A stretch of 64,000 nt of DNA, taken from positions 1 to 64,000 of the forward strand of contig NZ_NCST01000062.1 of assembly GCF_002088975.1 (NCBI RefSeq). Direction: 5' to 3'. Shown piece after piece: positions 1-64,000 of this stretch. Every line of letters begins with the position of its first letter. Position 1 is the first letter of the stretch. Both the position numbers and the translations under genes were made by a program. This DNA comes from Henriciella aquimarina (GTDB taxonomy: Bacteria; Pseudomonadota; Alphaproteobacteria; Caulobacterales; Hyphomonadaceae). The notes under the pieces are model-generated. The model saw only the letters and a list, made by a program, of their open reading frames with translations, ran no database searches and was not told the DNA's origin.

Positions 1-1020
1 AAGTATCCGTCTTCGTCAAGTCCGGCTTGGAACCCAGTTTCGGCTATCGCGAAGCAGACTGTTCGCCAGGACGATAAGCTTTCTCATTATGGCTGTGATG
101 GCCAGTTTTGGCGCTTTTCCGGTGGCGACCATCATCTGGTATTTCGCGCTGAATTCCGGATTATGCTTTATGCTAACGAGGGTGGGCATATAGAGCGCCT
201 GTCGCAAATGTGCTCTTCCACCTTGTATGTATCGCTTGCCTCGAAACGTGCCGCTGTCCCGAGCGATCGGAGCAAGTCCTGCAAGACTGGCGGCCGCCTT
301 GTGATCGATGAAGCCGAGTTCGGGCATCTCGGTCAGAAGCATGATCGCGGTTGTTTCTCCAATGCCAGGAATAGTCTGTAGAATGTCGAATCTGGCTTTC
401 AGGAATTCATCATCACGGACCAGCAAACGAAGAGCCGCGTCGATTGCTTTCATGTGACGGTCGATCTGCTCAATCCTTTCCCGTGCCTGGCGCCGCAACA
501 AGGGAGCTATCCGGGCGGAAGACCGGTTGGACGCGCGTGTCCTGTCTTTCACCAGAGCGCGCCGAGCCGATTGTAGCTCTTTCATTTCATTGAACTTGAT
601 CGTTCTGTCGCTGACGCGGCGCACAGAAATCATCGCCCCGTATTTTGCGATAAGCCCGGCATCGATCGTGTCTGTTTTCGCCGACACACCCAATGCGTCC
701 GCAAATCGTCGAGCCTGCCGTGGATTGACCTTGCCGAGAGGTATTTCGGCTTTCAGGAAGAACTTCTCGAAGGCAAGATGATACTGCCCGGTCGGTTCAT
801 AGAGTAGCTGTTCAAGATGACATCCTGCCATCCAGGTCAGCAATTGCCTGAATCCTTTTTTATCATTCGGGACAGTTATGGTCCTGCCCTCAGGATACAT
901 GTGCGCATCCAGAGTGCTCTTTGAAATATCGACGCCGATATGCTGGCGAACTGGTTCGATGGACATTCCAGATCCTTTGCTTGTCGTACGGGCCTAGATG
1001 CCCTCGTATCCGTTCAGGTC
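1..1020. mobile_element. IS110-family insertion sequence, left part cut by the window edge
   Basis: The complete transposase gene (16-966, minus) identifies the element. Its ends are not resolved. IS110 elements lack clear terminal inverted repeats, and sequence beyond the transposase 3' end is outside the window. The string GTATCCGT followed by NNNNGTC occurs at 3-17 and again at 1006-1020. This may mark related terminal sequences but could be chance. The transposase region is visibly less G+C-rich than the genes that follow, which suggests acquisition from elsewhere. IS110 elements carry a non-coding end that specifies a bridge or seeker RNA. It would lie either upstream (967 to about 1200) or beyond base 1. 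Confidence 0.5.
16..966 (-). CDS. IS110-family transposase (DEDD plus Tnp_20)
   Basis: This 316-residue protein has the full two-domain architecture of IS110 recombinases. The N-terminal RuvC-like DEDD domain shows GVDIS (D13), YEPTG (E57) and KTDTIDAGLIA (D99, D102). The C-terminal Tnp_20 domain has QTIPGIG near 198-203 and APIARDSGTFRGKR near 232-244, with the conserved serine at 238 expected to be the nucleophile. No frameshift or stop interrupts it, so it looks active. IS110 enzymes move their element through a circular intermediate using a DEDD/serine mechanism guided by a structured RNA from the element's own end. The family call is secure; the subgroup (IS110 or IS1111) is not, because one flank is missing. 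Confidence 0.95.
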   Translation of the reverse strand: MSIEPVRQHIGVDISKSTLDAHMYPEGRTITVPNDKKGFRQLLTWMAGCHLEQLLYEPTGQYHLAFEKFFLKAEIPLGKVNPRQARRFADALGVSAKTDTIDAGLIAKYGAMISVRRVSDRTIKFNEMKELQSARRALVKDRTRASNRSSARIAPLLRRQARERIEQIDRHMKAIDAALRLLVRDDEFLKARFDILQTIPGIGETTAIMLLTEMPELGFIDHKAAASLAGLAPIARDSGTFRGKRYIQGGRAHLRQALYMPTLVSIKHNPEFSAKYQMMVATGKAPKLAITAIMRKLIVLANSLLRDSRNWVPSRT

Positions 1021-1219
1021 GCATGGAAATGAAGAGGACGATCAAACTTCCCAACGGCACTTACTCAGCCAGCGCAGGCACGATCCGTTCCTCTACGCCG
1101 GCGGGGAAATTGCGCAGTCCCCACCAGCGGTTCTTTTCTAACCAGAAGACCAGGAATCTCTAAGACAAGCCGCAGGCCGGTCTCAATCGGGGAAGGGGAG
1201 TGTTTTCTGCGAGTCCGGC

Positions 1220-1996
1220 TCAGGCGACGCTGCGCAGCTGACGCGCACAGACGACCTTGTTCCGCCCGGTATTCTTGGCCTGGTAGAGCATTTCGTCAGC
1301 TTCCTCGATGCTCTGGGCAAGCCCTCGCGAAACGGTCAGCGGAGCGATGCCGAAACTCGCGGTGACCTGTCCGGTCTTGGTCTTGTAGCTCATCGTGGCG
1401 GCTTCGATGCGCCGGCGCAGACGCTCGCAGACGCCTTCGGCCTGTTCCAGGCTGAGATTGCTCATCAGGATGACGAATTCCTCCCCACCCCAGCGTCCGA
1501 GCCGGTCGAAGGGGCCGCGTAGTTCGGAATGGCTGATGCGGGCAATCTCGGTCAGGACACGGTCGCCGAAGGCATGGCCATACTCGTCGTTGAACTGCTT
1601 GAAGTCATCGAGATCGAACAGGGCCACGCTGGCGGTGTGCTGGCTGCGCTTCATCCGCTCGATTTCTTCATTGGCGAGTTTTTCGAAAGAGCGGCGGTTG
1701 AGCAGGCCCGTCAGCGGGTCCGTCGAGGCCATGGCGTGCAGCGTGGAGTGATAGCGGTCGACACGGTACTGGTTCTGGGCCGCCAGCGCGCCCATGGGGG
1801 CGGCGACACAGGTGGCGATCAGGATGGTGGTGGTGATGAACCCGGTCTGGTCGGCCGGCACCATGCCGAACTCGCTGATCAGCACGGCAAAGATCGTGGC
1901 AAGCGACAGCGCGGCTGCCACCACGAAGCCGAAGAACGTCAGGGCTCGTGTGACGGCGCCTTGGCCAGCATCCATGAGTTGGAATTCGCGTACCAT
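1220..1996 (-). CDS. Membrane-anchored diguanylate cyclase (GGDEF)
   Basis: The 258-residue protein has two hydrophobic segments (about 18-42 and 52-73) followed by a single GGDEF domain (about 88-250). The active-site loop reads GGEEF at 170-174, and FDLDDFKQFND at 127-137 supplies the metal- and substrate-binding residues. It should therefore make cyclic di-GMP from two GTP at the inner membrane. The inhibitory I-site RxxD expected five residues before GGEEF is not present (GPFD at 161-164). The start ATG at 1996 lacks a strong ribosome-binding site, and an in-frame ATG lies at 1975. No sensor domain is seen outside the short periplasmic loop. It stands alone between the IS110 element and a minus-strand lipoprotein cluster. 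Confidence 0.92.
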   Translation of the reverse strand: MVREFQLMDAGQGAVTRALTFFGFVVAAALSLATIFAVLISEFGMVPADQTGFITTTILIATCVAAPMGALAAQNQYRVDRYHSTLHAMASTDPLTGLLNRRSFEKLANEEIERMKRSQHTASVALFDLDDFKQFNDEYGHAFGDRVLTEIARISHSELRGPFDRLGRWGGEEFVILMSNLSLEQAEGVCERLRRRIEAATMSYKTKTGQVTASFGIAPLTVSRGLAQSIEEADEMLYQAKNTGRNKVVCARQLRSVA

Positions 1997-2061
1997 GCGA
2001 AGATGCTTAACAGGCGAGTGCGAAGATCAGCGTAACCCGAAACTGAAAATTTGATAGAATT

Positions 2062-2499
2062 TCAGGTATCCGGCGCCAAAATGACGGGAAATTGCGCTTC
2101 GCGCCGGTCACTCCGGCCGCTGGGGTCTTCTTCGCGCAGCACCAGCATGGCGGGCGTTTCAGTGTCGACGGTGTAGGCAATCTCGGCGGTGAATCGCACC
2201 GGCTCCTCCGTCATCCAGCTTCCGTCTGCTTCGGCATAATGCTCTGTCAGAACCGTGCCGTCTTTCGTGACCAGATCGACCTCGAACTGGCCTTCAAAAT
2301 ACCAGGTGCCCGGCACCTTGCCGCTGAGATGGATGGGGCTGGTGACTTCGGCGCCCGCATCGGGCGTGTCGATGGTCATCTCCTGCGGAAGGTCGGCGCT
2401 CATGGCCGGGGGAGTGTCAGCCGGGGCAGTGGCCTCCTCGCCGGGATTGCAGGCCGCGATCATGAGGGCGCTTGTCAGCAGAGTGGTCAGGCGCAGCAT
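2062..2499 (-). CDS. Gmad2-like immunoglobulin-fold lipoprotein
   Basis: The 145-residue product begins with a lipoprotein signal peptide ending in the lipobox IAAC (C17), followed by an acidic, Ala/Pro-rich linker. The remainder (about 45-143) has the pattern of a Gmad2-type beta-sandwich: TPDAGAEVTSP, then LSGKVPGTWYFEGQF, then a DPSGRSDRREAQFP strand near the C terminus. Such domains are usually extracytoplasmic modules of unknown ligand. The start is supported by a GAAGGAGA ribosome-binding site. It lies 16 bases downstream of the VOC gene on the same strand and is probably the last gene of a three-gene unit with the Sel1-like protein. The function is unknown. Confidence 0.75.
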   Translation of the reverse strand: MLRLTTLLTSALMIAACNPGEEATAPADTPPAMSADLPQEMTIDTPDAGAEVTSPIHLSGKVPGTWYFEGQFEVDLVTKDGTVLTEHYAEADGSWMTEEPVRFTAEIAYTVDTETPAMLVLREEDPSGRSDRREAQFPVILAPDT

Positions 2500-2515
2500 T
2501 GAGAAGCTGTCTCCT

Positions 2516-2884
2516 TCAGGACGGGTCGCGTATGGGCGTCATGAAACTCAGTTCGTGTCCATCAGGATCGTGCAGGTGGAAATAACGTTCCATCCAGGGC
2601 GCATCACGGGGCGGGAACTCGGTTTCGATCCCGGCCTCCGTGATCGTGGTGTGGAAGGCGTCGACATCCTCGACCTCGAAGATGACCCGGCCCCAGAAGC
2701 CGGGCGGGGCCTCGCCGCGCTCGGTCGTAAGGTTAAGCGCGCTCGGTCCGGCCCAGAGCGTTGTAAAGTCCGCCTCGGGACCGCCGAAGCTCAGCCGGAA
2801 GCCGAGCGTCTCGTAGAAACGCACAGCGCGCGCCATGTCGGCTGTCGAGAGCGTGATGGCGCTGAGGCCGATATGTCCGATCAC
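2516..2884 (-). CDS. VOC (glyoxalase/bleomycin resistance) family protein
   Basis: A single-domain VOC protein of about 122 residues. It shows the paired beta-alpha-beta-beta-beta layout: LSTADMARAVRFYETLGFRL at the N terminus and DVDAFHTTITEAG followed by HLHDPDGHELSFMTP near the C terminus. The HDPDGHELSF motif contains the typical metal-ligand Glu. The start chosen is a GTG at 2884, because its GTGA overlaps the stop of the upstream Sel1-like gene, as expected for translational coupling. A longer reading frame exists but would overlap the neighbour by about 50 bases. The substrate cannot be told from sequence; VOC proteins include lyases, dioxygenases and drug-binding proteins. Confidence 0.85.
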   Translation of the reverse strand: MIGHIGLSAITLSTADMARAVRFYETLGFRLSFGGPEADFTTLWAGPSALNLTTERGEAPPGFWGRVIFEVEDVDAFHTTITEAGIETEFPPRDAPWMERYFHLHDPDGHELSFMTPIRDPS

Positions 2885-3477
2885 AGGCCTTTCCGGTCCG
2901 GCAGGCCGAAGCCGCGGGCGCGTTCGCAGGACCACTCGTCGCCGGCGTCGCAGGCTTCCTGGATGTAGCGCTTGCCTTCGTCGCGCTTCATCTCACCGCC
3001 CTGGCCGCGATAGAGCATCGAGCCATAGCCGCCGCAGCTGGTCTGGTCGTCCAGCTCGCAGCCCTGCTTGTAGAGCTTGCGGGCATCGGGCAGGTCCTTG
3101 TCGCTGCCGACACCCTCGAATTTGAGATAGGCCTGCTGGCGGCAGCTTTTGGCGTCGCGGCCGTCATAGCAGGCTTCCTCGTAAAGGCTGCCGGCCCTGG
3201 AATAATCCTGCTGGGTGCCTTTACCCATGCGGTACATGTCGGCCAGCTTGCGGCAGTTGCGCGCCCAGACAGCCTTCTGGCGGGTCTTGTCGTTGCAGGC
3301 GTTGGTGTAATTCTCCATCGCGTCATCATACCAGCCATTCTTCATGGCCCGGTCGGCATAGAGCTCCTTGGCATCCGGCCTGGCGACTTCTTCTCGTCCG
3401 AACTGGGCGGACGCCGACGGCGCCAGCGCGGCTGCCGCGGTCAGGGTGATCAGGGGAATGAGTATGCGGGCGATCAT
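2881..3477 (-). CDS. Secreted Sel1-like repeat protein
   Basis: The 198-residue protein starts with a signal peptide (MIARILIPLITLTAAAALA, cleavage near ASA-QF). It then carries Sel1/TPR-like alpha-hairpins with evenly spaced cysteines: ACNDKTRQ, CYDGRDAKSCRQQA, GCELDDQTSCGGYG and ACDAGDEWSCERAR. The paired-cysteine pattern (C-x6-8-C in each repeat) is typical of periplasmic or secreted Sel1 proteins of the HcpC type, where disulfides hold each hairpin. The ATG at 3477 was chosen over an upstream start because it begins the signal peptide and follows a GGAGAG ribosome-binding site. It is the first gene of a probable operon with the VOC gene (4-nt overlap) and the Gmad2-like lipoprotein. Confidence 0.8.
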   Translation of the reverse strand: MIARILIPLITLTAAAALAPSASAQFGREEVARPDAKELYADRAMKNGWYDDAMENYTNACNDKTRQKAVWARNCRKLADMYRMGKGTQQDYSRAGSLYEEACYDGRDAKSCRQQAYLKFEGVGSDKDLPDARKLYKQGCELDDQTSCGGYGSMLYRGQGGEMKRDEGKRYIQEACDAGDEWSCERARGFGLPDRKGL

Positions 3478-3557
3478 GGGTGTCTCTCTCCACTTGATGC
3501 AACATAGTAACACATAGGAATGCGGCGTTATTCTGGCGACCCGGATGCCTGGAGCCT

Positions 3558-3569
3558 TGTCAGCTGACA
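3558..3569. promoter_or_regulatory. Perfect 12-bp palindrome TGTCAGCTGACA in a divergent promoter region
   Basis: TGTCAGCTGACA is a perfect dyad midway between the divergent Sel1-like gene (start 3477) and the SDR gene (start 3628). Its position and symmetry suit an operator for a dimeric regulator acting on one or both transcripts. No regulator gene is adjacent, so the binding protein is unknown. Confidence 0.35.
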
Positions 3570-3627
3570 GCAGAGAAGGCACGCTCACCATTCAAAGACA
3601 AGACGCAGACATGCGCGGGAGGGTTTC

Positions 3628-4599
3628 ATGGCAGCAAGCGACCAGCAGCCGACCGGATCGGGTTTCGGGGCAAAGACAACAGCCAGTGAGGTCGTCGATG
3701 GCCACGACCTGACGGGCGTCAACGCCATCGTCACGGGCGGTTATAGCGGCATCGGGCTTGAAATGGTCCGTGCGCTCTCGGGCGCCGGGGCGCATGTGAC
3801 GGTCCCGGCGCGGCGCATCGAAGCCGCGAAGGCCGCGCTGGACCAGCTGCCTGGCGAGATTGCCGTGGCCGAGATGGACCTTGCCGATCTCGACAGCGTG
3901 AAACGGTTTGCCGCCGATTATGTCGGCTCCGAGCGCCCGCTGCACATTCTCATCAACAATGCCGGGATCATGGCCTGTCCGCTTTCGCGCGTCGGGCCGG
4001 GCTGGGAGTCGCAATTCGCCATCAACCATCTCGGCCACATGGCGCTGACGCTGGGCCTCGAGCCTTCGCTGAAACGGGCCGAGCATGCCCGTGTGGTCAG
4101 CTTGTCTTCGACCGCGCACATCATGAGCGATGTCCACTGGGATGACCCGCATTTCCGCGATCATGACTATGACAAGTGGCAGGCCTATGGGCAGGCGAAG
4201 TCCGCCGATGCGCTGTTCGCCAATGCGCTCCACCGGCGTTGGTCGAGCGATGGCGTGCAGGCCTTTTCGGTGCATCCGGGCGGCATTTTCACCCCGCTTC
4301 AGCGCCATCTGCCGGAAGAGGAAATGGTCGCGCTTGGCTGGAAGAACCCGGACGGCTCCATCCCCGAACAGGTGCAGAAGATGTTCAAGACGCCGGAGCA
4401 GGGCGCCTCGACGGCGGTCTGGGCGGCGACCTCTCCTCTGCTGGCTGATCGGGGCGGGGAGTATTGCGAGGATTGCGACATTGCGAAGCTCGCGGATGAA
4501 AACAGCCAGCGCTGGCAGCATGCGCGCGAATGGATCTGCGACGAGGCAAGAGCGGACCGGCTCTGGAAGATGAGCGAGCAGATGCTTGCCGAGGCCTGA
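3628..4599 (+). CDS. Short-chain dehydrogenase/reductase (retinol dehydrogenase-like)
   Basis: A 323-residue classical-fold SDR. The nucleotide-binding motif TGGYSGIG lies at about 36-43, NNAG at about 110-113, a catalytic Ser in VVSLSSTAH, and the YxxxK motif in YGQAKSADALF. The basic residues after the Gly-rich loop (PARRIEAAK) suggest NADP(H) preference. The substrate is unknown; the closest general pattern is the retinol-dehydrogenase/oxidoreductase group, which is often longer than 300 residues, as here. It is followed after 14 bases by a cupin gene, and the two are probably co-transcribed. A perfect palindrome at 3558-3569 lies in the shared upstream region. Confidence 0.88.
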   Translation: MAASDQQPTGSGFGAKTTASEVVDGHDLTGVNAIVTGGYSGIGLEMVRALSGAGAHVTVPARRIEAAKAALDQLPGEIAVAEMDLADLDSVKRFAADYVGSERPLHILINNAGIMACPLSRVGPGWESQFAINHLGHMALTLGLEPSLKRAEHARVVSLSSTAHIMSDVHWDDPHFRDHDYDKWQAYGQAKSADALFANALHRRWSSDGVQAFSVHPGGIFTPLQRHLPEEEMVALGWKNPDGSIPEQVQKMFKTPEQGASTAVWAATSPLLADRGGEYCEDCDIAKLADENSQRWQHAREWICDEARADRLWKMSEQMLAEA

Positions 4600-4613
4600 G
4601 CTGAGGAGGCTAA

Positions 4614-5018
4614 ATGGCGGATTCGAAGCAGTTGGAGCGCAATCCCGTGCATCTCGGGAAACATGGCAAGGCAGCCATCGAGCCGGCCTTCACCGGCGAT
4701 ATGGAATGGTTCATGGCCTATGGGGCGCGCCATGCCGATGACGGCCCGGACGGCCGGCTCGTCTCGATGCACACCTTCACCGGGAGCTGGGACAGCTGGG
4801 AAGTCCACCCCCGCGGTCACGAAGTCGTTCTGTGTACGGCCGGGCGCATGCGGCTCATTCAGGAATATCCCGACGGGCATGGTGAAGAAGTGACCATCGG
4901 TCCCGGCGAATATGTGGTAAACGATCCCGGCGTCTGGCATACGGCTGACGTGATCGAGGGGCCGGCGACGGCTGTATTCATTACGGCTGGCGAAGGCACA
5001 GACCACAGGCCGCGCTGA
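4614..5018 (+). CDS. Cupin-domain protein
   Basis: The 134-residue protein is a single small beta-barrel cupin. Motif 1 is recognisable in SWEVHPRGHEVVLCTAGRMRL (about 61-81), with His and Glu metal ligands. Motif 2 is in GPGEYVVNDPGVWHTADV (about 97-114), with the second His. There is no signal peptide, so it is cytoplasmic. Cupins of this size act as isomerases, dioxygenases or binding proteins, and the exact reaction cannot be read here. It follows the SDR gene by 14 bases with a GAGGAG-type ribosome-binding site, so it may act on the same substrate pathway. Confidence 0.8.
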   Translation: MADSKQLERNPVHLGKHGKAAIEPAFTGDMEWFMAYGARHADDGPDGRLVSMHTFTGSWDSWEVHPRGHEVVLCTAGRMRLIQEYPDGHGEEVTIGPGEYVVNDPGVWHTADVIEGPATAVFITAGEGTDHRPR

Positions 5019-5066
5019 GGGCGGCGTATTTAAGATGACGCCCGGCGAGGTGCGAGAGAGGACATC

Positions 5067-5888
5067 ATGACCAAATTCATCCTGACCGGGACAGCGTCGC
5101 TGCTCCTCCTGGCGGCCTGCGCCAATCAGAAGGATGCCGGTCTCGCCCCGGCAGATGTGCCCGAACCGCCGATCTTCGAGGAGGAGATGCCTGAAGCGGC
5201 GATCAACGAGGCCATTGTCGCGCCCGAGCGCCCGGAGACCGATGTTGAGCGCGATGAGCTGCGCAAGCCGGCCGCCGTGCTGGACTTCATGGGCATCCAT
5301 CCGGGCGTCGACCTGCTCGAAATGGAAGCCGGCAGCGGTTATTTCACCGAGATCTTCTCGCGCTATCTCGGCCCCGACGGCACGCTCTACATGCAGAACC
5401 CGGCCGCCTTCGACTCGTTTCTCGGCGACTCCGTCGATGAGCGCCTCGATGGGCTGGACAATGTCGAATACGTCAAGACCGACTTCGATGAACTGCCCTT
5501 CGAGGAAGGCGCCATCGATGTGGTGACCTGGTTCCAAGGGCCGCACGAACTCTGGTACACGCCGGAAAGCGGCACGAAGCTCGTCGGCAATGCGAATGCG
5601 GCCTTCCCGGAGATCATGCGTGTGCTGAAGCCCGGCGGCACCTTCGTCGTAATCGACCATTCCGCACCGGCCGGCGCGCCCCCGGAAACGGGCGGAGAGA
5701 CCCATCGTATCGATCCGCAGATCGTGAAGGACATGGCCGACGAGGCCGGCTTCGTGCTGATTGCCGAGAGCGATCTTTACGACAATCCGGAGGATGACTT
5801 GAACGCCAGCGTCTTCGACGAAAAGGTGCGCGGGCGGACCGATCAGTTCCTGCTGAAATTCGAGAAGCCGGCGGTCGCGGGCGAGTAA
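5067..5888 (+). CDS. Lipoprotein with a class I methyltransferase fold (COG4798-like)
   Basis: The 273-residue protein begins with a lipoprotein signal peptide (lipobox LAAC, C18). An acidic linker and a methyltransferase fold follow. The ERPETDVERDELRKP element sits just before motif I (LLEMEAGSGYFTE, about 83-95). Later strands include VEYVKTDFDELPF, DVVTWFQGPHELWY and MRVLKPGGTFVVIDH. This arrangement matches the predicted-methyltransferase family with signal peptides. A SAM-dependent enzyme outside the cytoplasm would lack its cofactor, so the protein may not be a true methyltransferase or may bind another ligand. It lies 48 bases after the cupin gene, with a GAGAGAGGAC ribosome-binding site. 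Confidence 0.8.
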   Translation: MTKFILTGTASLLLLAACANQKDAGLAPADVPEPPIFEEEMPEAAINEAIVAPERPETDVERDELRKPAAVLDFMGIHPGVDLLEMEAGSGYFTEIFSRYLGPDGTLYMQNPAAFDSFLGDSVDERLDGLDNVEYVKTDFDELPFEEGAIDVVTWFQGPHELWYTPESGTKLVGNANAAFPEIMRVLKPGGTFVVIDHSAPAGAPPETGGETHRIDPQIVKDMADEAGFVLIAESDLYDNPEDDLNASVFDEKVRGRTDQFLLKFEKPAVAGE

Positions 5889-5982
5889 GGCTGCGCTTTT
5901 GCGGTCACGCTTTCAGCGGGGTGTCTGCGGGCTCTGAGCGATCGTCTTGACGAGCCCGCGCGGGTGATGGAGAGGAGCGGCC

Positions 5983-6726
5983 ATGCAGACGCAGGGTGAG
6001 CCTGTTCCGGCCGCGCGCTCGCGCAAGGCTCTCTGGCTCGGGCTCGCTTTTGGCGGGGCCGTGATCCTCCTTTTCGTCCTCGGAAAAACCGGCGTCATCG
6101 GCTCGCTCGAAGCCTTCATCACAGAGATGCAGTCGCTGTCGAATACGCCCTGGGCGCTGCCGGCGGTGATCGGGCTGTTCACTGTGGCGGCCTTTATCGG
6201 CCTGCCGCAATTCGGCCTGATCGGGGCGGCGGTTGTCGCCTTCGGACCGGTCAACGGGGCGCTTTATTCTTGGATCGGCACCATGGTGTCTGGCTCGGTG
6301 ACCTTCTGGCTCGGCCGGTTCAGTGGGCAGGCGGCTGTGGCGCGCTTTTCCGGCGAACGGGCCGCGCGTTTCACCCGCTTCGTGAATCGCAATGCCTTCG
6401 CCGCCAGCCTGATCGTGCGCAATGTTCCGACCGGGCCGTTCCTCATCGTCAATATGGCTTTCGGCGCGGTGCGCGCGAACTTCCCCGGTTTCCTGGCCGG
6501 CATGGCGCTGGGCAGCATTCCGAAGATCCTGCTTGTCACCTTTGCGGGCCAGAGCCTGATTGCGGCGATGCGCGGCTCGCCCCTCATCGCGGCGGGTTTG
6601 GCCGCCCTGGCCGGAATGATCTTTGTGGGCGTCTGGCTCTATGCGCGACACCGCAGCCGGGCTGGGAAGGTTCTTGCCCCGAATGACGGTCAGGCGGTTG
6701 ACATCAGCGATGAGAAGGCAGATTAG
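5983..6726 (+). CDS. VTT/DedA-like membrane protein (TVP38/TMEM64 family)
   Basis: This 247-residue integral membrane protein has about five or six hydrophobic segments. The VTT-domain core is the stretch FIGLPQFGLIGAAVVAFGP through SWIGTMVSGSVTFWLGRF, then FVNRNAFAASLIVRNVPTGPFLIVN and GSIPKILLVTFAG. The F/GxxxG and R-x-[IV]P pattern is typical of DedA/TVP38 proteins, several of which are now linked to lipid scrambling and recycling of undecaprenyl phosphate. The C terminus is cytoplasmic and acidic. A GGAGAGGAGCGGCC ribosome-binding site precedes the ATG. The promoter -35 for the following leu leader appears to lie inside the last codons of this gene. Confidence 0.82.
   Translation: MQTQGEPVPAARSRKALWLGLAFGGAVILLFVLGKTGVIGSLEAFITEMQSLSNTPWALPAVIGLFTVAAFIGLPQFGLIGAAVVAFGPVNGALYSWIGTMVSGSVTFWLGRFSGQAAVARFSGERAARFTRFVNRNAFAASLIVRNVPTGPFLIVNMAFGAVRANFPGFLAGMALGSIPKILLVTFAGQSLIAAMRGSPLIAAGLAALAGMIFVGVWLYARHRSRAGKVLAPNDGQAVDISDEKAD
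6698..6726 (+). promoter_or_regulatory. Predicted promoter of the leuA leader transcript
   Basis: A perfect -35 hexamer TTGACA (6698-6703) is followed after 17 bases by GATTAG (6721-6726), a weak -10. Transcription would begin about 6732-6734, at or next to the leader ATG at 6734, giving a leaderless message. The promoter overlaps the end of the VTT gene. Confidence 0.5.
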
Positions 6727-6733
6727 TCCTGTC

Positions 6734-6811
6734 ATGCGCAAGATTCTGCCTCAATGGGCGCTCCTACGCCTTCTGCTTACCGGCCCCTGGCCGGTCGCCG
6801 CCAGGCATTGA
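6734..6811 (+). CDS. Leucine-rich leader peptide upstream of leuA (attenuator)
   Basis: The reading frame encodes 25 residues, MRKILPQWALLRLLL followed by TGPWPVAARH. Six leucines include five in six codons (10, 11, 13, 14, 15), written CTC CTA CTT CTG CTT. CTA and CTT are otherwise uncommon in these genes. It ends 78 bases before leuA, and several competing hairpins start exactly after the Leu run. This is the signature of amino-acid attenuation, in which ribosomes stall at Leu codons when charged tRNA-Leu is scarce. No ribosome-binding site precedes the ATG, and the predicted transcription start falls at it. This resembles the leaderless trpL of Sinorhizobium. No U-rich terminator is evident, so the readout could be Rho-dependent or translational. 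Confidence 0.72.
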   Translation: MRKILPQWALLRLLLTGPWPVAARH

Positions 6812-6832
6812 TGTCTGGCGCCTGGCCAGGGG
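6779..6832 (+). promoter_or_regulatory. Competing RNA hairpins of the leuA leader
   Basis: Hairpin 1 is ACCGGCC-CCT-GGCCGGT (6779-6795, 7 bp). An alternative long stem pairs CCCCTGGCC (6784-6792) with GGCCAGGGG (6824-6832) around CGCCAG/CTGGCG (6799-6804 with 6815-6820). A third option pairs GCCAGGC (6800-6806) with GCCTGGC (6820-6826). These are mutually exclusive and begin directly after the Leu codons, so ribosome position could choose between them. Confidence 0.55.
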
Positions 6833-6889
6833 AACAGATAAAGCCGCGTATTTTCGGACAGACCCAAGTTTCCAACAGGCCAGAGCAAG

Positions 6890-8422
6890 ATGAGCGATAA
6901 AGACCGCATCCTGATTTTCGACACCACCATGCGCGACGGCGAACAGTCGCCCGGCGCTTCCATGACGCACAAGGAGAAGGTCGACCTTGCCGATCTTCTC
7001 GAGACAATGGGCGTCGACATCATCGAGGCCGGCTTCCCGGCCTCCTCGCAGGGGGACTTCGAAGCCGTACGCGAGATTGCACGCCGCTCGAAATCTTCCA
7101 CCATTTGCGGGCTGTCGCGCGCCACCGACAAGGATATTGAACGCTGCGGCGAGGCTGTCCGGGCCGCCGCCCGTCCGCGTATCCACACCTTCATTTCCAC
7201 CAGCCCTGTGCATATGAAGCACAAGCTCCAGATGGGGCCGAATGCTGTGCTGGAAGCCGTCGGCCACTCGGTGGCCAAGGCCCGCAACCTCGTTAATGAT
7301 GTCGAGTGGAGCGCGGAAGATGCCACCCGTACGGAGTTCGACTTCCTCTGCAAGTGTATCGATGCCGCCATCACCTCCGGTGCGACGACGATCAATGTGC
7401 CGGACACGGTCGGCTACATGCACCCGGAAGAGTATGGTGCGCTGATCCGCAGCCTGCGTGAGGCCGTGCCGGATTCCGACAAGGTCATCTGGTCGACCCA
7501 CTGCCACAACGATCTGGGCCTTGCCGTCGCCAACTCCATCGCCGGCGCGCAGAACGGCGCGCGCCAGATCGAGTGCACGATCAACGGCCTCGGCGAACGT
7601 GCCGGCAATGCCGCGCTCGAAGAGATCGTCATGGCGTTCAAGGTGCGCGGCGACTCGCTGCCCTTCGAGACCGGCGTCGACACGACCCGTCTTGCGCGCG
7701 CCAGCCAGATGGTCAGCCGCATCACCGGCTTCCCGGTGCAGTACAACAAGGCCATTGTCGGCAAGAATGCCTTCGCCCACGAAAGCGGTATCCATCAGGA
7801 CGGCATGCTGAAAAATGCCGAGACCTATGAGATCATGAAGCCGGAAGATGTCGGCGTCTCGAAAAGCTCGCTCGTCATGGGCAAGCTGTCGGGCCGCAAT
7901 GCCTTTCGCGACAAGCTGAAAGCGCTCGGCTATGAGCTTGATGCGGACTCGCTAAACGAGGCTTTCCGACGCTTCAAGGATCTCGCCGACCGCAAGAAGC
8001 ATGTCTTCGACGACGATATCCTGGCGCTGGTCGACGACCAGCTCTCGGCCATGGGCGAGCGCGTCGCCTTCCGCAGCCTGCGTGTCATCGCCGGCTCGCA
8101 AGGCCCGCAGACGGCCGATCTCACCGTGTTGGTCGATGGCGAGGAATGCTCCGCCAGCTGCGAGGGCAATGGCCCGGTCGATGCGGTGTTCAACGCCATC
8201 CGCGAGATCGTGAAGCACGATGCCAAGCTCGACCTCTTCCAGGTGCATGCCGTTACCGGCGGCACCGATGCCCAGGCCGAAGTGAGCGTGCGTCTCAAGG
8301 GCGAGAGCATCATGGCGGTGGGCCGGGCTTCCGATCCGGACACGCTGGTCGCCAGTGCCAAGGCCTACATCCATGCACTCAACAAGCTGGAAGCCCGCCG
8401 TATGAAGCGAATGGCCGCCTGA
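6890..8422 (+). CDS. leuA: 2-isopropylmalate synthase
   Basis: The 510-residue enzyme condenses acetyl-CoA with 2-oxoisovalerate, the committed step of leucine synthesis. The N-terminal TIM barrel carries DTTMRDGEQSPGAS near residues 9-22, the metal-ligand HCHNDLG near 201-207, and the FAHESGIHQDGM segment near 296-307. The C-terminal LeuA allosteric domain (about 390-505) should bind leucine. The length is normal for the bacterial type. The gene is preceded by a Leu-rich leader peptide and hairpins. Its own ribosome-binding site is poor (CCAGAGCAAG), which would suit translational control. A 10-bp hairpin follows the stop. The gene stands alone here, with no leuBCD nearby. Confidence 0.97.
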   Translation: MSDKDRILIFDTTMRDGEQSPGASMTHKEKVDLADLLETMGVDIIEAGFPASSQGDFEAVREIARRSKSSTICGLSRATDKDIERCGEAVRAAARPRIHTFISTSPVHMKHKLQMGPNAVLEAVGHSVAKARNLVNDVEWSAEDATRTEFDFLCKCIDAAITSGATTINVPDTVGYMHPEEYGALIRSLREAVPDSDKVIWSTHCHNDLGLAVANSIAGAQNGARQIECTINGLGERAGNAALEEIVMAFKVRGDSLPFETGVDTTRLARASQMVSRITGFPVQYNKAIVGKNAFAHESGIHQDGMLKNAETYEIMKPEDVGVSKSSLVMGKLSGRNAFRDKLKALGYELDADSLNEAFRRFKDLADRKKHVFDDDILALVDDQLSAMGERVAFRSLRVIAGSQGPQTADLTVLVDGEECSASCEGNGPVDAVFNAIREIVKHDAKLDLFQVHAVTGGTDAQAEVSVRLKGESIMAVGRASDPDTLVASAKAYIHALNKLEARRMKRMAA

Positions 8423-8464
8423 GCAATCCTTTCCGAGGTCTGAAGCGAGCCGCTTTATTCGTGA

Positions 8465-8522
8465 ACGTTTCGTTTGCGAAACGAAAATTGCCTTCAGGGC
8501 GGGCGATGCCGAATCGCCCGCC
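8465..8522 (+). terminator. Two hairpins after leuA, probable terminator
   Basis: CGTTTCG-TTTG-CGAAACG (8466-8483) is followed by GGCGGGCGAT-GCCGA-ATCGCCCGCC (8498-8522), a perfect 10-bp stem followed by ATTATTATG. The T content after the second stem is modest, so termination may be incomplete. It separates leuA from the mre cluster. Confidence 0.55.
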
Positions 8523-8532
8523 ATTATTATGA

Positions 8533-9726
<1,194 letters not shown>

Positions 9727-9779
9727 GCGCAGCCTGGCTGATTTGAGTGTTGCGCAAATCGGCGGTTCGCCCCAGAATC

Positions 9780-9799
9780 GGAAACTGAAGGCAGTTTCC
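9780..9799 (+). other. Hairpin in the mreB-mreC gap
   Basis: GGAAACTG-AAGG-CAGTTTCC is a perfect 8-bp stem with a 4-base loop, preceded by a weaker dyad GATTTG/CAAATC (9740-9760). No T tract follows. It could be a partial terminator or RNA-processing site that lets mreB be made in excess over mreC. Confidence 0.4.
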
Positions 9800-9845
9800 C
9801 CATCGCGGATCCCAAGGGAGTGGTCGGAGGCCAGAAGGGACGTCC

Positions 9846-10748
9846 ATGGCCCGTATGCGAACAAAGCGTCTGAAAGGCCGCCCGCTGAGGCGTTACGCCC
9901 TTTTCATTGCGCTTGCCCTGCTTTTCGGCGTTCTGCTCCTGCAAACCTCCCCCCGGCTTCGCGCCATGGTCGACCCGGCGCGCACGGTGGCGGCCGACCA
10001 GATGGCCAGTTCGGCCCGTCCCGGCCTGTGGGACCGGATCACCGGACGCACGGCCCGCGAGGAACGTATCCGCGAACTTGAAGCCGAAGTCCGCGAGCTG
10101 ACCCGCTACCGCTCCGTCGCGATCTCCATGGCCGCCCGGCTGGAAGCCTATGAAGAGATGCTCAACGTCATGGGTGAGCCGCCCGTGCGCGGCGTGACGG
10201 CGCGCATCACGTCTGAAACGAATGGCCCGTTCAGTGAGGCGATCCTTGTGAATGCCGGCACGCTGCAGGGCGTGGAAGAGGGCGCCTATGCCGAGAATGA
10301 AGGCGGCCTTGTCGGGCGTGTCGTCCAGCTGGGCGAACGCTCCTCCCGTGTGTTGCTGGTAACCGACTTCAACTCTCGTGTGCCGGTCATGGGCGAGGCG
10401 AGTGGTATGCGCGCCATCGTCTTCGGGGACCGCGACGGCTATGGCACGCTGACCGACCTGCCGGAGCGGGGCAGTTTCATCACCGGCGAGCGCGTGCTGA
10501 CCTCAGGCGAGGGCGGTGTTTTCCCGCGTGGCGTCGTCGTGGGCGAGATTGTCCAGCGGAGCGATCAGGCGCGCGTGGATTTCGGCATGACGGAGGCCAG
10601 CGGCGGCTTTGTGCGCCTGATGCCGGCCATGAAGATACCCAAGCCGGAAGACTTTCCCGCCGAGGACCAGGCCGAAACCAGTGACGAGACGGAAACGGCC
10701 GCCTCTGAAACGGGTGAGACCAGTCCGCAGGGCTCGGGAGGGCTATAG
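9846..10748 (+). CDS. mreC: Rod-shape protein MreC
   Basis: The 300-residue bitopic protein has a basic cytoplasmic tail and a membrane segment (about 17-37). A coiled-coil region rich in E/R follows (about 70-105), then the beta-barrel MreC core with GVTARITSETNGPFSEAILVNAGTLQGV-type sequence and GGLVGRVVQLGERSSRVLLVTD. The C terminus (about 270-300) is an acidic, low-complexity tail. MreC lies in the periplasm and activates PBP2 within the elongasome. It follows mreB by 119 bases and precedes mreD by 3. An AGAAGGGACGTCC ribosome-binding site supports the ATG. Confidence 0.95.
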   Translation: MARMRTKRLKGRPLRRYALFIALALLFGVLLLQTSPRLRAMVDPARTVAADQMASSARPGLWDRITGRTAREERIRELEAEVRELTRYRSVAISMAARLEAYEEMLNVMGEPPVRGVTARITSETNGPFSEAILVNAGTLQGVEEGAYAENEGGLVGRVVQLGERSSRVLLVTDFNSRVPVMGEASGMRAIVFGDRDGYGTLTDLPERGSFITGERVLTSGEGGVFPRGVVVGEIVQRSDQARVDFGMTEASGGFVRLMPAMKIPKPEDFPAEDQAETSDETETAASETGETSPQGSGGL

Positions 10749-10751
10749 GCG

Positions 10752-11312
10752 ATGCCGCGCAGCACCCAGCCCAGCCGGTTTGCCTGGTTCACCCGGATCT
10801 GGAGCGAGGCTGGCCCGACAAGCCGCATGATCGCCGGCACGCTGATCGTCGTGACGATCGGCCTGATCGGCCTGACGCCCAAGACGCTGTTCAACACAGA
10901 GCTGGTCTGGCCGTATGCCGCGCTGGTCGCCGCCATTGGCTGGGGGCGCAGCGGTCTGGCCTTCCGCCCCATGGCGGTCCTCGTTCTGTTCGGTTTCGCC
11001 CAGGATGTCAGTGCCTATGCGCCGCTCGGCTGCTTCGGCTTCATCAACCTGTCCGCCTTTGGCCTGAGCGCGCTGGTCCATCGCAGCTTCGACCGTGAGC
11101 GCTCTCCAGTGATCACCTCGATCGCGCCGATCTTCATTTATGCCGCCGCATTCTCGCTGGTCTGGCTGTTTGCCAGTTTCAACAGCAATCACCTTGTGCA
11201 GGCCGAGCCTTTGATCAAGGCTTATGCCGTGACCTATATCCTGCACATTATCGCTGCCCCGGCCTTCGATCTCGGCCGCCGGGTCGGCCCCCTGACGGGG
11301 AGCATGGCATGA
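10752..11312 (+). CDS. mreD: Rod-shape protein MreD
   Basis: The 186-residue integral membrane protein has about five hydrophobic segments and the usual size of MreD. MreD works with MreC in the elongation complex. The identity rests mainly on position, between mreC and mrdA, and on the multi-span topology, because MreD sequences diverge strongly. The start lies 3 bases after the mreC stop, and the stop overlaps the mrdA start by 4 bases (ATGA), so translation is probably coupled. Confidence 0.88.
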   Translation: MPRSTQPSRFAWFTRIWSEAGPTSRMIAGTLIVVTIGLIGLTPKTLFNTELVWPYAALVAAIGWGRSGLAFRPMAVLVLFGFAQDVSAYAPLGCFGFINLSAFGLSALVHRSFDRERSPVITSIAPIFIYAAAFSLVWLFASFNSNHLVQAEPLIKAYAVTYILHIIAAPAFDLGRRVGPLTGSMA

Positions 11313-13228
11313 CCACGCAGGGCGAATTTGACCAACGCATCAGCCGGCGCACGGTGACCGCCGGGGTTGCCGGAGGGGTGATGTTCTCCGGCCTCGTCGC
11401 ACGCCTGGCCCAGCTGCAGCTCCTGGAGGGGCAGCGCTACCGCGAGATTGCCGACGAGAACGGCGTCAAGCTGGAACTGGCCCCGCCGCTGCGGGGCAGT
11501 ATCTATGACCGGTTCGGCGTCCCGCTCGCCTCGCACCGGCAGGCCGGACGCATCTCGATCATTCGCGAGCAGACCCCGGATATGGAAGCCTCGCTGCGGG
11601 AAGTGGCCCGACAGATCGACCTGACCAGCGACCAGCAGGCCCGGGTCATCCAGCAGGCCCGCCAGCAGGCCTCCTTCCAGTCCACCATCGTCAAGAGCGA
11701 GCTGACCTATGAGGAGTTCGCGCGCATGTCGTTGCTGGCCGCCGACATTCCCGGCGTGCAGGTCGACATGGCCGCGACCCGCTCCTATCCGCGTGGGCGC
11801 GACTTTGCGCACATGCTGGGCTATGTCGCCAAGGCGAGTGCGGACGATCTGGCCCGCCTGACGGAAGGCGCGACCCAGGAGGAGACCGAGCTCCTGCGGC
11901 GGCTCTTTCGCCACCCGGACATGCGCACGGGCCGCTCCGGCGTGGAGCGTCATGCCGAGGAGTGGCTGCGCGGGGAGCCGGGCTTCCGGCGCCTGGAAAC
12001 CAATGCGGCTGGCCGGGTCATCAAGGAGCTGGATAGCGCCGACGTCGCCCCGACGCCCGGCAAGGATATCGGCCTCACCGTCGATGCCGAGCTGCAGCGC
12101 GCCGCCATCGAGCGCTTCGGCGACGAGAGCGGGGCGGCGGTCGTGCTGGATATCGAGACCGGCGCCATTCTCGCCTTTGTCTCCACTCCAGCCTTCGACC
12201 CGAACGATTTCGTGAACGGCATCAGCCAGGCCGATTATGACGCGCTGCGCGAGAATGACCGCTCGCCGCTCTATCACAAGGCCTATGACGGGACCTATCC
12301 GCCCGGGTCGACCTTCAAGATGGTAGTGGCCACCGCCGCGCTGGAAGCCGGGATCAATCCGGAGATGCGGGTGCACTGCCCCGGTCATTACCGGTTCGGC
12401 AACCGTACCTGGCACTGCTGGAAGCGGGGCGGCCATGGCTCGGTGAACATGCACTGGGCCATCAAGGGCAGTTGCGACGTCTATTTCTACGAGATCGCCC
12501 GGCGCACGGGCGTGGAGAAGATTGCCGAGGTTTCCCGCAAGTTCGGGTTCGGCCAGCGCTGGGAACTCGGCATGACCGGCGGGCGCCGGGGCACGGTGCC
12601 CGACGATGCCTGGAAGCGCGCGGCCCTGGGCGAGCCCTGGTATGAGGGCGAGACGCTGAACTACGGCATCGGGCAAGGCTACCTCTCCACCACCCCGCTG
12701 CAGCTTGCGCTCTATTCTGCCCGCATCGCGGCCAATGGCCGACTGATCGAGCCCTATATCATCGGCGAGGGCCCGCGCCCCGACGAACGCATTCCGGATG
12801 CCGAGCCGCTCAATGAAGAGATCATGAAGCGCATGCAGGCGGGCATGTACGGCGTGACATCCGAAGCTGGCGGGACGGCATGGCGGTCCGGTGACCTTGG
12901 CCTTGGCGGGCCGCGCCTGGCTGGCAAGACCGGCACCGCGCAGGTGCGCCGCATCACCAAGGAAGAGCGCGCCACTGGCGTGCTCAAGGGCGACCAGATC
13001 GCCCGCAAGCTGCGCGACCACGCCCTGTTCGTCTGCTATGCACCGGCCGACGACCCGAAATATGCCGCCGCAGTTGTCGTCGAGCATGGTGAGGGCGGCT
13101 CCAGTACCGCGGCCCCTGTGGCCCGCGATATCATGGCGACCGCAATCCGTCGGGATTCGCGCCGCGCCGCACGCTGGCAGACGGCGAGTGTGGCGCCCTC
13201 CATCATCACGACGAAAGGGGCCCCCTGA
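11309..13228 (+). CDS. mrdA: Penicillin-binding protein 2 (elongation transpeptidase)
   Basis: The 639-residue class B PBP cross-links peptidoglycan during side-wall growth. There is one N-terminal membrane segment near 13-35, then a pedestal domain, then the transpeptidase domain. Catalytic motifs are visible: STFK at 334-337 (nucleophile S334), a SxN-type motif in KGSCDVYFY (SCD rather than SxN), and KTGTA in AGKTGTAQV near 540. The SCD form is common among PBP2 proteins. The gene overlaps mreD by 4 bases and the rodA start by 1 base (TGATG). This places it in one tightly coupled elongasome operon. Confidence 0.97.
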   Translation: MTTQGEFDQRISRRTVTAGVAGGVMFSGLVARLAQLQLLEGQRYREIADENGVKLELAPPLRGSIYDRFGVPLASHRQAGRISIIREQTPDMEASLREVARQIDLTSDQQARVIQQARQQASFQSTIVKSELTYEEFARMSLLAADIPGVQVDMAATRSYPRGRDFAHMLGYVAKASADDLARLTEGATQEETELLRRLFRHPDMRTGRSGVERHAEEWLRGEPGFRRLETNAAGRVIKELDSADVAPTPGKDIGLTVDAELQRAAIERFGDESGAAVVLDIETGAILAFVSTPAFDPNDFVNGISQADYDALRENDRSPLYHKAYDGTYPPGSTFKMVVATAALEAGINPEMRVHCPGHYRFGNRTWHCWKRGGHGSVNMHWAIKGSCDVYFYEIARRTGVEKIAEVSRKFGFGQRWELGMTGGRRGTVPDDAWKRAALGEPWYEGETLNYGIGQGYLSTTPLQLALYSARIAANGRLIEPYIIGEGPRPDERIPDAEPLNEEIMKRMQAGMYGVTSEAGGTAWRSGDLGLGGPRLAGKTGTAQVRRITKEERATGVLKGDQIARKLRDHALFVCYAPADDPKYAAAVVVEHGEGGSSTAAPVARDIMATAIRRDSRRAARWQTASVAPSIITTKGAP

Positions 13229-14400
13229 TGGCCCGTGCCGCGCGTGCGTCCAGCATGCGGTTCGAGGACCGGACCCTGGCGAGTACGCTGGGCCAGCTCC
13301 CATGGGGGCTTATCCTGATGCTTGTCAGTGTCGCCTGCATCGGGACGGCGGCGCTCTACAGCTCGACCTACACCAATCCGGCGGAATCGGCGCTGCCCTT
13401 GCGCCATGCCATACGTTTCGCTGTGGCCCTGGTGCTTATGTTCCTGATCGCGCTGGTGCCCATCAAGGTCTGGCTGCAAGCGGCCTGGCCGGCCTATTTG
13501 GTCACCCTCGCCATGCTTGTCGGGGTGGAGCTGTTCGGCGTGACAGGCGGCGGGGCGACACGCTGGCTGCCGCTTGGGCCGATCAATGTGCAGCCGTCGG
13601 AGTTCATGAAGCTCGCCCTGACGCTGGCGCTGGCGCGCTACTACCACAACAACCTCACCCATCAGTCGGGCCGTTTCTTCATTCACCTGCCGCCGCTCCT
13701 GCTGATTCTCGTGCCGGCCGCCCTGATCTTCAAGCAGCCAGACTTCGGCACGACCCTCGCCCTGTTTGCCTCTGGCGGGGTGCTGATCTATCTCGGCGGC
13801 CTCTATTACCGCATCATCTTCGGGGTCGTTGCGGCCGGTCTCGCCAGCGCCTGGCCGATCTATGCCTTTGTGCTCGAGGAGTACCAGCGCAAGCGGGTCG
13901 ACACCTTCCTGGCGCAGCTGACCGGTCAGGCGGTCAACACACTCGATGACGGCTATCAGATCGAGCAGGCCAAGATCGCCATCGGCTCCGGCGGCTGGCA
14001 GGGGCGCGGCTTCATGGAAGGCATCCAGGCCCAGCTCGATTATATCCCCGAGCAGCACACCGACTTCATTCTCACCGTGATCGCCGAGGAGTTCGGCTTT
14101 CTCGGCGCGACAGGCCTGCTTCTGCTGTGGGCGATCATCCTGATCTGGGGGCTCGTCATCGCGCGCAGCTCGGCCAGCCTGTTCGGACGCTTCGCAGCCG
14201 TCGGCTGTGTGGCCACGGTTGCTTTCTTCATCCTGTTCAATGTCGCCATGGTTCTCGGTCTGGTGCCGGTTGTCGGCGTGCCATTGCCGCTTGTGTCCTA
14301 TGGCGGCACGGTGATGTTTACGACAATGGCCTGCTTCGGCATCATCCTGTCGGTGCATCTGGGGCGCGATGAACGGCTGAGTTCGCAGGGGGTAATTTGA
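13228..14400 (+). CDS. rodA: SEDS glycosyltransferase RodA
   Basis: The 390-residue polytopic protein has about ten membrane segments and the SEDS-family pattern. Recognisable parts are GGGATRWLPLGPINVQPSE, where the WxxxG and QPSE residues are conserved, KQPDFGTTLAL, and the long loop ending EQHTDFILTVIAEEFGF, where the E and D are characteristic. The C terminus shows VGVPLPLVSYGGT. RodA polymerises lipid II into glycan strands together with PBP2. The ATG overlaps the mrdA stop by one base. It is the last gene of the mre operon. Confidence 0.97.
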   Translation: MARAARASSMRFEDRTLASTLGQLPWGLILMLVSVACIGTAALYSSTYTNPAESALPLRHAIRFAVALVLMFLIALVPIKVWLQAAWPAYLVTLAMLVGVELFGVTGGGATRWLPLGPINVQPSEFMKLALTLALARYYHNNLTHQSGRFFIHLPPLLLILVPAALIFKQPDFGTTLALFASGGVLIYLGGLYYRIIFGVVAAGLASAWPIYAFVLEEYQRKRVDTFLAQLTGQAVNTLDDGYQIEQAKIAIGSGGWQGRGFMEGIQAQLDYIPEQHTDFILTVIAEEFGFLGATGLLLLWAIILIWGLVIARSSASLFGRFAAVGCVATVAFFILFNVAMVLGLVPVVGVPLPLVSYGGTVMFTTMACFGIILSVHLGRDERLSSQGVI

Positions 14401-14420
14401 CCTTGTTCAGGCCGAAAACG

Positions 14421-14448
14421 TTGACCTTTGTTCCGCGAAAGCTACTGT
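14421..14448 (+). promoter_or_regulatory. Predicted promoter for the sodium symporter gene
   Basis: TTGACC (14421-14426) and GCTACTGT (14441-14448) match the alphaproteobacterial housekeeping pattern TTGAC plus GCTANA. The -35 to TACTGT spacing is 16 bases. The symporter ATG lies 34 bases further on. Confidence 0.5.
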
Positions 14449-14481
14449 CCGGCGAAAATCATTCCGTAAGGGGAGCGAAAT

Positions 14482-15900
14482 ATGGAAATTGGTCGCAAGA
14501 CTGAGACTTGGGGCTCGAAGTTCGGCTTCATCATGGCCGCGGTGGGCTCATCCGTCGGGCTCGGCAATTTCTGGCGCTTTCCCTATACCGCTGGCGAGAA
14601 TGGCGGCGGGGCTTTCATCGTTATCTACCTGCTATCGGTTGCCTTTATCGGCCTGCCGCTGCTCATGGCGGAATATGCCATGGGCCGCAAATCCGGCATG
14701 TCCGCCATCGAGGGTGTGCAGTCGCTGGCGCGCGCAGAAGGCAAGTCGCTCAACTGGGGCATCGTCGGCTGGGTCGGGACACTGACGGCCTCCTTCATCC
14801 TGAGTTTCTATGTCGTGATCTCGGCCTGGTTGATGGCGTTTACCCTTCAGGCCCTCCAGGGCAAGTTTACCGACATGGATGCCGCCACCTCCGGGGCGAA
14901 CTTCGCTGACGTGATCGGCATGGGGGCCCATCCGATGGCGTCGAAATGGTATATCCTGCTCCTGCTCGGCATTTTTCTCGCCGCCAATGTCTGGATCGTC
15001 GGACGTGGCGTGAAAGGCGGCATCGAGCGCGCGGCCACCGTCCTGATGCCGGCTTTCTTCATCATGCTGGTGGTGGTGGTCGGCTTCTCGCTGGCCAATG
15101 GCGATGGCGCGGCCGCGGCTGAATTCCTGCTGACGCCGAAATGGGAGGATGTCGGCTTCAACACCTTCCTCGAAGCGATTGGCCAGGCCTTCTTCTCGAT
15201 CGGGGTCGGTGTCGGTCTGATGATCACCTATGGCGCCTATCTCAAGCGCGAGACCGATATTCCGCAATCTTCCGGCATCGTCGCCGGGTCTGACACGCTC
15301 GTTGCGCTGATCGCCGGTTTCGCCATCTTCCCCATCGTTTTCGCTGCCGGTCTCGACCCGGCGGGCGGGCCCAGCCTGTTCTTCGTTTCCATGCCGGTCG
15401 CCTTCGGATCCATTCCCGGCGGTGAGTTCATGGCCGTGATCTTCTTCGGCCTGGCGCTGTTTGCAGCTTTCACCTCCTCGATCTCGCTGATGGAAGTCTC
15501 TGTCTCCTGGCTTGAGGAGCGTCAGGGCGTGACGCGCTTTGGTGCGGCCCTCGGCATGGGCGTGATCCTGTTCGTCGTCGGCTCGGCCTATGTCTTCTCG
15601 CTGGATTATCTCGACTTTGTCGACTTCCTGACCGGCAATCTGCTGCTCCCGCTCGGCGGCCTGCTGGCGGTTGTCTTTGCCGGCTGGATCCTGTCGCGCG
15701 AAATGCTGACGACCGAGATCGGCGAAGGCACAGTGATGAATATCTGGCGCGCCCTGATGCGCTGGTTCGTGCCCGCCTTTATCGCTTTCATCCTGTTCTT
15801 CGGCTTCTTCGACAAGATCCAGCAGCAATACAACGTCCAGCTGCCGGGCTTCATGACCGTCCTGCTCGGCCCGAACAACGAGCTGCCTTCAGGCGAGTAA
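14482..15900 (+). CDS. Sodium-dependent transporter, SNF/NSS family
   Basis: The 472-residue protein belongs to the neurotransmitter:sodium symporters, which take up amino acids or related amines with Na+. The first helix contains the diagnostic AAVGSSVGLGNFWRFPY (about 19-35) that binds sodium and substrate. The next helix has GGGAFIVIYLL, and GQAFFSIGVGVGLMITYGAY marks helix 6. About eleven membrane segments fit bacterial members of the MhsT type. The substrate cannot be told from these motifs. A promoter is predicted at 14421-14448 and a hairpin at 15915-15938 follows, so the gene appears to be monocistronic. Confidence 0.93.
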   Translation: MEIGRKTETWGSKFGFIMAAVGSSVGLGNFWRFPYTAGENGGGAFIVIYLLSVAFIGLPLLMAEYAMGRKSGMSAIEGVQSLARAEGKSLNWGIVGWVGTLTASFILSFYVVISAWLMAFTLQALQGKFTDMDAATSGANFADVIGMGAHPMASKWYILLLLGIFLAANVWIVGRGVKGGIERAATVLMPAFFIMLVVVVGFSLANGDGAAAAEFLLTPKWEDVGFNTFLEAIGQAFFSIGVGVGLMITYGAYLKRETDIPQSSGIVAGSDTLVALIAGFAIFPIVFAAGLDPAGGPSLFFVSMPVAFGSIPGGEFMAVIFFGLALFAAFTSSISLMEVSVSWLEERQGVTRFGAALGMGVILFVVGSAYVFSLDYLDFVDFLTGNLLLPLGGLLAVVFAGWILSREMLTTEIGEGTVMNIWRALMRWFVPAFIAFILFFGFFDKIQQQYNVQLPGFMTVLLGPNNELPSGE

Positions 15901-15914
15901 CAAACTGGCTTGGC

Positions 15915-15938
15915 CGGGCGAGGTTTAGTTCTCGCCCG
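15915..15938. terminator. Hairpin between two convergent genes
   Basis: CGGGCGAG-GTTTAGTT-CTCGCCCG is a perfect 8-bp inverted repeat. It lies between the symporter stop (15900) and the last codon of the minus-strand gene, whose stop sits in the loop. It may end transcription in both directions; no strong T tract is present on either strand. Confidence 0.5.
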
Positions 15939-16356
15939 AGTCTGCCTTCAGCTTTTCGCTCATGTCCAGGTAGGGCTGAGCCGACTCCTGATCGTCCATG
16001 GCAAGATAGAGCTGGCCGATATTGTAGGCGTGCTTGGCCTTTTCGGATGCCGAGAGCGTGCCGCTGGAAAGGACAGGCTTGAGCTCGGCGATCGCAGCTT
16101 CGTACTCCTTGATTTCGACCAACGCGGCGGCCTTCATCCGATGGACGCTCGCTTCCTCATAGCAGTTGAGGTCTGTGGTCTGAAGGTCCGTCAGGATCGC
16201 GACGGCACTCTGGGCGTCCTCCTCACGAAGCAGGGCTTGCTCGGCTTCAAGATAACGGTCCGCGGTGGGCTGGCTGAATTCCGAAGCGGTGCAGGGGGAT
16301 GCGCTGGCTGTGAGGGTGGCAAGGCCAAGGCCGGCAAGAAGGATGATCGGTTTCAT
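15925..16356 (-). CDS. Small periplasmic TPR-like protein
   Basis: A 143-residue protein with an N-terminal signal peptide (MKPIILLAGLGLATLTASASP, with cysteine shortly after) and helical repeats. ADRYLEAEQALLREEDAQSAVAIL, HRMKAAALVEIKEYEAAIAEL and HAYNIGQLYLAMDDQESAQPYL have the spacing and small-residue pattern of TPR units. It is probably an exported adaptor or scaffold, and no enzyme motif is seen. The upstream region (16369-16394) is AT-rich with nested dyads (GTTATG/CATAAC). The gene converges on the sodium symporter, and its partners are unknown. Confidence 0.7.
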   Translation of the reverse strand: MKPIILLAGLGLATLTASASPCTASEFSQPTADRYLEAEQALLREEDAQSAVAILTDLQTTDLNCYEEASVHRMKAAALVEIKEYEAAIAELKPVLSSGTLSASEKAKHAYNIGQLYLAMDDQESAQPYLDMSEKLKADSGEN

Positions 16357-16440
16357 GAGGCTCTACCAGTTATGTTGATATAACATCACATAACGGAGGG
16401 CGGCAAAATTATCAACCGGTGGTTCGTTCTTTGCGAACGC

Positions 16441-17397
16441 TCAGCCGTAATGCTTCGCGAAAGTGCGTGTGGCGCGGATCAGCTGGTCGACAATGCCGCT
16501 GTCCAGACTGGAGTGGCCGGCATCGGAGACGATGTTTAGCTGCACATCCGGCCAGACCTTGGTCAGCGCCCAGGCGGTCGCCAGCGGCGTGACGACGTCA
16601 TAGCGCCCATGCACGATGATGCCGGGGATGCCTTTCAGCTTTTCCTTGGCCTGCTTCAGCAGCCAGCCATCTTCAGGGAAGAAGCCCTTATTGACGAAGT
16701 AGTGGCACTCGATGCGCGCAAAGGCGTCGGCGAAGTCGTCTTCCTCGAAGCGCGCCGGGCGCGAGGAGGGCCCCTGGATCGAGATCGTCTCGCCTTCCCA
16801 GCAGGCCCAGGCCTTGGCTGCTTCGATGCGGGCGCGCCGGTCCTTGCCTGTGAGGCGCTTGTGAAAGGCGCTCAGCAGGTCGCCGCGCTCGTCTTCCGGG
16901 ATCGGGGCGATGTAGCGGTCATAGGCATCCGGGAAGAGGCGGCTGGCCCCGTCCTGATAGAACCACTGGATCTCGGCTTCGGTGATCAGGAAGATGCCGC
17001 GCAGGATGAGGCCGATGACGCGCTCGGTATGGGTGACAGCGTAGGAGAGCGACAGGGTTGAGCCCCAGGAGCCGCCGAAGACGACCCATTTCTCGATACC
17101 GAGATGCTCGCGCACCGCCTCAATGTCGCTGACGAGCGCCCAGGTGTCATTTCCCTCAAGTTCGGAGTGGGGTGTGGACCGGCCACAGCCGCGCTGATCC
17201 ATCAGGATGATGCGATAGACTTCCGGGTCGAAGAAGCGGCGCATCTCGGGGCTGGAGCCACCGCCAGGTCCGCCATGCAGCCCGATCACGGGCAGGCCAT
17301 CCGGATTGCCGGATTCTTCCCAGTAGATCTCGTGGATATCGGAAACCTTGAGCCGGCCCGTCCGGCGGGCCTCGATCGGTGGATAAAGCTTTAACAT
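16441..17397 (-). CDS. pip: Prolyl aminopeptidase
   Basis: The 318-residue alpha/beta hydrolase releases N-terminal proline from peptides. Family hallmarks are the oxyanion-hole motif HGGPGG (41-46), DQRGCGRS (67-74), the nucleophile elbow GGSWGS (S110), and a late catalytic His in DAGHSSLD near 296. The length and the MLKLYPPIEARRTGRL start are typical of proline iminopeptidase. There is no signal peptide, so it acts in the cytoplasm on peptides from protein turnover. It is a single gene divergent from the lipoprotein at 17526. Confidence 0.95.
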   Translation of the reverse strand: MLKLYPPIEARRTGRLKVSDIHEIYWEESGNPDGLPVIGLHGGPGGGSSPEMRRFFDPEVYRIILMDQRGCGRSTPHSELEGNDTWALVSDIEAVREHLGIEKWVVFGGSWGSTLSLSYAVTHTERVIGLILRGIFLITEAEIQWFYQDGASRLFPDAYDRYIAPIPEDERGDLLSAFHKRLTGKDRRARIEAAKAWACWEGETISIQGPSSRPARFEEDDFADAFARIECHYFVNKGFFPEDGWLLKQAKEKLKGIPGIIVHGRYDVVTPLATAWALTKVWPDVQLNIVSDAGHSSLDSGIVDQLIRATRTFAKHYG

Positions 17398-17525
17398 TCG
17401 ATAACCTTGTTCACGCCCTCTTCATACATGAGGCGTTCTATATGGAATAATGCACTGGACGTGCCACAGCCAATCTGTAATTCTGGCAATTGTGGGGACC
17501 TGTTTTTGGGGCGAGTCAACTGTAG

Positions 17526-18143
17526 ATGATGAAAGCCATACCCTGCGCCGCTCTTTTTCTGCTGTCAGCTTGTGCGACGGTATCCGTCGTATCAAGGGAT
17601 GCTGTGGTCGAAACCGGGGCCGGCGCCGAGGACTCCGCGCTTAGCCAGTCGGCGGCCGCCTTCACCGAAACGGCCAAGACGGAAGGCTGGGTCAGCGAGC
17701 AGCGCTCGCTCATGGACTTTGCCAACATCCTGTTTGGCGGCGACTCTGAACAGACCGACCGGAGCGGGGCAAGCTATGCCGAGCGGATCCAGGCGGCCGA
17801 GACTGACGCCACCGAGGTTTTCACCCGCGTACGCGACGATGCCGAACAGGCCGCCCAGGCTTTCGAAGGCGTCCAGATGCTCGCTTCGGAGACGCTGCGC
17901 TCCGGCGATGTTGCCCGCGCCGACCTGATCAGCTTCGAGACTGCGCTTGTGACCGCCCAGAAGAGCTATCGCAGCTTTGCCGAGGCCACCGGCATTGCCG
18001 CCGAACAGGGCTCTGACGGCCTTGAAGAGACGGAAGCGACCCTCAAGGACTTTGCCACTGCCATCGACAAGGCCCGCGGCTCGGCTGACGACCTGGCTGA
18101 GATCTATGCCAACGGCCAGGCCGAAGCCGCCGCGCAATCCTGA
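17526..18143 (+). CDS. Helical lipoprotein of unknown function
   Basis: The 205-residue product starts with a lipoprotein signal (FLLSACATV, lipobox LSAC). The rest is predicted to be almost wholly helical and rich in Ala, Glu and Asp, with heptad-like regions (about 85-200) such as ERIQAAETDATEVFTRV and AEQAAQAFEGVQML. I do not recognise a family. It may resemble coiled-coil lipoproteins of the cell envelope. Two ATG codons (17526, 17529) are available and neither has a clear ribosome-binding site. It converges on the DUF262 gene with a 67-base gap. Confidence 0.65.
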   Translation: MMKAIPCAALFLLSACATVSVVSRDAVVETGAGAEDSALSQSAAAFTETAKTEGWVSEQRSLMDFANILFGGDSEQTDRSGASYAERIQAAETDATEVFTRVRDDAEQAAQAFEGVQMLASETLRSGDVARADLISFETALVTAQKSYRSFAEATGIAAEQGSDGLEETEATLKDFATAIDKARGSADDLAEIYANGQAEAAAQS

Positions 18144-18210
18144 TCATTCCTTGAATTCGTGAAGCCTGGTCCCGGTCGGAATGGCCCGGCCAGCCCTGTT
18201 TCGCCGCCCT

Positions 18211-19890
18211 CTATTCGAGGTCGACGAACCAGGCATTGAACAGGATCTCGACCAGCTGCTCGGTGCGCGCGCGCACATCTTCGGGTGTCCATGTGTTGCG
18301 ATGGCGAAGATCCTCGGTCAGCGCGAAGACGCGCACGCCCTCCTCGAAATAGATCTTCTTCTTTTCCCGGAAGTCGAGCCGGTCAGCCCGGCGGTTCACA
18401 TGCTGGGGCACGATGACGAAATTGCCGAGCGTTTCGCACAGCTCACGGCGGGTCTGGAAGCGCGGCCAGGTCACCAGCCAGTGCGAGCCTTCCGGCACGG
18501 AGCGGGGCAGGACGTGCTCCACCGTGGCATCGTCGTTCAGCGTGATCACTTCCCCGTTTTCCAGCGCCGCATTGGTTCTGAGCGCGATGGCCCGGCGCTG
18601 ACCGAAAGTGGCATAGCGCCCGGTCATCCGGTCGCGGATCTTCTTCTGATCGTCGCGGGAGAAATAGAGCGGGCTGTTCTTCTCGAAGAGCGGCTTGCCT
18701 TCGAGGATGAGTTTGGTGAGCTTGTTGTAGCGCTTCTGGCGGGAGTTTGCCGTCGTGTGGTCCAGCATCATCGCATAGGCGAAGCGCTCGAGCAGCTTGA
18801 AAAAGCGCAGCGTCGTCTCCGGATTGTCGGGATACTTGTAGAGAAAGCCGACGGCCGGGGCACGCCATTGCTGGTGGTCGAGCAGCCTGAGATGGTTAAG
18901 CGGCGCCCGGATCAGCTCGCTGAGTTCACCGGATTCGGAATCACCCTTCAGCACGACGCGGAACGCATCGACATAGCGTGGCAATTCCTGGTCGATGAAC
19001 ACTTTCGGGTCGGTCTTCGACAGCACGACCTTCGAGAAGATGTTCGCCGTCTTGCCCTTGGCGTTACGGTTGTAGAGGTGGCGGATGATGTTCAGGAGCT
19101 CGTCGAGGCCGCCGCCGCCGAGCTTCGCCTCGTGATCGAGCCAGTCGCGCGCATACTGGCTGGCTTCGCCCTGGGTGAAATTCGCCTGCTGCAGGATTTC
19201 GGTCTTGATGATGTCGTGGCTGTTGGGGGCCTTGCCGCGCGTATTGAGCACGCGGAACACCTCATAGCCGCCATCCCAGTCCGGCACGATGACACGCACC
19301 AGGACGATGCGGTCGCGGATCGCGGTGAACAGGCTGCGCCGCGTGTTGAGACTCATGCGGCCTAGCTCGGCATCGAGGAATTTCAAATTCTTCTGCATGC
19401 CCTCATGATTGGAATCCTCGGTGGTCTCGATATCGGCCCGCCGGGTGGCGCCATCGACCTGCACAGCCTCGCGGAAGAAGGGGTTGTCGACATCGTTCAG
19501 CGTCAGCCGCCAGACCGCGCCTTCCCCCAGCAGGGTGCGTTCCGGGTCCCCGATGAGGCTCTGGATATCGGCCCTGACGGCAGGGTCCTCTTCCAGGTCG
19601 CGCAGCGTGGCGAGGATCATGCTCAGCGTGGTCAGGCGCTGCTGGCCGTCGACCACCTGGAACGTATTGTCTTGCATCTGGACGAGTACGACTGCGCCAA
19701 TGAAGTGAAACCGGACGTTCTCCGTCGCATTCAGGAGGTCATCCAGAAGCTCGCGGACCTCGTTTTCTTCCCAGGAATAGCTGCGCTGATAGGAGGGCAT
19801 CCTCAACTGACTGCCGGGCGTCAGGATGTCCGACAGGAGGCATTCTCGCGCTCTTATGCCGGAGTCTGGCTTCAACATTCCTGAATCCAT
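18211..19890 (-). CDS. DUF262/DUF1524 protein (GmrSD-like, possible phage defence)
   Basis: About 559 residues from the ATG at 19890, which has a GGGGA site 6 bases upstream; a GTG at 19902 is also in frame. The N-terminal DUF262 shows MPSYQRSYSWEENEVRELLDD and the nucleotide-binding DGQQR motif (81-85). The C-terminal DUF1524 HNH-like region has VEHVLPRSVP (H near 459) and LGNFVIVPQHVN (N near 490). This order is that of GmrSD-type modification-dependent nucleases and related defence proteins such as SspE and BrxU. It stands alone, without a methyltransferase or other defence genes. It could be a solitary anti-phage nuclease; a role other than defence is not excluded. Confidence 0.85.
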   Translation of the reverse strand: MDSGMLKPDSGIRARECLLSDILTPGSQLRMPSYQRSYSWEENEVRELLDDLLNATENVRFHFIGAVVLVQMQDNTFQVVDGQQRLTTLSMILATLRDLEEDPAVRADIQSLIGDPERTLLGEGAVWRLTLNDVDNPFFREAVQVDGATRRADIETTEDSNHEGMQKNLKFLDAELGRMSLNTRRSLFTAIRDRIVLVRVIVPDWDGGYEVFRVLNTRGKAPNSHDIIKTEILQQANFTQGEASQYARDWLDHEAKLGGGGLDELLNIIRHLYNRNAKGKTANIFSKVVLSKTDPKVFIDQELPRYVDAFRVVLKGDSESGELSELIRAPLNHLRLLDHQQWRAPAVGFLYKYPDNPETTLRFFKLLERFAYAMMLDHTTANSRQKRYNKLTKLILEGKPLFEKNSPLYFSRDDQKKIRDRMTGRYATFGQRRAIALRTNAALENGEVITLNDDATVEHVLPRSVPEGSHWLVTWPRFQTRRELCETLGNFVIVPQHVNRRADRLDFREKKKIYFEEGVRVFALTEDLRHRNTWTPEDVRARTEQLVEILFNAWFVDLE

Positions 19891-20250
19891 TGATTTCCCC
19901 ACTGGGCTGAATAGACATCAAGCCACTGAGTAGCCGTCCTGAAGTCCCGAATACACTCTTTATTCGGACAAATTCAGTGACCTGTGACAGTGGGGCAACG
20001 CAATCATGACGTGTCCGAATGTCGGGAATGACCGTCAAAAGAGTGGGGTCCTGTTGGAATATGAGCAGATTTTCACGATGCGAGCCTGTCATCCGGGCAG
20101 CGCGGCCAGGCGAGCAGCCTTTAAAAAAATCACACACTGCAGAAGACAGGCGCTTGCATTATCACGCACATGTGCCTGCAGGCCCTTCGAGGGGCCTTTT
20201 TTGTCGGGACCGCCCGTGAGCATCGGGGACCATAGCCAGAGAGGTGAGCG
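19891..20250. other. Divergent intergenic region with dyads and an orphan terminator
   Basis: The 360-base gap separates the DUF262 gene (minus) from the lipoprotein at 20251 (plus). It holds ATTCGGACA (19962-19970) and its inverse TGTCCGAAT (20012-20020), with GTCCCGAAT (19944-19952) close by, which could be operator half-sites. There is also a 10-bp palindrome GCACATGTGC (20166-20175) and a terminator (20180-20202). No convincing protein gene was seen. A small RNA ending at the terminator is possible. Confidence 0.45.
20180..20202 (+). terminator. Intrinsic terminator with no gene in front of it
   Basis: AGGCCC-TTCGAG-GGGCCT is followed at once by TTTTTT (20197-20202), the best-formed Rho-independent terminator in the window. 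The plus-strand gene upstream of it converges with and is separated by the minus-strand DUF262 gene. It therefore most likely ends an unannotated short plus-strand RNA or attenuates the gene at 20251. Confidence 0.7.
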
Positions 20251-21051
20251 ATGAGCCGGAGACGATGCGGACAGGGCAGGGCAATGACCGGCTGGGGCGG
20301 GCTCCTGCTTGCCGGGAGTGTGCTGGCAAGCGCTTGCGGCGGCCCGCAAGAGGCTGCCCCTGTGCCGGAGGAGGCGCCCGAGCCGGCGCCGGTTATCGCG
20401 CCCGCCGATTTCGTCCTGCTGCCTTGCGGCGACATGGTCAGCGACCCCTGTGCCCTCGTCATGGCGGGCGGCAAACGGCTTCTGTTCGGCGCCCCCGCCG
20501 GGATCTCAGCGGCGCTGGAGGCCGAGGACCTGGCCGCGCTGGACGCAGCTTTCCTCTTTTCGCTTCATCCGCGCGATGTCGAAGGGCTCGATGAGGTGCG
20601 CAATCGCGGCTGGCGCGCAGGACGTCCGGAGGCGCTGCCGGTTTCGGGGCCACAGGGTATCGAGGCGCTGGTCGAGGGGCTGAACCTCGCTTACGAGCAG
20701 CCGGACGCGCTGAGCTTTGTAGAGGAGGGCGCCCCGGCCGGCGGATTCGATGCCGCGCTCCTCTCGCACGCCACGACCATCGAGTCCGATGCCCTGGTGT
20801 TCGATAGCGGCGACCTGAAGGTTCAGGCGGCCGAGGGCGGCACGTCGAACGTATCGTACAGAGTCGGTTACCGCGATCTCGACGAAGTCTGGCATGAAGT
20901 GCTGCTGACCCCGTGCAAGGGCGCAGAGGTGGGGCCCGGTGACTATGAGGTCAGCCCGGAAAACCGCCAGGCGGTCGTGTGTGAAAACGCTGATGCGTCA
21001 ACGGCCTGGCCGCTTCACGAGCGCGTTTTCATCTTCAAATCGGATGCCTGA
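20251..21051 (+). CDS. Metallo-beta-lactamase-like lipoprotein lacking the zinc motif
   Basis: The 266-residue product has an N-terminal export signal with a likely lipid cysteine in LASACGG. The body follows the RNase Z/arylsulfatase branch of the metallo-beta-lactamase fold. Where HxHxDH is expected it reads FSLHPRDVEGLDEVRNRGW. The next segments, RPEALPVSGPQGIEALVEGLNLAYE and later VFDSGD, align with strands of that family. Zinc binding is therefore probably lost and the protein is a non-enzymatic relative. The ribosome-binding site AGAGGTGAGCG supports the ATG. The family call is an inference from pattern only. Confidence 0.55.
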   Translation: MSRRRCGQGRAMTGWGGLLLAGSVLASACGGPQEAAPVPEEAPEPAPVIAPADFVLLPCGDMVSDPCALVMAGGKRLLFGAPAGISAALEAEDLAALDAAFLFSLHPRDVEGLDEVRNRGWRAGRPEALPVSGPQGIEALVEGLNLAYEQPDALSFVEEGAPAGGFDAALLSHATTIESDALVFDSGDLKVQAAEGGTSNVSYRVGYRDLDEVWHEVLLTPCKGAEVGPGDYEVSPENRQAVVCENADASTAWPLHERVFIFKSDA

Positions 21052-21354
21052 TAAAGCAACGGGGTCCTGTCGGTGACAGGACCCCGGTCTCCCCCGAGAC
21101 GCCCCCGTCCGGCCAAGTAGGCCGCGGACTTCCAGGCGACGGGTCTTGCGCTATGTCTATCCGCCTTTGCGCCGGAGTCAAACGGCTAGTGCCATTCCTG
21201 CGCACCGGATCTGAAAGTGTGTCATCCGCGACACGCTGTGGACGCTTCTGATTACAACATTGGCATCGACCCCAAATCAGGCCTATTGCTACGAATTCGT
21301 TAACTCTTGGCGACTATCTGTTAAGGTTAAACGAGTGATGGGGCTGTTGGTTTA
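21052..21354 (+). other. 303-base gap with three consecutive hairpins
   Basis: Directly after the lipoprotein stop come GGGGTCCTGTC-GGT-GACAGGACCCC (21061-21085, 11-bp perfect stem), GTCTC-CCCC-GAGAC (21087-21100) and GTCC GGCC-AAGTA-GGCC GC GGAC (21107-21129). CCCGTC can also pair with GACGGG further on. No T tract follows. The last 100 bases are AT-richer and presumably hold the tipF promoter. The folded part may be a terminator region or a structured RNA. Confidence 0.5.
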
Positions 21355-22584
21355 ATGATTGGTATCCTGTTCATCTTCTATATTGCCCTTGGCGCGGCGC
21401 TCGGTTTCGGGCTTTTTGCCTATGCCGGCCTGTCGATTGCGGTTTCAGCCGCGCTCGGCACCGTGGCGACGGCCTTTCTCGGACAGATCCATCTCCTCAT
21501 CTCTCATGTCACCCGCTCGGCTGAGACCCAGGACCGTATCCAGGGGCTGGAGCGCAGCCAGGCCGCCACGCGTGAGCGCATGGATATGGTCGAGGCGCGC
21601 ACCGACAGTGTCGAATCCACCGTGAAGCACGAACTGACCGAACGCCGCGATGCGCTGGTCAGCGAGATGCGCCAGCTCGAAGGGCTGATCGACCGGCTGT
21701 CCAAGAGCTTCGAGACGAAGCTGTCGGAGCCGGACACCGTCAGCGACATGCGTCCGCAGGAAGATGCGGTGCTGCGCACGGTGAAGGCAGCGCTTCAGGA
21801 TGGCCGCGTCGACCTGCACCTGCAGCCCATCGTCTCGCTGCCACAGCGCCGGGTGGCTTTCTATGAAGGCTTTACGCGCCTGCGTCGCCCGGACGGCTCG
21901 CTGATCCTGCCGGCCGAATTCCTCGATGCCGCCCGCCGGGCGAATCTGATGGGCCTCATCGACAACATGCTGCTCTTCCGCTGCGTACAGATCGTGCGCC
22001 GCTTGGCCGAGCGCGACCGCCGGGTCGGGGTGTTCTGCAACATCTCGGCAAATTCGCTGACCGATCCACATTTCTTCCCGCACTTCCTGAACTTCATGCG
22101 CGAGAATCGCGACCTTGCCGGGGCGCTGATCTTCGAGATCCCGGCTGACCGGTTCGAGAATCGCTCGAAGGAGCTGCGTAGCAGCATGGAGCAGCTGACC
22201 GCGCTCGGCTTCCGCTTCTCGATCGACCATGCCCATGATATCGCCGTCGACTTGCCGCGCCTGCAGGATGCCGGCGTGCGTTTCGTCAAGATGAATGGCG
22301 GTCAGCTGATTGATCAGCTGCGCGACCCGTCCGGGCCGCGCCCGGTCTCCAACGTCCATCGCCGCATCGATGGTGAAGAGGTGTCGGCGGTCTATTCGCG
22401 CTTCGGCGTCACGCTGATCGCCGAGAAGCTGGAAGAGGAAGTTAGCGTCGTCGAGATCCTCGAATACGACATCCCCTTCGGCCAGGGCCATGTCTTCGGT
22501 GCGCCGAAGCCGATCAAGTCCTCCCTCATGGAGGAAACCGCCCCGCCGGCCGAGTTCATCGCCAAGCTGAGTGCCTTTGGCTGA
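21355..22584 (+). CDS. tipF: TipF-like flagellar regulator with degenerate EAL domain
   Basis: The 409-residue protein has two N-terminal hydrophobic segments (about 1-45), a coiled coil (about 55-125), and a C-terminal EAL domain (about 135-395). The catalytic signature reads EGF (171-173) instead of EAL, and other catalytic positions are altered. The domain probably binds cyclic di-GMP without hydrolysing it. This architecture and the degenerate motif match TipF of Caulobacter, a polar c-di-GMP receptor required for flagellum placement. The first Glu needed for binding is kept. The downstream HAD-MaoC-ribF genes follow after 47 bases and may be read from the same transcript. Confidence 0.75.
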   Translation: MIGILFIFYIALGAALGFGLFAYAGLSIAVSAALGTVATAFLGQIHLLISHVTRSAETQDRIQGLERSQAATRERMDMVEARTDSVESTVKHELTERRDALVSEMRQLEGLIDRLSKSFETKLSEPDTVSDMRPQEDAVLRTVKAALQDGRVDLHLQPIVSLPQRRVAFYEGFTRLRRPDGSLILPAEFLDAARRANLMGLIDNMLLFRCVQIVRRLAERDRRVGVFCNISANSLTDPHFFPHFLNFMRENRDLAGALIFEIPADRFENRSKELRSSMEQLTALGFRFSIDHAHDIAVDLPRLQDAGVRFVKMNGGQLIDQLRDPSGPRPVSNVHRRIDGEEVSAVYSRFGVTLIAEKLEEEVSVVEILEYDIPFGQGHVFGAPKPIKSSLMEETAPPAEFIAKLSAFG

Positions 22585-22631
22585 TGCGTCCGGGATTTGA
22601 CCGCCTGAGAGCGCCTCACTACTGAGCGGCC

Positions 22632-23489
22632 ATGACGACAAGACCCGAGCATCCTGACGGCCTCGCCGAGATCGCCGAGCGTTACGACACCATCCTCTGC
22701 GATGTCTGGGGCGTGATCCATAATGGCCGCCGCGCCTTTGCCCCGGCCTGCGGGGCACTGACGAAGTTCCGCGAGCAGGGCGGCACGGTCGTGCTGATCA
22801 CCAATGCGCCGGTCCCGAAGGCGCAGGTCATCTCCTATTTCGAGCCGATGGGCGTATCGGATGACTGCTACGACGATTGCGTCTCCTCAGGTGACGCCAC
22901 GCGCGAAGAGCTCTCGCGGCGTACGCATGAGAAGATCTGGCGCCTCGGTGTCGATGCCGGCTGGGAGCGCGACCAGTTTCTCTATCAGGGGCTCGGCCTG
23001 AACTTCGTCGAGCCGGAAGCTGCCGACACGCTGCTCTGCGTCGGACTGGAAGACCAGGCGAATGACGATCCGGAAGACTATCGCGGTCTCCTGAAAACGG
23101 GCGTTGAGCGCGGCCTGCCGATGATCTGCGCCAATCCCGACATCAAGGTGCGCGTGGGCGACCAGCTTGTCTGGTGCGCCGGCGCGCTGGCGGCCATTTA
23201 TGAGGAAGAGGGCGGCACCGTCATCTATCCCGGCAAGCCGCATCCGGTGATTTACGAGCTTGCCCTGAAACGCGCCGCAGCGGCGCGCGGCAAGCCGTCC
23301 GAAGCCGTGCTTTGTATCGGCGACAGTCCGGGGACCGACATGCGCGGCGCCGCCCGGCAGGGCCTGGATGCGCTCTATGTCGGGACCGGCCTGGCCGATC
23401 ATGGCGACGACTTCGAGGCCGAGGTCGGGGCGTTGCTTGAAGAGTATGAAACCGGGGCCCGCTATGCCATGGCCGCCTTGAGGTGGTGA
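22632..23489 (+). CDS. HAD-superfamily hydrolase, subfamily IIA (TIGR01459-like)
   Basis: The 285-residue protein shows the HAD motifs. The nucleophile Asp24 is in ILCDVWGVIHNG, motif II is ITNAP (about 56-60), the lysine is in YPGKPHP (about 205-211), and motif III is CIGDSPGTDMRGA (about 232-244). The DVWG signature and the IIA-type cap insertion match the TIGR01459 group. Its gene is frequently found near ribF in alphaproteobacteria, as here. The substrate is unknown; a phosphatase acting on a small sugar or nucleotide phosphate is likely. The start has a weak ribosome-binding site (CTACTGAGCGGCC). Confidence 0.88.
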   Translation: MTTRPEHPDGLAEIAERYDTILCDVWGVIHNGRRAFAPACGALTKFREQGGTVVLITNAPVPKAQVISYFEPMGVSDDCYDDCVSSGDATREELSRRTHEKIWRLGVDAGWERDQFLYQGLGLNFVEPEAADTLLCVGLEDQANDDPEDYRGLLKTGVERGLPMICANPDIKVRVGDQLVWCAGALAAIYEEEGGTVIYPGKPHPVIYELALKRAAAARGKPSEAVLCIGDSPGTDMRGAARQGLDALYVGTGLADHGDDFEAEVGALLEEYETGARYAMAALRW

Positions 23490-23546
23490 CGTGGCGGTGC
23501 TGTCATTGTAACAGACACGGGTTTTTGTATTTCGGAGAGACGGTTG

Positions 23547-23978
23547 ATGAGCGCGAATGAAGGTTACAAATTCGAGGATCTGAGCATCGGCATGGCGCAC
23601 GAGACACGCCATACGATCACCGAGGAGGACATCAACCTCTTCGCGAAAGTATCGGGGGACTACAACCCGATCCATATGGATGAAGAATACGCCAAGAAGA
23701 CACCGTTCGGTCAGCGCATCGCTCATGGCGCTCTCACGGCAAGCTATATTTCCGGCATTCTGGGCAACAACCTGCCTGGCCCCGGCGCGATCTTCACCCA
23801 CCTCGAAATGCGTTTCCGCCGGCCCGTCTTCATTGGCGACGAAGTCATTGCGCGCGCCGAAGTCACCGAGATGTATGAGCGCGGCAACCGGGTGACGCTG
23901 AAGATAACCTGTTCGGTTGCCGACAAAGTTGTCGTGGGCGGTGAGGCCAAGGTCATGGTGCCACCGCGGGAGGCCTGA
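23547..23978 (+). CDS. MaoC-family (R)-specific enoyl-CoA hydratase-like protein
   Basis: The 143-residue hot-dog-fold protein carries the hydratase-2 motif FAKVSGDYNPIHMDEEYA, with the catalytic Asp and His, followed by FGQRIAHGALTASY. It probably hydrates (R)-specific trans-2-enoyl-CoA. The ATG at 23547 is preferred to an adjacent TTG because GGAGAG lies 7 bases upstream. Its stop overlaps the ribF ATG by one base (TGATG), so it is translationally coupled to ribF. It lies between the HAD gene and ribF, a grouping without an obvious metabolic link. Confidence 0.9.
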   Translation: MSANEGYKFEDLSIGMAHETRHTITEEDINLFAKVSGDYNPIHMDEEYAKKTPFGQRIAHGALTASYISGILGNNLPGPGAIFTHLEMRFRRPVFIGDEVIARAEVTEMYERGNRVTLKITCSVADKVVVGGEAKVMVPPREA

Positions 23979-24916
23979 TGACGGTCCACGCCGATTACCG
24001 AAACCTGCCGAAAAGCGCCCATGGCTACTCCGTGGCGCTGGGAAACTTCGACGGGCTGCATATGGGCCACCGCGCCGTCATCGATGCCGCGCGGATCGAT
24101 GGCGCGCCGCTGGGTGTGGCGACTTTCGAGCCGCCGCCGCGCGCCTATTTCCGCCCGAACGATCCGCCTTTCCGTCTTTACCGTCCGGCGCGGCGCAACG
24201 CGCAGCTGATTGCGCTGGGCGCAGAAACCGTTTTCGAACTGCCCTTTACCGCCGACATGGCGTCGATGACGGATGAGGATTTCTGCCGCAAGGTCCTGGC
24301 CGAAGGGCTGGGTGTGAAACATGTCGCCGTCGGCTTCGACTTCCGCTTCGGGCGCGGGCGTATGGGCGATGCGGCCCGGCTCTCCTCGCTCGGGCGGGCT
24401 TTCGGCTTCGAGGTCAGTATTGTCGACAAGGTGGACGCCGATGGTGCGGCCAAGGTCTCTTCCACAGCGATCCGCGAGGCGCTGATTGCCGGTGATCCGC
24501 AGCGGGCCGCCGCCATGCTGGGCCATCCCTGGATTGCCGACGGCCATGTCGAGCATGGCGAGGCGCGCGGGCGCACCATCAACTTTCCGACAGCCAATAT
24601 TCACCTCGGACCCCTGATCCATCCCCGCCACGGTGTCTATGCCGTGCGCTTGCGGATCGACCGGCAGGGCGAGTGGCTGCCCGGGGTCGCCAATTTCGGC
24701 CGCACGCCGACGACAGGGGTACGCGACCCGCTGCTGGAGACATTCATCTTCGACTTCGACCGCGACATTTACGGCCACTATGTCGAGGTCGCGCTGCACC
24801 ATTTTCTGCGGCCTGAACTGCACTTCCCCTCGCTTGAGGAGATGATCGAGCAGATGAAGGCCGACACGGCCGAGGCGAAAACCCTGCTGGCGAGGGACCA
24901 GGATCCGGCCCCGTAA
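23978..24916 (+). CDS. ribF: Bifunctional riboflavin kinase/FAD synthetase
   Basis: The 312-residue enzyme makes FMN and then FAD. The N-terminal adenylyltransferase domain has LGNFDGLHMGHRAVI (21-35, the HxGH-type nucleotide motif). The kinase domain carries GEARGRTINFPTANI (about 195-209), and DFDRDIYGHYVEV near 262-274 is typical of RibF. The length is normal. No FMN riboswitch is seen ahead of it. It overlaps the MaoC gene by one base and ends a HAD-MaoC-ribF unit. Confidence 0.96.
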   Translation: MTVHADYRNLPKSAHGYSVALGNFDGLHMGHRAVIDAARIDGAPLGVATFEPPPRAYFRPNDPPFRLYRPARRNAQLIALGAETVFELPFTADMASMTDEDFCRKVLAEGLGVKHVAVGFDFRFGRGRMGDAARLSSLGRAFGFEVSIVDKVDADGAAKVSSTAIREALIAGDPQRAAAMLGHPWIADGHVEHGEARGRTINFPTANIHLGPLIHPRHGVYAVRLRIDRQGEWLPGVANFGRTPTTGVRDPLLETFIFDFDRDIYGHYVEVALHHFLRPELHFPSLEEMIEQMKADTAEAKTLLARDQDPAP

Positions 24917-24978
24917 AAGGGTGACAAACCGGGCCGCGCCCGCCAGAGTATCTCGCGAAACAGACTGAGGGGACGATC

Positions 24979-25452
24979 ATGAAATCTGTTGTCTTTGCCG
25001 CAGCCGCCCTGGCGGTTTCTGGGTTTGCATGTCCGGCGATGGCCCAGGCGGGCGACGTGGTCACGGAAGTGACCCAGTCCGATCTCGCAAGCTTTGCCGA
25101 GGCCGAGGGCCACACGGTCACGCAGAGAGGCGAGGACCCGGAGGCCCCGACCGTTCAGGCACAGACCGAGGGCGGCATGCTTTACTATCTCGTCGGCAAT
25201 GCCTGCGAAGCCGGTTCCTGCCGGGGTATCAAGCTGATCGCCCGTTTCGCTGCCGACGATCAGGTCACGTCGGAAAAGGTCAACCAGATCAATCGGGACG
25301 TGCCGCCGCTGAAGCTCTGGTATGACGACTCCGGCCTGTCGGTTGAGCGCTATATCATCCTCAATCGCGGGGTGACGCGGGACAATATCGTCTTCGAGCT
25401 CAGCACCTTCGATGTGATCGTCCAGAACGTCATCGACCGGTTCAGGTCATAG
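24979..25452 (+). CDS. Secreted YbjN-domain protein
   Basis: A 157-residue protein with a clear signal peptide (MKSVVFAAAALAVSGFACP, cleavage near AMA-QA). A YbjN-type domain follows, recognised by FAEAEGHTVTQR, LYYLVGNACEAGSCRGIKLIARF and VNQINRDVPPLKLWYDDSG, which form a beta-sheet with a conserved helix. YbjN proteins are chaperone-like or T3SS-chaperone-like folds of unclear role; exported versions are common in alphaproteobacteria. The ribosome-binding site TGAGGGGACG supports the ATG. It is a single gene with no clear partner. Confidence 0.8.
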   Translation: MKSVVFAAAALAVSGFACPAMAQAGDVVTEVTQSDLASFAEAEGHTVTQRGEDPEAPTVQAQTEGGMLYYLVGNACEAGSCRGIKLIARFAADDQVTSEKVNQINRDVPPLKLWYDDSGLSVERYIILNRGVTRDNIVFELSTFDVIVQNVIDRFRS

Positions 25453-25491
25453 GCCGGCGGGGCCCGACTGCGCGGGCTTGCCGTGCAGCAG

Positions 25492-25520
25492 ATGACAGAG
25501 GCGGAGCGCTCTGCTAGAGC
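25492..25520 (+). promoter_or_regulatory. Predicted promoter of the ileS cluster
   Basis: ATGACA (25492-25497) is followed after 17 bases by TAGAGC, within GCTAGAGC (25513-25520). This is close to the alphaproteobacterial -10 pattern GCTANAWC. Transcription would start near 25527, giving a leader of about 145 bases before ileS. A mini reading frame of 18 codons begins at 25529, nearly at the start site. Confidence 0.4.
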
Positions 25521-25671
25521 CTGCGGCCATGATGAAACGGGCCAGATCTTTCGTGATTCGAATTAGCCGCCCGGCTTGGCGATGATGTGTCCTCGAACAG
25601 GGGCGTCACGCTGAAGCCGGGATATTCCCATGCGCCAAGACAGACACTGCTGATTCGAGACTGATTACATT

Positions 25672-28659
25672 ATGAGCGAAGAGACCAAGACAGCGACCGA
25701 CTACCGCGACACGCTGTTCCTGCCGAAGACCGAGTTCCCCATGCGCGGCGGCCTGCCCAAGGCCGAGCCGAAATGGATTGAGCGCTGGGACGAGATGCGG
25801 CTCTATGACCGTATGCGCGAAGAGGCGAAGGCGCGTGGCGCCAAGCCCTTCATCCTGCATGACGGCCCGCCCTACGCAAACGGCCCGATCCACCTCGGCA
25901 CCGCGATGAACAAGATCCTGAAGGACCTTGTCGTGCGCGGCCATCAGATGCTCGGCTATGACGCCTCCTACATCCCCGGCTGGGACTGTCACGGCCTGCC
26001 GATCGAATGGAAGGTGGAAGAGGAGTTCCGCGCCAAGGGCCGCACCAAGGACGATGTGCCGGGCGACGAGTTCCGCCGCGCCTGCCGCGCCTATGCGGAG
26101 AAGTGGATCGAGGTCCAGAAGGCCGGCTTCCGCCGCTGCGGCGTCGAGGGCGATTGGGACCATCCCTACCTGACGATGAATTACGAGTCCGAAGCCGCGA
26201 CCGTGCGCGAATTCCTCCGCGTCGCCATGTCCGGCCGGCTCGTGCGTGGCTCCAAGCCGATCATGTGGTCCCCGGTGGAGCGGACTGCGCTGGCGGAAGC
26301 CGAAGTCGAATATCACGACCGCAAGGTGCCGGTGATCTGGGTGAAGTTTCCGATTGATATGAACGCCCAATATTGGCGTACGCAGAAAGACAGAGAAAAA
26401 ATCGAGTCCCTAGCCGGAGCATCCGTGGTTATCTGGACGACCACGCCCTGGACGATCCCGGCCAATCAGGCCGTCAGCTTCAACCCGTCCATCTCCTATG
26501 GCCTCTATGAGGTCGAAAGCGTGATGAGCGAGGAGGAGCTTGGCTTCGCGCCCTTCGCCAAGCCGGGGGACAGATATGTCCTCGCCGATGCGCTCGCAGA
26601 CAGCGTCATGGAGAGCGCCAAGGTGTCCGGCTTCAAGCGCGTTAGCGACGTAAATCCGGAGGGCTGGACGCTTAGCCACCCGCTGGCCAGCCTGTCGGAC
26701 TTCTACAAGCACGACATCCCCATGCTCGCGGGCGACCACGTCACCGACGATGCCGGGACAGGCTTTGTGCATACCGCGCCGGCCCACGGTGAGGATGACT
26801 TCCTCGTCTGGATCGCCTCGGGCCGCACCGCCTCCGACATCCGCGACATCGTCAATGAAGACGGTGTCTATGAACATCCGGACCTGCCAGACGCCCTGCA
26901 GGGCCTCGACGTCATCCGCACCTCCGGCAAGAAGCGCGGCGAGCAGGGCAAGGCGAACCCGGAAGTGATGCGCCTGCTGACCGAAGCGGGCAACCTGCTC
27001 TCGCGCGGCGTGACCATGATCCGCGATGCCCACTCCTGGCGCTCCAAGGCACCGGTCATCCGCCGGGCCACCCCGCAATGGTTCATCGCTATGGACAAGC
27101 CGGGCGCCAATGGCTCGCGCCCGCTGCGGGATCTGGCGCTGGACGCGCTGAAGGAGACTGGCTTCGTGCCGGCCTCGGGCCGCAACCGCATCACGAGCAT
27201 GGTTGAGGACCGGCCCGACTGGCTTATCTCGCGCCAGCGCAATTGGGGCGTGCCGATCACGCTGCTCGTCAGCCCGGACGGCCAGCCTCATACCTATGCG
27301 CTGGACGAGGACAAGGCCAACGAGGTCAACAAACGCATCCTCGACGCCATCGCTGCCGAAGGCGTGGAAGCCTGGTTCTCGGCCGACGCCGCCAAATTTC
27401 TCGACGGCATCGCCGATCCGGCGGGCTGGGAAAAGGTCACCGATGTGCTCGACGTCTGGTTCGACAGCGGCACGACGCACGCCTTCACCCTGCGCGACCG
27501 CGGCGTCATCGACGAGGCGACGGGGCAGGCGGACGTCTATCTCGAAGGCTCCGACCAGCACCGCGGCTGGTTCCAGTCCTCGCTGCTGGAATGCTGCGCG
27601 ACGCGCGGCATGGCGCCTTACAAGAACGTCGTCACCCACGGCTTCATCGTCGATTCCGAGGGCAAGAAGATGTCGAAGTCGCTCGGCAATACGGTCGAGC
27701 CCGAACAGGTCGCCAACCAGTTCGGCATCGAGATCCTGCGCCTCTGGACGGCGAGTTCGGATTTTACCGAAGACCTGCGCATCTCCGACGATATCCTGAA
27801 GACGAATGCCGAGAGCTATCGACGCCTGCGCAACACGCTGCGCTACCTGCTCGGCGCGCTCGATGGCTATTCCGAGGACGAAACCGTCGACGCGAAGGAC
27901 ATGCCGGGCCTCGAACGCTGGGTGCTGCACCGCCTGGCCGAGAGCGACGCGCTGGTCCGCAAGGCTTACGCGAATTTTGACTACAAGCGCGTCATGGCCG
28001 CCATGCTGAACTTCTGCGGGGTGGACCTGTCGGCGATCTATTTCGACATCCGCAAGGACAGCCTCTATTGCGATGCGCCCTCCGACATCCGCCGCAAGTC
28101 GGCGCGCACGGTGATGGGGCTTATCCTTGAGCGGCTGGTCACCTGGCTCGCTCCGATCATGCCGTTCACCACGGAAGAAGCCTTCCTGATGAGCCATGTC
28201 GCCGGCAAGGCCGACAGCGTGCATTTGCTGACCTTCCCCGAAACGCCGGAAAGCTGGCTCGACGCTGAGCACGCCGCGCGCTGGGAGAAGATCTTCAAGG
28301 TTCGCCGCGTCGTCACCGGTGCGCTGGAAGTCGAACGCCGCGAAAAGCGGATCGGCGCCTCTCTGGAAGCGGCCCCGGAGGTTTATATCGAGGACAAGGC
28401 ATTGATCGACGCGTTCGAGGGCGAAAGCCCCGCCGACCTCTTCATCACCTCCGGTGCAACGCTCATCCAGGGCGAGGGCCCGGCAGACGCCTACCGGCTG
28501 GAGGATACGCCCGGCGTGGCGGTCGTCCCGGCCAAGGCGGATGGCGTGAAGTGCGCCCGCAGCTGGAAGTATTTCGATCCGGCGGCCGCCGATCCCGACT
28601 TCCCGGACATCACCCCGCGTGATGCAGCCGCTGTGCGTGAAATGCGGGGCGCGGCCTGA
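25672..28659 (+). CDS. ileS: Isoleucyl-tRNA synthetase
   Basis: The 995-residue class I synthetase charges tRNA-Ile and has the editing insertion. The HIGH-type motif is PYANGPIHLGTAMNK (near 68-82), and the KMSKS loop is GKKMSKSLGN (near 663-672). WTTTPWTIPANQA marks the editing domain. At the C terminus, where many IleRS proteins have a CxxC...CxxC zinc site, only KCARSWKYF remains, so zinc binding has been lost. A short stretch near 26350-26420 uses codons rare in the rest of the gene (AGA, CTA, GCA, GGA). The lspA ATG overlaps the stop by one base. Confidence 0.98.
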   Translation: MSEETKTATDYRDTLFLPKTEFPMRGGLPKAEPKWIERWDEMRLYDRMREEAKARGAKPFILHDGPPYANGPIHLGTAMNKILKDLVVRGHQMLGYDASYIPGWDCHGLPIEWKVEEEFRAKGRTKDDVPGDEFRRACRAYAEKWIEVQKAGFRRCGVEGDWDHPYLTMNYESEAATVREFLRVAMSGRLVRGSKPIMWSPVERTALAEAEVEYHDRKVPVIWVKFPIDMNAQYWRTQKDREKIESLAGASVVIWTTTPWTIPANQAVSFNPSISYGLYEVESVMSEEELGFAPFAKPGDRYVLADALADSVMESAKVSGFKRVSDVNPEGWTLSHPLASLSDFYKHDIPMLAGDHVTDDAGTGFVHTAPAHGEDDFLVWIASGRTASDIRDIVNEDGVYEHPDLPDALQGLDVIRTSGKKRGEQGKANPEVMRLLTEAGNLLSRGVTMIRDAHSWRSKAPVIRRATPQWFIAMDKPGANGSRPLRDLALDALKETGFVPASGRNRITSMVEDRPDWLISRQRNWGVPITLLVSPDGQPHTYALDEDKANEVNKRILDAIAAEGVEAWFSADAAKFLDGIADPAGWEKVTDVLDVWFDSGTTHAFTLRDRGVIDEATGQADVYLEGSDQHRGWFQSSLLECCATRGMAPYKNVVTHGFIVDSEGKKMSKSLGNTVEPEQVANQFGIEILRLWTASSDFTEDLRISDDILKTNAESYRRLRNTLRYLLGALDGYSEDETVDAKDMPGLERWVLHRLAESDALVRKAYANFDYKRVMAAMLNFCGVDLSAIYFDIRKDSLYCDAPSDIRRKSARTVMGLILERLVTWLAPIMPFTTEEAFLMSHVAGKADSVHLLTFPETPESWLDAEHAARWEKIFKVRRVVTGALEVERREKRIGASLEAAPEVYIEDKALIDAFEGESPADLFITSGATLIQGEGPADAYRLEDTPGVAVVPAKADGVKCARSWKYFDPAAADPDFPDITPRDAAAVREMRGAA

Positions 28660-29216
28660 TGGCGGGGCCGGGGAACCGGTATGCCTGGCTGGCAATGATC
28701 GCAGGCGTGATCATTGCCGACCAGCTGACCAAGCTCTGGATCCTGGCGACGCCGGCCTTCAATGCCCGGGACTGTCTCGACATCACGATTGCCTGCGGCT
28801 CCATCGAGATTTCCTCGGTGTTCGACCTCTCCATGCTCTGGAACCGGGGCATCAGCTTTGGCACGCTGCAATCCGACGGCCTGATGCGCTGGGTGCTCGT
28901 CCTGGCGACCGGGGGCATTGCGGCGGCCTTTGTTTACTGGCTCTGGCGGGCCGAGCGCTGGCTGACGGCGCTGTCGCTGGCGCTGGTGATTGGCGGCGCG
29001 CTCGGCAATCTGATCGACCGGGTGCGGTTCGGCGCCGTGGTCGATTTCCTGGACTTTTCCGGGCCCTGGTTCGGCGCGTATATCGCGGGCTGGCCGGTCG
29101 GTTTTCCGTGGGTGTTCAACATTGCAGATGCGTCAATAACTGTCGGCGCGGTCTTGCTGTTTCTCGATCAGTTTTTAATGTCGCGTTCCGGGTCCGAAGA
29201 TGCGACAAGGGCCTGA
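28659..29216 (+). CDS. lspA: Lipoprotein signal peptidase (SPase II)
   Basis: The 185-residue inner-membrane aspartic protease removes signal peptides from prolipoproteins. Four membrane segments are visible. Catalytic aspartates are expected in GNLIDRVRFGAVVDFLDF and FNIADASITVG, which contain the conserved NxxD and the second Asp. ISFGTLQ and the DxxTK-like LADQLTKLWIL near the N terminus also fit. Its ATG overlaps the ileS stop by one base, and the DUF3035 lipoprotein gene follows after 28 bases. The position next to lipoprotein genes is fitting, because the products downstream need this enzyme. Confidence 0.96.
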   Translation: MAGPGNRYAWLAMIAGVIIADQLTKLWILATPAFNARDCLDITIACGSIEISSVFDLSMLWNRGISFGTLQSDGLMRWVLVLATGGIAAAFVYWLWRAERWLTALSLALVIGGALGNLIDRVRFGAVVDFLDFSGPWFGAYIAGWPVGFPWVFNIADASITVGAVLLFLDQFLMSRSGSEDATRA

Positions 29217-29244
29217 GCGATAGAGATTTCGAGTGAGGACGCCG

Positions 29245-29712
29245 ATGAGACAATCCTTTCTGACACTGGCGGCTATGGGGGCGCTCCTTGCAACTGGCGG
29301 CTGCCTCTTTGGTGGCGGCGGCCCGTCCGGGCCGGATGAGTTCCGCGTCGTGACCAAGGCGCCGCTGTCGGTGCCGCCTGAATACAGCCTGCGCCCGCCG
29401 GCGGCCGGCACCTCTGTTCCGGCCGAAGCCGATCCGACCCGCGCGCCTGTCGCGGCCGCTTTCGGGTCCAGCATCGGCGAGAATGCCAGCGCGGTCGAGC
29501 GTGCGCTTGTTTCGGCGGCTGGCGCCAATGCCGTCAATCCGATGATCCGCTCCATGGTCGACTATGAAGAGGCGGGCACCATCCGCAAGACGCGTGACGA
29601 TGCCGATGCGATCCTCAATTCGCAGGGCGAGGTCGAGGACAATGCGACCGGCAATGAGCAGGTCACCATCGCCCGCGGTAGCGGCGACAGGATCAAGCTG
29701 CCGGGCACGTAA
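29245..29712 (+). CDS. DUF3035 lipoprotein (BamF-type, beta-barrel assembly)
   Basis: The 155-residue product has a lipoprotein signal peptide (LATGGCLFG, lipobox TGGC). Its mature sequence has the DUF3035 pattern: PDEFRVVTKAPLSVPPEYSLRPP (about 33-55), VERALVSAAGANAVNPMIRSMVDYEE, and ADAILNSQGEV near the end. In Caulobacter a lipoprotein of this type, BamF, belongs to the outer-membrane protein assembly complex. It lies between lspA and two M16 genes, an order common in alphaproteobacteria. The ATG at 29245 is preferred to the GTG at 29233 because GAGGAC lies 5-6 bases upstream. Confidence 0.85.
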   Translation: MRQSFLTLAAMGALLATGGCLFGGGGPSGPDEFRVVTKAPLSVPPEYSLRPPAAGTSVPAEADPTRAPVAAAFGSSIGENASAVERALVSAAGANAVNPMIRSMVDYEEAGTIRKTRDDADAILNSQGEVEDNATGNEQVTIARGSGDRIKLPGT

Positions 29713-29764
29713 GCCCGCTGCCATCATCGAGCTCTGAAGAGAGCGCCCAGACCGGAGAGAAACT

Positions 29765-31138
29765 ATGAAGACATTTCTTGCGGGGGGGCTGGCAGCGATC
29801 GCCATTTCGGCCGGCTCCGCCATGGCAGACACGGCGGAGGCCGGATGGCATCCGACAACATTCGAGCTCGACAATGGCATGGACGTGGTCGTCCTGCCGG
29901 ATCATCGCGCACCGGTGGTGACGCACATGGTCTGGTACAAGGTCGGCGCGGTCGATGAAGAGCCGGGCAAGTCCGGCATCGCGCACCTCTTCGAACATGT
30001 CATGTTCAAGGAAACCGACGATATTGGCCCGGAAGAGTTCACCTCCATCGTCCAGCGCAATGGCGGCCAGCTCAACGCCTTCACCTCCTGGGACTACACC
30101 GCCTATTATGAGCGCGTCGCCAAGGAGCAGCTGAAGCGCATGATGGAGCTGGAAGCCGAGCGGATGACGGATCTCATCATCAATGACGATCCGGAAGGCC
30201 CGTTCATTTCAGAGCGTGATGTCGTCAAGGAAGAGCGCCGACAGCGGATCGACAACAATCCCGGCGTGATCCTGCAGGAGCAGGTGATGGGCGCGCTCTA
30301 TCAGGACCATCCCTACCATATCACCGTGATCGGCAAGATGGACGAGGTTGCCGCGCTGACGCCGGAAGACGGCCTCGACTTCTACAACACCTGGTACACC
30401 CCCTCGGAAGCCATCCTCGTGGTGGCCGGCGACGTGACGCCTGAACAGGTCCGCACGCTGGCCGAAGAGACCTATGGCACGATCGAGGATCCACAGATCG
30501 AGCGGCCCGAACGCGGCTGGGAAACTGTCCAGCCGCTGGCCGAGACCCAGACCATCACCCATAGCGATCCGAAGGTCCGCCAGCCGGAATGGCAGCGCTG
30601 GTATCTCGCCACCTCCTACAGTCAGGACCGCGATTTCGCCTATGCGCTCGACGTCGCGATGGACGTGCTGGGCGGCGGGCGCACCAGCCGTCTTTACCAG
30701 GCGCTGGTGGAAGACCAGAAGATCGCCGTCGATGCCTCGGCCGGCGCCTGGCTCTCGCTGCACGACACCGCCCCGGCGGTGCTCTCGGCTTCGCCTTCGC
30801 AGGGCGTCAGCCTGGACGAGCTGGAAACAGCCTATATGGCCGTCGTGAACGATGTTCTGGAGAACGGCTTTACCGACGCCGAAGTCGAGCGCTCGCGCAA
30901 TTCGCTGGCCGCCAGTGCCATCTATCAGCGCGACAGCCAGGCCAGCATGGCCCAGCTCTATGGCTCGACGCTCGCCGTCGGTGGCACCGTCGACGATGTG
31001 ATGAGCTATCCCGACGATATCCGCAGCGTCACCAAGGACGATGCCATTGCCGCGCTGCGCAAGGTGCTCGGGGCAGACCAGAATTATATCGAAGGCCATC
31101 TGCTGCCGGCCTCGGACGAGGAGGAGAGCGAAGGATGA
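29765..31138 (+). CDS. M16 zinc metallopeptidase (active partner)
   Basis: The 457-residue exported protein has a signal peptide ending near SAMA-DT. The inverted zinc motif HLFEH (H74, E77, H78) stands in SGIAHLFEHVMFKETDD, and the third ligand Glu lies about 75 residues later. GGRTSRLYQALVEDQ marks the second domain. It is the catalytic member of a periplasmic M16 pair. The gene follows DUF3035 after 52 bases and overlaps the next M16 gene by 4 bases (ATGA). Related alphaproteobacterial pairs form heterodimers in which only one subunit is catalytic. The substrates are probably peptides or misfolded envelope proteins. Confidence 0.94.
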   Translation: MKTFLAGGLAAIAISAGSAMADTAEAGWHPTTFELDNGMDVVVLPDHRAPVVTHMVWYKVGAVDEEPGKSGIAHLFEHVMFKETDDIGPEEFTSIVQRNGGQLNAFTSWDYTAYYERVAKEQLKRMMELEAERMTDLIINDDPEGPFISERDVVKEERRQRIDNNPGVILQEQVMGALYQDHPYHITVIGKMDEVAALTPEDGLDFYNTWYTPSEAILVVAGDVTPEQVRTLAEETYGTIEDPQIERPERGWETVQPLAETQTITHSDPKVRQPEWQRWYLATSYSQDRDFAYALDVAMDVLGGGRTSRLYQALVEDQKIAVDASAGAWLSLHDTAPAVLSASPSQGVSLDELETAYMAVVNDVLENGFTDAEVERSRNSLAASAIYQRDSQASMAQLYGSTLAVGGTVDDVMSYPDDIRSVTKDDAIAALRKVLGADQNYIEGHLLPASDEEESEG

Positions 31139-32667
31139 AACGTATAACGACACCGCTGTTCGGCGCGGCGGCCTCCGCGCTGCTGCTTGCCGCCTGCCAG
31201 ACGGCAGACACGCAACAGGCCTCGTTCGATGAAAGCCAGCCAGCCGTCACCGACGCCGCAGACCCGGCCGAGCCGGCCGGCCTCGAGATCACGGTTCACG
31301 AAGGCGATTTCGCCACGATCCAGGAATTCACGACCCCGGGCGGTGTTTCCGTCTGGCTGGTCGAGGAGCCTTCCATCCCGATCATGGCGTTGCGCATGGC
31401 CTGGGAAACCGGCGAAGCCACCGATCCGGACGGCCTGGAAGGGCTGACCGATGCGATGGTTTACCAGATGAATGAAGGCGCCGGCGAGCTCGATTCGCTG
31501 GCTTTCGCCACGCGCATGGAAGAGCTGAACATGGGCTTCTCCTGCGGGGCTGGCAACGAGACGACCTATTGCTCGGCCAACATGCTGACCGACAATGCCG
31601 GCGAGGCGATGGATCTTGTCGCCCTGGCGCTCAACGAGCCGCGTTTCGACGAAGGCCCGTTCGAGCGGTTCCGCCGCGAGGCGCTGATCGGCCTGAAGAC
31701 GCGCGAGACCAATGCAAGCTATCTCGCCGGCCGTGCCGCGAACCAGGCCCTGATGCCGAACCATCCCTTCTCTCGTGAGACGAGCGAGGAGAGCCTCACG
31801 GCGCTGACCCCGGCGCTTGCGCTTGAGCGCAAGGACGAGATCATGGTCAAGGATGGGCTGCTCGTCACCGCCGTTGGCGCCATGTCGCCGGAAGAGCTTG
31901 CGCCGCTGCTCGATGCCGCTTTTGCCGGCCTGCCGGAAAGCTCCGACATTGCGCCCATCGAGGATGTCGACCTGAACGCCCCGCTGCCCAATCCGGCCGT
32001 GGTGGACCTGCCGCAGCCGCAGAGCCTCGTCACCTTCACTGCGCCGGGCATCGCGCGCGACGATGACGACTTCTTCCCCGCCTATGTGCTGAACTACACC
32101 TTTGGTGGCGGCGGCTTCGAAAGCCGCCTTATGAAGGATCTGCGTGTCGAGAAGGGGCTGACCTATGGCGTCTATACCGGCCTGCAGACGGGCGACCACC
32201 TCAATCTCTGGTCCGGCGGCGGCCAGACCAAGAATGAGAGCGCCGGCGCCTTCATAGAAGGGCTCGAGGCGGAGATGACCGACATTGTCGAGAACGGCAT
32301 CACCGAAGCCGAGCTTTCCGACGCAAAGGCTTATCTGACAGGCTCTTATCCGCTCTCCTTCGACAGCAACTCCAAGATCGCCTCCAACTTGATGGGCGTT
32401 CGTCAGGAAGAGCTCGGCATCGACTATTTCGACCGGCGCAATGCCATGGTCGAGGCGGTTACGCTGGAAGATGTGAACCGGATCGCCGCCGAATATCTCA
32501 AGCCGGAGAACTTCACCTATATCGTGGTCGGCCAGCCGGAAGGTCTTGAGGCCGTTTCCGAATTGCCGGCCGCCGATGAGGACGAGGTCTCGCTCGATGA
32601 TGCCGCCGACATGGAAGAGCATGACGAGGAAGAGACAAGGGCCATGCCGGACCCGGGGCACGGCTAG
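31135..32667 (+). CDS. M16-family lipoprotein without the zinc motif (inactive partner)
   Basis: From the ATG at 31135 the protein has 510 residues. A lipoprotein signal (LLLAACQTA) leads into an M16 fold. The HxxEH site is replaced by TDAMVYQMNEG, so zinc is not bound, while the second-domain GGGGFESRLMKDLRVEKGLTYGV is well kept, as in the substrate-holding partner of M16 heterodimers. It overlaps the active M16 gene by 4 bases. A longer reading frame beginning at 30589 has no start signal and overlaps the neighbour, so it was rejected. The C terminus is acidic and ends just before a terminator at 32690. Confidence 0.93.
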   Translation: MKRITTPLFGAAASALLLAACQTADTQQASFDESQPAVTDAADPAEPAGLEITVHEGDFATIQEFTTPGGVSVWLVEEPSIPIMALRMAWETGEATDPDGLEGLTDAMVYQMNEGAGELDSLAFATRMEELNMGFSCGAGNETTYCSANMLTDNAGEAMDLVALALNEPRFDEGPFERFRREALIGLKTRETNASYLAGRAANQALMPNHPFSRETSEESLTALTPALALERKDEIMVKDGLLVTAVGAMSPEELAPLLDAAFAGLPESSDIAPIEDVDLNAPLPNPAVVDLPQPQSLVTFTAPGIARDDDDFFPAYVLNYTFGGGGFESRLMKDLRVEKGLTYGVYTGLQTGDHLNLWSGGGQTKNESAGAFIEGLEAEMTDIVENGITEAELSDAKAYLTGSYPLSFDSNSKIASNLMGVRQEELGIDYFDRRNAMVEAVTLEDVNRIAAEYLKPENFTYIVVGQPEGLEAVSELPAADEDEVSLDDAADMEEHDEEETRAMPDPGHG

Positions 32668-32689
32668 GTCCTGACACGGATACCAGAAG

Positions 32690-32726
32690 AAAGGGGCGGT
32701 TCTGTCGGGAGCCGCCCTTTGTCTTT
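32690..32726 (+). terminator. Intrinsic terminator after the M16 pair
   Basis: AAAGGGGCGGTTC pairs with GAGCCGCCCTTT (32690-32702 with 32709-32720; one bulge and one G-T pair), followed by GTCTTTG. It closes the ileS-lspA-DUF3035-M16-M16 unit and separates it from mutL. Confidence 0.75.
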
Positions 32727-32754
32727 GTGAGGCAATGGCAAAGCCTGATATAAT
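32725..32754 (+). promoter_or_regulatory. mutL promoter with perfect -10
   Basis: TATAAT at 32749-32754 is a perfect -10. TTGTGA (32725-32730) is a reasonable -35 at an 18-base spacing. The expected start is 32761-32763, at the mutL ATG. The 20 bases before that ATG contain no purine-rich ribosome-binding site. The message is probably leaderless. Confidence 0.6.
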
Positions 32755-32762
32755 CACCTTTC

Positions 32763-34670
32763 ATGCCTGATTCTGCACGTCTCTCCGCGCGGCCCGTGAT
32801 CCGCCAGCTTCCGCCCGATGCGGTCAATCGGATTGCGGCCGGCGAAGTCGTCGAACGCCCGGCTGCGGCGGTGAAGGAATTGGTCGAGAATGCGCTCGAC
32901 GCCGGTGCGACATCCATCTCGGTTTCGATCGAGGAAGGCGGGCTGAAACGCATTATCGTTGAGGATGATGGCTGCGGCATGAGCGCCGACGACATGGTCA
33001 TGGCGCTGGAGCGCCACGCCACCTCCAAGCTTTCGCCCGGCGAGGATGGGCGGATCGATCTCCTGAACATCCACACCATGGGCTTTCGCGGTGAGGCACT
33101 GCCGTCCATCGCCAGCGTCTCGCGCATGAGCCTCACCTCGCGCGCCGAGGGCGAGGATGCCTCAGAGGTCTTCGTCGAAGCTGGCCGTGTGGAAGGCCCG
33201 AAACCCGCCGCATGGACGGGCAGGGGTGAGACCGGCACGCGCATCGAGGTGCGCGACCTCTTCCACGCCACACCGGCGCGGCTCAAATTCATGAAGTCCG
33301 AACGCGCCGAAAGCATGGCCGTCACCGACGCGCTGAAGCGGCTTGCCATGGCGAATGCCGGGGTGAGCCTCTCGCTGGAGAGCAATGGCCGCACGAGCTT
33401 TCGCTATGCCGCGCACACGCCAACGCCCGAAGGGCATCTGGAACGCCTTGGCGCGATCATGGGCCGGGAGTTTCGCGAGAACGCGCTGTCGATCGAGGCC
33501 GAACGCGATGGCGTGACGCTGTCGGGCTTTGCCGGCCTGCCGACGCTCAATCGCGGCAATGCGCAATACCAGTTCCTGTTCGTGAACGGGCGCCCGGTGA
33601 AAGACCGTATGCTGACGGGTGTGATCCGCGCGGCCTATCAGGATTTCCTCGCGCGAGACCGCCACCCCATGGCGGCGCTGTTCGTCGATTGCGATCCGGA
33701 ACTGGTCGATGTGAACGTGCACCCGGCCAAGACCGAAGTGCGGTTTCGCGATGCCGGGAATGTCCGGGGGCTGATCATCGGTTCACTGCGCCACACGCTG
33801 GCAGCGGCCGGGCATCGCGCCAGCACGACGGTTGCGGGCTATGCGCTCGGCAAGATGCAGGGCGAAGAGGCCGCGCCGCAGAAGGATGCGCCGCTGCCGC
33901 AGCCCTCGGTCTGGGACCGCTCGAGCCTGTTTCGCGACTCCTATGGCAGCGCGCCGCCGCCGCGTCCGCAGCCGCAACCGGCCGACTGGCAGCCGGCCCC
34001 GCCCGCGCCGGGAATGGCTGAAACGGGGGAGCGTTACGATGCCCCGTCTGTCCGGATCGAGGCCGAGCCGGCCCCTGACAGTCACGACTTTCCGCTCGGC
34101 GTCGCCCGCGCGCAGCTGCACGAGACCTATGTCGTCACTCAGACGAAGGACGGCATCGTCATTGTCGACCAGCACGCCGCGCATGAACGTCTCGTCTATG
34201 AGCAGATGAAGGCGCAGATGGCTGCCGATGGCGTCAAGCGCCAGGCGCTGCTCATCCCGGAAGTGGTTGAGCTGGCCGAAGACGAAGCCACCCGCGTGCT
34301 CGAGCGCGCCGGGGAGCTTGCCGAAATGGGGCTCGAGATCGAGGCGTTCGGGGCCGGGGCGGTTTGTGTGCGCGCGACGCCCGCGCTGTTTGGCAATATG
34401 GATGCCGCCGGCCTCATCAAGGATCTGGCCGACGATTTCGCCGAATATGAAGAAGGTCTCGCCCTGAAGGAGCGCTTCGAGGATGTCATGGGTAACATGG
34501 CCTGCCGCGGCGGGGCGGTGCGCGCGGGGCGCCGGCTCAATGCCGACGAGATGAATGCGCTTCTGCGCCAGATGGAAGCGACGCCCTATTCAGGCCAGTG
34601 CAATCATGGCCGCCCGACCTATGTCGAACTGAAGCTCGCCGACATCGAAAAGCTGTTCGGGCGGCGCTAG
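32763..34670 (+). CDS. mutL: DNA mismatch repair protein MutL (endonuclease type)
   Basis: The 635-residue protein links mismatch recognition by MutS to strand removal. The N-terminal GHKL ATPase has [26 protein letters not shown] (E35 region), DDGCGM and [16 protein letters not shown]. The C-terminal domain retains the metal motif [12 protein letters not shown] near 469, and [10 protein letters not shown] with GQCNHGRPT near the end. It is therefore the nicking type found in bacteria without MutH. The Pro-rich linker is about residues 375-430. It has a perfect TATAAT just upstream and no ribosome-binding site, so translation is probably leaderless. Confidence 0.97.
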
Positions 34671-34673
34671 CGT

Positions 34674-35072
34674 CTATTCCACGCCGCCGACATCGCCGTC
34701 GACAACGGTGTAGATTTCCGGCGTGCACGTGCCTTCGGTGATCATTTCGCGCTTGATGGTAAAGTCTTCGCCGGCTTCCGGCATCGTCTCGAAGTCATCG
34801 ACGCTCATATAGAAGATGCTGGCATCGCTATCGTTCATCTCGACGGTGTCGCCATCGATGGCGACGACATGGGCCTCCACCATCGCCACCTCATAGCTGC
34901 AGGCGCCGCCGGCGATCTGCTCGGTCTCGTCGACCTTGTTGATCTCGTCGGTGCCGGCTTCAGTGGACATCTCGCCCGCATCGCCGGCCTCGTCGGTGAC
35001 CGGCTCGCCCGGTTCATTTCCGCAGGCTGTAAGCATCAGCGCGGCCGCGCAAAGAAAGGCAGCATGTTTCAT
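34674..35072 (-). CDS. Acidic lipoprotein of unknown function
   Basis: The 132-residue product has a lipoprotein signal peptide (LMLTACGNE, lipobox LTAC). A highly acidic linker with many Thr, Glu and Asp residues follows (about 20-55). The C-terminal small domain (about 58-130) has YEVAMVEAHVVAIDGDTVEM and FTIKREMITEGTCTPEIYTVVDGDVGG, with two cysteines that may pair. I do not recognise a family. The gene has a GGGGGACG ribosome-binding site and converges on mutL with 3 bases between the stops. A short hairpin (35119-35135) lies upstream. Confidence 0.65.
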   Translation of the reverse strand: MKHAAFLCAAALMLTACGNEPGEPVTDEAGDAGEMSTEAGTDEINKVDETEQIAGGACSYEVAMVEAHVVAIDGDTVEMNDSDASIFYMSVDDFETMPEAGEDFTIKREMITEGTCTPEIYTVVDGDVGGVE

Positions 35073-35144
35073 GGTCGTCCCCCTGAGTTGAATGTGCTGC
35101 CCAGTGGGACACGGAGCGGGGCTTTATGCAAGCCCTGACGAGGC

Positions 35145-35327
35145 TCAGTAATTGCCGGGCGCGTCGCTCGCCGGGAAGGACTCGTCGGAATCCTCATCGA
35201 TCTCGTCCCAGCTGTCGGGCGGGCTTTTCATGCAGTCCGGACCCGCCGGGCGGATCGGGCCGCTATCGGCACAGCCCTTTCCGGGCGCCGTCTTGATCTT
35301 CTTTTCTTTCTCGCCGGGCTTCGCCAT
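35145..35327 (-). CDS. 60-residue acidic protein with C-terminal DESFPASD motif
   Basis: The small protein, MAKPGEKEKKIKTAPGKG at the N terminus, has an alkaline half and then an acidic half ending DSWDEIDEDSDESFPASDAPGNY (written in parts). The D-E-S-F-P-A-S-D motif at the C terminus recurs in many small alphaproteobacterial proteins. I do not know its function. The ATG at 35327 has the better spacing (8 bases) from AGGAG, while an ATG at 35333 is only 2 bases away from it. It lies in a larger reading frame on the same strand that has no further support. It is transcribed with, or after, the VOC gene. Confidence 0.7.
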   Translation of the reverse strand: MAKPGEKEKKIKTAPGKGCADSGPIRPAGPDCMKSPPDSWDEIDEDSDESFPASDAPGNY

Positions 35328-35409
35328 GGCCATCTCTCCTTCATGATGGCTATAGCGTGCGCGTCCTGCATCGCAGTCGCAATACGGGATGTCCCGCATA
35401 GCCGATCGG

Positions 35410-35847
35410 TCAGTGCGTGCGGAATTCGGCCCCCTCCGCGAGCACGCCCTTGCCGGGCACATGATTGACCTCGCCGCGTATCCCGTCGGGATCCTCGAAC
35501 AGGACGGAGTAATAGCCCGGCGCCCAGGGGCCTTCTTCGGGCGCATGGATGATCTTTCCGCCAAGCGCCATGACAAGCTTGTGGGCCTGGTCGACCGTCT
35601 CGCGGTTCTTCGCCCGGAAACAGTAGTGATGCAGGCCGACCCGCCATTGGTTGGCGCGCTCGCCGGCATGGGCCGGGTCCGGTTTGCGGATGCCGAGCGC
35701 CGTGCGTGCGCCGACGCAGTAGAGGATCTCCTCGCTGTCCTCGACGATCTGAAGCCCCATGGCCGGCAGGAGCTCGCGATAGAAATCCGTCGAAGCTTTG
35801 AAGTTGCCGGCCGTGATGATCAGGTGGGCCATGCCCGAAATGTCCAT
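35410..35847 (-). CDS. VOC-family protein (glyoxalase-like)
   Basis: The 145-residue single-module VOC protein has MAHLIITAGNFKASTDFYRELL at its N terminus, VGLHHYCFRAKNRETVDQAHKLVMALGG in the middle, and YSVLFEDPDGIRGEVNHVPG toward the end. The His and Glu of LHHYCF and the FEDPDGIRGE motif are typical metal-ligand positions. The ATG at 35847 follows GGAGG with 7 bases of spacing; a longer frame to 35865 lacks support. The product is a paralogue in fold only of the VOC protein at 2516. The substrate is unknown. Confidence 0.88.
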   Translation of the reverse strand: MDISGMAHLIITAGNFKASTDFYRELLPAMGLQIVEDSEEILYCVGARTALGIRKPDPAHAGERANQWRVGLHHYCFRAKNRETVDQAHKLVMALGGKIIHAPEEGPWAPGYYSVLFEDPDGIRGEVNHVPGKGVLAEGAEFRTH

Positions 35848-35887
35848 GATGCGTCCTCCTCGCATGTACAGTCTGAGGGAACGGAAA

Positions 35888-35917
35888 TTGACGGCTCGTC
35901 AGTCAAGCCGGTATTCG
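35888..35917 (+). promoter_or_regulatory. Predicted promoter of the FMN oxidase gene
   Basis: TTGACG (35888-35893) and TATTCG (35912-35917) lie 18 bases apart in the 112-base gap between the divergent VOC and FMN oxidase genes. The oxidase ATG is at 35960. Confidence 0.4.
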
Positions 35918-35959
35918 AACAGGGAGAAAGAGAAAATACGGGAGGCGCGGGGCCAGGCC

Positions 35960-37111
35960 ATGAAGCTCGACCAGGCGATCAATATCGATGACCTTCGCCG
36001 CATGGCGAAGCGCAAGCTGCCGCGCATGATCTTCGACTATATCGATGGCGGGGCCGATGACGAGGTGACGCTGTCGCGCGCCGTCACCCGCTACAATGAT
36101 TACGAACTCACCTGGCGGGCGCTGCGCGACGTGACCGGGATCGACACCTCGACCACGATCATGGGGCAGGAGACCGGCCGGCCCTTCTTCATCTCCCCGA
36201 CGGCCTCGACGCGGCTCTTCCATCCGGCCGCCGGCGAACTCGCCATGGCGCGGGCGGCCGAGAAGGCCGGGGTCATCTATGCCTGCTCGACGCTTGCCTC
36301 CCAGACGGTCGAGGACATTGCGAAGGCGACGTCCGGGCCGAAGTGGGTGCAGCTCTATGTCTGGACCGACAAGGAGATCGTGAAGGGCTTTCTGGAACGG
36401 GCGAAGGAGGCTGGCTTCACCGGCTGCATCCTGACGGTCGACCTGCCCGTGGCCGGCAATCGCGAGCGCGATCCGCGCAACCATTTTGCTGTGCCGCCAT
36501 CGCCGAACCTGAAGGTGGCCTCGCAGGTGCTCGCTCGTCCGGGCTGGCTGTGGGACCTTATCCGCAGCCCGAAGATTACGCCGGCCAACTTCACCCATAT
36601 CCAGGAGAAGGGCGATCAGGGCGGAGTGATCGGCTTCGTGAACCGGCAATTCTCGCGCGCGGTGACCTGGTCGGATGTCGAGTGGATGCGCGAGTTCTGG
36701 GGGCCGGGCTTTGCGATCAAGGGCATTTCGCGCGCCGAAGATGCGAAGCGCGCCATCGAGATTGGCGCCGATGCGGTCTGGGTCTCCAATCATGGCGGCC
36801 GTCAGCTCGACACGTCCGTGCCGACAATCGACTTGCTGCCCGAGATCGTCGAGGCGGTGCGCGGGCGCGCTGACATCATCGCAGACGGGGGCGTGCGCCG
36901 GGGCAGCCATATTGCCAAGCTGCTGATGGCCGGCGCGACCGGTGTGGCACTCGGGCGGGCGGCGCTCTACGGCCTGGGCGCCGGCGGGGAGGCGGGCGTC
37001 AGCCGGGCGCTGACCATTCTGGAAGAGGAATTCCTGCGCACCATGGCGCTCATGGGGGCGACGAAGATCTCCGAGCTCGACCCGGACCTGATGCGGGCGC
37101 CCAAAATCTAG
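35960..37111 (+). CDS. FMN-dependent alpha-hydroxy acid oxidase (lactate dehydrogenase-like)
   Basis: The 383-residue enzyme belongs to the FMN-linked 2-hydroxy acid dehydrogenases that oxidise lactate, glycolate or mandelate. Conserved features are KRKLPRMIFDYIDGGADDE near the N terminus, WVQLYVWTDKE, LTVDLPVAGNRERDPRN, the catalytic His in VSNHGGRQLDTSVPT (about 275-290), and ADGGVRRGSHIAK, which binds the FMN phosphate. The ATG at 35960 matches the usual N terminus; an upstream frame is not supported. The substrate cannot be fixed. The gene ends by overlapping the YaiI gene on the other strand by 4 bases. Confidence 0.93.
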   Translation: MKLDQAINIDDLRRMAKRKLPRMIFDYIDGGADDEVTLSRAVTRYNDYELTWRALRDVTGIDTSTTIMGQETGRPFFISPTASTRLFHPAAGELAMARAAEKAGVIYACSTLASQTVEDIAKATSGPKWVQLYVWTDKEIVKGFLERAKEAGFTGCILTVDLPVAGNRERDPRNHFAVPPSPNLKVASQVLARPGWLWDLIRSPKITPANFTHIQEKGDQGGVIGFVNRQFSRAVTWSDVEWMREFWGPGFAIKGISRAEDAKRAIEIGADAVWVSNHGGRQLDTSVPTIDLLPEIVEAVRGRADIIADGGVRRGSHIAKLLMAGATGVALGRAALYGLGAGGEAGVSRALTILEEEFLRTMALMGATKISELDPDLMRAPKI

Positions 37112-37593
37112 CGGCTGGGCGGGGCCTGCCGGGCACGTTTCAGCCTCTGCAGTTCCACTTCAAGCGCCGACAGGAAGTTCGAGCGGTCGGCGGATTTGAA
37201 CGCCGCCGGGCCACTCGTCTGTTCGCCCGTGGCGCGCAGGTCTTCCATAATGGCGCGTGTGGCGACCTGCTGGCCGATGGAGTTTTCGGTAAACGCCTTG
37301 CCCTTGGGCGAGAGAACGCGCGCCCCGGCCTCCAGGCAGCGCTGGGCGAGCAGGATGTCGGCGGTTATCACGACGGTGTCGGTATCGGCCCGTTCGGCAA
37401 TCCAGTCATCGGCCACATCCGGGCCTTCGGCAACGGTGATGCGGGTAAACAGACGGTGCTGCGGCACCCGCATGAAGCTGTTGGCGACGATGGTGACCGG
37501 CAGGCCGTGGCGCAGGGCCACCTTGTAGACCTCATCCTTCACCGGGCAGGCGTCGGCATCGACATAGATCCGCAGCTCACCCATGACTGTCAT
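37108..37593 (-). CDS. YaiI/YqxD family protein (DUF188)
   Basis: The 161-residue protein is a PIN-like-fold member of the YaiI/YqxD (DUF188) family. Diagnostic sequences are IYVDADACPVKDEVYKVALR near residues 8-27, VADDWIAERADTDTVVITADILLA (about 60-83), and a late SPKGKAFTENSIG. The function is unproven; a nuclease role has been suggested for the fold. Its ATG overlaps the stop of the FG-GAP gene by one base (TAATG), so it is coupled to an unrelated secreted-protein gene. A second in-frame ATG (37584) is possible. Confidence 0.92.
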   Translation of the reverse strand: MTVMGELRIYVDADACPVKDEVYKVALRHGLPVTIVANSFMRVPQHRLFTRITVAEGPDVADDWIAERADTDTVVITADILLAQRCLEAGARVLSPKGKAFTENSIGQQVATRAIMEDLRATGEQTSGPAAFKSADRSNFLSALEVELQRLKRARQAPPSR

Positions 37594-38714
37594 TACTCGC
37601 CGGCGGGCTGGGCCAGCATGACGACATTGGCCGCACTGGAATTGGCGAAGACGAGATCGGTCAGCCCGTCGCCATTCATGTCGCCGAGCGCGATGCTGTA
37701 AGTGTTATCCCGCGTGTCCGGCAGGGTGATGGCGCTGAAGCGGGCACGGCCGTCATTGATGTAGATGCGGTTGCTCTGCTCGTCGGCGCCTTCGACAAGA
37801 TCGAGGTCGCCGTCGCCATCGAGGTCTGCGGCCGCGAGCGAGAGCACGGTGCGTCCGGCCTCGCCGACGGAGACGCCGGGCATGAAATTCCCGCCGCCAT
37901 CCCCGAGCAGCAGGGTGGAGACCCCGCTTGTGGAGCCGAGCACGATATCGGCATGGCCATCCCGGTTGAAGTCGCCGGCCACCGCCTGGCGGTGGTCGCC
38001 GGCGCTGCCCGAGATGGGGGCGTCCACCCAGTCATCTTCACCCATATTGAACAGGATGACGCTTTGGCCCCCATCACGGCAGGCGATTACAAGGTCCGTG
38101 CGCCCGTCGCGGTTGAAGTCGGCGGCCGCCACACCGGTTGAGCCTGTCAGCTCGCCCGGCATGACGAGCGGCGCGGCGAAGCTGCCATCGCCATTGCCCT
38201 CGAACAGGCGCACCCCGCCGCGGCGCTGGACGGTGACGAGGTCGGGCGTGCCGTTGCCTGTCAGGTCGCGTAGCAGCGCATTGCGGGCCGGGCCGTCGCT
38301 TTCGGGGATATCACCGGCCAGCGTAAAGGTCGCCTCGCCATCGTTCAGGAAGACCTGGGCTGGCACGCTGTCGCGCACGACGACGGCATCCACGTCGCCA
38401 TCGCCATCCACATCGCCGGCCCGCACGATATAGCTCGGACCATACTCGGTGCCGAGCGGGCGGGCGGTGGCGAGGCGGCCATTGCCGATATTGAAATAGA
38501 CGAGATCCGGCTGGGCCCAGTGGCGGCCATTGGCGAGAAAGACGTCGAGGTCTCCGTCGCCATCGGCATCCGCGAGATCGACCCCGGCGCTGAGGCGCGC
38601 TTCGAGGTCGAACAGGAGGAAGGCGTTGGCCTCATAGACAGGCGGTTCGGCCGAGGCCGCCAGGCCGGAAACCAGGGCGGCCGTGCCGGCAATAAGCGGG
38701 CGGGCTGGTCGCAT
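37593..38714 (-). CDS. Secreted FG-GAP/VCBS repeat protein, seven calcium-type repeats
   Basis: The 373-residue protein has a signal peptide (about 1-23) followed by seven repeats carrying the Ca-binding signature DxDGDGxxD or close variants: DADGDGDLDVF, DVDGDGDVDAV, DLTGNGTPDLV, DFNRDGRTDLV, DFNRDGHADIV, DLDGDGDLDLV and DMNGDGLTDLV. Seven FG-GAP repeats are expected to close one beta-propeller. It is a binding or adhesive protein outside the cytoplasm, without an enzyme motif. Its ATG overlaps the amidohydrolase stop (TAATG), and it is the second gene of a coupled three-gene unit. Confidence 0.9.
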   Translation of the reverse strand: MRPARPLIAGTAALVSGLAASAEPPVYEANAFLLFDLEARLSAGVDLADADGDGDLDVFLANGRHWAQPDLVYFNIGNGRLATARPLGTEYGPSYIVRAGDVDGDGDVDAVVVRDSVPAQVFLNDGEATFTLAGDIPESDGPARNALLRDLTGNGTPDLVTVQRRGGVRLFEGNGDGSFAAPLVMPGELTGSTGVAAADFNRDGRTDLVIACRDGGQSVILFNMGEDDWVDAPISGSAGDHRQAVAGDFNRDGHADIVLGSTSGVSTLLLGDGGGNFMPGVSVGEAGRTVLSLAAADLDGDGDLDLVEGADEQSNRIYINDGRARFSAITLPDTRDNTYSIALGDMNGDGLTDLVFANSSAANVVMLAQPAGE

Positions 38715-40777
38715 TACTCCTCCGGGGTTTGGATGTCCGGAACGTCCGTGAACGGCTCGATCCCGAAGGCCGGATAGATCTCGCTCGGGAAGTAGGCAAC
38801 GCCGTCCTTCATGACGAGGCGGATCGTCTTGATGGCCTTCAGGTCTTCGACCGGATTGCCCGGCACGAGGAAGAAGTCCGCCAGCTTGCCTTCATCGATG
38901 GAGCCATAGTCGTCGCCATGGCCGAGATAGGTGGCCGATTCCAGCGTGGCGCGCTTCAGGATCTCGCCGGGCGTGAAGCCGATATTCTGGTAGAGTTCCA
39001 GTTCGCGGTGGAGGTTGAACGAGCCGCCCATATCGGTGCCGAAGACGATGAAGATGCCGCGATCCTTCATCATCTGCAGCGCCTCGGTGATCTGGTCGAA
39101 GGCGCCGGCATAGGCGGCATCGTCTTCCGGCGTCTCGATCTTGGACCAGGCCTGCTTGGCCGAGCGCTGCACGCCGACCGGCATGTGCTCGATATAATCG
39201 GCGACGCCGGGCCGGAATTCGCCATTGCGCGACAGTAGCAGCGCTTCGTGGATGGCGTAGGTCGGATCGACGGCGACGTCATTGGCTTCCATCAGGTCGA
39301 GCGTTTTCTGGACCGGCTCGGAGGAGAGGTCGAGGTCCGGCAGGCGCTTCAGCGCGGTCAGACGCAGCAGGGTACGCGTGTCCTCCTCGGCATCGAGCAC
39401 CCAGCCCAGCATGATCTGGTTGATGTGGGTCAGCTCGTCATAGCCCGCCTCGATCATCTTGTCGGCGCGCGAGAAGGCGGGCACGTGACCGGCCACCCGC
39501 AGTCCGCACGCATGCGCAAGCTCCACCATTTCCGGCACCCATTCGCCCTTCATCGAATTGTAGATCTTGATCTGGAAGAAATGGCCCGCCTCGCACGAGG
39601 TGCGCACGGCCTCATTGGCTTCTTCCTGATTGGTGACGATGATGCCGTTATTGGAATTGTACGGGCTCTTGCCCTCGATGAAGCTCGACCGGATGATCCG
39701 CGGCCCGGCCAGCGTCCCCGTCTCGATCTTCGAGATCAGTTCGCTCAGCACTTCATTGTCATTGCCCATGTCGCGCACGAAAGTGATGCCGGCGGCGATG
39801 TTGAGCAGGGCATCCTCCTGGCTGATATGGCCGTGCATGTCGGAGAGGCCGGGCACCAGCGTGCCGCCCTTGCCGTCGATGACATATTCGTCGTCGCCCG
39901 GCGTGGCGTCGCTCGGCTCCACAGCGATGATGCGGTTGCCTTCGACCAGCACGGAAGACGGCTCGCTCAGGCTCATCGTGTCCGGCTCGAAGATGCGCAC
40001 ATTGGTGATGCGCACCGGCGCATCGAACGTATGCGCGGTGTCGGCCTGCAGCTGCTCGAAGCGCTCGGTGGAATAGCGCACCGCCATGTTCCGCAGGCGC
40101 TTGTCCTCGCCTTCATAGCCTTCGCGTGCGACGAGGAATTCCGGCGAAATCATCGCCAGGAAATCATTGTCGGCATCGAGCACGAAATAGGTCGGGTCCA
40201 GCTCCGGCCCGATCAGCGCATAGAAGGTCGCGGCCTCGTCCCCATCGGGGCCGGCAATCTGGAAGTCCTCAAGCGCTTCCAGCGTGAGCGAGCCGCCGGG
40301 CAGGGCGGGCAGCGTTTGGTCGTCGTCGGCGAGCAGGGCCCTGGCATAGATGACGAGATCATAGGGCGTGCCGGCCTGGGTGATGTACATGGACGGCTCG
40401 CTTACCGTGGCGCTGCCGGTGCCGGTCGAATCCGTCCAGCTCGCTTCGCCGTCTTCCATGGCAAAGGTCTCATCGACCGCATTGCCGAACGTGGTGTTGC
40501 CGGCCACGCTCCAGGCGAGCGGGAAGCCATCCTCGCCCAGCACGATGGACTCATCCATGGTCGGTCCGCGGCCATTGTTGCGGTATTCATAGTCGACCGA
40601 GATGGCCGGGCCGTCCTCGGTGACGACCATGTCGCCGATCTTCGTGCCGCTGACCATGATCGTATAGGTCGTTTCGCTCGCCGCCGTGGCCTCGCCGGTC
40701 TCGCTTTGCTGGGCCGTGGCCGCACTGTAGGCCGTCAGGGCCACCAGGCCGATGCCTGCGGTCAGGAACTGTCTCAT
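38714..40777 (-). CDS. Secreted metal-dependent amidohydrolase
   Basis: From the ATG at 40777 (GGGAGG site 8 bases upstream) the protein has 687 residues. It has a signal peptide (MRQFLTAGIGLVALTAYSA), an N-terminal accessory region of about 250 residues with beta-rich sequence, and an imidazolonepropionase-like amidohydrolase domain. The domain shows VPGLSDMHGHIS (HxH metal site), RVAGHVPAFSRADK and DELTHINQ, then FGTDMGGSFNLHRE with the last metal Asp, and YGSIDEGKLADFFL near the end. It is exported, probably to the periplasm, and may degrade small amides or peptides. It is the first gene of the operon with FG-GAP and YaiI. Confidence 0.9.
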   Translation of the reverse strand: MRQFLTAGIGLVALTAYSAATAQQSETGEATAASETTYTIMVSGTKIGDMVVTEDGPAISVDYEYRNNGRGPTMDESIVLGEDGFPLAWSVAGNTTFGNAVDETFAMEDGEASWTDSTGTGSATVSEPSMYITQAGTPYDLVIYARALLADDDQTLPALPGGSLTLEALEDFQIAGPDGDEAATFYALIGPELDPTYFVLDADNDFLAMISPEFLVAREGYEGEDKRLRNMAVRYSTERFEQLQADTAHTFDAPVRITNVRIFEPDTMSLSEPSSVLVEGNRIIAVEPSDATPGDDEYVIDGKGGTLVPGLSDMHGHISQEDALLNIAAGITFVRDMGNDNEVLSELISKIETGTLAGPRIIRSSFIEGKSPYNSNNGIIVTNQEEANEAVRTSCEAGHFFQIKIYNSMKGEWVPEMVELAHACGLRVAGHVPAFSRADKMIEAGYDELTHINQIMLGWVLDAEEDTRTLLRLTALKRLPDLDLSSEPVQKTLDLMEANDVAVDPTYAIHEALLLSRNGEFRPGVADYIEHMPVGVQRSAKQAWSKIETPEDDAAYAGAFDQITEALQMMKDRGIFIVFGTDMGGSFNLHRELELYQNIGFTPGEILKRATLESATYLGHGDDYGSIDEGKLADFFLVPGNPVEDLKAIKTIRLVMKDGVAYFPSEIYPAFGIEPFTDVPDIQTPEE

Positions 40778-40850
40778 CGATGAAGCCTCCCGTTTGACGC
40801 CTGCGAGCCGCAACCGTCCGATTCGTAATCAATTGACCTGTATCAAAGCA

Positions 40851-40878
40851 CCCGCCCCAGGCAAAAGCGAGGGGCGGG
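40851..40878. other. Hairpin in the divergent region before the serine protease
   Basis: CCCGCCCC and GGGGCGGG (40851-40858 and 40871-40878) form a perfect 8-bp inverted repeat around a 12-base loop. TTGACC lies upstream (40833). The role is unclear; it may be a leader structure of the protease transcript or an operator. Confidence 0.35.
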
Positions 40879-40964
40879 AGCTGCGAAACCCGCAGGGAGA
40901 ATTCCCTCCCGGGCGGTTTTGCGGCAAGGTGTGGCCGGGACCGCACAGGTGAGGGGAATGAAAG

Positions 40965-41897
40965 ATGGATATCCGGATGGTTCGTGGCCTGATGGCGGGC
41001 GCAGCGGCGGCCTCGCTGCTGGCCGGCTGTGTCGTGGAGGGCGAAGATGCCTATGCCGAAGACTGGCCGGGCATTGTTTCGCTGCAGGTGATCCAGGGGC
41101 GCAACACGCTGCATACCTGCGGCGGCACGATGATCGCGCCGCAATGGTTGCTGACGGCGGCCCACTGTGTCGACCAGGCGCGCATCGAGGGCACGGGCAA
41201 GGCTGCCCAGTTCGAGCGTGGCGAGGATGGCATGGTCTACCGTCTCGGGCCGCTGCGCGTGGCCGCCAACCGGACCAGTCTTTCCGAAGACGAGGATACC
41301 AGCACCTACGCCGTCACCGAGGTCCATGTGCACCCGGACTATGTCTCCGGCGCGTATGAACGTGGCAGCGATATCGCGCTGTTGAAGATCGAGCCGGGTT
41401 ATGACGGCCCGCTGATGCCGGTCGAGGGCCTCGGCCCGGCCCCGGCCGAACTCGTCGACGATACGTATCTGGATGTCGCCGGCTATGGCAACATGGCCGA
41501 GACCGATGACATCACCGGCGCGCTCAATGCCGGCGGGCGGGCCATCTATGCGCCGAGCCTGCGACTGCAGCAGGCCAGCGTCCCCGTGGTCGACACCGAA
41601 ACCTGCCGCGCCATGCTGGACGAGATGATCGCGCTGCACGGCATCGAGGCCGATTATGGCGACTACCAGCTGGGCGAGGGCACGGTCTGCGCCGGCCTCG
41701 GCGGGCCGGATGCCTGCTATGGCGACAGTGGCGGGCCGATGGTCACACGCGATACCGCCTACGATCCGGTACAGGTCGGCCTGGTCAGCTGGGGGCTCGG
41801 CTGCGGACGGGACGACAGCCCCGGCGTCTATACCCGCGTCAGCGCCTATGCCGGCTGGATCGAGGACACCGTCGGCCCGCTGGGGGCGGAGAGTTAG
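40965..41897 (+). CDS. Trypsin-like serine protease (S1), lipoprotein
   Basis: The 310-residue protein has a signal peptide with lipobox LAGC (C22) and a chymotrypsin-fold protease domain. The catalytic triad is visible: H67 in WLLTAAHC, D136 in GSDIALLK and S255 in CYGDSGGP. The residue at the bottom of the S1 pocket, six before the Ser, is D249 (GGPDACYGDSGG), which predicts cleavage after Arg or Lys. Cysteine pairs such as TCGG/AAHC are kept. It would be anchored in the outer or inner membrane. S1 proteases are uncommon in bacteria outside some predatory or marine groups. Confidence 0.92.
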   Translation: MDIRMVRGLMAGAAAASLLAGCVVEGEDAYAEDWPGIVSLQVIQGRNTLHTCGGTMIAPQWLLTAAHCVDQARIEGTGKAAQFERGEDGMVYRLGPLRVAANRTSLSEDEDTSTYAVTEVHVHPDYVSGAYERGSDIALLKIEPGYDGPLMPVEGLGPAPAELVDDTYLDVAGYGNMAETDDITGALNAGGRAIYAPSLRLQQASVPVVDTETCRAMLDEMIALHGIEADYGDYQLGEGTVCAGLGGPDACYGDSGGPMVTRDTAYDPVQVGLVSWGLGCGRDDSPGVYTRVSAYAGWIEDTVGPLGAES

Positions 41898-41934
41898 GGC
41901 GGATCCCAAAGACCCGACATTTCAGGAGAAGTCT

Positions 41935-42020
41935 CCCCACGGCTTGACCGTGGGGGCCAACTCCATCCGCGCGATCTTGGACAACCGGCAGGAGCTGGGT
42001 GCCACGGCCAAGCCGTGGCA
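41935..42020. repeat. Pair of inverted REP-like hairpins
   Basis: Hairpin 1 is CCCCACGG-CTTGA-CCGTGGGG (41935-41955). Hairpin 2 is TGCCACGG-CCAAG-CCGTGGCA (42000-42020). Read on the opposite strand, hairpin 2 gives CCACGGCTTGGCCGTGG, which matches CCACGGCTTGACCGTGG of hairpin 1 in 16 of 17 bases. They are thus inverted copies of one palindrome separated by 44 bases, as in REPIN-like pairs. The CGGTCAAGCCG core recalls a palindrome common in alphaproteobacterial intergenic DNA. Confidence 0.6.
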
Positions 42021-42050
42021 AGGCGCTCGACTGGGGCTTGGGAGCGGCTT

Positions 42051-42111
42051 TGTCAAAAATAATTGACAGTCAAAAATTTTTGACTATCTGTCGTGTCAGA
42101 TATTTTTGACA
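42051..42111. promoter_or_regulatory. Three tandem operators WGTCA-N8-TGACW at a promoter
   Basis: Three 18-bp dyads occur in 61 bases: TGTCAAAAATAATTGACA (42051-42068), AGTCAAAAATTTTTGACT (42068-42085, perfect 18-bp palindrome) and TGTCAGATATTTTTGACA (42094-42111). TTGACA (42063-42068) inside the first is a consensus -35 promoter element. Binding of a repressor here would block the promoter. The XRE regulator encoded two genes downstream is the obvious candidate. The DNA is AT-rich in a G+C-rich genome. Confidence 0.75.
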
Positions 42112-42128
42112 TGACGGGGCCACAAACA

Positions 42129-42554
42129 ATGTCTTTTCACGAAAAGTCCGCCTGGGTGATGGGCGCGGTGCTGCTGATCGCGGCGGCCTGGTATTTCAGG
42201 ACTGTCGCCGCCGCCTCGGCCGCGCTGGGAGAAGTCGCGCCGCCGCTCCTGCCGCTGGTGGTCGGCTATATCGTCCTCATCATCGTTCTCTCCATCATCG
42301 CCCATATCCTTGTGGCGGTGACGAAGCCGTCGGAAGCCGACGACACGCTGGATGAGCGCGACCGCATCATTGCCAGCCGCGCCGGCTCGTTCGGCGGGGT
42401 GCTGCTCGGGGTCGGCGTGCTGACGGGGCTTGGCGGCTACCTGTTCGATTATGACGGCAACAAGCTCTTCCACATCGCCTTCGGCGCGATGATGGTCGCC
42501 CAGCTCGGGGAGTATGCCGCGAAGATCTGGTATTACCGCCGGGGGGTGGTGTGA
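42129..42554 (+). CDS. DUF2178-like four-helix membrane protein
   Basis: From the ATG at 42129 the product has 141 residues. A GTG at 42093 and an ATG at 42111 are also in frame, but the first would put operator DNA inside the gene. It has four hydrophobic segments (about SAWVMGAVLLIAAAWYF, PLLPLVVGYIVLIIVL, VLLGVGVLTGLGGYLF and HIAFGAMMVAQLGEYAAKI). An acidic cytoplasmic loop contains TLDERDRIIASRAGSF, the DERD-type motif of DUF2178. It is paired with an XRE regulator by a 4-base overlap (GTGA). Such membrane-protein/XRE pairs are widespread, but their role is unknown. Confidence 0.75.
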   Translation: MSFHEKSAWVMGAVLLIAAAWYFRTVAAASAALGEVAPPLLPLVVGYIVLIIVLSIIAHILVAVTKPSEADDTLDERDRIIASRAGSFGGVLLGVGVLTGLGGYLFDYDGNKLFHIAFGAMMVAQLGEYAAKIWYYRRGVV

Positions 42555-42771
42555 GCATGGCCAGGCGCCCGCCCATTACCAATCGCGTGAAGGAGTTGAG
42601 GGAGGCGCATGGCAACATGTCCCAGGCTGCCCTCGGCAAGGAAATCGGGGTGACCCGACAGACCGTCATCGCCATCGAGCAGGGGCGCTATTCGCCCTCG
42701 CTCGAAAGCGCCTTCCGCATCTCGCGGGTTTTCGGCGTCGGCGTGGAAGACGTCTTCGGCTGGGCAGGCGA

Positions 42772-42775
<4 letters not shown>
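42551..42775 (+). CDS. XRE-family HTH regulator
   Basis: The 74-residue (72 from the ATG at 42557) DNA-binding protein is a single Cro/CI-type HTH: NRVKELREAHGNMSQAALGKEIGVTRQTVIAIEQGRYSPSLE, with the recognition helix in RQTVIAIEQG. The GTG at 42551 overlaps the stop of the DUF2178-like gene, so the two are translationally coupled. Regulators of this small family usually bind the promoter of their own pair, and the three dyads at 42051-42111 fit. It has no sensor domain, so any signal probably comes through the membrane protein. Its stop overlaps the permease stop on the other strand by 4 bases. Confidence 0.93.
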
Positions 42776-43983
<1,208 letters not shown>

Positions 43984-44106
43984 GATGCAGGCTCCTCTCA
44001 CTGTCGGCGTGTTAACCCAATGCGGGAGGGGGGTATCTTGTTCCTGACCTGGCTTGCCCCGGTTTTAGTCGCCAGCCCTGTGGAAATCTGCTAAGGGTGG
44101 GGCGCC

Positions 44107-44646
44107 ATGCAACAGGATGTCAGAGCGCTCGTGGACCGGGTCTACACTGCGCGCCGGGACGCAAGCCCCGACGAAGCCCACCTCATGGCCACCGATGCCG
44201 TGGAGCTTGCCCGCGGCCAGAACGATCCGGAGCTTCTCGTCCGGGCGCTGATGGCCAAGGGCCAGTGCTATCGCGATGAAGGCCAGTACGAAAAAGCCGA
44301 GCGACTGTACATCGAAGCGGCCAATCTCTGCCGCCGGGAAGAGGCAGTGCCCTCGCTTGTCACCGCGCATGTCATCCGCCATCTCGGCGATGTCACCGCC
44401 GAGCTTGGCCGCGTCGGCCTCGCCAAGACCCATTATGAGGAAGCTCTCGACCTCTATCGCGAGATCGAGGACATTCCGCCCGGCACGCTCGCCAATGGCA
44501 TCCGCCCGCTCGCCCGCCTGCTGGACGCGCAGGACGAACATGCCGAGGCGGTCGACTACTGGCGTGAAGCCCGCGACCTCTATGAGGTCGCGCACCACAT
44601 GGCCGGTGTCGAGGAATGCACGCGCCGCCTGAACGGGGCCGGTTAG
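44107..44646 (+). CDS. Cytoplasmic tetratricopeptide-repeat protein
   Basis: The 179-residue protein has no export signal and is composed of TPR hairpins (about 30-170): LVRALMAKGQCYRDEGQYEKAERLYIEA, HVIRHLGDVTAELGRVGLAKTHYEEAL, and NGIRPLARLLDAQDEHAEAVDYWREA. Such proteins serve as protein-binding scaffolds, and the partners here are unknown. It starts 105 bases upstream of nothing else on its strand and converges on a small membrane-protein gene. Confidence 0.8.
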   Translation: MQQDVRALVDRVYTARRDASPDEAHLMATDAVELARGQNDPELLVRALMAKGQCYRDEGQYEKAERLYIEAANLCRREEAVPSLVTAHVIRHLGDVTAELGRVGLAKTHYEEALDLYREIEDIPPGTLANGIRPLARLLDAQDEHAEAVDYWREARDLYEVAHHMAGVEECTRRLNGAG

Positions 44647-44653
44647 GCCCCTG

Positions 44654-44992
44654 CTAGATCAGGGCCCAGATCACGAGATAGAGGATGAAGAGAAGCAGGC
44701 CGCTCAACAGGGCGCAGCCGATGATCGGCGCGATCCTGCGGTCTCTGTCGTGGCCGGTGTGAAAGAATTCCGACAGCGACAGCACCGGGCGTCCGCCGCC
44801 GATCCAGATATTGAAGGTGGCCAGCGCAAACAGCGTCGTGAAAAGCCAGGCGAGGAACTGGCCGGTCTCCGCCGCGATGATCGTGATCAGCAGCGTCATC
44901 AGAAGAAGCGGCAGCGCCCAATGGCGTGCCGACGGGTTCAGCCGTGGCTTATCTTCATGACCTGTCGTCGTCTGGGGCTCGTCCGCCATCAT
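44654..44992 (-). CDS. Small membrane protein, two to three segments
   Basis: A 112-residue protein with a charged N-terminal tail and hydrophobic segments at about 25-60 (probably two closely spaced spans) and 88-110. No known motif is recognised. It may start at either of two adjacent ATG codons (44992 or 44989). It sits tail-to-tail with the TPR gene and lies 57 bases from the DUF5916 gene. Confidence 0.6.
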   Translation of the reverse strand: MMADEPQTTTGHEDKPRLNPSARHWALPLLLMTLLITIIAAETGQFLAWLFTTLFALATFNIWIGGGRPVLSLSEFFHTGHDRDRRIAPIIGCALLSGLLLFILYLVIWALI

Positions 44993-45049
44993 GGCGCAGA
45001 CGCAGCAATGATCGTGCCATTGCAGGCGGTTAGGCCGTTTCTGCCCCCC

Positions 45050-47269
45050 TTAGAACCGGAACGTGTTCCCCAGCCGGATGATCGCGCTTGTCTGGATCGA
45101 GCGGAAACTGTTGCGGAAATCGTCATCTTCGATGATCGCACCATGACCGAGCGCCAGGAAGAGTTCGGTCTCGGGCCGGGCCTCCCAGTTCAGCCGGGTG
45201 AAGAAGGAGAGGCTATGGGAGATGTTGTCATACTGGGTCTGTGACGAGATCGAGAGGTTTGGTGTCAGGTTGAACACCGTATTGATCGAACTGATCTGCA
45301 CGTCGACCTCGCCAGCCGGAACGGAAATCTCCTCGACCGAATAAGACGCCCTGAGGTCGATCCGGGCGTTTGGCCGGAAGAGGAAGTCGCCTGAAAACAG
45401 GGTCGACTCGCCACCATAGAAATCCTGATGGCTGACCTCCAAAGTCGTGCCATAGGGCCGCGTGAAGGACGACTGGAAGCGCAGCGTGATGCCGTCATTC
45501 CCATAGCTTCCTTCCGGCACAACCAGCCCGCCCGGCAGGGTGAAGGGCGTGCGGATGACCTGCTCTTCGTCCGACAGGGTGAGGGTGATGTCGTCTGTCC
45601 AGCGCGTCTGGATACCGCCCACAAAGTCGTTGCGGCGGGTTTCCATGCGCCCGTCGAGATCGGTGATGTATTCGTGGCGCGTGCCGAACTGCCACCAGCG
45701 CATCCAGTCCGGGCCCTGCCTCAGCCGCCGGTTGATGGCCGCTGAGTAGGTGCGTGTACCCGCCCGATTCACGAAGCCGAGGGCCGGGGCGAAATCGTCG
45801 CCGATCTGGCGGAACTCGATGCCGCCGCCGAGGGCATCGCCCTGATAGTCTGTCCTGAAACCGAAGGAGTCGTCGTCACCCTGCGTCGAGGAGGATGAAC
45901 GCAGATAGTAGACATCGGTCTGCATGCGGCTGCCACCGAGAAAGGAGGGCGTCTGGAAGAGGTAGTCGACCCCCACCACGGTGTTGTCGGTGCGCCCCGT
46001 CGGGTCGCCATGGGTGGCGATCATGCCGACACGGTGCTGGCGGCCGAGATCCGTCGCGATGCGGGCGACCGAGAGGTTCTGCGAGTCGATGCCGAGCGCC
46101 TCGCCCGTCTGGGCGGTCAACGCGCCGATCTCGAAGCCGCCGGCCTCGCCGCTGAGCTTCAGCCCGCCGCGGATCTTCACCGACTGCCCGTTCACGATCC
46201 CGATGCGCCGCGAGAAGAAGGGCTGGCCGTTCGGCACATTGGACGTCGCGCGGATCGATTGCGACCCGTTGGTAAAGGTCTGCCCGCCAAACTCGAAGAA
46301 GGCCGCATCCTGCAGGAAGAAGTCGCGCGTCTCCGGGAAGAAGAGCGAGAACCGGCCGGTATTGATCTGGCGGGCATCGAGCGGGGTGTCGGAGAAATCG
46401 GTGTTGAGTGTCAGCAGGCCGGTCATGCTCGGCGTGATCTTGTAGGCAATGTTGGCGCTTGGCTCGAGGCGGACATCGTCATCGCGGGGGCTGGTCCAGT
46501 CGCGATTGGCGTTGAGGCCTGCCTGCACCTGCACGTCGAGCCCGATCCCGCGATTGATATCGGTGATGCCTTCAAGGCGGCCGGCCCGCGAGAAGCCGAA
46601 CTTGCTGACCGACTGGTCGATGGCCGCCCAGCGGATTTCCTGGCTCTTGTGAGACCGCTCGCGCGTGACCATCAGGCCCCAGCCATCCCCGCCGGGGTCG
46701 AAGCTCAGCGACCGGAAGGGGATGACCAGTTCGGCGCTCCAGCCATCCTCGAGGATTTGTCCTGCGGAATCCCAGATCGTGTCCCATTCATCGACGGGGC
46801 CGCGATTGGCCTGGACAAGGCGTTCCGCCCGGGCGCCCAGCGCATTCACGTCAAATCCGAAGCCACTGATCCCGGTGTCGAACGGGTCGATATAGAAGCG
46901 CAGCATGTCGTCGCGCCAGACTTCGCCATCGCGTTCGAGGATGGTGGCGAAGATGTCGTCGATCTCATCGTCGAAGGCGTAGACGGCGACATAGAGATTG
47001 TCCTCGTCATAGGCGAGGTAGACGCGGGTTTTGACGTCGGGCGCGGTGATTTCGGGTTCGACCTGGTAGAATTCGGTCAGGACAGCCGCCTTGTCCCAGG
47101 CGGCGTCGTCCAGCTTGCCGTCGATGACGGGCGCTTCCGAGCGCTCGATGCGAACCGGTGAAACACTCGGTGTATAGGTCTGGAAATCCCGCTCCTGCGG
47201 CTCATCCTGCGCCGCCACCGGCCAGACGCACATCAGGCTCAATACAATGTATGCCGCAACTCTGAACAC
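45050..47269 (-). CDS. DUF5916 outer-membrane protein with CBM9-like N-terminal domain
   Basis: The 739-residue exported protein starts with a GTG (47269) preceded by a G-rich site and a signal peptide (cleavage near VAA-QD). A CBM9-like domain comes first (about 35-225): ERSEAPVIDGKLDDAAWDKA and DEDNLYVAVYAFDDE. DUF5916 follows, a beta-barrel with alternating aromatic strands and the C-terminal phenylalanine (SAIIRLGNTFRF) expected for BAM-assembled outer-membrane proteins. Carbohydrate or glycan binding at the surface is an inference from the CBM9 module. It is not part of a recognisable utilisation cluster. Confidence 0.88.
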   Translation of the reverse strand: MFRVAAYIVLSLMCVWPVAAQDEPQERDFQTYTPSVSPVRIERSEAPVIDGKLDDAAWDKAAVLTEFYQVEPEITAPDVKTRVYLAYDEDNLYVAVYAFDDEIDDIFATILERDGEVWRDDMLRFYIDPFDTGISGFGFDVNALGARAERLVQANRGPVDEWDTIWDSAGQILEDGWSAELVIPFRSLSFDPGGDGWGLMVTRERSHKSQEIRWAAIDQSVSKFGFSRAGRLEGITDINRGIGLDVQVQAGLNANRDWTSPRDDDVRLEPSANIAYKITPSMTGLLTLNTDFSDTPLDARQINTGRFSLFFPETRDFFLQDAAFFEFGGQTFTNGSQSIRATSNVPNGQPFFSRRIGIVNGQSVKIRGGLKLSGEAGGFEIGALTAQTGEALGIDSQNLSVARIATDLGRQHRVGMIATHGDPTGRTDNTVVGVDYLFQTPSFLGGSRMQTDVYYLRSSSSTQGDDDSFGFRTDYQGDALGGGIEFRQIGDDFAPALGFVNRAGTRTYSAAINRRLRQGPDWMRWWQFGTRHEYITDLDGRMETRRNDFVGGIQTRWTDDITLTLSDEEQVIRTPFTLPGGLVVPEGSYGNDGITLRFQSSFTRPYGTTLEVSHQDFYGGESTLFSGDFLFRPNARIDLRASYSVEEISVPAGEVDVQISSINTVFNLTPNLSISSQTQYDNISHSLSFFTRLNWEARPETELFLALGHGAIIEDDDFRNSFRSIQTSAIIRLGNTFRF

Positions 47270-47424
47270 GGTCCCCCCCTGCGGGCGCAGGCAGGCCCGT
47301 CATCTATCGCTTGTGGAGGGGAACCTACAGAAAGCCGGTCGCCGGGCTACGAAGCCCGCCCATGAGGTCGGACCCCGTTGAAAGAGTGATACCGGTTTGA
47401 GCGCTCGTTATTTCAAAATCGATG

Positions 47425-47449
47425 CAATTGCTCATTTTCTGAGCAATTG
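47425..47449 (-). terminator. Hairpin downstream of ttcA
   Basis: CAATTGCTCA-TTTTC-TGAGCAATTG is a perfect 10-bp inverted repeat 12 bases beyond the ttcA stop (minus strand), followed on that strand by CATCGATTTTG. It may terminate ttcA. It also lies upstream of the DUF5916 gene, where an operator role is possible. Confidence 0.5.
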
Positions 47450-47461
47450 GCCGACGCCGAA

Positions 47462-48340
47462 TCAGAACGGCACGTTCGGATCGTCCTCGCCCTCGCCGCC
47501 CAGCGCGAGGCCGAGGAAGTCGAAGACGCGGTCGTCATGCAGGTGGCTCGGCCGCACCGTTGTCAGGGCGCGCGCCATGACCTGCCGCACGCCGGGCTTC
47601 TTCGTCTCCCACTCGTCCAGCATGGCCTTCATCGCCTGACGCTGCAGCCCGTCCTGAGAGCCGCAGAGATTGCAGGGGATGATCGGGAACGCCATCGCCT
47701 CGGCGAACTTGGCGAGATCGTCTTCCGCACACCCGATCAGCGGGCGCAGCACGAACAGGTCGCCGGCATCATTGAGCAGCTTTGGTGGCATCGCGGCCAG
47801 CCGCCCGCCATGCACGAGGTTCATCATGAAGGTTTCCAGCGCATCGTCGCGGTGGTGGCCGAGCACGATCGCCTCGCAGCCTTCCTCGCGCGCGACGCGG
47901 TAGAGAATGCCGCGGCGCAGGCGAGAGCACATGGAGCAGAAGGTCCGGTTCTCGGGCACCTTCTCGGTGACGATGGAATAGGTGTCCTCGGTCTCGATGC
48001 GGTATTTCACGCCTACCTTGTCGAGCCATTCCGGCAGGACATGTTTGGGAAAGCCCGGCTGGCCCTGATCGAGGTTGCAGGCGATGAGGTCGACGGGCAG
48101 GGCGCCCTGCCATTTCAGGTCGATCAGCGCGGCGAGCAGGCCATAGCTGTCCTTGCCGCCCGACAGGCAGACCAGCCATTTCGGCGGCGGGCCGGTGCGT
48201 GTGCGGTCGACCATGCCATACTGGTCCACCGTCTGCAGTGCACTTCGCACGATGCGCTTGCGCAGCTTCTTGAAGGAGACGCTCTTCGGCACGTCTGCAA
48301 AGAGCGGCGGGACCATGCCCGTCATCATGTCGTCAGCCAT
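47462..48340 (-). CDS. ttcA: tRNA 2-thiocytidine(32) synthetase
   Basis: The 292-residue PP-loop ATPase installs 2-thiocytidine at position 32 of some tRNAs and holds an iron-sulfur cluster. Motifs are the PP-loop [10 protein letters not shown] (SGGKDS 60-65), CSMC (C135, C138), CNLC (C223, C226) and [11 protein letters not shown]. The order and spacing match TtcA. It lies upstream of the DUF5916 gene on the same strand; a perfect 10-bp hairpin separates them. Confidence 0.95.
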
Positions 48341-48492
48341 GAACGCCTTCTGCCATGCCTTGCCCCTTGGACGCCAGAGGGGGCGGCATCAGCCAGGCCG
48401 GGTGGAGCGGCCCCGTTGTTCGCCCCCTGAACGGGGCCACTCTTTCCCCGCGGCGTCCCCCGCAGAGCCTTTTGCCCAGCCTGTCGGACCGA

Positions 48493-48840
48493 CTACTCGC
48501 CGTGCAGGGGCTCGTCATTGCAGGACGGTTTTCCCCAGAGCAGCATGTGCGATCCGGATTCCTGAAGTTTCCATACGGCGCCGCCCATAGCCGGCGACAG
48601 GTCTGTCAGAGGCATGTCGCTCGCGCCTTTGTCGGCGCGGCTGGTCAACAAGCGCTCCCGGCCGTCGCAGGGAACATCCGCCGGCAGCAGCGCCACACCG
48701 AACCGGTCGAGCTTGCCGTGCATTTCGAGAATGGCCCGGATGGCGACGAGGCAGTCGGCATCGCTTTCGCCAAGAGGCTCGACGCCGCTGACCGCCTCCA
48801 GGGCTGCCAGCCGGACGGGCAAAACACGAACACTAGGCAT
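48493..48840 (-). CDS. Small protein of unknown function
   Basis: The 115-residue protein starts at the ATG at 48840, which has GGGGAG 10 bases upstream; the longer reading frame to 48954 has no such signal. The middle (about AIRAILEMHGKLDRFGVALLPADVP) is probably helical, and RERLLTSRADKGASDMPLTDLS then contains acidic and serine-rich segments. I do not recognise it. It diverges from the HTH/TM gene at 48975 with 134 bases between the starts, so the two probably share a promoter region. Confidence 0.5.
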   Translation of the reverse strand: MPSVRVLPVRLAALEAVSGVEPLGESDADCLVAIRAILEMHGKLDRFGVALLPADVPCDGRERLLTSRADKGASDMPLTDLSPAMGGAVWKLQESGSHMLLWGKPSCNDEPLHGE

Positions 48841-48974
48841 CGGAACTGAACTCCCCCACGAATTCATTGACAGAGGAGACGATTTTTTTGTGTGTTTAGA
48901 TTGTGCGCAAGTGAAACTGTTGCAGTGTTCCCGAAGTGTAGGGACGTAGGGCACTGGTATAGAACGGAAATTTT

Positions 48975-49823
48975 TTGTCTCGATCGCGTGTAAAATCGTT
49001 TTACGCGGATCCGCCCGAGGCGGACTCCCTGAGGGATTTGCTGCACTATTATTTTCAGTCCGGCATTGGACGGCCTGTCACGGGGGAAGAGGGCGCCGCC
49101 CCGTGGACGGACGACCAGCTTGCGACCGCCCTGGCCGGGATCGACATTGCGGTCGACCGGCGCTCGATCCAGAGCTGGCTCAGTGGCAGCTCGATCCCGA
49201 AAGTGCAGAATCTGAAAGGTCTGGCGACGCTCGCCTCATCGAACCGCTTCGAGCGCGAACGCTGGTCTGCGGCCTTCATCCGATTGAGGCGTAAGGCGCT
49301 GGATGAGCGGCGAGACCAGCGGGCGCGAAGCCAGGCTGCCGAAACCCCGTCGGCTGCGCCCCGGCCTACCGAGCGCAAGAAGCGTCTGACGCGCCCTGCG
49401 GCCACCCTGGCCGCCCTCACGCTCGTTGGCGGAATGGCCTATGCGCTTGTCGAGACGTTTGGGCCTGAGCCGCCTGTCGCGACGAACATCCGTTTCTGCG
49501 ACGAGGCGAACTTCTCGAAAGAGACCAAGCAGTGCCTGAGGGAGGTGACAGCCTTCCCCGACGGCCTGCACACGCTGATGATCACCTTTGACCTGCCGGG
49601 CGTGGAGAGAGGCGAGACCTTCATACGTAAATGGTACAGGAACGGGCGCCTGATCCACGAGAAGAGCAGTTTCAACGACGAGGCCTGGCCGGGCTACACT
49701 TTCTGGCACTGGCCCGAAGGCTTCGACACCGGCGAGTATGCCTTGCAGATCGTCTCCGATGGCCGGACCGTGAGCCGGACTTTCCATGTCGGCGAAGGCG
49801 ACGGCCGGCTGCGATATCGCTGA
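48975..49823 (+). CDS. HTH-like protein anchored in the membrane with extracytoplasmic domain
   Basis: The 282-residue protein has three parts. Residues 45-90 form an HTH-like region (WTDDQLATALAGIDIAVDRRSIQSWLSGSSIP). After a basic linker there is one membrane segment at about 141-159. The outer domain (about 165-280) has two cysteines and ends with Ig-like sequence such as GEYALQIVSDGRTVSRTFHVG. The start must be TTG (48975), since the frame is closed at 48960 and no ATG follows. One-component membrane regulators (CadC-type) share the layout, but the family is not certain. It is divergent from an unknown small gene. Confidence 0.65.
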   Translation: MSRSRVKSFYADPPEADSLRDLLHYYFQSGIGRPVTGEEGAAPWTDDQLATALAGIDIAVDRRSIQSWLSGSSIPKVQNLKGLATLASSNRFERERWSAAFIRLRRKALDERRDQRARSQAAETPSAAPRPTERKKRLTRPAATLAALTLVGGMAYALVETFGPEPPVATNIRFCDEANFSKETKQCLREVTAFPDGLHTLMITFDLPGVERGETFIRKWYRNGRLIHEKSSFNDEAWPGYTFWHWPEGFDTGEYALQIVSDGRTVSRTFHVGEGDGRLRYR

Positions 49824-49844
49824 AGGCCGCAGAGCCGGGCCGGC

Positions 49845-51563
49845 CTACTGATACTCGACCACGATCTCGATGCGGCGATTGAGCGGTTCGTCGGTCTCGT
49901 CCCCGGTGTCGACGGCCAGCTCGCTCTCGCCAAAGGCATTGGTGAAGATCATGTCCGGATCGACGCCCTGGGCCACCAGCCAGTCGCTCAGCTGACGCGC
50001 CCAGCGTTCGGTCCGGGTAATGTTGGCCGGTTCGGAGCCGACGGTGTCGGTAAAGGTACGGATCGTGATGGAGGCGACATCGCCAGCCTCGAGCGCGGCC
50101 ATGAGTTCTCCGGCAAGCGCGTCCGGATCGAAGGCGTCACGGTCTTCGACATAGTAAACAATCTCGGTTGGTGCCGGGCTCATGGGCGGGGCGTCTTCCA
50201 TGGCTTCCGGGGGCGGCGGAGGCGGTGCCGGGGCATAGCTCGGCTCGAAGCGGCCTTCATCCGGTGCCTGGCTGACATCGGTGAGCGGGAAGGCGTCCCG
50301 GAAGAGCGAGCATTCCTCATAGCCCGGCTCGACGGCCGCGCTGACGCGGTAATACTCGTCGCCGTCGGGGGCTCCGCCGTAGCGCATCTGCTCCAGCGCG
50401 CGCTGTTCGGGATTGGCTTCGGCCATGGCGCACAGCATGTCACCGAGGATGAAGGGATTGTTCGAATAATAACCATGGCCGAGACCGAACAGCTCTGTCG
50501 CCACGCCGGTCGCATCGACGGTCTCGTAGAACTCGTCGCGGCGGATATAGGGCCGGTTCAAGTCGGTATCGCCGAGGCGGAGGCTGTTCTTGTTGACCAG
50601 TTCGGAAGCCTGCAGCGCGCGGTCGGCGTCCGAGGTATAGATCGTCACATTGGCCTTCAGATTGTCGAGTACGCCTGTGACGCCGTCGAAGATGTCCCGG
50701 TCGACATCGGCGGCAACCAGCACGATGCGGAATTCGATATCGCTCTCGCCATGGCGCTCCAGATAGTCGGCGGCATAGTCTTCCAGTGCCTGTGTCAGGA
50801 GGCGGTTGCCCATGGAGTGGGCGACAATGTTGATGCGGTCGATATCGGAATTGTCGATGATCAGGTCGAGGAAGTCCTCCAGATAGGGCGCGGCGGCGAG
50901 CGAGCTGTCCTGGTCGCCGCGATAGTCAGCCAGCGAAAGCTTGCCCGCCGACGGCCAGCTGAACAGCACCGGCACGCCAACATCGAAGACCGCACGCCGC
51001 GACAGGTCGACCGAGAGCTGGGCCGAGCGGATGAGGGCGTCTTCGAAGCCGGTATTGAAGCCGTGCACGAAGAGCAGGACCGACCAGGAATCCTGGTCGA
51101 TCAGCGCATCGTCCAGCTCGGTCAGGAAACGTTCGCGGCCCGCCTTCGTGATGCGGGTCAGGAAGACATATTTGACGAGTTCGTCGTCCTCGTCCGGCGC
51201 CGGGCCCTTGAGCATCGGGGTTTCGCCGCGCTCGCGCGTGCCGCCTTCCTCGACAAGCTTCGGCAGCCAGACATCGGCGCGTCCGACATGCAGGTGGCCG
51301 CCATCGCGCGCGACGACATCTTTTGTGTCGACCTCGCCGTCGGGGGCGGGGGCGTTGCCATCGAGGAGGACGTCGCGATTGGTGCCGTAGAAGACGCGCA
51401 CGCAGTCGACAGCCTCGGCGGTGGCGTCGTTGAGAAGGACGGTGCAATCCTGGCCGAAATCGGGGTGGTGACGCGTCGTCTCCGGCTGCACCAGGACGAC
51501 AACCGTGCCGACAATCGCCCCGATCAGGACAACCGTCAGAAACGACACCAGTGCTGTGCGCAT
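49845..51563 (-). CDS. Alpha/beta hydrolase (DUF900-like) fused to an OmpA-like domain
   Basis: A 572-residue protein with an N-terminal signal anchor (about 5-26). An alpha/beta hydrolase follows, with RVFYGTNRD (56-64), SVLLFVHGFNTGFEDA (161-176) and the nucleophile in NIVAHSMGNRLL (S250). A Pro-rich linker (about 415-440) leads to a C-terminal OmpA-like domain (about 465-572) with TIRTFTDTVGSEPANI and EPLNRRIEIVVEY. The OmpA part normally binds peptidoglycan and the hydrolase is DUF900-like, so the fusion suggests a wall-tethered esterase or lipase. The two domain identities are pattern-based. Confidence 0.82.
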   Translation of the reverse strand: MRTALVSFLTVVLIGAIVGTVVVLVQPETTRHHPDFGQDCTVLLNDATAEAVDCVRVFYGTNRDVLLDGNAPAPDGEVDTKDVVARDGGHLHVGRADVWLPKLVEEGGTRERGETPMLKGPAPDEDDELVKYVFLTRITKAGRERFLTELDDALIDQDSWSVLLFVHGFNTGFEDALIRSAQLSVDLSRRAVFDVGVPVLFSWPSAGKLSLADYRGDQDSSLAAAPYLEDFLDLIIDNSDIDRINIVAHSMGNRLLTQALEDYAADYLERHGESDIEFRIVLVAADVDRDIFDGVTGVLDNLKANVTIYTSDADRALQASELVNKNSLRLGDTDLNRPYIRRDEFYETVDATGVATELFGLGHGYYSNNPFILGDMLCAMAEANPEQRALEQMRYGGAPDGDEYYRVSAAVEPGYEECSLFRDAFPLTDVSQAPDEGRFEPSYAPAPPPPPPEAMEDAPPMSPAPTEIVYYVEDRDAFDPDALAGELMAALEAGDVASITIRTFTDTVGSEPANITRTERWARQLSDWLVAQGVDPDMIFTNAFGESELAVDTGDETDEPLNRRIEIVVEYQ

Positions 51564-51654
51564 GTCCCCATATCCCCCGCAACCGGACCCTTCCGGCTAT
51601 GGAGCATAGCGCCGTGACGCGCACAAGTCAGCGCTCAGGCGCTGGCGCGAGGGA

Positions 51655-51999
51655 TTACTCGAAAACCTCTTCGGGGCCCGACACGGAGACCGGACGCCAG
51701 AACCTGTAGAGCCAGACGCCAAATGTCATCGGGGCGGCGAAAATGGCCGCCATGAGTGCGGCCAGGATCGGTGTGACCACGACCGCGCCGACATAATAAC
51801 CGGTCATGAAAGCCGCTTCGGATGTGTCTTCATCCAGAACGAGGCTGTCGGTCTCCTGTCCCCCGGCCAGCACATCCACCAGCGTGCTGAACCAGATCAC
51901 CAGGCTGATCGTGACGGTCAGCCCGATAAAGAACAGCTTGTAGGTGCTGAACAGGCTGAGCTGTCCGTTTGTGGTTCTGAGATGCATCTTGTCCCCCAT
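51655..51999 (-). CDS. Small two-span membrane protein
   Basis: The 114-residue product has two strong hydrophobic segments at about 22-44 and 64-95. The loop between them is acidic (QETDSLVLDEDTSEA), and the C terminus is charged. No known family is seen. A second in-frame ATG (51987) follows a GGGGGA site and may be the true start. It lies 91 bases from the hydrolase-OmpA gene on the same strand and could be part of its transcript. Confidence 0.55.
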   Translation of the reverse strand: MGDKMHLRTTNGQLSLFSTYKLFFIGLTVTISLVIWFSTLVDVLAGGQETDSLVLDEDTSEAAFMTGYYVGAVVVTPILAALMAAIFAAPMTFGVWLYRFWRPVSVSGPEEVFE

Positions 52000-52043
52000 G
52001 AGTGGCTCTCACAGGGACAAGCGCAAGGATGGCCGGTTTCGGG

Positions 52044-53678
52044 TCAGGCGCTGACGCCGGCTTGCTCCATCGCATAGGTCTTGATCGCCTTGTAATCGGC
52101 CTTGCCGTTCGGGGCGCGGCCCAGCGAAGGCTTGAAGAAGATGCGCTTCGGCGCCTTGTAGCGGGCAAGCTGGGTCTGGACGAAAGCCTTCAGCGTGTCT
52201 TCGTCCACATTGGCGCCGTCATTCAGCTCGACCACAGCCGTGACCGCCTGGCCCCATTTCTCGTCCGGCAGGCCGACGACGAGGGCGTCGCGCACCGCCT
52301 CATGGTTCTTCAGCGCTTCCTCGACCTCTTCGGGATAGATCTTCTCGCCGGCGGAATTGATGCAGTTCGAGCCGCGGCCCAGCAGCGTGATCGTGCCGTC
52401 TTCCTCCACCGTGCACCAGTCACCCGGCACGGCAAAGCGTTCGCCATTGACCTCCCAGAAGGTCTTCTTCGTCTTCTCAGGGTCCTTGTAATAGCCAAGC
52501 GGCACGCCCGGGCCGCCGCGCGCAATGAAGCCGGGTTCGCCGGAGCCGGGCTTCACTTCGCGCCGGTCCTCGGTGAAGACCTTGCAGTTCTGCCCGATCT
52601 GGAACTTCGCGGTCTGCTGGACGCCCTCTGCCGTCGTCACCGACATGCCGAAGCCAACCGCCTCCGACGCGCCGAAACTATCCATCAGGGCGACCTGCGG
52701 CATGTGTTCGATCAGGCCGCGTTTTACGTCCATCGACCACATCACGCCGGAACTGGTGATCGTCTGCACCGAGGAGAGATCATACTTGCCGGGGTTTTCC
52801 TCGAGCACGCGCAGCATCGGCTTGGCGAAGGCGTCGCCGACAATGGCCATCGCCGTGACACCGCGCCGGTCGACCGTGTCCCACAGCTCGACCGGATCGA
52901 AGTGTTTCGTGTTCTCGAGCGTGACGATGGCGCCGCCGCCGAACATCGCGCCCATAGCGGTGAACAGCCCCGTGCCGTGCATCAGCGGGCAGGCCGGCAG
53001 CTGGCGCGAGAGCTTGCCCATCTCGTCGACCAGGGCGAGGTGTTCATTCATGTTTGTCGGGGCGAAGCCGTAAATCGTCTTCATCGATTCCAGCGAGGAT
53101 TCCCGCCAGATCCGGTGGCTCCACATCACGCCCTTGGGCATGCCGGTGGTCCCACCGGTATAGAGGAAGAGGAGATCGTCGTCGGAGCGCTCGATATCGA
53201 GCGGCTTGCCGTCGCCTTCCTGCGTGAGGTCTTCATAGGCGACTGCATAGTCCGGCGTATCGGAGCCGTCGCCGCCGATCTCGACCCAGACCTTCACCTC
53301 GGGCAGCCGGTCCTTCACGCGCTCGACATGCTCGCGGAATTCCCGGTCGAAGAAGACCACGGCCGCGTCTGAGTTGTCGAAAATGTAGGTCAGCTCGTCA
53401 TCGAGATAGCGGTAATTGACGTTCACATGGGTGAGCCGGCCTTTGAAGCAGGCCGCCAGGGCTTCGATGTATTCCGGCTGGTTGCGCAGATAGAAGCCGG
53501 CCTTGTCGCCGGGCTCGGCGCCGCGTGCATGCAGCGCTCTTGCGACATTGTTGGAACGGGCCGTCATGTCCGGCCAGGAAATGACCCGGTCGCCATGGAT
53601 CAGCGCTGGATCGTCCGGGCCCATCTTCGCGCCGACAGCGTCCAGAATGTCTCCGAAATTGAAGATGCTATCGCCCAT
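52044..53678 (-). CDS. Acyl-CoA synthetase (AMP-forming)
   Basis: The 544-residue ANL-superfamily enzyme activates a carboxylic acid through an acyl-adenylate to its CoA thioester. The P-loop is FLYTGGTTGMPKGVMW (171-186). Also visible are DSFGASEAVGFG, the hinge region GRGSNCINSAGEKIYPEEVEEAL (about 424-446), and the C-terminal catalytic Lys in GKADYKAIKT (about 527-536). The length fits medium- or long-chain fatty acyl-CoA ligases of the FadD group. The perfect 10-bp inverted repeat at 53701-53729, just upstream, is a likely operator. It starts with GGGAGGAAG 7 bases upstream. Confidence 0.93.
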   Translation of the reverse strand: MGDSIFNFGDILDAVGAKMGPDDPALIHGDRVISWPDMTARSNNVARALHARGAEPGDKAGFYLRNQPEYIEALAACFKGRLTHVNVNYRYLDDELTYIFDNSDAAVVFFDREFREHVERVKDRLPEVKVWVEIGGDGSDTPDYAVAYEDLTQEGDGKPLDIERSDDDLLFLYTGGTTGMPKGVMWSHRIWRESSLESMKTIYGFAPTNMNEHLALVDEMGKLSRQLPACPLMHGTGLFTAMGAMFGGGAIVTLENTKHFDPVELWDTVDRRGVTAMAIVGDAFAKPMLRVLEENPGKYDLSSVQTITSSGVMWSMDVKRGLIEHMPQVALMDSFGASEAVGFGMSVTTAEGVQQTAKFQIGQNCKVFTEDRREVKPGSGEPGFIARGGPGVPLGYYKDPEKTKKTFWEVNGERFAVPGDWCTVEEDGTITLLGRGSNCINSAGEKIYPEEVEEALKNHEAVRDALVVGLPDEKWGQAVTAVVELNDGANVDEDTLKAFVQTQLARYKAPKRIFFKPSLGRAPNGKADYKAIKTYAMEQAGVSA

Positions 53679-53700
53679 GATGAGGCTTCCTCCCGATTGT

Positions 53701-53729
53701 TTCTGATTATCGGCAATCTAATCAGAAAA
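53701..53729. promoter_or_regulatory. 10-bp inverted repeat upstream of the acyl-CoA synthetase gene
   Basis: TTTCTGATTA-N9-TAATCAGAAA is a perfect inverted repeat (53701-53710 and 53720-53729). It starts 22 bases upstream of the synthetase ATG (minus strand). The 19-base half-site spacing puts both halves on one face of DNA. It fits an operator for a TetR- or MarR-type regulator of fatty acid degradation; no such regulator is encoded nearby. Confidence 0.6.
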
Positions 53730-53774
53730 CAGGAGGACCGGGGAGGGGTTCCGTTGCGTCGGGCGCCTTCACGG

Positions 53775-54209
53775 CTAGTTGATATGGGGCTTGCCCCACC
53801 AGAACCTGTTCCAGAACCGCTTGCGCCGCCAGGCCTTGGCGAGGTGCTTGTTGTTCGGCGCATCATGGACCCCGCGCGGGATCAGGATATCGTTCATGAC
53901 CGGCTGGTAGTGACGGATAAGGTCTTCCTCGATGCGGGCGCGCTGGCGGGCATTCGGCTCTTTGAGAATGTGGCGCTCGGTGGCGCCCCGGATCCACCAG
54001 GCCTCTGCCCAGCGTTCATGGCCCAGCACACGGCCGCGGAAATTGGTCGCCTTGCCGATATAGAGCGGCTTCAGGAAGAAGACGAAACGCCGGCGCACGA
54101 AGACATAGATGCCGCCGCCCTCCGGAATCCCGTGATCGGTCAGGGTGACGTTGAATTTGTACTTCTGGCCGGTCTCGCCGTACCAGGGATGCGCGCCGAA
54201 CACGATCAT
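53775..54209 (-). CDS. GIY-YIG domain protein
   Basis: The 144-residue protein contains a compact GIY-YIG-type nuclease core. The motif is seen as GGIYVFV and LYIGKATNFRGRVLGHERW, with the Arg of FRGRVLGH. The metal-binding Glu may be in RARIEEDLIRHYQPVMND. The tail is basic (LAKAWRRKRFWNRF). The ATG at 54209 is preferred because GGAGG lies 9 bases upstream; the longer frame to 54230 is not supported. It resembles UvrC/Slx1-type single-domain nucleases but has no adjacent repair gene. Confidence 0.75.
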   Translation of the reverse strand: MIVFGAHPWYGETGQKYKFNVTLTDHGIPEGGGIYVFVRRRFVFFLKPLYIGKATNFRGRVLGHERWAEAWWIRGATERHILKEPNARQRARIEEDLIRHYQPVMNDILIPRGVHDAPNNKHLAKAWRRKRFWNRFWWGKPHIN

Positions 54210-54319
54210 ACAGGGGCACCTCCGCCTCACAATCGGCGGAGAGTCCGGCTGATATGGTTAATGAAGGGTTAACGCACGCGGCTGGATTTACGGTCTTTTC
54301 AAGGCATTGGTATGGCTGC

Positions 54320-54901
54320 TCAGGCCGCCTTGAGCGCCTTTCGCACCGGCGAGAAGCTCATCCTGTGGCAGCCACAGGGCCCCAGCATTTCCAGCGCTTC
54401 GGCGTGCTCGGCCGTGCCATAGCCCTTGTGGCGGCGCAGCCCATAGCCCGGGAACCGGTTGGCGAGGTCCACCATGGCGCGGTCGCGGGCGACCTTGGCC
54501 AGGATGGAGGCTGCCGAGATGGCCGGTTCGGTCAGGTCGCCCTTCACAATGGCGCTTGCCGGGCAGGGCAGGGCCTTGGGCAGGCAGTTTCCATCCACAA
54601 GAATCTGGTCGGGCACAAGGCCCATAATGGCGATGGCGCGGGTCATGGCGAGGAAGGTCGCCTCGCGGATGTTCAGCCGGTCGATCTCTTCGGGGCTGGC
54701 CCAGCCAATGCCGTATGTGACCGCCTTGGCCTTGATCTCGGTGTACAGGGTTTCGCGCCGAGCATGGGTCAGTTTCTTGGAATCTGTAAGGCCGTCAACG
54801 GGCTGGCGGGCATCGAGAATGACGGCGGCCGCTGTGACCGGTCCGGCCCAGGGGCCTCGTCCAGCCTCGTCTATTCCGCATATCATTCCTATGTTCCCCA
54901 T
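54320..54901 (-). CDS. rnhB: Ribonuclease HII
   Basis: The 193-residue nuclease removes ribonucleotides from DNA and RNA primers. The N-terminal catalytic motif CGIDEAGRGPWAGPV (about 8-22) contains the first Asp and Glu. The downstream acidic residues are in ILVDGNCLPKALP and ATFLAM-type sequence, with SVAAASILAKVARD-like text (AISAASILAKVARDRAM). The length is usual. An ATG at 54886 with a GGGGA 9 bases upstream is an alternative start. It is divergent from the quinone oxidoreductase gene with only 37 bases between starts. Confidence 0.95.
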   Translation of the reverse strand: MGNIGMICGIDEAGRGPWAGPVTAAAVILDARQPVDGLTDSKKLTHARRETLYTEIKAKAVTYGIGWASPEEIDRLNIREATFLAMTRAIAIMGLVPDQILVDGNCLPKALPCPASAIVKGDLTEPAISAASILAKVARDRAMVDLANRFPGYGLRRHKGYGTAEHAEALEMLGPCGCHRMSFSPVRKALKAA

Positions 54902-54938
54902 AGTAGCGACTCAATCATGATTCCCGGAGCCATTAACT

Positions 54939-55910
54939 ATGAGCGACGCATATTGCATTCAGATTAACAAGACAGGCGGACCCGAAGTCCTGGAGACTGT
55001 GGCCATGGAGCCACGCCGGCCCGGCCCCGGCGAGGTGCTGGTCCGGCAAAGCGCGGTGGGGCTCAACTTTGCCGACACCTATCAGCGCTCCGGCCTCTAT
55101 CCGGTGAAGACGCCCGCCGTGCTCGGATCTGAAGGCGCCGGTACAGTCGAGGCGGTCGGCGACGGGGTCGAGAATCTGAAGCCGGGCGACCGGGTCGCCT
55201 ATCTTGGCTCGGGCACCTATGCGACGCATTTCACCGGTCCGGCCTCGCGCATGATGCGCCTTCCAGATGCGATCAGCGAAGACGACGCTGCCGCCGTCCT
55301 GCTCAAGGGGCTGACCGCCTGGATGCTGCTTTTCGAGGTCTATCGCGCCTCTCCGGGCGAATCAGCGCTGATCTGGGCGCCGTCGGGTGGCGTCGGCTCG
55401 CTGCTCGTGCCGTGGGCCACATCACTCGGCCTGCGTGTGATCGCTGTCACCTCGACTGAAGAGAAGGCCGAGATGGCCCGCAAGGCCGGCGCGGCTGAGG
55501 TGATCTTCAGCCATGAGGACGTTGCCGGGCGCGCCCGCGCGCTGACCGGCGGGAAAGGCGTCGATGTCTCCTATGACAGTGTCGGCAAGGTCTCGGCCAA
55601 GGCGTCCCTGGACAGCCTGAAGCCGCGGGGGTGGTTCGTCACCTATGGCAACGCCTCGGGCGCGGTCGAGCCGATTGCCCCCGTCGAGCTGTCGCAACGC
55701 GGGTCCTTGGTCATGGTCCGGCCGAGCCTGTTCCACTTCATCGACACCGAGGAGGGGCTGCGCAAGGGCGCGGCGGCGGTCTTCGGCGCGCTCAGGGCCG
55801 GGACGCTGAAGCCGAAGATCGGCCAGACCTTCCCGCTCAAACAAGCGGCTGACGCGCACCGCGCCATCGAAAGCGGCAAGACGAAAGCCTCAACCCTGCT
55901 CAAGCCGTGA
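54939..55910 (+). CDS. NADPH:quinone oxidoreductase (zinc-free MDR family)
   Basis: The 323-residue enzyme belongs to the medium-chain reductases of the quinone oxidoreductase (QOR) type. The N-terminal part has VGLNFADTYQRSGLYPVKTPAVLGSEGAG. The Rossmann motif is APSGGVGSLLVPWATSLG (about 147-164), followed by TSTEEKAEMARKAGA. There are no catalytic zinc ligands. It reduces quinones or enones using NADPH. It shares a 37-base divergent region with rnhB, and its 3' end overlaps the mgtC stop by 21 bases on the opposite strand. Confidence 0.93.
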   Translation: MSDAYCIQINKTGGPEVLETVAMEPRRPGPGEVLVRQSAVGLNFADTYQRSGLYPVKTPAVLGSEGAGTVEAVGDGVENLKPGDRVAYLGSGTYATHFTGPASRMMRLPDAISEDDAAAVLLKGLTAWMLLFEVYRASPGESALIWAPSGGVGSLLVPWATSLGLRVIAVTSTEEKAEMARKAGAAEVIFSHEDVAGRARALTGGKGVDVSYDSVGKVSAKASLDSLKPRGWFVTYGNASGAVEPIAPVELSQRGSLVMVRPSLFHFIDTEEGLRKGAAAVFGALRAGTLKPKIGQTFPLKQAADAHRAIESGKTKASTLLKP

Positions 55911-56423
55911 GGTTTCGGCTTCTGACGGTTTGGTACCCTGAGCCTTCTTCTTTTTCTTGTCGAAGAATTTTCGCTCCATGATCTTGAGCGGCACGAGGAC
56001 AAGCAGGGCGAAGACCGTGCCGAGAATGGCAATCGTGATGAAGCCGGCGCCACTCGCCAGCCCCACAGCGCCGGCAAGCCACATGGCCGCGCCGGTCGTG
56101 AGCCCCTTCACCGAGCCGCGCGCCTGAATGATGGTCCCGGCGGCGAGGAAAGCCACGCCGCTGGTGACCGCCTCGACCACGCGGATCGGGTCGAGGCGCG
56201 TATTCTCGTCCTCGGTGGAAAAGCCGAACTGGTGGATCATCTCAATGGCGATGATCACGAACAGGGCGGCGGCGAGTGCCGTCAGCATATGGGTGCGCAG
56301 GCCGGCCGGGCGGTCATGGGCTTCGCGTTCGAAGCCGATCAGGAAACCGCACAAGGCCGCCAGTCCCAGCCGGATCGCCAGGACGTTGAGCGGTGTCGAT
56401 GTCGCGAAAGTCAGTCCGTCCAT
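55890..56423 (-). CDS. MgtC/SapB family membrane protein
   Basis: The 177-residue protein has four or five membrane segments and the MgtC core: LGLAALCGFLIGFEREAHDRPAGLRTHMLTALAAALF (about 18-55) and SGVAFLAAGTIIQARGSVKGLTTGAAMWLAGAVGL (about 88-123). MgtC proteins modulate F-type ATPase or survival at low Mg2+ in some pathogens, and their role in free-living bacteria is uncertain. A Lys-rich tail follows. The end of the gene overlaps the quinone reductase gene by 21 bases. Confidence 0.9.
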   Translation of the reverse strand: MDGLTFATSTPLNVLAIRLGLAALCGFLIGFEREAHDRPAGLRTHMLTALAAALFVIIAIEMIHQFGFSTEDENTRLDPIRVVEAVTSGVAFLAAGTIIQARGSVKGLTTGAAMWLAGAVGLASGAGFITIAILGTVFALLVLVPLKIMERKFFDKKKKKAQGTKPSEAETSRLEQG

Positions 56424-56512
56424 GATGCACCTTTGCCCATGAAACTTTCATGACATGAACGGCACAGCCCGTACATGGTTTCCCAAAAGCTGATCACGGC
56501 CCGCTGGCGGTC

Positions 56513-57412
56513 TCAGGGCTCCAGCGCGCGCAGGATGGCCGGGTCGATATAGAAGTCTTCGCCGCGGTCTTCGTTTGCCGGATTGCGCCATTTGACCGCC
56601 CAGTGCAGGTGCGGGCCCGTCGTGCGCCCGGTATTGCCCGACGCGCCGAGCCGCTCGCCTTGGTCGACCGTATCGCCGGCTTCGACCGAAACGTCCGAGA
56701 GATGCAGGAAGACCGAGACCAGCCCGCCGCCATGGTCGAGGAAGACGGTGCCGCCTTCATAATAGAGGTCACTGTCGGCCAGCACGACCGTGCCGCCAGC
56801 CGGCGCGATCACCGGCGTTCCTGTCGCCACGGCATAGTCGAAGCCTTCGTGCACGGAGACTTTTTCGCACGGCTTGCCGTCGCCGCCGGTGCCGACATAT
56901 TTCCGCGTCGGCCCGAAGGGCGAGGAGGCCGGTCCGGTCACCGGGCGGACAAAGCCTTCGCTCGTCGCCGGGCCGTCATTGAAGGTTTTGAACGCCGCCT
57001 GCTTCTTCACCCAGCTGTCGGCGGCATGCTGCTTCTGGGCCTCGGTGCGCGCATCGACCTTGTCGCAATTGAAGCCCTTGATCAGGCGGAAATCATCCTT
57101 GCGTGGAGCAATCTCGACGTGAAGCGGCGTGGCGTCCGGCGCCTGCGGGGTCAGGATCAGCTGCGAGGTCTCTTTCTGATGCAGGCCGATCAGGACATGA
57201 CCGTCCGCATCGGTGTGCACCATGCGGGCGTTCTCGCCGTCCGGGCCGGCGACACCGATATCCGTATCGGCCGGACCTTCGCAGATGAGCAGGCCGCTCT
57301 GCTTGGCCGCACCCGTGCAGTTGAGCTCAGGCGCTGGCGATGGGTCGCCCATCGCCGACAGGGCCAGACAGGCGAGCGCCGTCAGTGGGGCGAGGGCACG
57401 CATCGGCCTCAT
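56513..57412 (-). CDS. M23-family metallopeptidase (LytM/murein hydrolase type)
   Basis: The 299-residue protein has a signal peptide, a middle region with several Cys, and a C-terminal M23 domain (about 165-298). The zinc site is formed by HEGFDYAVATGTPVIAPAGG (H and D) and the HLHW motif in TGRTTGPHLHWAVKW. This type cuts peptidoglycan cross-links or regulates amidases. The gene's ATG overlaps the DUF2093 stop (ATGA), and it is followed by mgtC on the same strand after 89 bases. Confidence 0.9.
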   Translation of the reverse strand: MRPMRALAPLTALACLALSAMGDPSPAPELNCTGAAKQSGLLICEGPADTDIGVAGPDGENARMVHTDADGHVLIGLHQKETSQLILTPQAPDATPLHVEIAPRKDDFRLIKGFNCDKVDARTEAQKQHAADSWVKKQAAFKTFNDGPATSEGFVRPVTGPASSPFGPTRKYVGTGGDGKPCEKVSVHEGFDYAVATGTPVIAPAGGTVVLADSDLYYEGGTVFLDHGGGLVSVFLHLSDVSVEAGDTVDQGERLGASGNTGRTTGPHLHWAVKWRNPANEDRGEDFYIDPAILRALEP

Positions 57413-57624
57413 GCCTTCGCGTCGGGCACCATGCGGCTCGCCGCGGCGGCGGCGTCGATATAGGGCTCCTGCCGGTCGACACTCCAGTAGCGTAGGGCCT
57501 GGAGCGGGATCTTGCGGCCTGTTACCGCGCAGACGACATAATCGCCGGGCTCGATCACATCGAGATCGGCGTCGAGATAGCGAAGCTTGGCTTCGCCGGC
57601 GGGTTTTCCAGTGCGTGTCAGCAT
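57409..57624 (-). CDS. DUF2093 protein
   Basis: The 71-residue protein shows the DUF2093 signature: KLRYLDADLDVIEPGDYVVCAVTGRKIPLQALRYWSVDRQEPY (in parts). The C-G-x-Y-V-C-AVTG region and LRYW are conserved. DUF2093 proteins are restricted mainly to alphaproteobacteria and are of unknown function; they may bind metal through Cys, but only one Cys is kept here. The ATG at 57624 gives the family length, while the longer frame is not supported. It overlaps the M23 gene by 4 bases, so the two are coupled. Confidence 0.85.
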   Translation of the reverse strand: MLTRTGKPAGEAKLRYLDADLDVIEPGDYVVCAVTGRKIPLQALRYWSVDRQEPYIDAAAAASRMVPDAKA

Positions 57625-57680
57625 GGCCCTATAATGGGCCTTTTCGCGCGCCAGCGGAAGAGGGCGATCGCGGTGGCTGT

Positions 57681-58424
57681 TCAGTTTCCGCCGCTGGCGG
57701 CGTCTGTCTCCGGTTCCGGCGGTTCGGGGCGGTCCGGATTTGGCGTGCGGAAGATCAGCGACAGGGTGCGCAGATGGTCCTGCGGCCATTGCCCGGTCTT
57801 GCTGTGATGCGCGGCGCGCACGAGCATTTCGACCCCGACATCGGGATGGGTGAAGCGATAGTCCTCGATCACGTCGCCCTGCTCGAGCGAGACGGCGTCC
57901 GGCGGTGCGGCCGTCCATTCCGAGACGGCGGGGCATTTGCCGATCCGTTTGCCCAGCCTGTCGCGGGTTTCGCGCATATCGTCGAGATAGGCCGCATCGC
58001 CCTGTTCGCTCTCCAGCCGGCATGTCACCTGGTTATACGGGCTGTCTGCGGTTTCAGGCGCAGCGGCCGGGATCACCACGATGCAGGTGTCGGCGCCCAG
58101 CGACTTCAGCGCTTCGCCCGCCTCGAAACGGCCGATCGCGGCGCCCTCGGCGGTTGAGGGCGAGAGCGTGGCAAAGCGGCTGGCGACGACGCCGGCGCGG
58201 ATGATCGGGCCGATCTCGTTGCAGAACGGGTCGCCTGGCGGCGGGGTTTCGGCCTGCGGCCGGCGGTCGGGATAGGTGGAGCGTTCCGGCGGGGCCGATG
58301 GCACGGTCGGCTCGAAGGGCAGGGTGGTCGGTGGATCTTCCTGGGCCTGCACGGGCAAGGCCGTCGCCAGCCCGGCCAGCAGCCCGAGCGCCAGTACGGA
58401 TCCTGAAACTGCCGCCGCTTTCAT
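57681..58424 (-). CDS. Secreted protein of unknown function
   Basis: The 247-residue protein starts with a signal peptide ([20 protein letters not shown], cleavage near VQA-QE) and a Pro-rich segment (about 30-68). A domain with four or five Cys follows: [39 protein letters not shown] and [10 protein letters not shown]. It ends with a Pro/Glu-rich tail. No family is recognised. The start follows GAGGACGG. It is the first gene of a minus-strand run with DUF2093, M23 and mgtC; the purpose of the grouping is unclear. Confidence 0.65.
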
Positions 58425-58498
58425 CGGGTCCGTCCTCTGCCGCTCTCGGTCGCGCAATCCTAGGAGGGTTTTCCGCGTGCGCGCAAGCCACCAGGTGA

Positions 58499-58521
58499 GA
58501 ACAAAAGTTTTTGTTTTGTTC
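58499..58521 (+). promoter_or_regulatory. Dyad in the recA promoter region, possible LexA site
   Basis: GAACAAAA (58499-58506) and TTTTGTTC (58514-58521) form a perfect 8-bp inverted repeat around GTTTTTG. GTTT-N7-GTTC (58507-58521) is one mismatch from the alphaproteobacterial SOS box GTTC-N7-GTTC. A second dyad TGTTCC-AC-GGAACA (58517-58530) overlaps it. Position before recA supports an SOS operator, but the match is imperfect. Confidence 0.45.
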
Positions 58522-58608
58522 CACGGAACATTTGTGGTACAGGATGCCCTTCGGATGAAACGGCGGCCTTGCATTACAGGGCTAGATATGGACCAAAGGA
58601 GACGACTC

Positions 58609-59706
58609 ATGGCCAAACCTGCATTGCAACTCGTGGACAAGGAATCCGGCGTGGATAAGCAGAAAGCACTCGAAACAGCGCTCTCCAACATCGAACGCTC
58701 CTTCGGCAAGGGCTCGGTCATGCGGCTGGGCGACAAGAAGGTCGCCGATATAGAAGCCGTCTCGACCGGTTCGCTCGGGCTCGACATCGCGCTCGGCATT
58801 GGCGGCCTGCCCAAGGGCCGCGTGATCGAGATTTTCGGTCCGGAAAGCTCCGGCAAGACGACACTGTCGCTGCATGCCGTCGCAGAAGCCCAGAAGAATG
58901 GCGGGGTCTGCGCCTTCGTCGACGCCGAACATGCGCTCGACCCCTCCTATGCCGCCAAGCTCGGTGTGGACCTGGACGACCTCCTGGTCTCCCAGCCCGA
59001 TACCGGCGAGCAGGCCCTGGAAATCGCCGATACGCTGGTACGCTCCGGCGCGGTCGATCTCCTGGTGGTCGACTCCGTGGCCGCCCTGACGCCTCGGGCC
59101 GAAATCGAGGGCGAGATGGGCGACAGCCTGCCCGGCCTCCAGGCTCGCCTGATGAGCCAGGCGCTGCGCAAGCTGACCGGCTCGATCTCCAAGTCGAAAT
59201 GCATGGTGATCTTCATCAACCAGATTCGCATGAAGATCGGCGTCATGTTCGGCAGCCCCGAGACCACGACCGGCGGCAACGCCCTGAAATTCTATTCCTC
59301 GGTGCGTCTCGACATCCGCCGGATCGGCGCCATCAAGGACCGTGACGAGGTGATCGGCAACCAGACACGGGTAAAAGTGGTCAAGAACAAGGTCGCGCCG
59401 CCCTTCCGGCAGGTCGAATTCGACATCATCTATGGCGAGGGCATCTCCAAGACCGGCGAACTGATCGATCTCGGCGTCAAATGCGAAGTGATCGACAAGT
59501 CGGGCTCCTGGTATTCCTACAAGGATGACCGAATCGGGCAGGGCCGGGAGAAGACCCGCCAGTTCCTGAAAGATAATCCCGACATTGCCGACGAGATCGA
59601 GACCGCGATTCGCACGCAGTCGGGCCTGCTCTCCAACGTCATGCTGGGAGAGGAAAACCAGGACGACGAGGCCGATGACGGCCCCGGCGAAGCCGAGACC
59701 GGCTGA
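58609..59706 (+). CDS. recA: Recombinase RecA
   Basis: The 365-residue recombinase forms filaments on single-stranded DNA and drives strand exchange and SOS cleavage of LexA. Hallmarks are the Walker A motif [10 protein letters not shown] (about 79-88), the [29 protein letters not shown] start region, and [28 protein letters not shown] (about 203-230). The ATG at 58609 has AGGAGA 7 bases upstream; longer upstream frames lack support. The acidic C terminus ([14 protein letters not shown]) is usual. Downstream a 9-bp hairpin may terminate it. Confidence 0.98.
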
Positions 59707-59740
59707 CCCGGCCAGACGCTTCTACTGCAAATGATCGGGG

Positions 59741-59774
59741 CCTGCGGCGTGCCCGACGCTTGGCGCGCCGCAGG
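59741..59774 (+). terminator. Hairpin between recA and alaS
   Basis: CCTGCGGCG (59741-59749) pairs with CGCCGCAGG (59766-59774) around a 16-base loop. The following TGACACTTTATA is only mildly T-rich, so it is a weak intrinsic terminator or an mRNA 3' stabiliser. Confidence 0.45.
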
Positions 59775-59856
59775 TGACACTTTATATCGCCTGTAAGGAA
59801 TGACAGGCGCTCTGTGTCTGTCGGCCAATGACGAAGCAGACCTGAACGGACCCGAT

Positions 59857-62508
<2,652 letters not shown>

Positions 62509-62511
62509 GCT

Positions 62512-63165
62512 TCAGGCCGCAGGCGGGAAGACCGGTTCTTCATCGCCCGGTGTCCATTGCGAAAATTTCGGCATGACGGCCTTGAACCGGGCGCTTTCGA
62601 GGTGTCCGGTCAGCCAGCGCTGAAGGTTCGGCAGGGCCTGGGCGTCGAACCAGGCCCGGTCGGCATTCGCGAACTGGCGGACAAAAGGCATGATCGCCAT
62701 GTCGGCGAGCGAGACCCGGTCTCCGAACAGTTGCGCGCGGCTTGCCAGCCGCTCATCGAGCCGTGCCAGGAAGGCCAGCCCTTCGCGGCGGTGATGTTCG
62801 AAGTCGGCGTCCTCGAAGCGGGCGGCATATTTGTAGCGGTCGAGATGGTGCTTGAAGCCGCCATCGCATTCGGCAATCAGCGCCAGCATATCTTCGAGGG
62901 AACCCTCGTCCGGTGTAAGCCAGTCCTCCGGATCGTTTGCGCGCAGGGCGTGCAGCATGACGTCCAGACTCTCTTCGATGACGGTGCCATCCTCCAGAAC
63001 GAGAACCGGCACTGTGCCCTTGGGCGAGGCCTCCAGCATGGCGGCCGGCTTGTCGCGCAGGACGACCTCGCGCAGGCGGCATTCCAGCCCGGCTGAGGCA
63101 ATCGCAAGCCGGGCACGCATGGCATAGGGGCAGCGCCGGAAGGAATAGAGGACCGGCCGGGCCAT
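62512..63165 (-). CDS. Glutathione S-transferase family protein
   Basis: The 217-residue protein has a thioredoxin-like N-terminal domain (YSFRRCPYAMRARLAIASAGLE, CPYAMR at about 12-17, then KGTVPVLVLEDGTVIEES for glutathione binding) and a helical C-terminal domain (about 85-215). The substrate is unknown; it resembles the stringent-starvation or GrxB-like group only in its CPYAMR motif. Its ATG overlaps the stop of the trhO gene by one base (TGATG), and it converges on alaS with 3 bases between stops. Confidence 0.88.
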   Translation of the reverse strand: MARPVLYSFRRCPYAMRARLAIASAGLECRLREVVLRDKPAAMLEASPKGTVPVLVLEDGTVIEESLDVMLHALRANDPEDWLTPDEGSLEDMLALIAECDGGFKHHLDRYKYAARFEDADFEHHRREGLAFLARLDERLASRAQLFGDRVSLADMAIMPFVRQFANADRAWFDAQALPNLQRWLTGHLESARFKAVMPKFSQWTPGDEEPVFPPAA

Positions 63166-64000
63166 CAGGTCGAGGATTTGGCCGGTGTCCGCCCGATATG
63201 GTCCATGCCGCGCTGGCGGGCGAGCTCGACCTGCTTCTGGCGTTCGGCAAAGCGTGCGCGTTGTTCCTCGCTGAGGCTGTCATGGCAGGCCGGGCACGAT
63301 ATGCCCTCCTCATATCGCGGATCGGCGCGGTCTTCGGCGCTCACCGGGCGCTTGCAGCCATGGCAGAGTTCATAGGAGCCGAGTTCGAGCCCATGGCCGA
63401 CGGAGACGCGCTGGTCGAAGACGAAGCATTCGCCCTGCCACTTGCTCTCGGGCGCGGGCACGGTTTCGAGGTATTTCAGGATGCCGCCCTTGAGGTGGAA
63501 GACGTCGTCCACGCCCTCTGCCTTGACGAAACTGGTCGCTTTCTCGCAGCGGATGCCGCCGGTGCAGAACATGGCGACCTTCGGTTTTCTGCCTTGGGAT
63601 TCAAGGTCTTGCTGGAAAGAGCGGAACCAGTCCGGGAATTCCCGGAAGGTCTTTGTTTCCGGATCCACCGCGCCTTCGAACGTGCCGATGGCGAATTCAT
63701 AATCATTGCGCGTATCGATGACGACGGTGTCCGGATCGCTGATCAGCGCGTTCCAGTCCTCCGGCTCGACATAGGTGCCGACAAGGGCGTTCGGATCGGT
63801 GCCCGGCACGCCCATGGTGACGATTTCGCGCTTCAGCCGCACCTTGAGGCGCCAGAAGGGCATCGCCTCGGCATGGCTTTCCTTCCAGTCGAGATCGGCG
63901 CAGCCGGGCAGGGCGGTCAGCGCGGCTATGGCCTGATCCAGCGCAGGCCCTTCCGCGGCAATCGTGCCGTTCAGGCCTTCAGCGGCGACAAGGACAGTCC
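63165..64000 (-). CDS. trhO: tRNA uridine(34) hydroxylase, rhodanese type (5' end outside window)
   Basis: The reading frame continues to the right edge, so the gene is partial. Beyond the internal ATG at 63863 it reads ...[19 protein letters not shown]..., the usual TrhO N-terminal region. The rhodanese domain contains the active Cys in [14 protein letters not shown]. The C terminus has paired CxxC-type cysteines in CHGCKRP and SCPACHDS, typical of TrhO. It hydroxylates U34 of tRNA with oxygen. The stop overlaps the glutathione transferase start by one base, so these genes are coupled. Confidence 0.94.

Follow-up and report, generated by a model that had tools for sequence, protein, structure and literature searches.

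The window considered here, meaning the whole 64-kb stretch of Henriciella aquimarina DNA that was analysed, contains a two-gene operon for a small membrane protein and an XRE-type regulator, preceded by three closely set palindromes that overlap the presumed promoter. The features are as follows.

42051..42068, no strand: candidate operator dyad 1 (TGTCAAAAATAATTGACA), whose right arm is the -35 element
42063..42068, + strand: -35 element TTGACA within dyad 1, recognized from sequence and conserved in relatives
42068..42085, no strand: candidate operator dyad 2, a perfect 18-bp palindrome in the spacer between the -35 and -10 elements
42085..42090, + strand: probable -10 element TATCTG, 16 nt past the -35 element, inferred, with 3 of 6 consensus letters
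42094..42111, no strand: candidate operator dyad 3, directly past the -10 element and over the expected transcription start
42129..42554, + strand: four-helix membrane protein of 141 aa (AlphaFold2)
42557..42775, + strand: CylR2-like XRE regulator, 72 aa from ATG 42557 (74 aa with GTG 42551)

The dyads and the two proteins in the window

The initial annotation had placed three copies of WGTCA-N8-TGACW at the positions of dyads 1 to 3, with a perfect 18-bp palindrome in the middle, spacings of 17 and 26 bases between dyad starts and a TTGACA -35 hexamer inside the first copy, and a pattern search combined with shuffles confirmed each of these points. The motif has exactly three matches in the window against a shuffled expectation of 0.10, and none of 100 shuffles reached three; when one mismatch is allowed, there are five places against 2.46 expected, the two additional ones being at about the level of chance. 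Paired arm positions amount to 7 of 9 in dyad 1, 9 of 9 in dyad 2 and 7 of 9 in dyad 3. Dyads 1 and 2 overlap by one base, the outer dyads (1 and 3) are 43 bp apart, and G+C content is 32 % at positions 42045-42115 vs 64 % across the window. The probable -10 hexamer TATCTG is weak, and a promoter scan did not report it as a -10 element and chose a different hexamer pair.

Two other repeats were observed around the promoter. An extra dyad, TATCTG-N6-CAGATA (42085-42102), covers the -10 element together with the left arm of the third dyad; among near relatives, it was noticed by eye in some only. The other, an 82-bp inverted repeat (41937-42018), lies immediately upstream of the operators and has a CCACGG-N5-CCGTGG palindrome at each end, the two being 65 bp apart; this palindrome has 20 copies in the genome (reversed control, 0), of which 14 form seven pairs 65-67 bp apart, and the repeat is a dispersed, REP-like element. 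An Rfam microRNA match to the 82-bp repeat (27.9 bits against a cut-off of 84) is most likely due to chance.

The regulator matches the HTH_3 family with an E value of 1.9e-15 and 57.1 bits, against a Pfam cut-off of 23, which places it among the XRE/Cro-C1 proteins. In a single-sequence search, the closest solved chains are 9k3w (E 4.9e-14), described as 'Transcriptional regulator, PbsX family', and then CylR2 (1utx, E 2.6e-8); in a profile search, the match to CylR2 has an E value of 1.3e-17. Directly downstream of the regulator gene, a convergent gene at 42772-44001 encodes an ArsP-type permease (PF03773, E 4.3e-55).

For the membrane protein, an AlphaFold2 model built from 67 aligned sequences, own included, has a mean pLDDT of 94.8 and four long helices, at residues 3-33, 41-65, 76-107 and 110-138, in agreement with the four-helix membrane protein that had been proposed next to the XRE gene. 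Residues E5, D75, R77 and R137 are invariant among the 67 aligned members (own included), and E76 is nearly so. The ends of the predicted helices and the charges would put both termini and the middle loop in the cytoplasm, and hence these five charged residues as well. The family label DUF2178 that the protein had also been given is unsupported: the Pfam family (PF09946) has weak matches in 17 of the 67 aligned members, with a best E value of 7e-4, whereas the window protein is unlisted at E values up to 1, does not reach the gathering cut-off of 22.8 bits and comes from a genome with no DUF2178 match at E 0.1. No family above cut-off was found for it in Pfam, NCBIfam, PADLOC (E 0.01) or PHROGs (E 0.001). 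In structural comparisons, Foldseek returned a best E value of 5.2 and no clear solved relative, VIA-align gave a best Z of 6.2, in the range that the tool calls common for helical bundles, and a profile search of solved chains gave none at E 1; a relative may have escaped these searches.

Conservation of the gene pair and its promoter layout

The first survey covered 150 genomes, own included, 90 of which (again with own) encode the membrane protein, and the best locus from each of the 70 best-scoring genomes out of those 90 made up the first set. A CylR2-like XRE gene follows the membrane gene on the same strand in all 70 loci (own included); it lies within 120 bp in 63, and most of the remaining seven have another membrane gene in between. 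A further scan, of the genomes of 84,980 species, yielded 188 relatives from which 80 loci were kept; since 35 of the 80 repeat first-set loci over their first 300 bases, 45 held-out, non-overlapping loci were left, including representatives of the Sphingomonadales and of Gammaproteobacteria (Woeseiaceae, Alteromonas, Aliidiomarina, Gilvimarinus, Marinicella and others). The XRE gene is downstream in 44 of the 45, and within 120 bp in 42 of those 44. Because the held-out loci are homologous to the training loci, this result is a test on unseen sequence and not a case of independent evolution. Within the genus, a relative of the membrane protein occurs in 24 of 28 other genomes, and its gene looks like a core gene.

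The two proteins differ in conservation. In the first set, median identity to the window protein is 84.7 % for the regulator vs 45.0 % for the membrane protein, with the regulator higher in 69 of 69 loci (own excluded); the held-out medians are 76.4 % vs 42.9 %, and the regulator is again higher in all 44 loci having both genes. The same loci bear on where the regulator begins. The initial annotation had started it at GTG 42551, as a 74-residue protein coupled to the membrane gene by a GTGA overlap, which is probably wrong, the codons of relatives favouring the ATG at 42557, 2 bp past the stop codon of the membrane gene. The codon matching 42557 is ATG in 64 of the 70 loci (own included); among held-out loci it is ATG in 32 of 44 and GTG in 9 more, i.e. 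one or the other in 41. The ATG is, on this comparison, the more likely start.

Gene neighbourhoods (80 loci, 2.5 kb flanks) gave no functional clue. The largest neighbour cluster that looks real is a divergent gene of the class I lysyl-tRNA-synthetase type, present in 22 of the 80 loci, one member of which was checked (PF01921, E 6.3e-127); from a look only, the larger clusters consist of the membrane gene itself and apparent antisense readings of the module. Tandem, diverged membrane genes precede a single XRE gene in 12 of the 70 first-set loci (L005-L010, L012, L013, L016, L044, L057 and L059), the lesser copy having 25-37 % identity to the window protein.

To describe the promoters, an 18-position matrix was built from 45 exact dyad matches upstream of the first 70 loci only. 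The initial annotation had named an absence of the dyads upstream of orthologous pairs as a refutation, and its idea withstood this test: at least one dyad lies within 250 bp upstream in 43 of the 45 held-out loci (two in 31, three in 6 and one in 6). Across 114 non-redundant loci, training loci included, and at a threshold of 10 bits, 286 sites were found upstream vs one in a 700-bp stretch beginning at the start codon, and shuffles of the upstream 200 bp gave an expectation of approximately 1.2. Four sites were found in 9 of these loci, three in 54, two in 40, one in 8 and none in 3. L066, where a site scores 9.4 bits, and L096, which lies at a contig end, combine an XRE gene with no site at 10 bits.

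When anchored on the dyads, the promoters align. A dyad with TTGACA as its right arm occurs in 98 of the 114 non-redundant loci, and in 73 of the 114 a TA follows that arm at a spacing of 16-18, a count that comes without a chance estimate. Two layouts recur: three dyads set 17-18 and 25-28 bp apart, mostly in the Hyphomonadaceae, and two dyads mostly 41-47 bp apart (range 37 to 47), mostly in Gammaproteobacteria and Sphingomonadales. Three dyads are thus not the general rule among relatives, and two form the common core. Given this distribution of the two layouts, the shared core is one dyad over the -35 element and one at the presumed start, to which a middle dyad is added mainly in the Hyphomonadaceae, where most promoters have it, as against few elsewhere; L140 and L143 are among the three-dyad exceptions. 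Additionally, several Sphingomonadales have a second dyad with other arms (TGTAG...CTACA), seen by eye and missed by the matrix.

Reach of the candidate operators and a second pair in the genome

Beyond the window, the initial annotation had suggested a genome search for other WGTCA-N8-TGACW sites, and this gave five further places in the genome: one lies at a paralogous gene pair, three are inside reading frames of at least 100 aa, and the fifth, between such reading frames, is without the A+T core. The refined palindrome WGTMARAWATWTYTKACW, at up to one mismatch, occurs in the genome only at the three dyads; at two mismatches, there are three more places vs six for the reversed control. In 29 genomes of the genus (own included), 56 of 61 places with up to one mismatch are at this operon (reversed control, 1), as are all 32 in 15 further genomes picked among carriers of the module (reversed control, 3). 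Over the 44 genomes, 88 of 93 places are at this operon and five are elsewhere, as assigned by comparing coordinates with the module matches. Because of that proportion, the operon that encodes it is most likely the only one repressed by the XRE protein, within a search whose limit of one mismatch puts weaker or different operator sites outside its reach.

The dyads also accompany the XRE gene. In Alteromonas antoniana (L137), the membrane gene is present with neither XRE gene nor dyads in the 5.4 kb examined, and genomes G005 and G007, drafts estimated to be 94 and 90 % complete, lack an XRE gene at E 1e-15, any match to the membrane gene and any operator site; these three are the few cases of co-absence. 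Conversely, at locus L165 (genome G023) the XRE gene and the dyads remain next to a membrane protein that has diverged beyond the reach of the first search. Genome G026 has the module and no site at up to one mismatch, and the matrix finds three weaker sites there (locus L047).

The paralogous pair is located on another contig of the same genome, as follows.

C61:7439-8154 (locus L154, genome G000): paralogous XRE/membrane-protein pair, membrane gene then XRE gene
C61:7475-7657: XRE paralogue (E 1.6e-19), following the gene for a hydrophobic protein

Its regulator has 9k3w as the closest solved chain (E 2.5e-24). Its promoter contains three dyads: TGTCAAGGTAAGTTGACA, which is of the form TGTCA-N8-TGACA and includes a -35 element, TGACAAGCAGGCTTGTCT, which lies within the spacer, and TGTCAAGGAAACACGACA, which comes next. 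As in the window pair, then, one dyad covers the -35 element and further dyads lie in the spacer and near the start, but the operator core is AAGG...CTTG-like where that of the window pair is AAAAATTTTT. That the dyads are placed alike while their cores differ suggests that the genome has two operator codes insulated from each other. The two membrane-protein families are not significantly related by profile comparison, which aligns only 22 columns, at a DE motif, with a probability of 0.87 %. Dyads of the paralogous kind are found in several relatives as well, and a TGTCA-N8-TGACA dyad with up to one mismatch lies within 150 bp upstream in 12 of 30 paralogous loci, own included. In many of the remaining loci, the membrane gene seems, by eye, to lie close behind another reading frame, which may be why the dyad rule is weaker for this pair. 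By eye, too, the paralogous pair sits opposite a transporter-like gene.

A proposed feedback unit and the alternatives to it

The dyads are, with good confidence, the likely operators of a self-contained feedback unit made up of the XRE regulator and the membrane protein. In the proposed mechanism, the XRE protein, which is related in sequence to the CylR2 repressor, would bind, probably in dimeric form, to each 18-bp palindrome, for which the consensus across the family is roughly TGTMAAAAATWTTTGACA. Since dyads 1, 2 and 3 cover the -35 element, the spacer and the start site, respectively, the bound repressor would block RNA polymerase, and since 43 bp is about four helical turns, the outer dyads would lie on roughly the same face of the DNA. 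The operon of membrane gene and XRE gene would in this way be kept low by the XRE protein. The membrane protein, which is encoded on that same transcript, would modulate the regulator by titrating it or by releasing it upon a membrane-borne signal, by way of the conserved charged residues placed in the cytoplasm, and the level of the membrane protein itself would be the output. Both the identity of the binder and repression as the outcome of binding are strongly suggested by the sequence comparisons. What the initial annotation had put forward, an autoregulated pair with the XRE protein as the likely binder, is strongly supported by comparison in its main part, with dyads that are widely conserved, linked to the XRE gene and nearly confined to the operon, and loses the DUF2178 label, the GTGA overlap probably going as well.

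The closest known parallel is the CylR1/CylR2 pair of Enterococcus faecalis, a bacterium of a different phylum from the host of the window pair. There, too, a small CylR2-like XRE protein stands beside a small membrane protein, and the window regulator falls within the CylR2-like size of 66-75 residues. However, CylR2 controls a separate cytolysin operon, whereas here the regulator's own operon is nearly the sole site. The window pair thus appears to work like CylR1/CylR2 and to be set apart by the lack of a separate target operon in the operator search, for which reason it is not filed as a member of that system. In two papers, CylR1 is presented as a (putative) membrane protein that influences DNA binding by CylR2 (PMC5454873, PMC12304293), and the signal transfer from CylR1 to CylR2 is called unknown in the first of these, a 2017 review (PMC5454873). 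No description of the XRE/membrane-protein pair was recognized in open-licence PubMed Central, an absence that means little.

Taken by itself, the view of the membrane protein as a sensor or anti-repressor is only slightly favoured, in light of the charged residues conserved in it, the position of its gene within the operon and the parallel with CylR1/CylR2. More tentative, and on balance doubtful, is a regulatory loop without a regulon, a module widespread in proteobacteria in which a highly conserved XRE repressor would have a single target, the operon encoding both this repressor and a four-helix membrane protein that evolves faster. That membrane protein would act as the sensor and at the same time as the only output, serving as a homeostat of some membrane property, with cores that differ between the paralogues. 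If true, paralogous copies in one cell would be kept apart by their different operator cores.

Three other readings were weighed against the feedback unit. It is unlikely that the XRE protein activates its operon, or acts on it as a dual regulator, in place of simply repressing it: dyad 1 does reach upstream of the -35 element, and the extra dyad in the 9 of 114 loci with four sites is usually further upstream, but each of the three dyads lies on a core promoter element or comes after one, and a dyad within the spacer and another at the start are well placed for blocking. Rather improbable as well is a toxin-antitoxin-like unit, in which an XRE antitoxin would repress the operon it belongs to and neutralize the membrane protein, the toxin. 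An operon of two genes, one of them encoding an XRE protein, with tandem palindromes at its own promoter, for which binding is predicted, has the operator arrangement of type II systems, and the XRE protein weakly matches antitoxin and control-protein models. These matches, however, fall well below the cut-offs (36.7 vs 71.65 bits for a Y4mF-type antitoxin, 22.2 vs 47.7 for HigA and 17.4 vs 79 for HipB), and no toxin family was found for the membrane protein in the four collections searched. Moreover, the occurrence of the membrane gene in the genus is like that of a core gene, L137 keeps it with no XRE gene in the stretch examined, and tandem copies share one XRE gene in the 12 loci noted above. 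Finally, it is very improbable that an unrelated transcription factor uses the dyads and that the XRE protein binds elsewhere, for although the TTGACA/TGTCAA arms are simple in sequence and also occur in the -35 consensus, the dyads are nearly confined to this operon in 44 genomes, track the XRE gene and persist as the membrane protein diverges, and the paralogous pair has dyads of its own in this genome and in several relatives.

With the self-contained feedback unit as the preferred reading, the palindromes become a defined operator family, found in Alpha- and Gammaproteobacteria, with a predicted regulator, a promoter layout and a single target. One operator set with one target in a marine bacterium would also offer a clean setting for studying how a signal passes from a membrane protein to an XRE regulator. 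As a minor observation, the amidohydrolase gene of the window (38714-40813) has no operator-like site at up to two mismatches, and a lone operator-like site, TGTAAGAAATATTGGACA, lies beside a gene that looks amidohydrolase-like by eye in two close relatives (L166:1455-1472 and L167:1535-1552).
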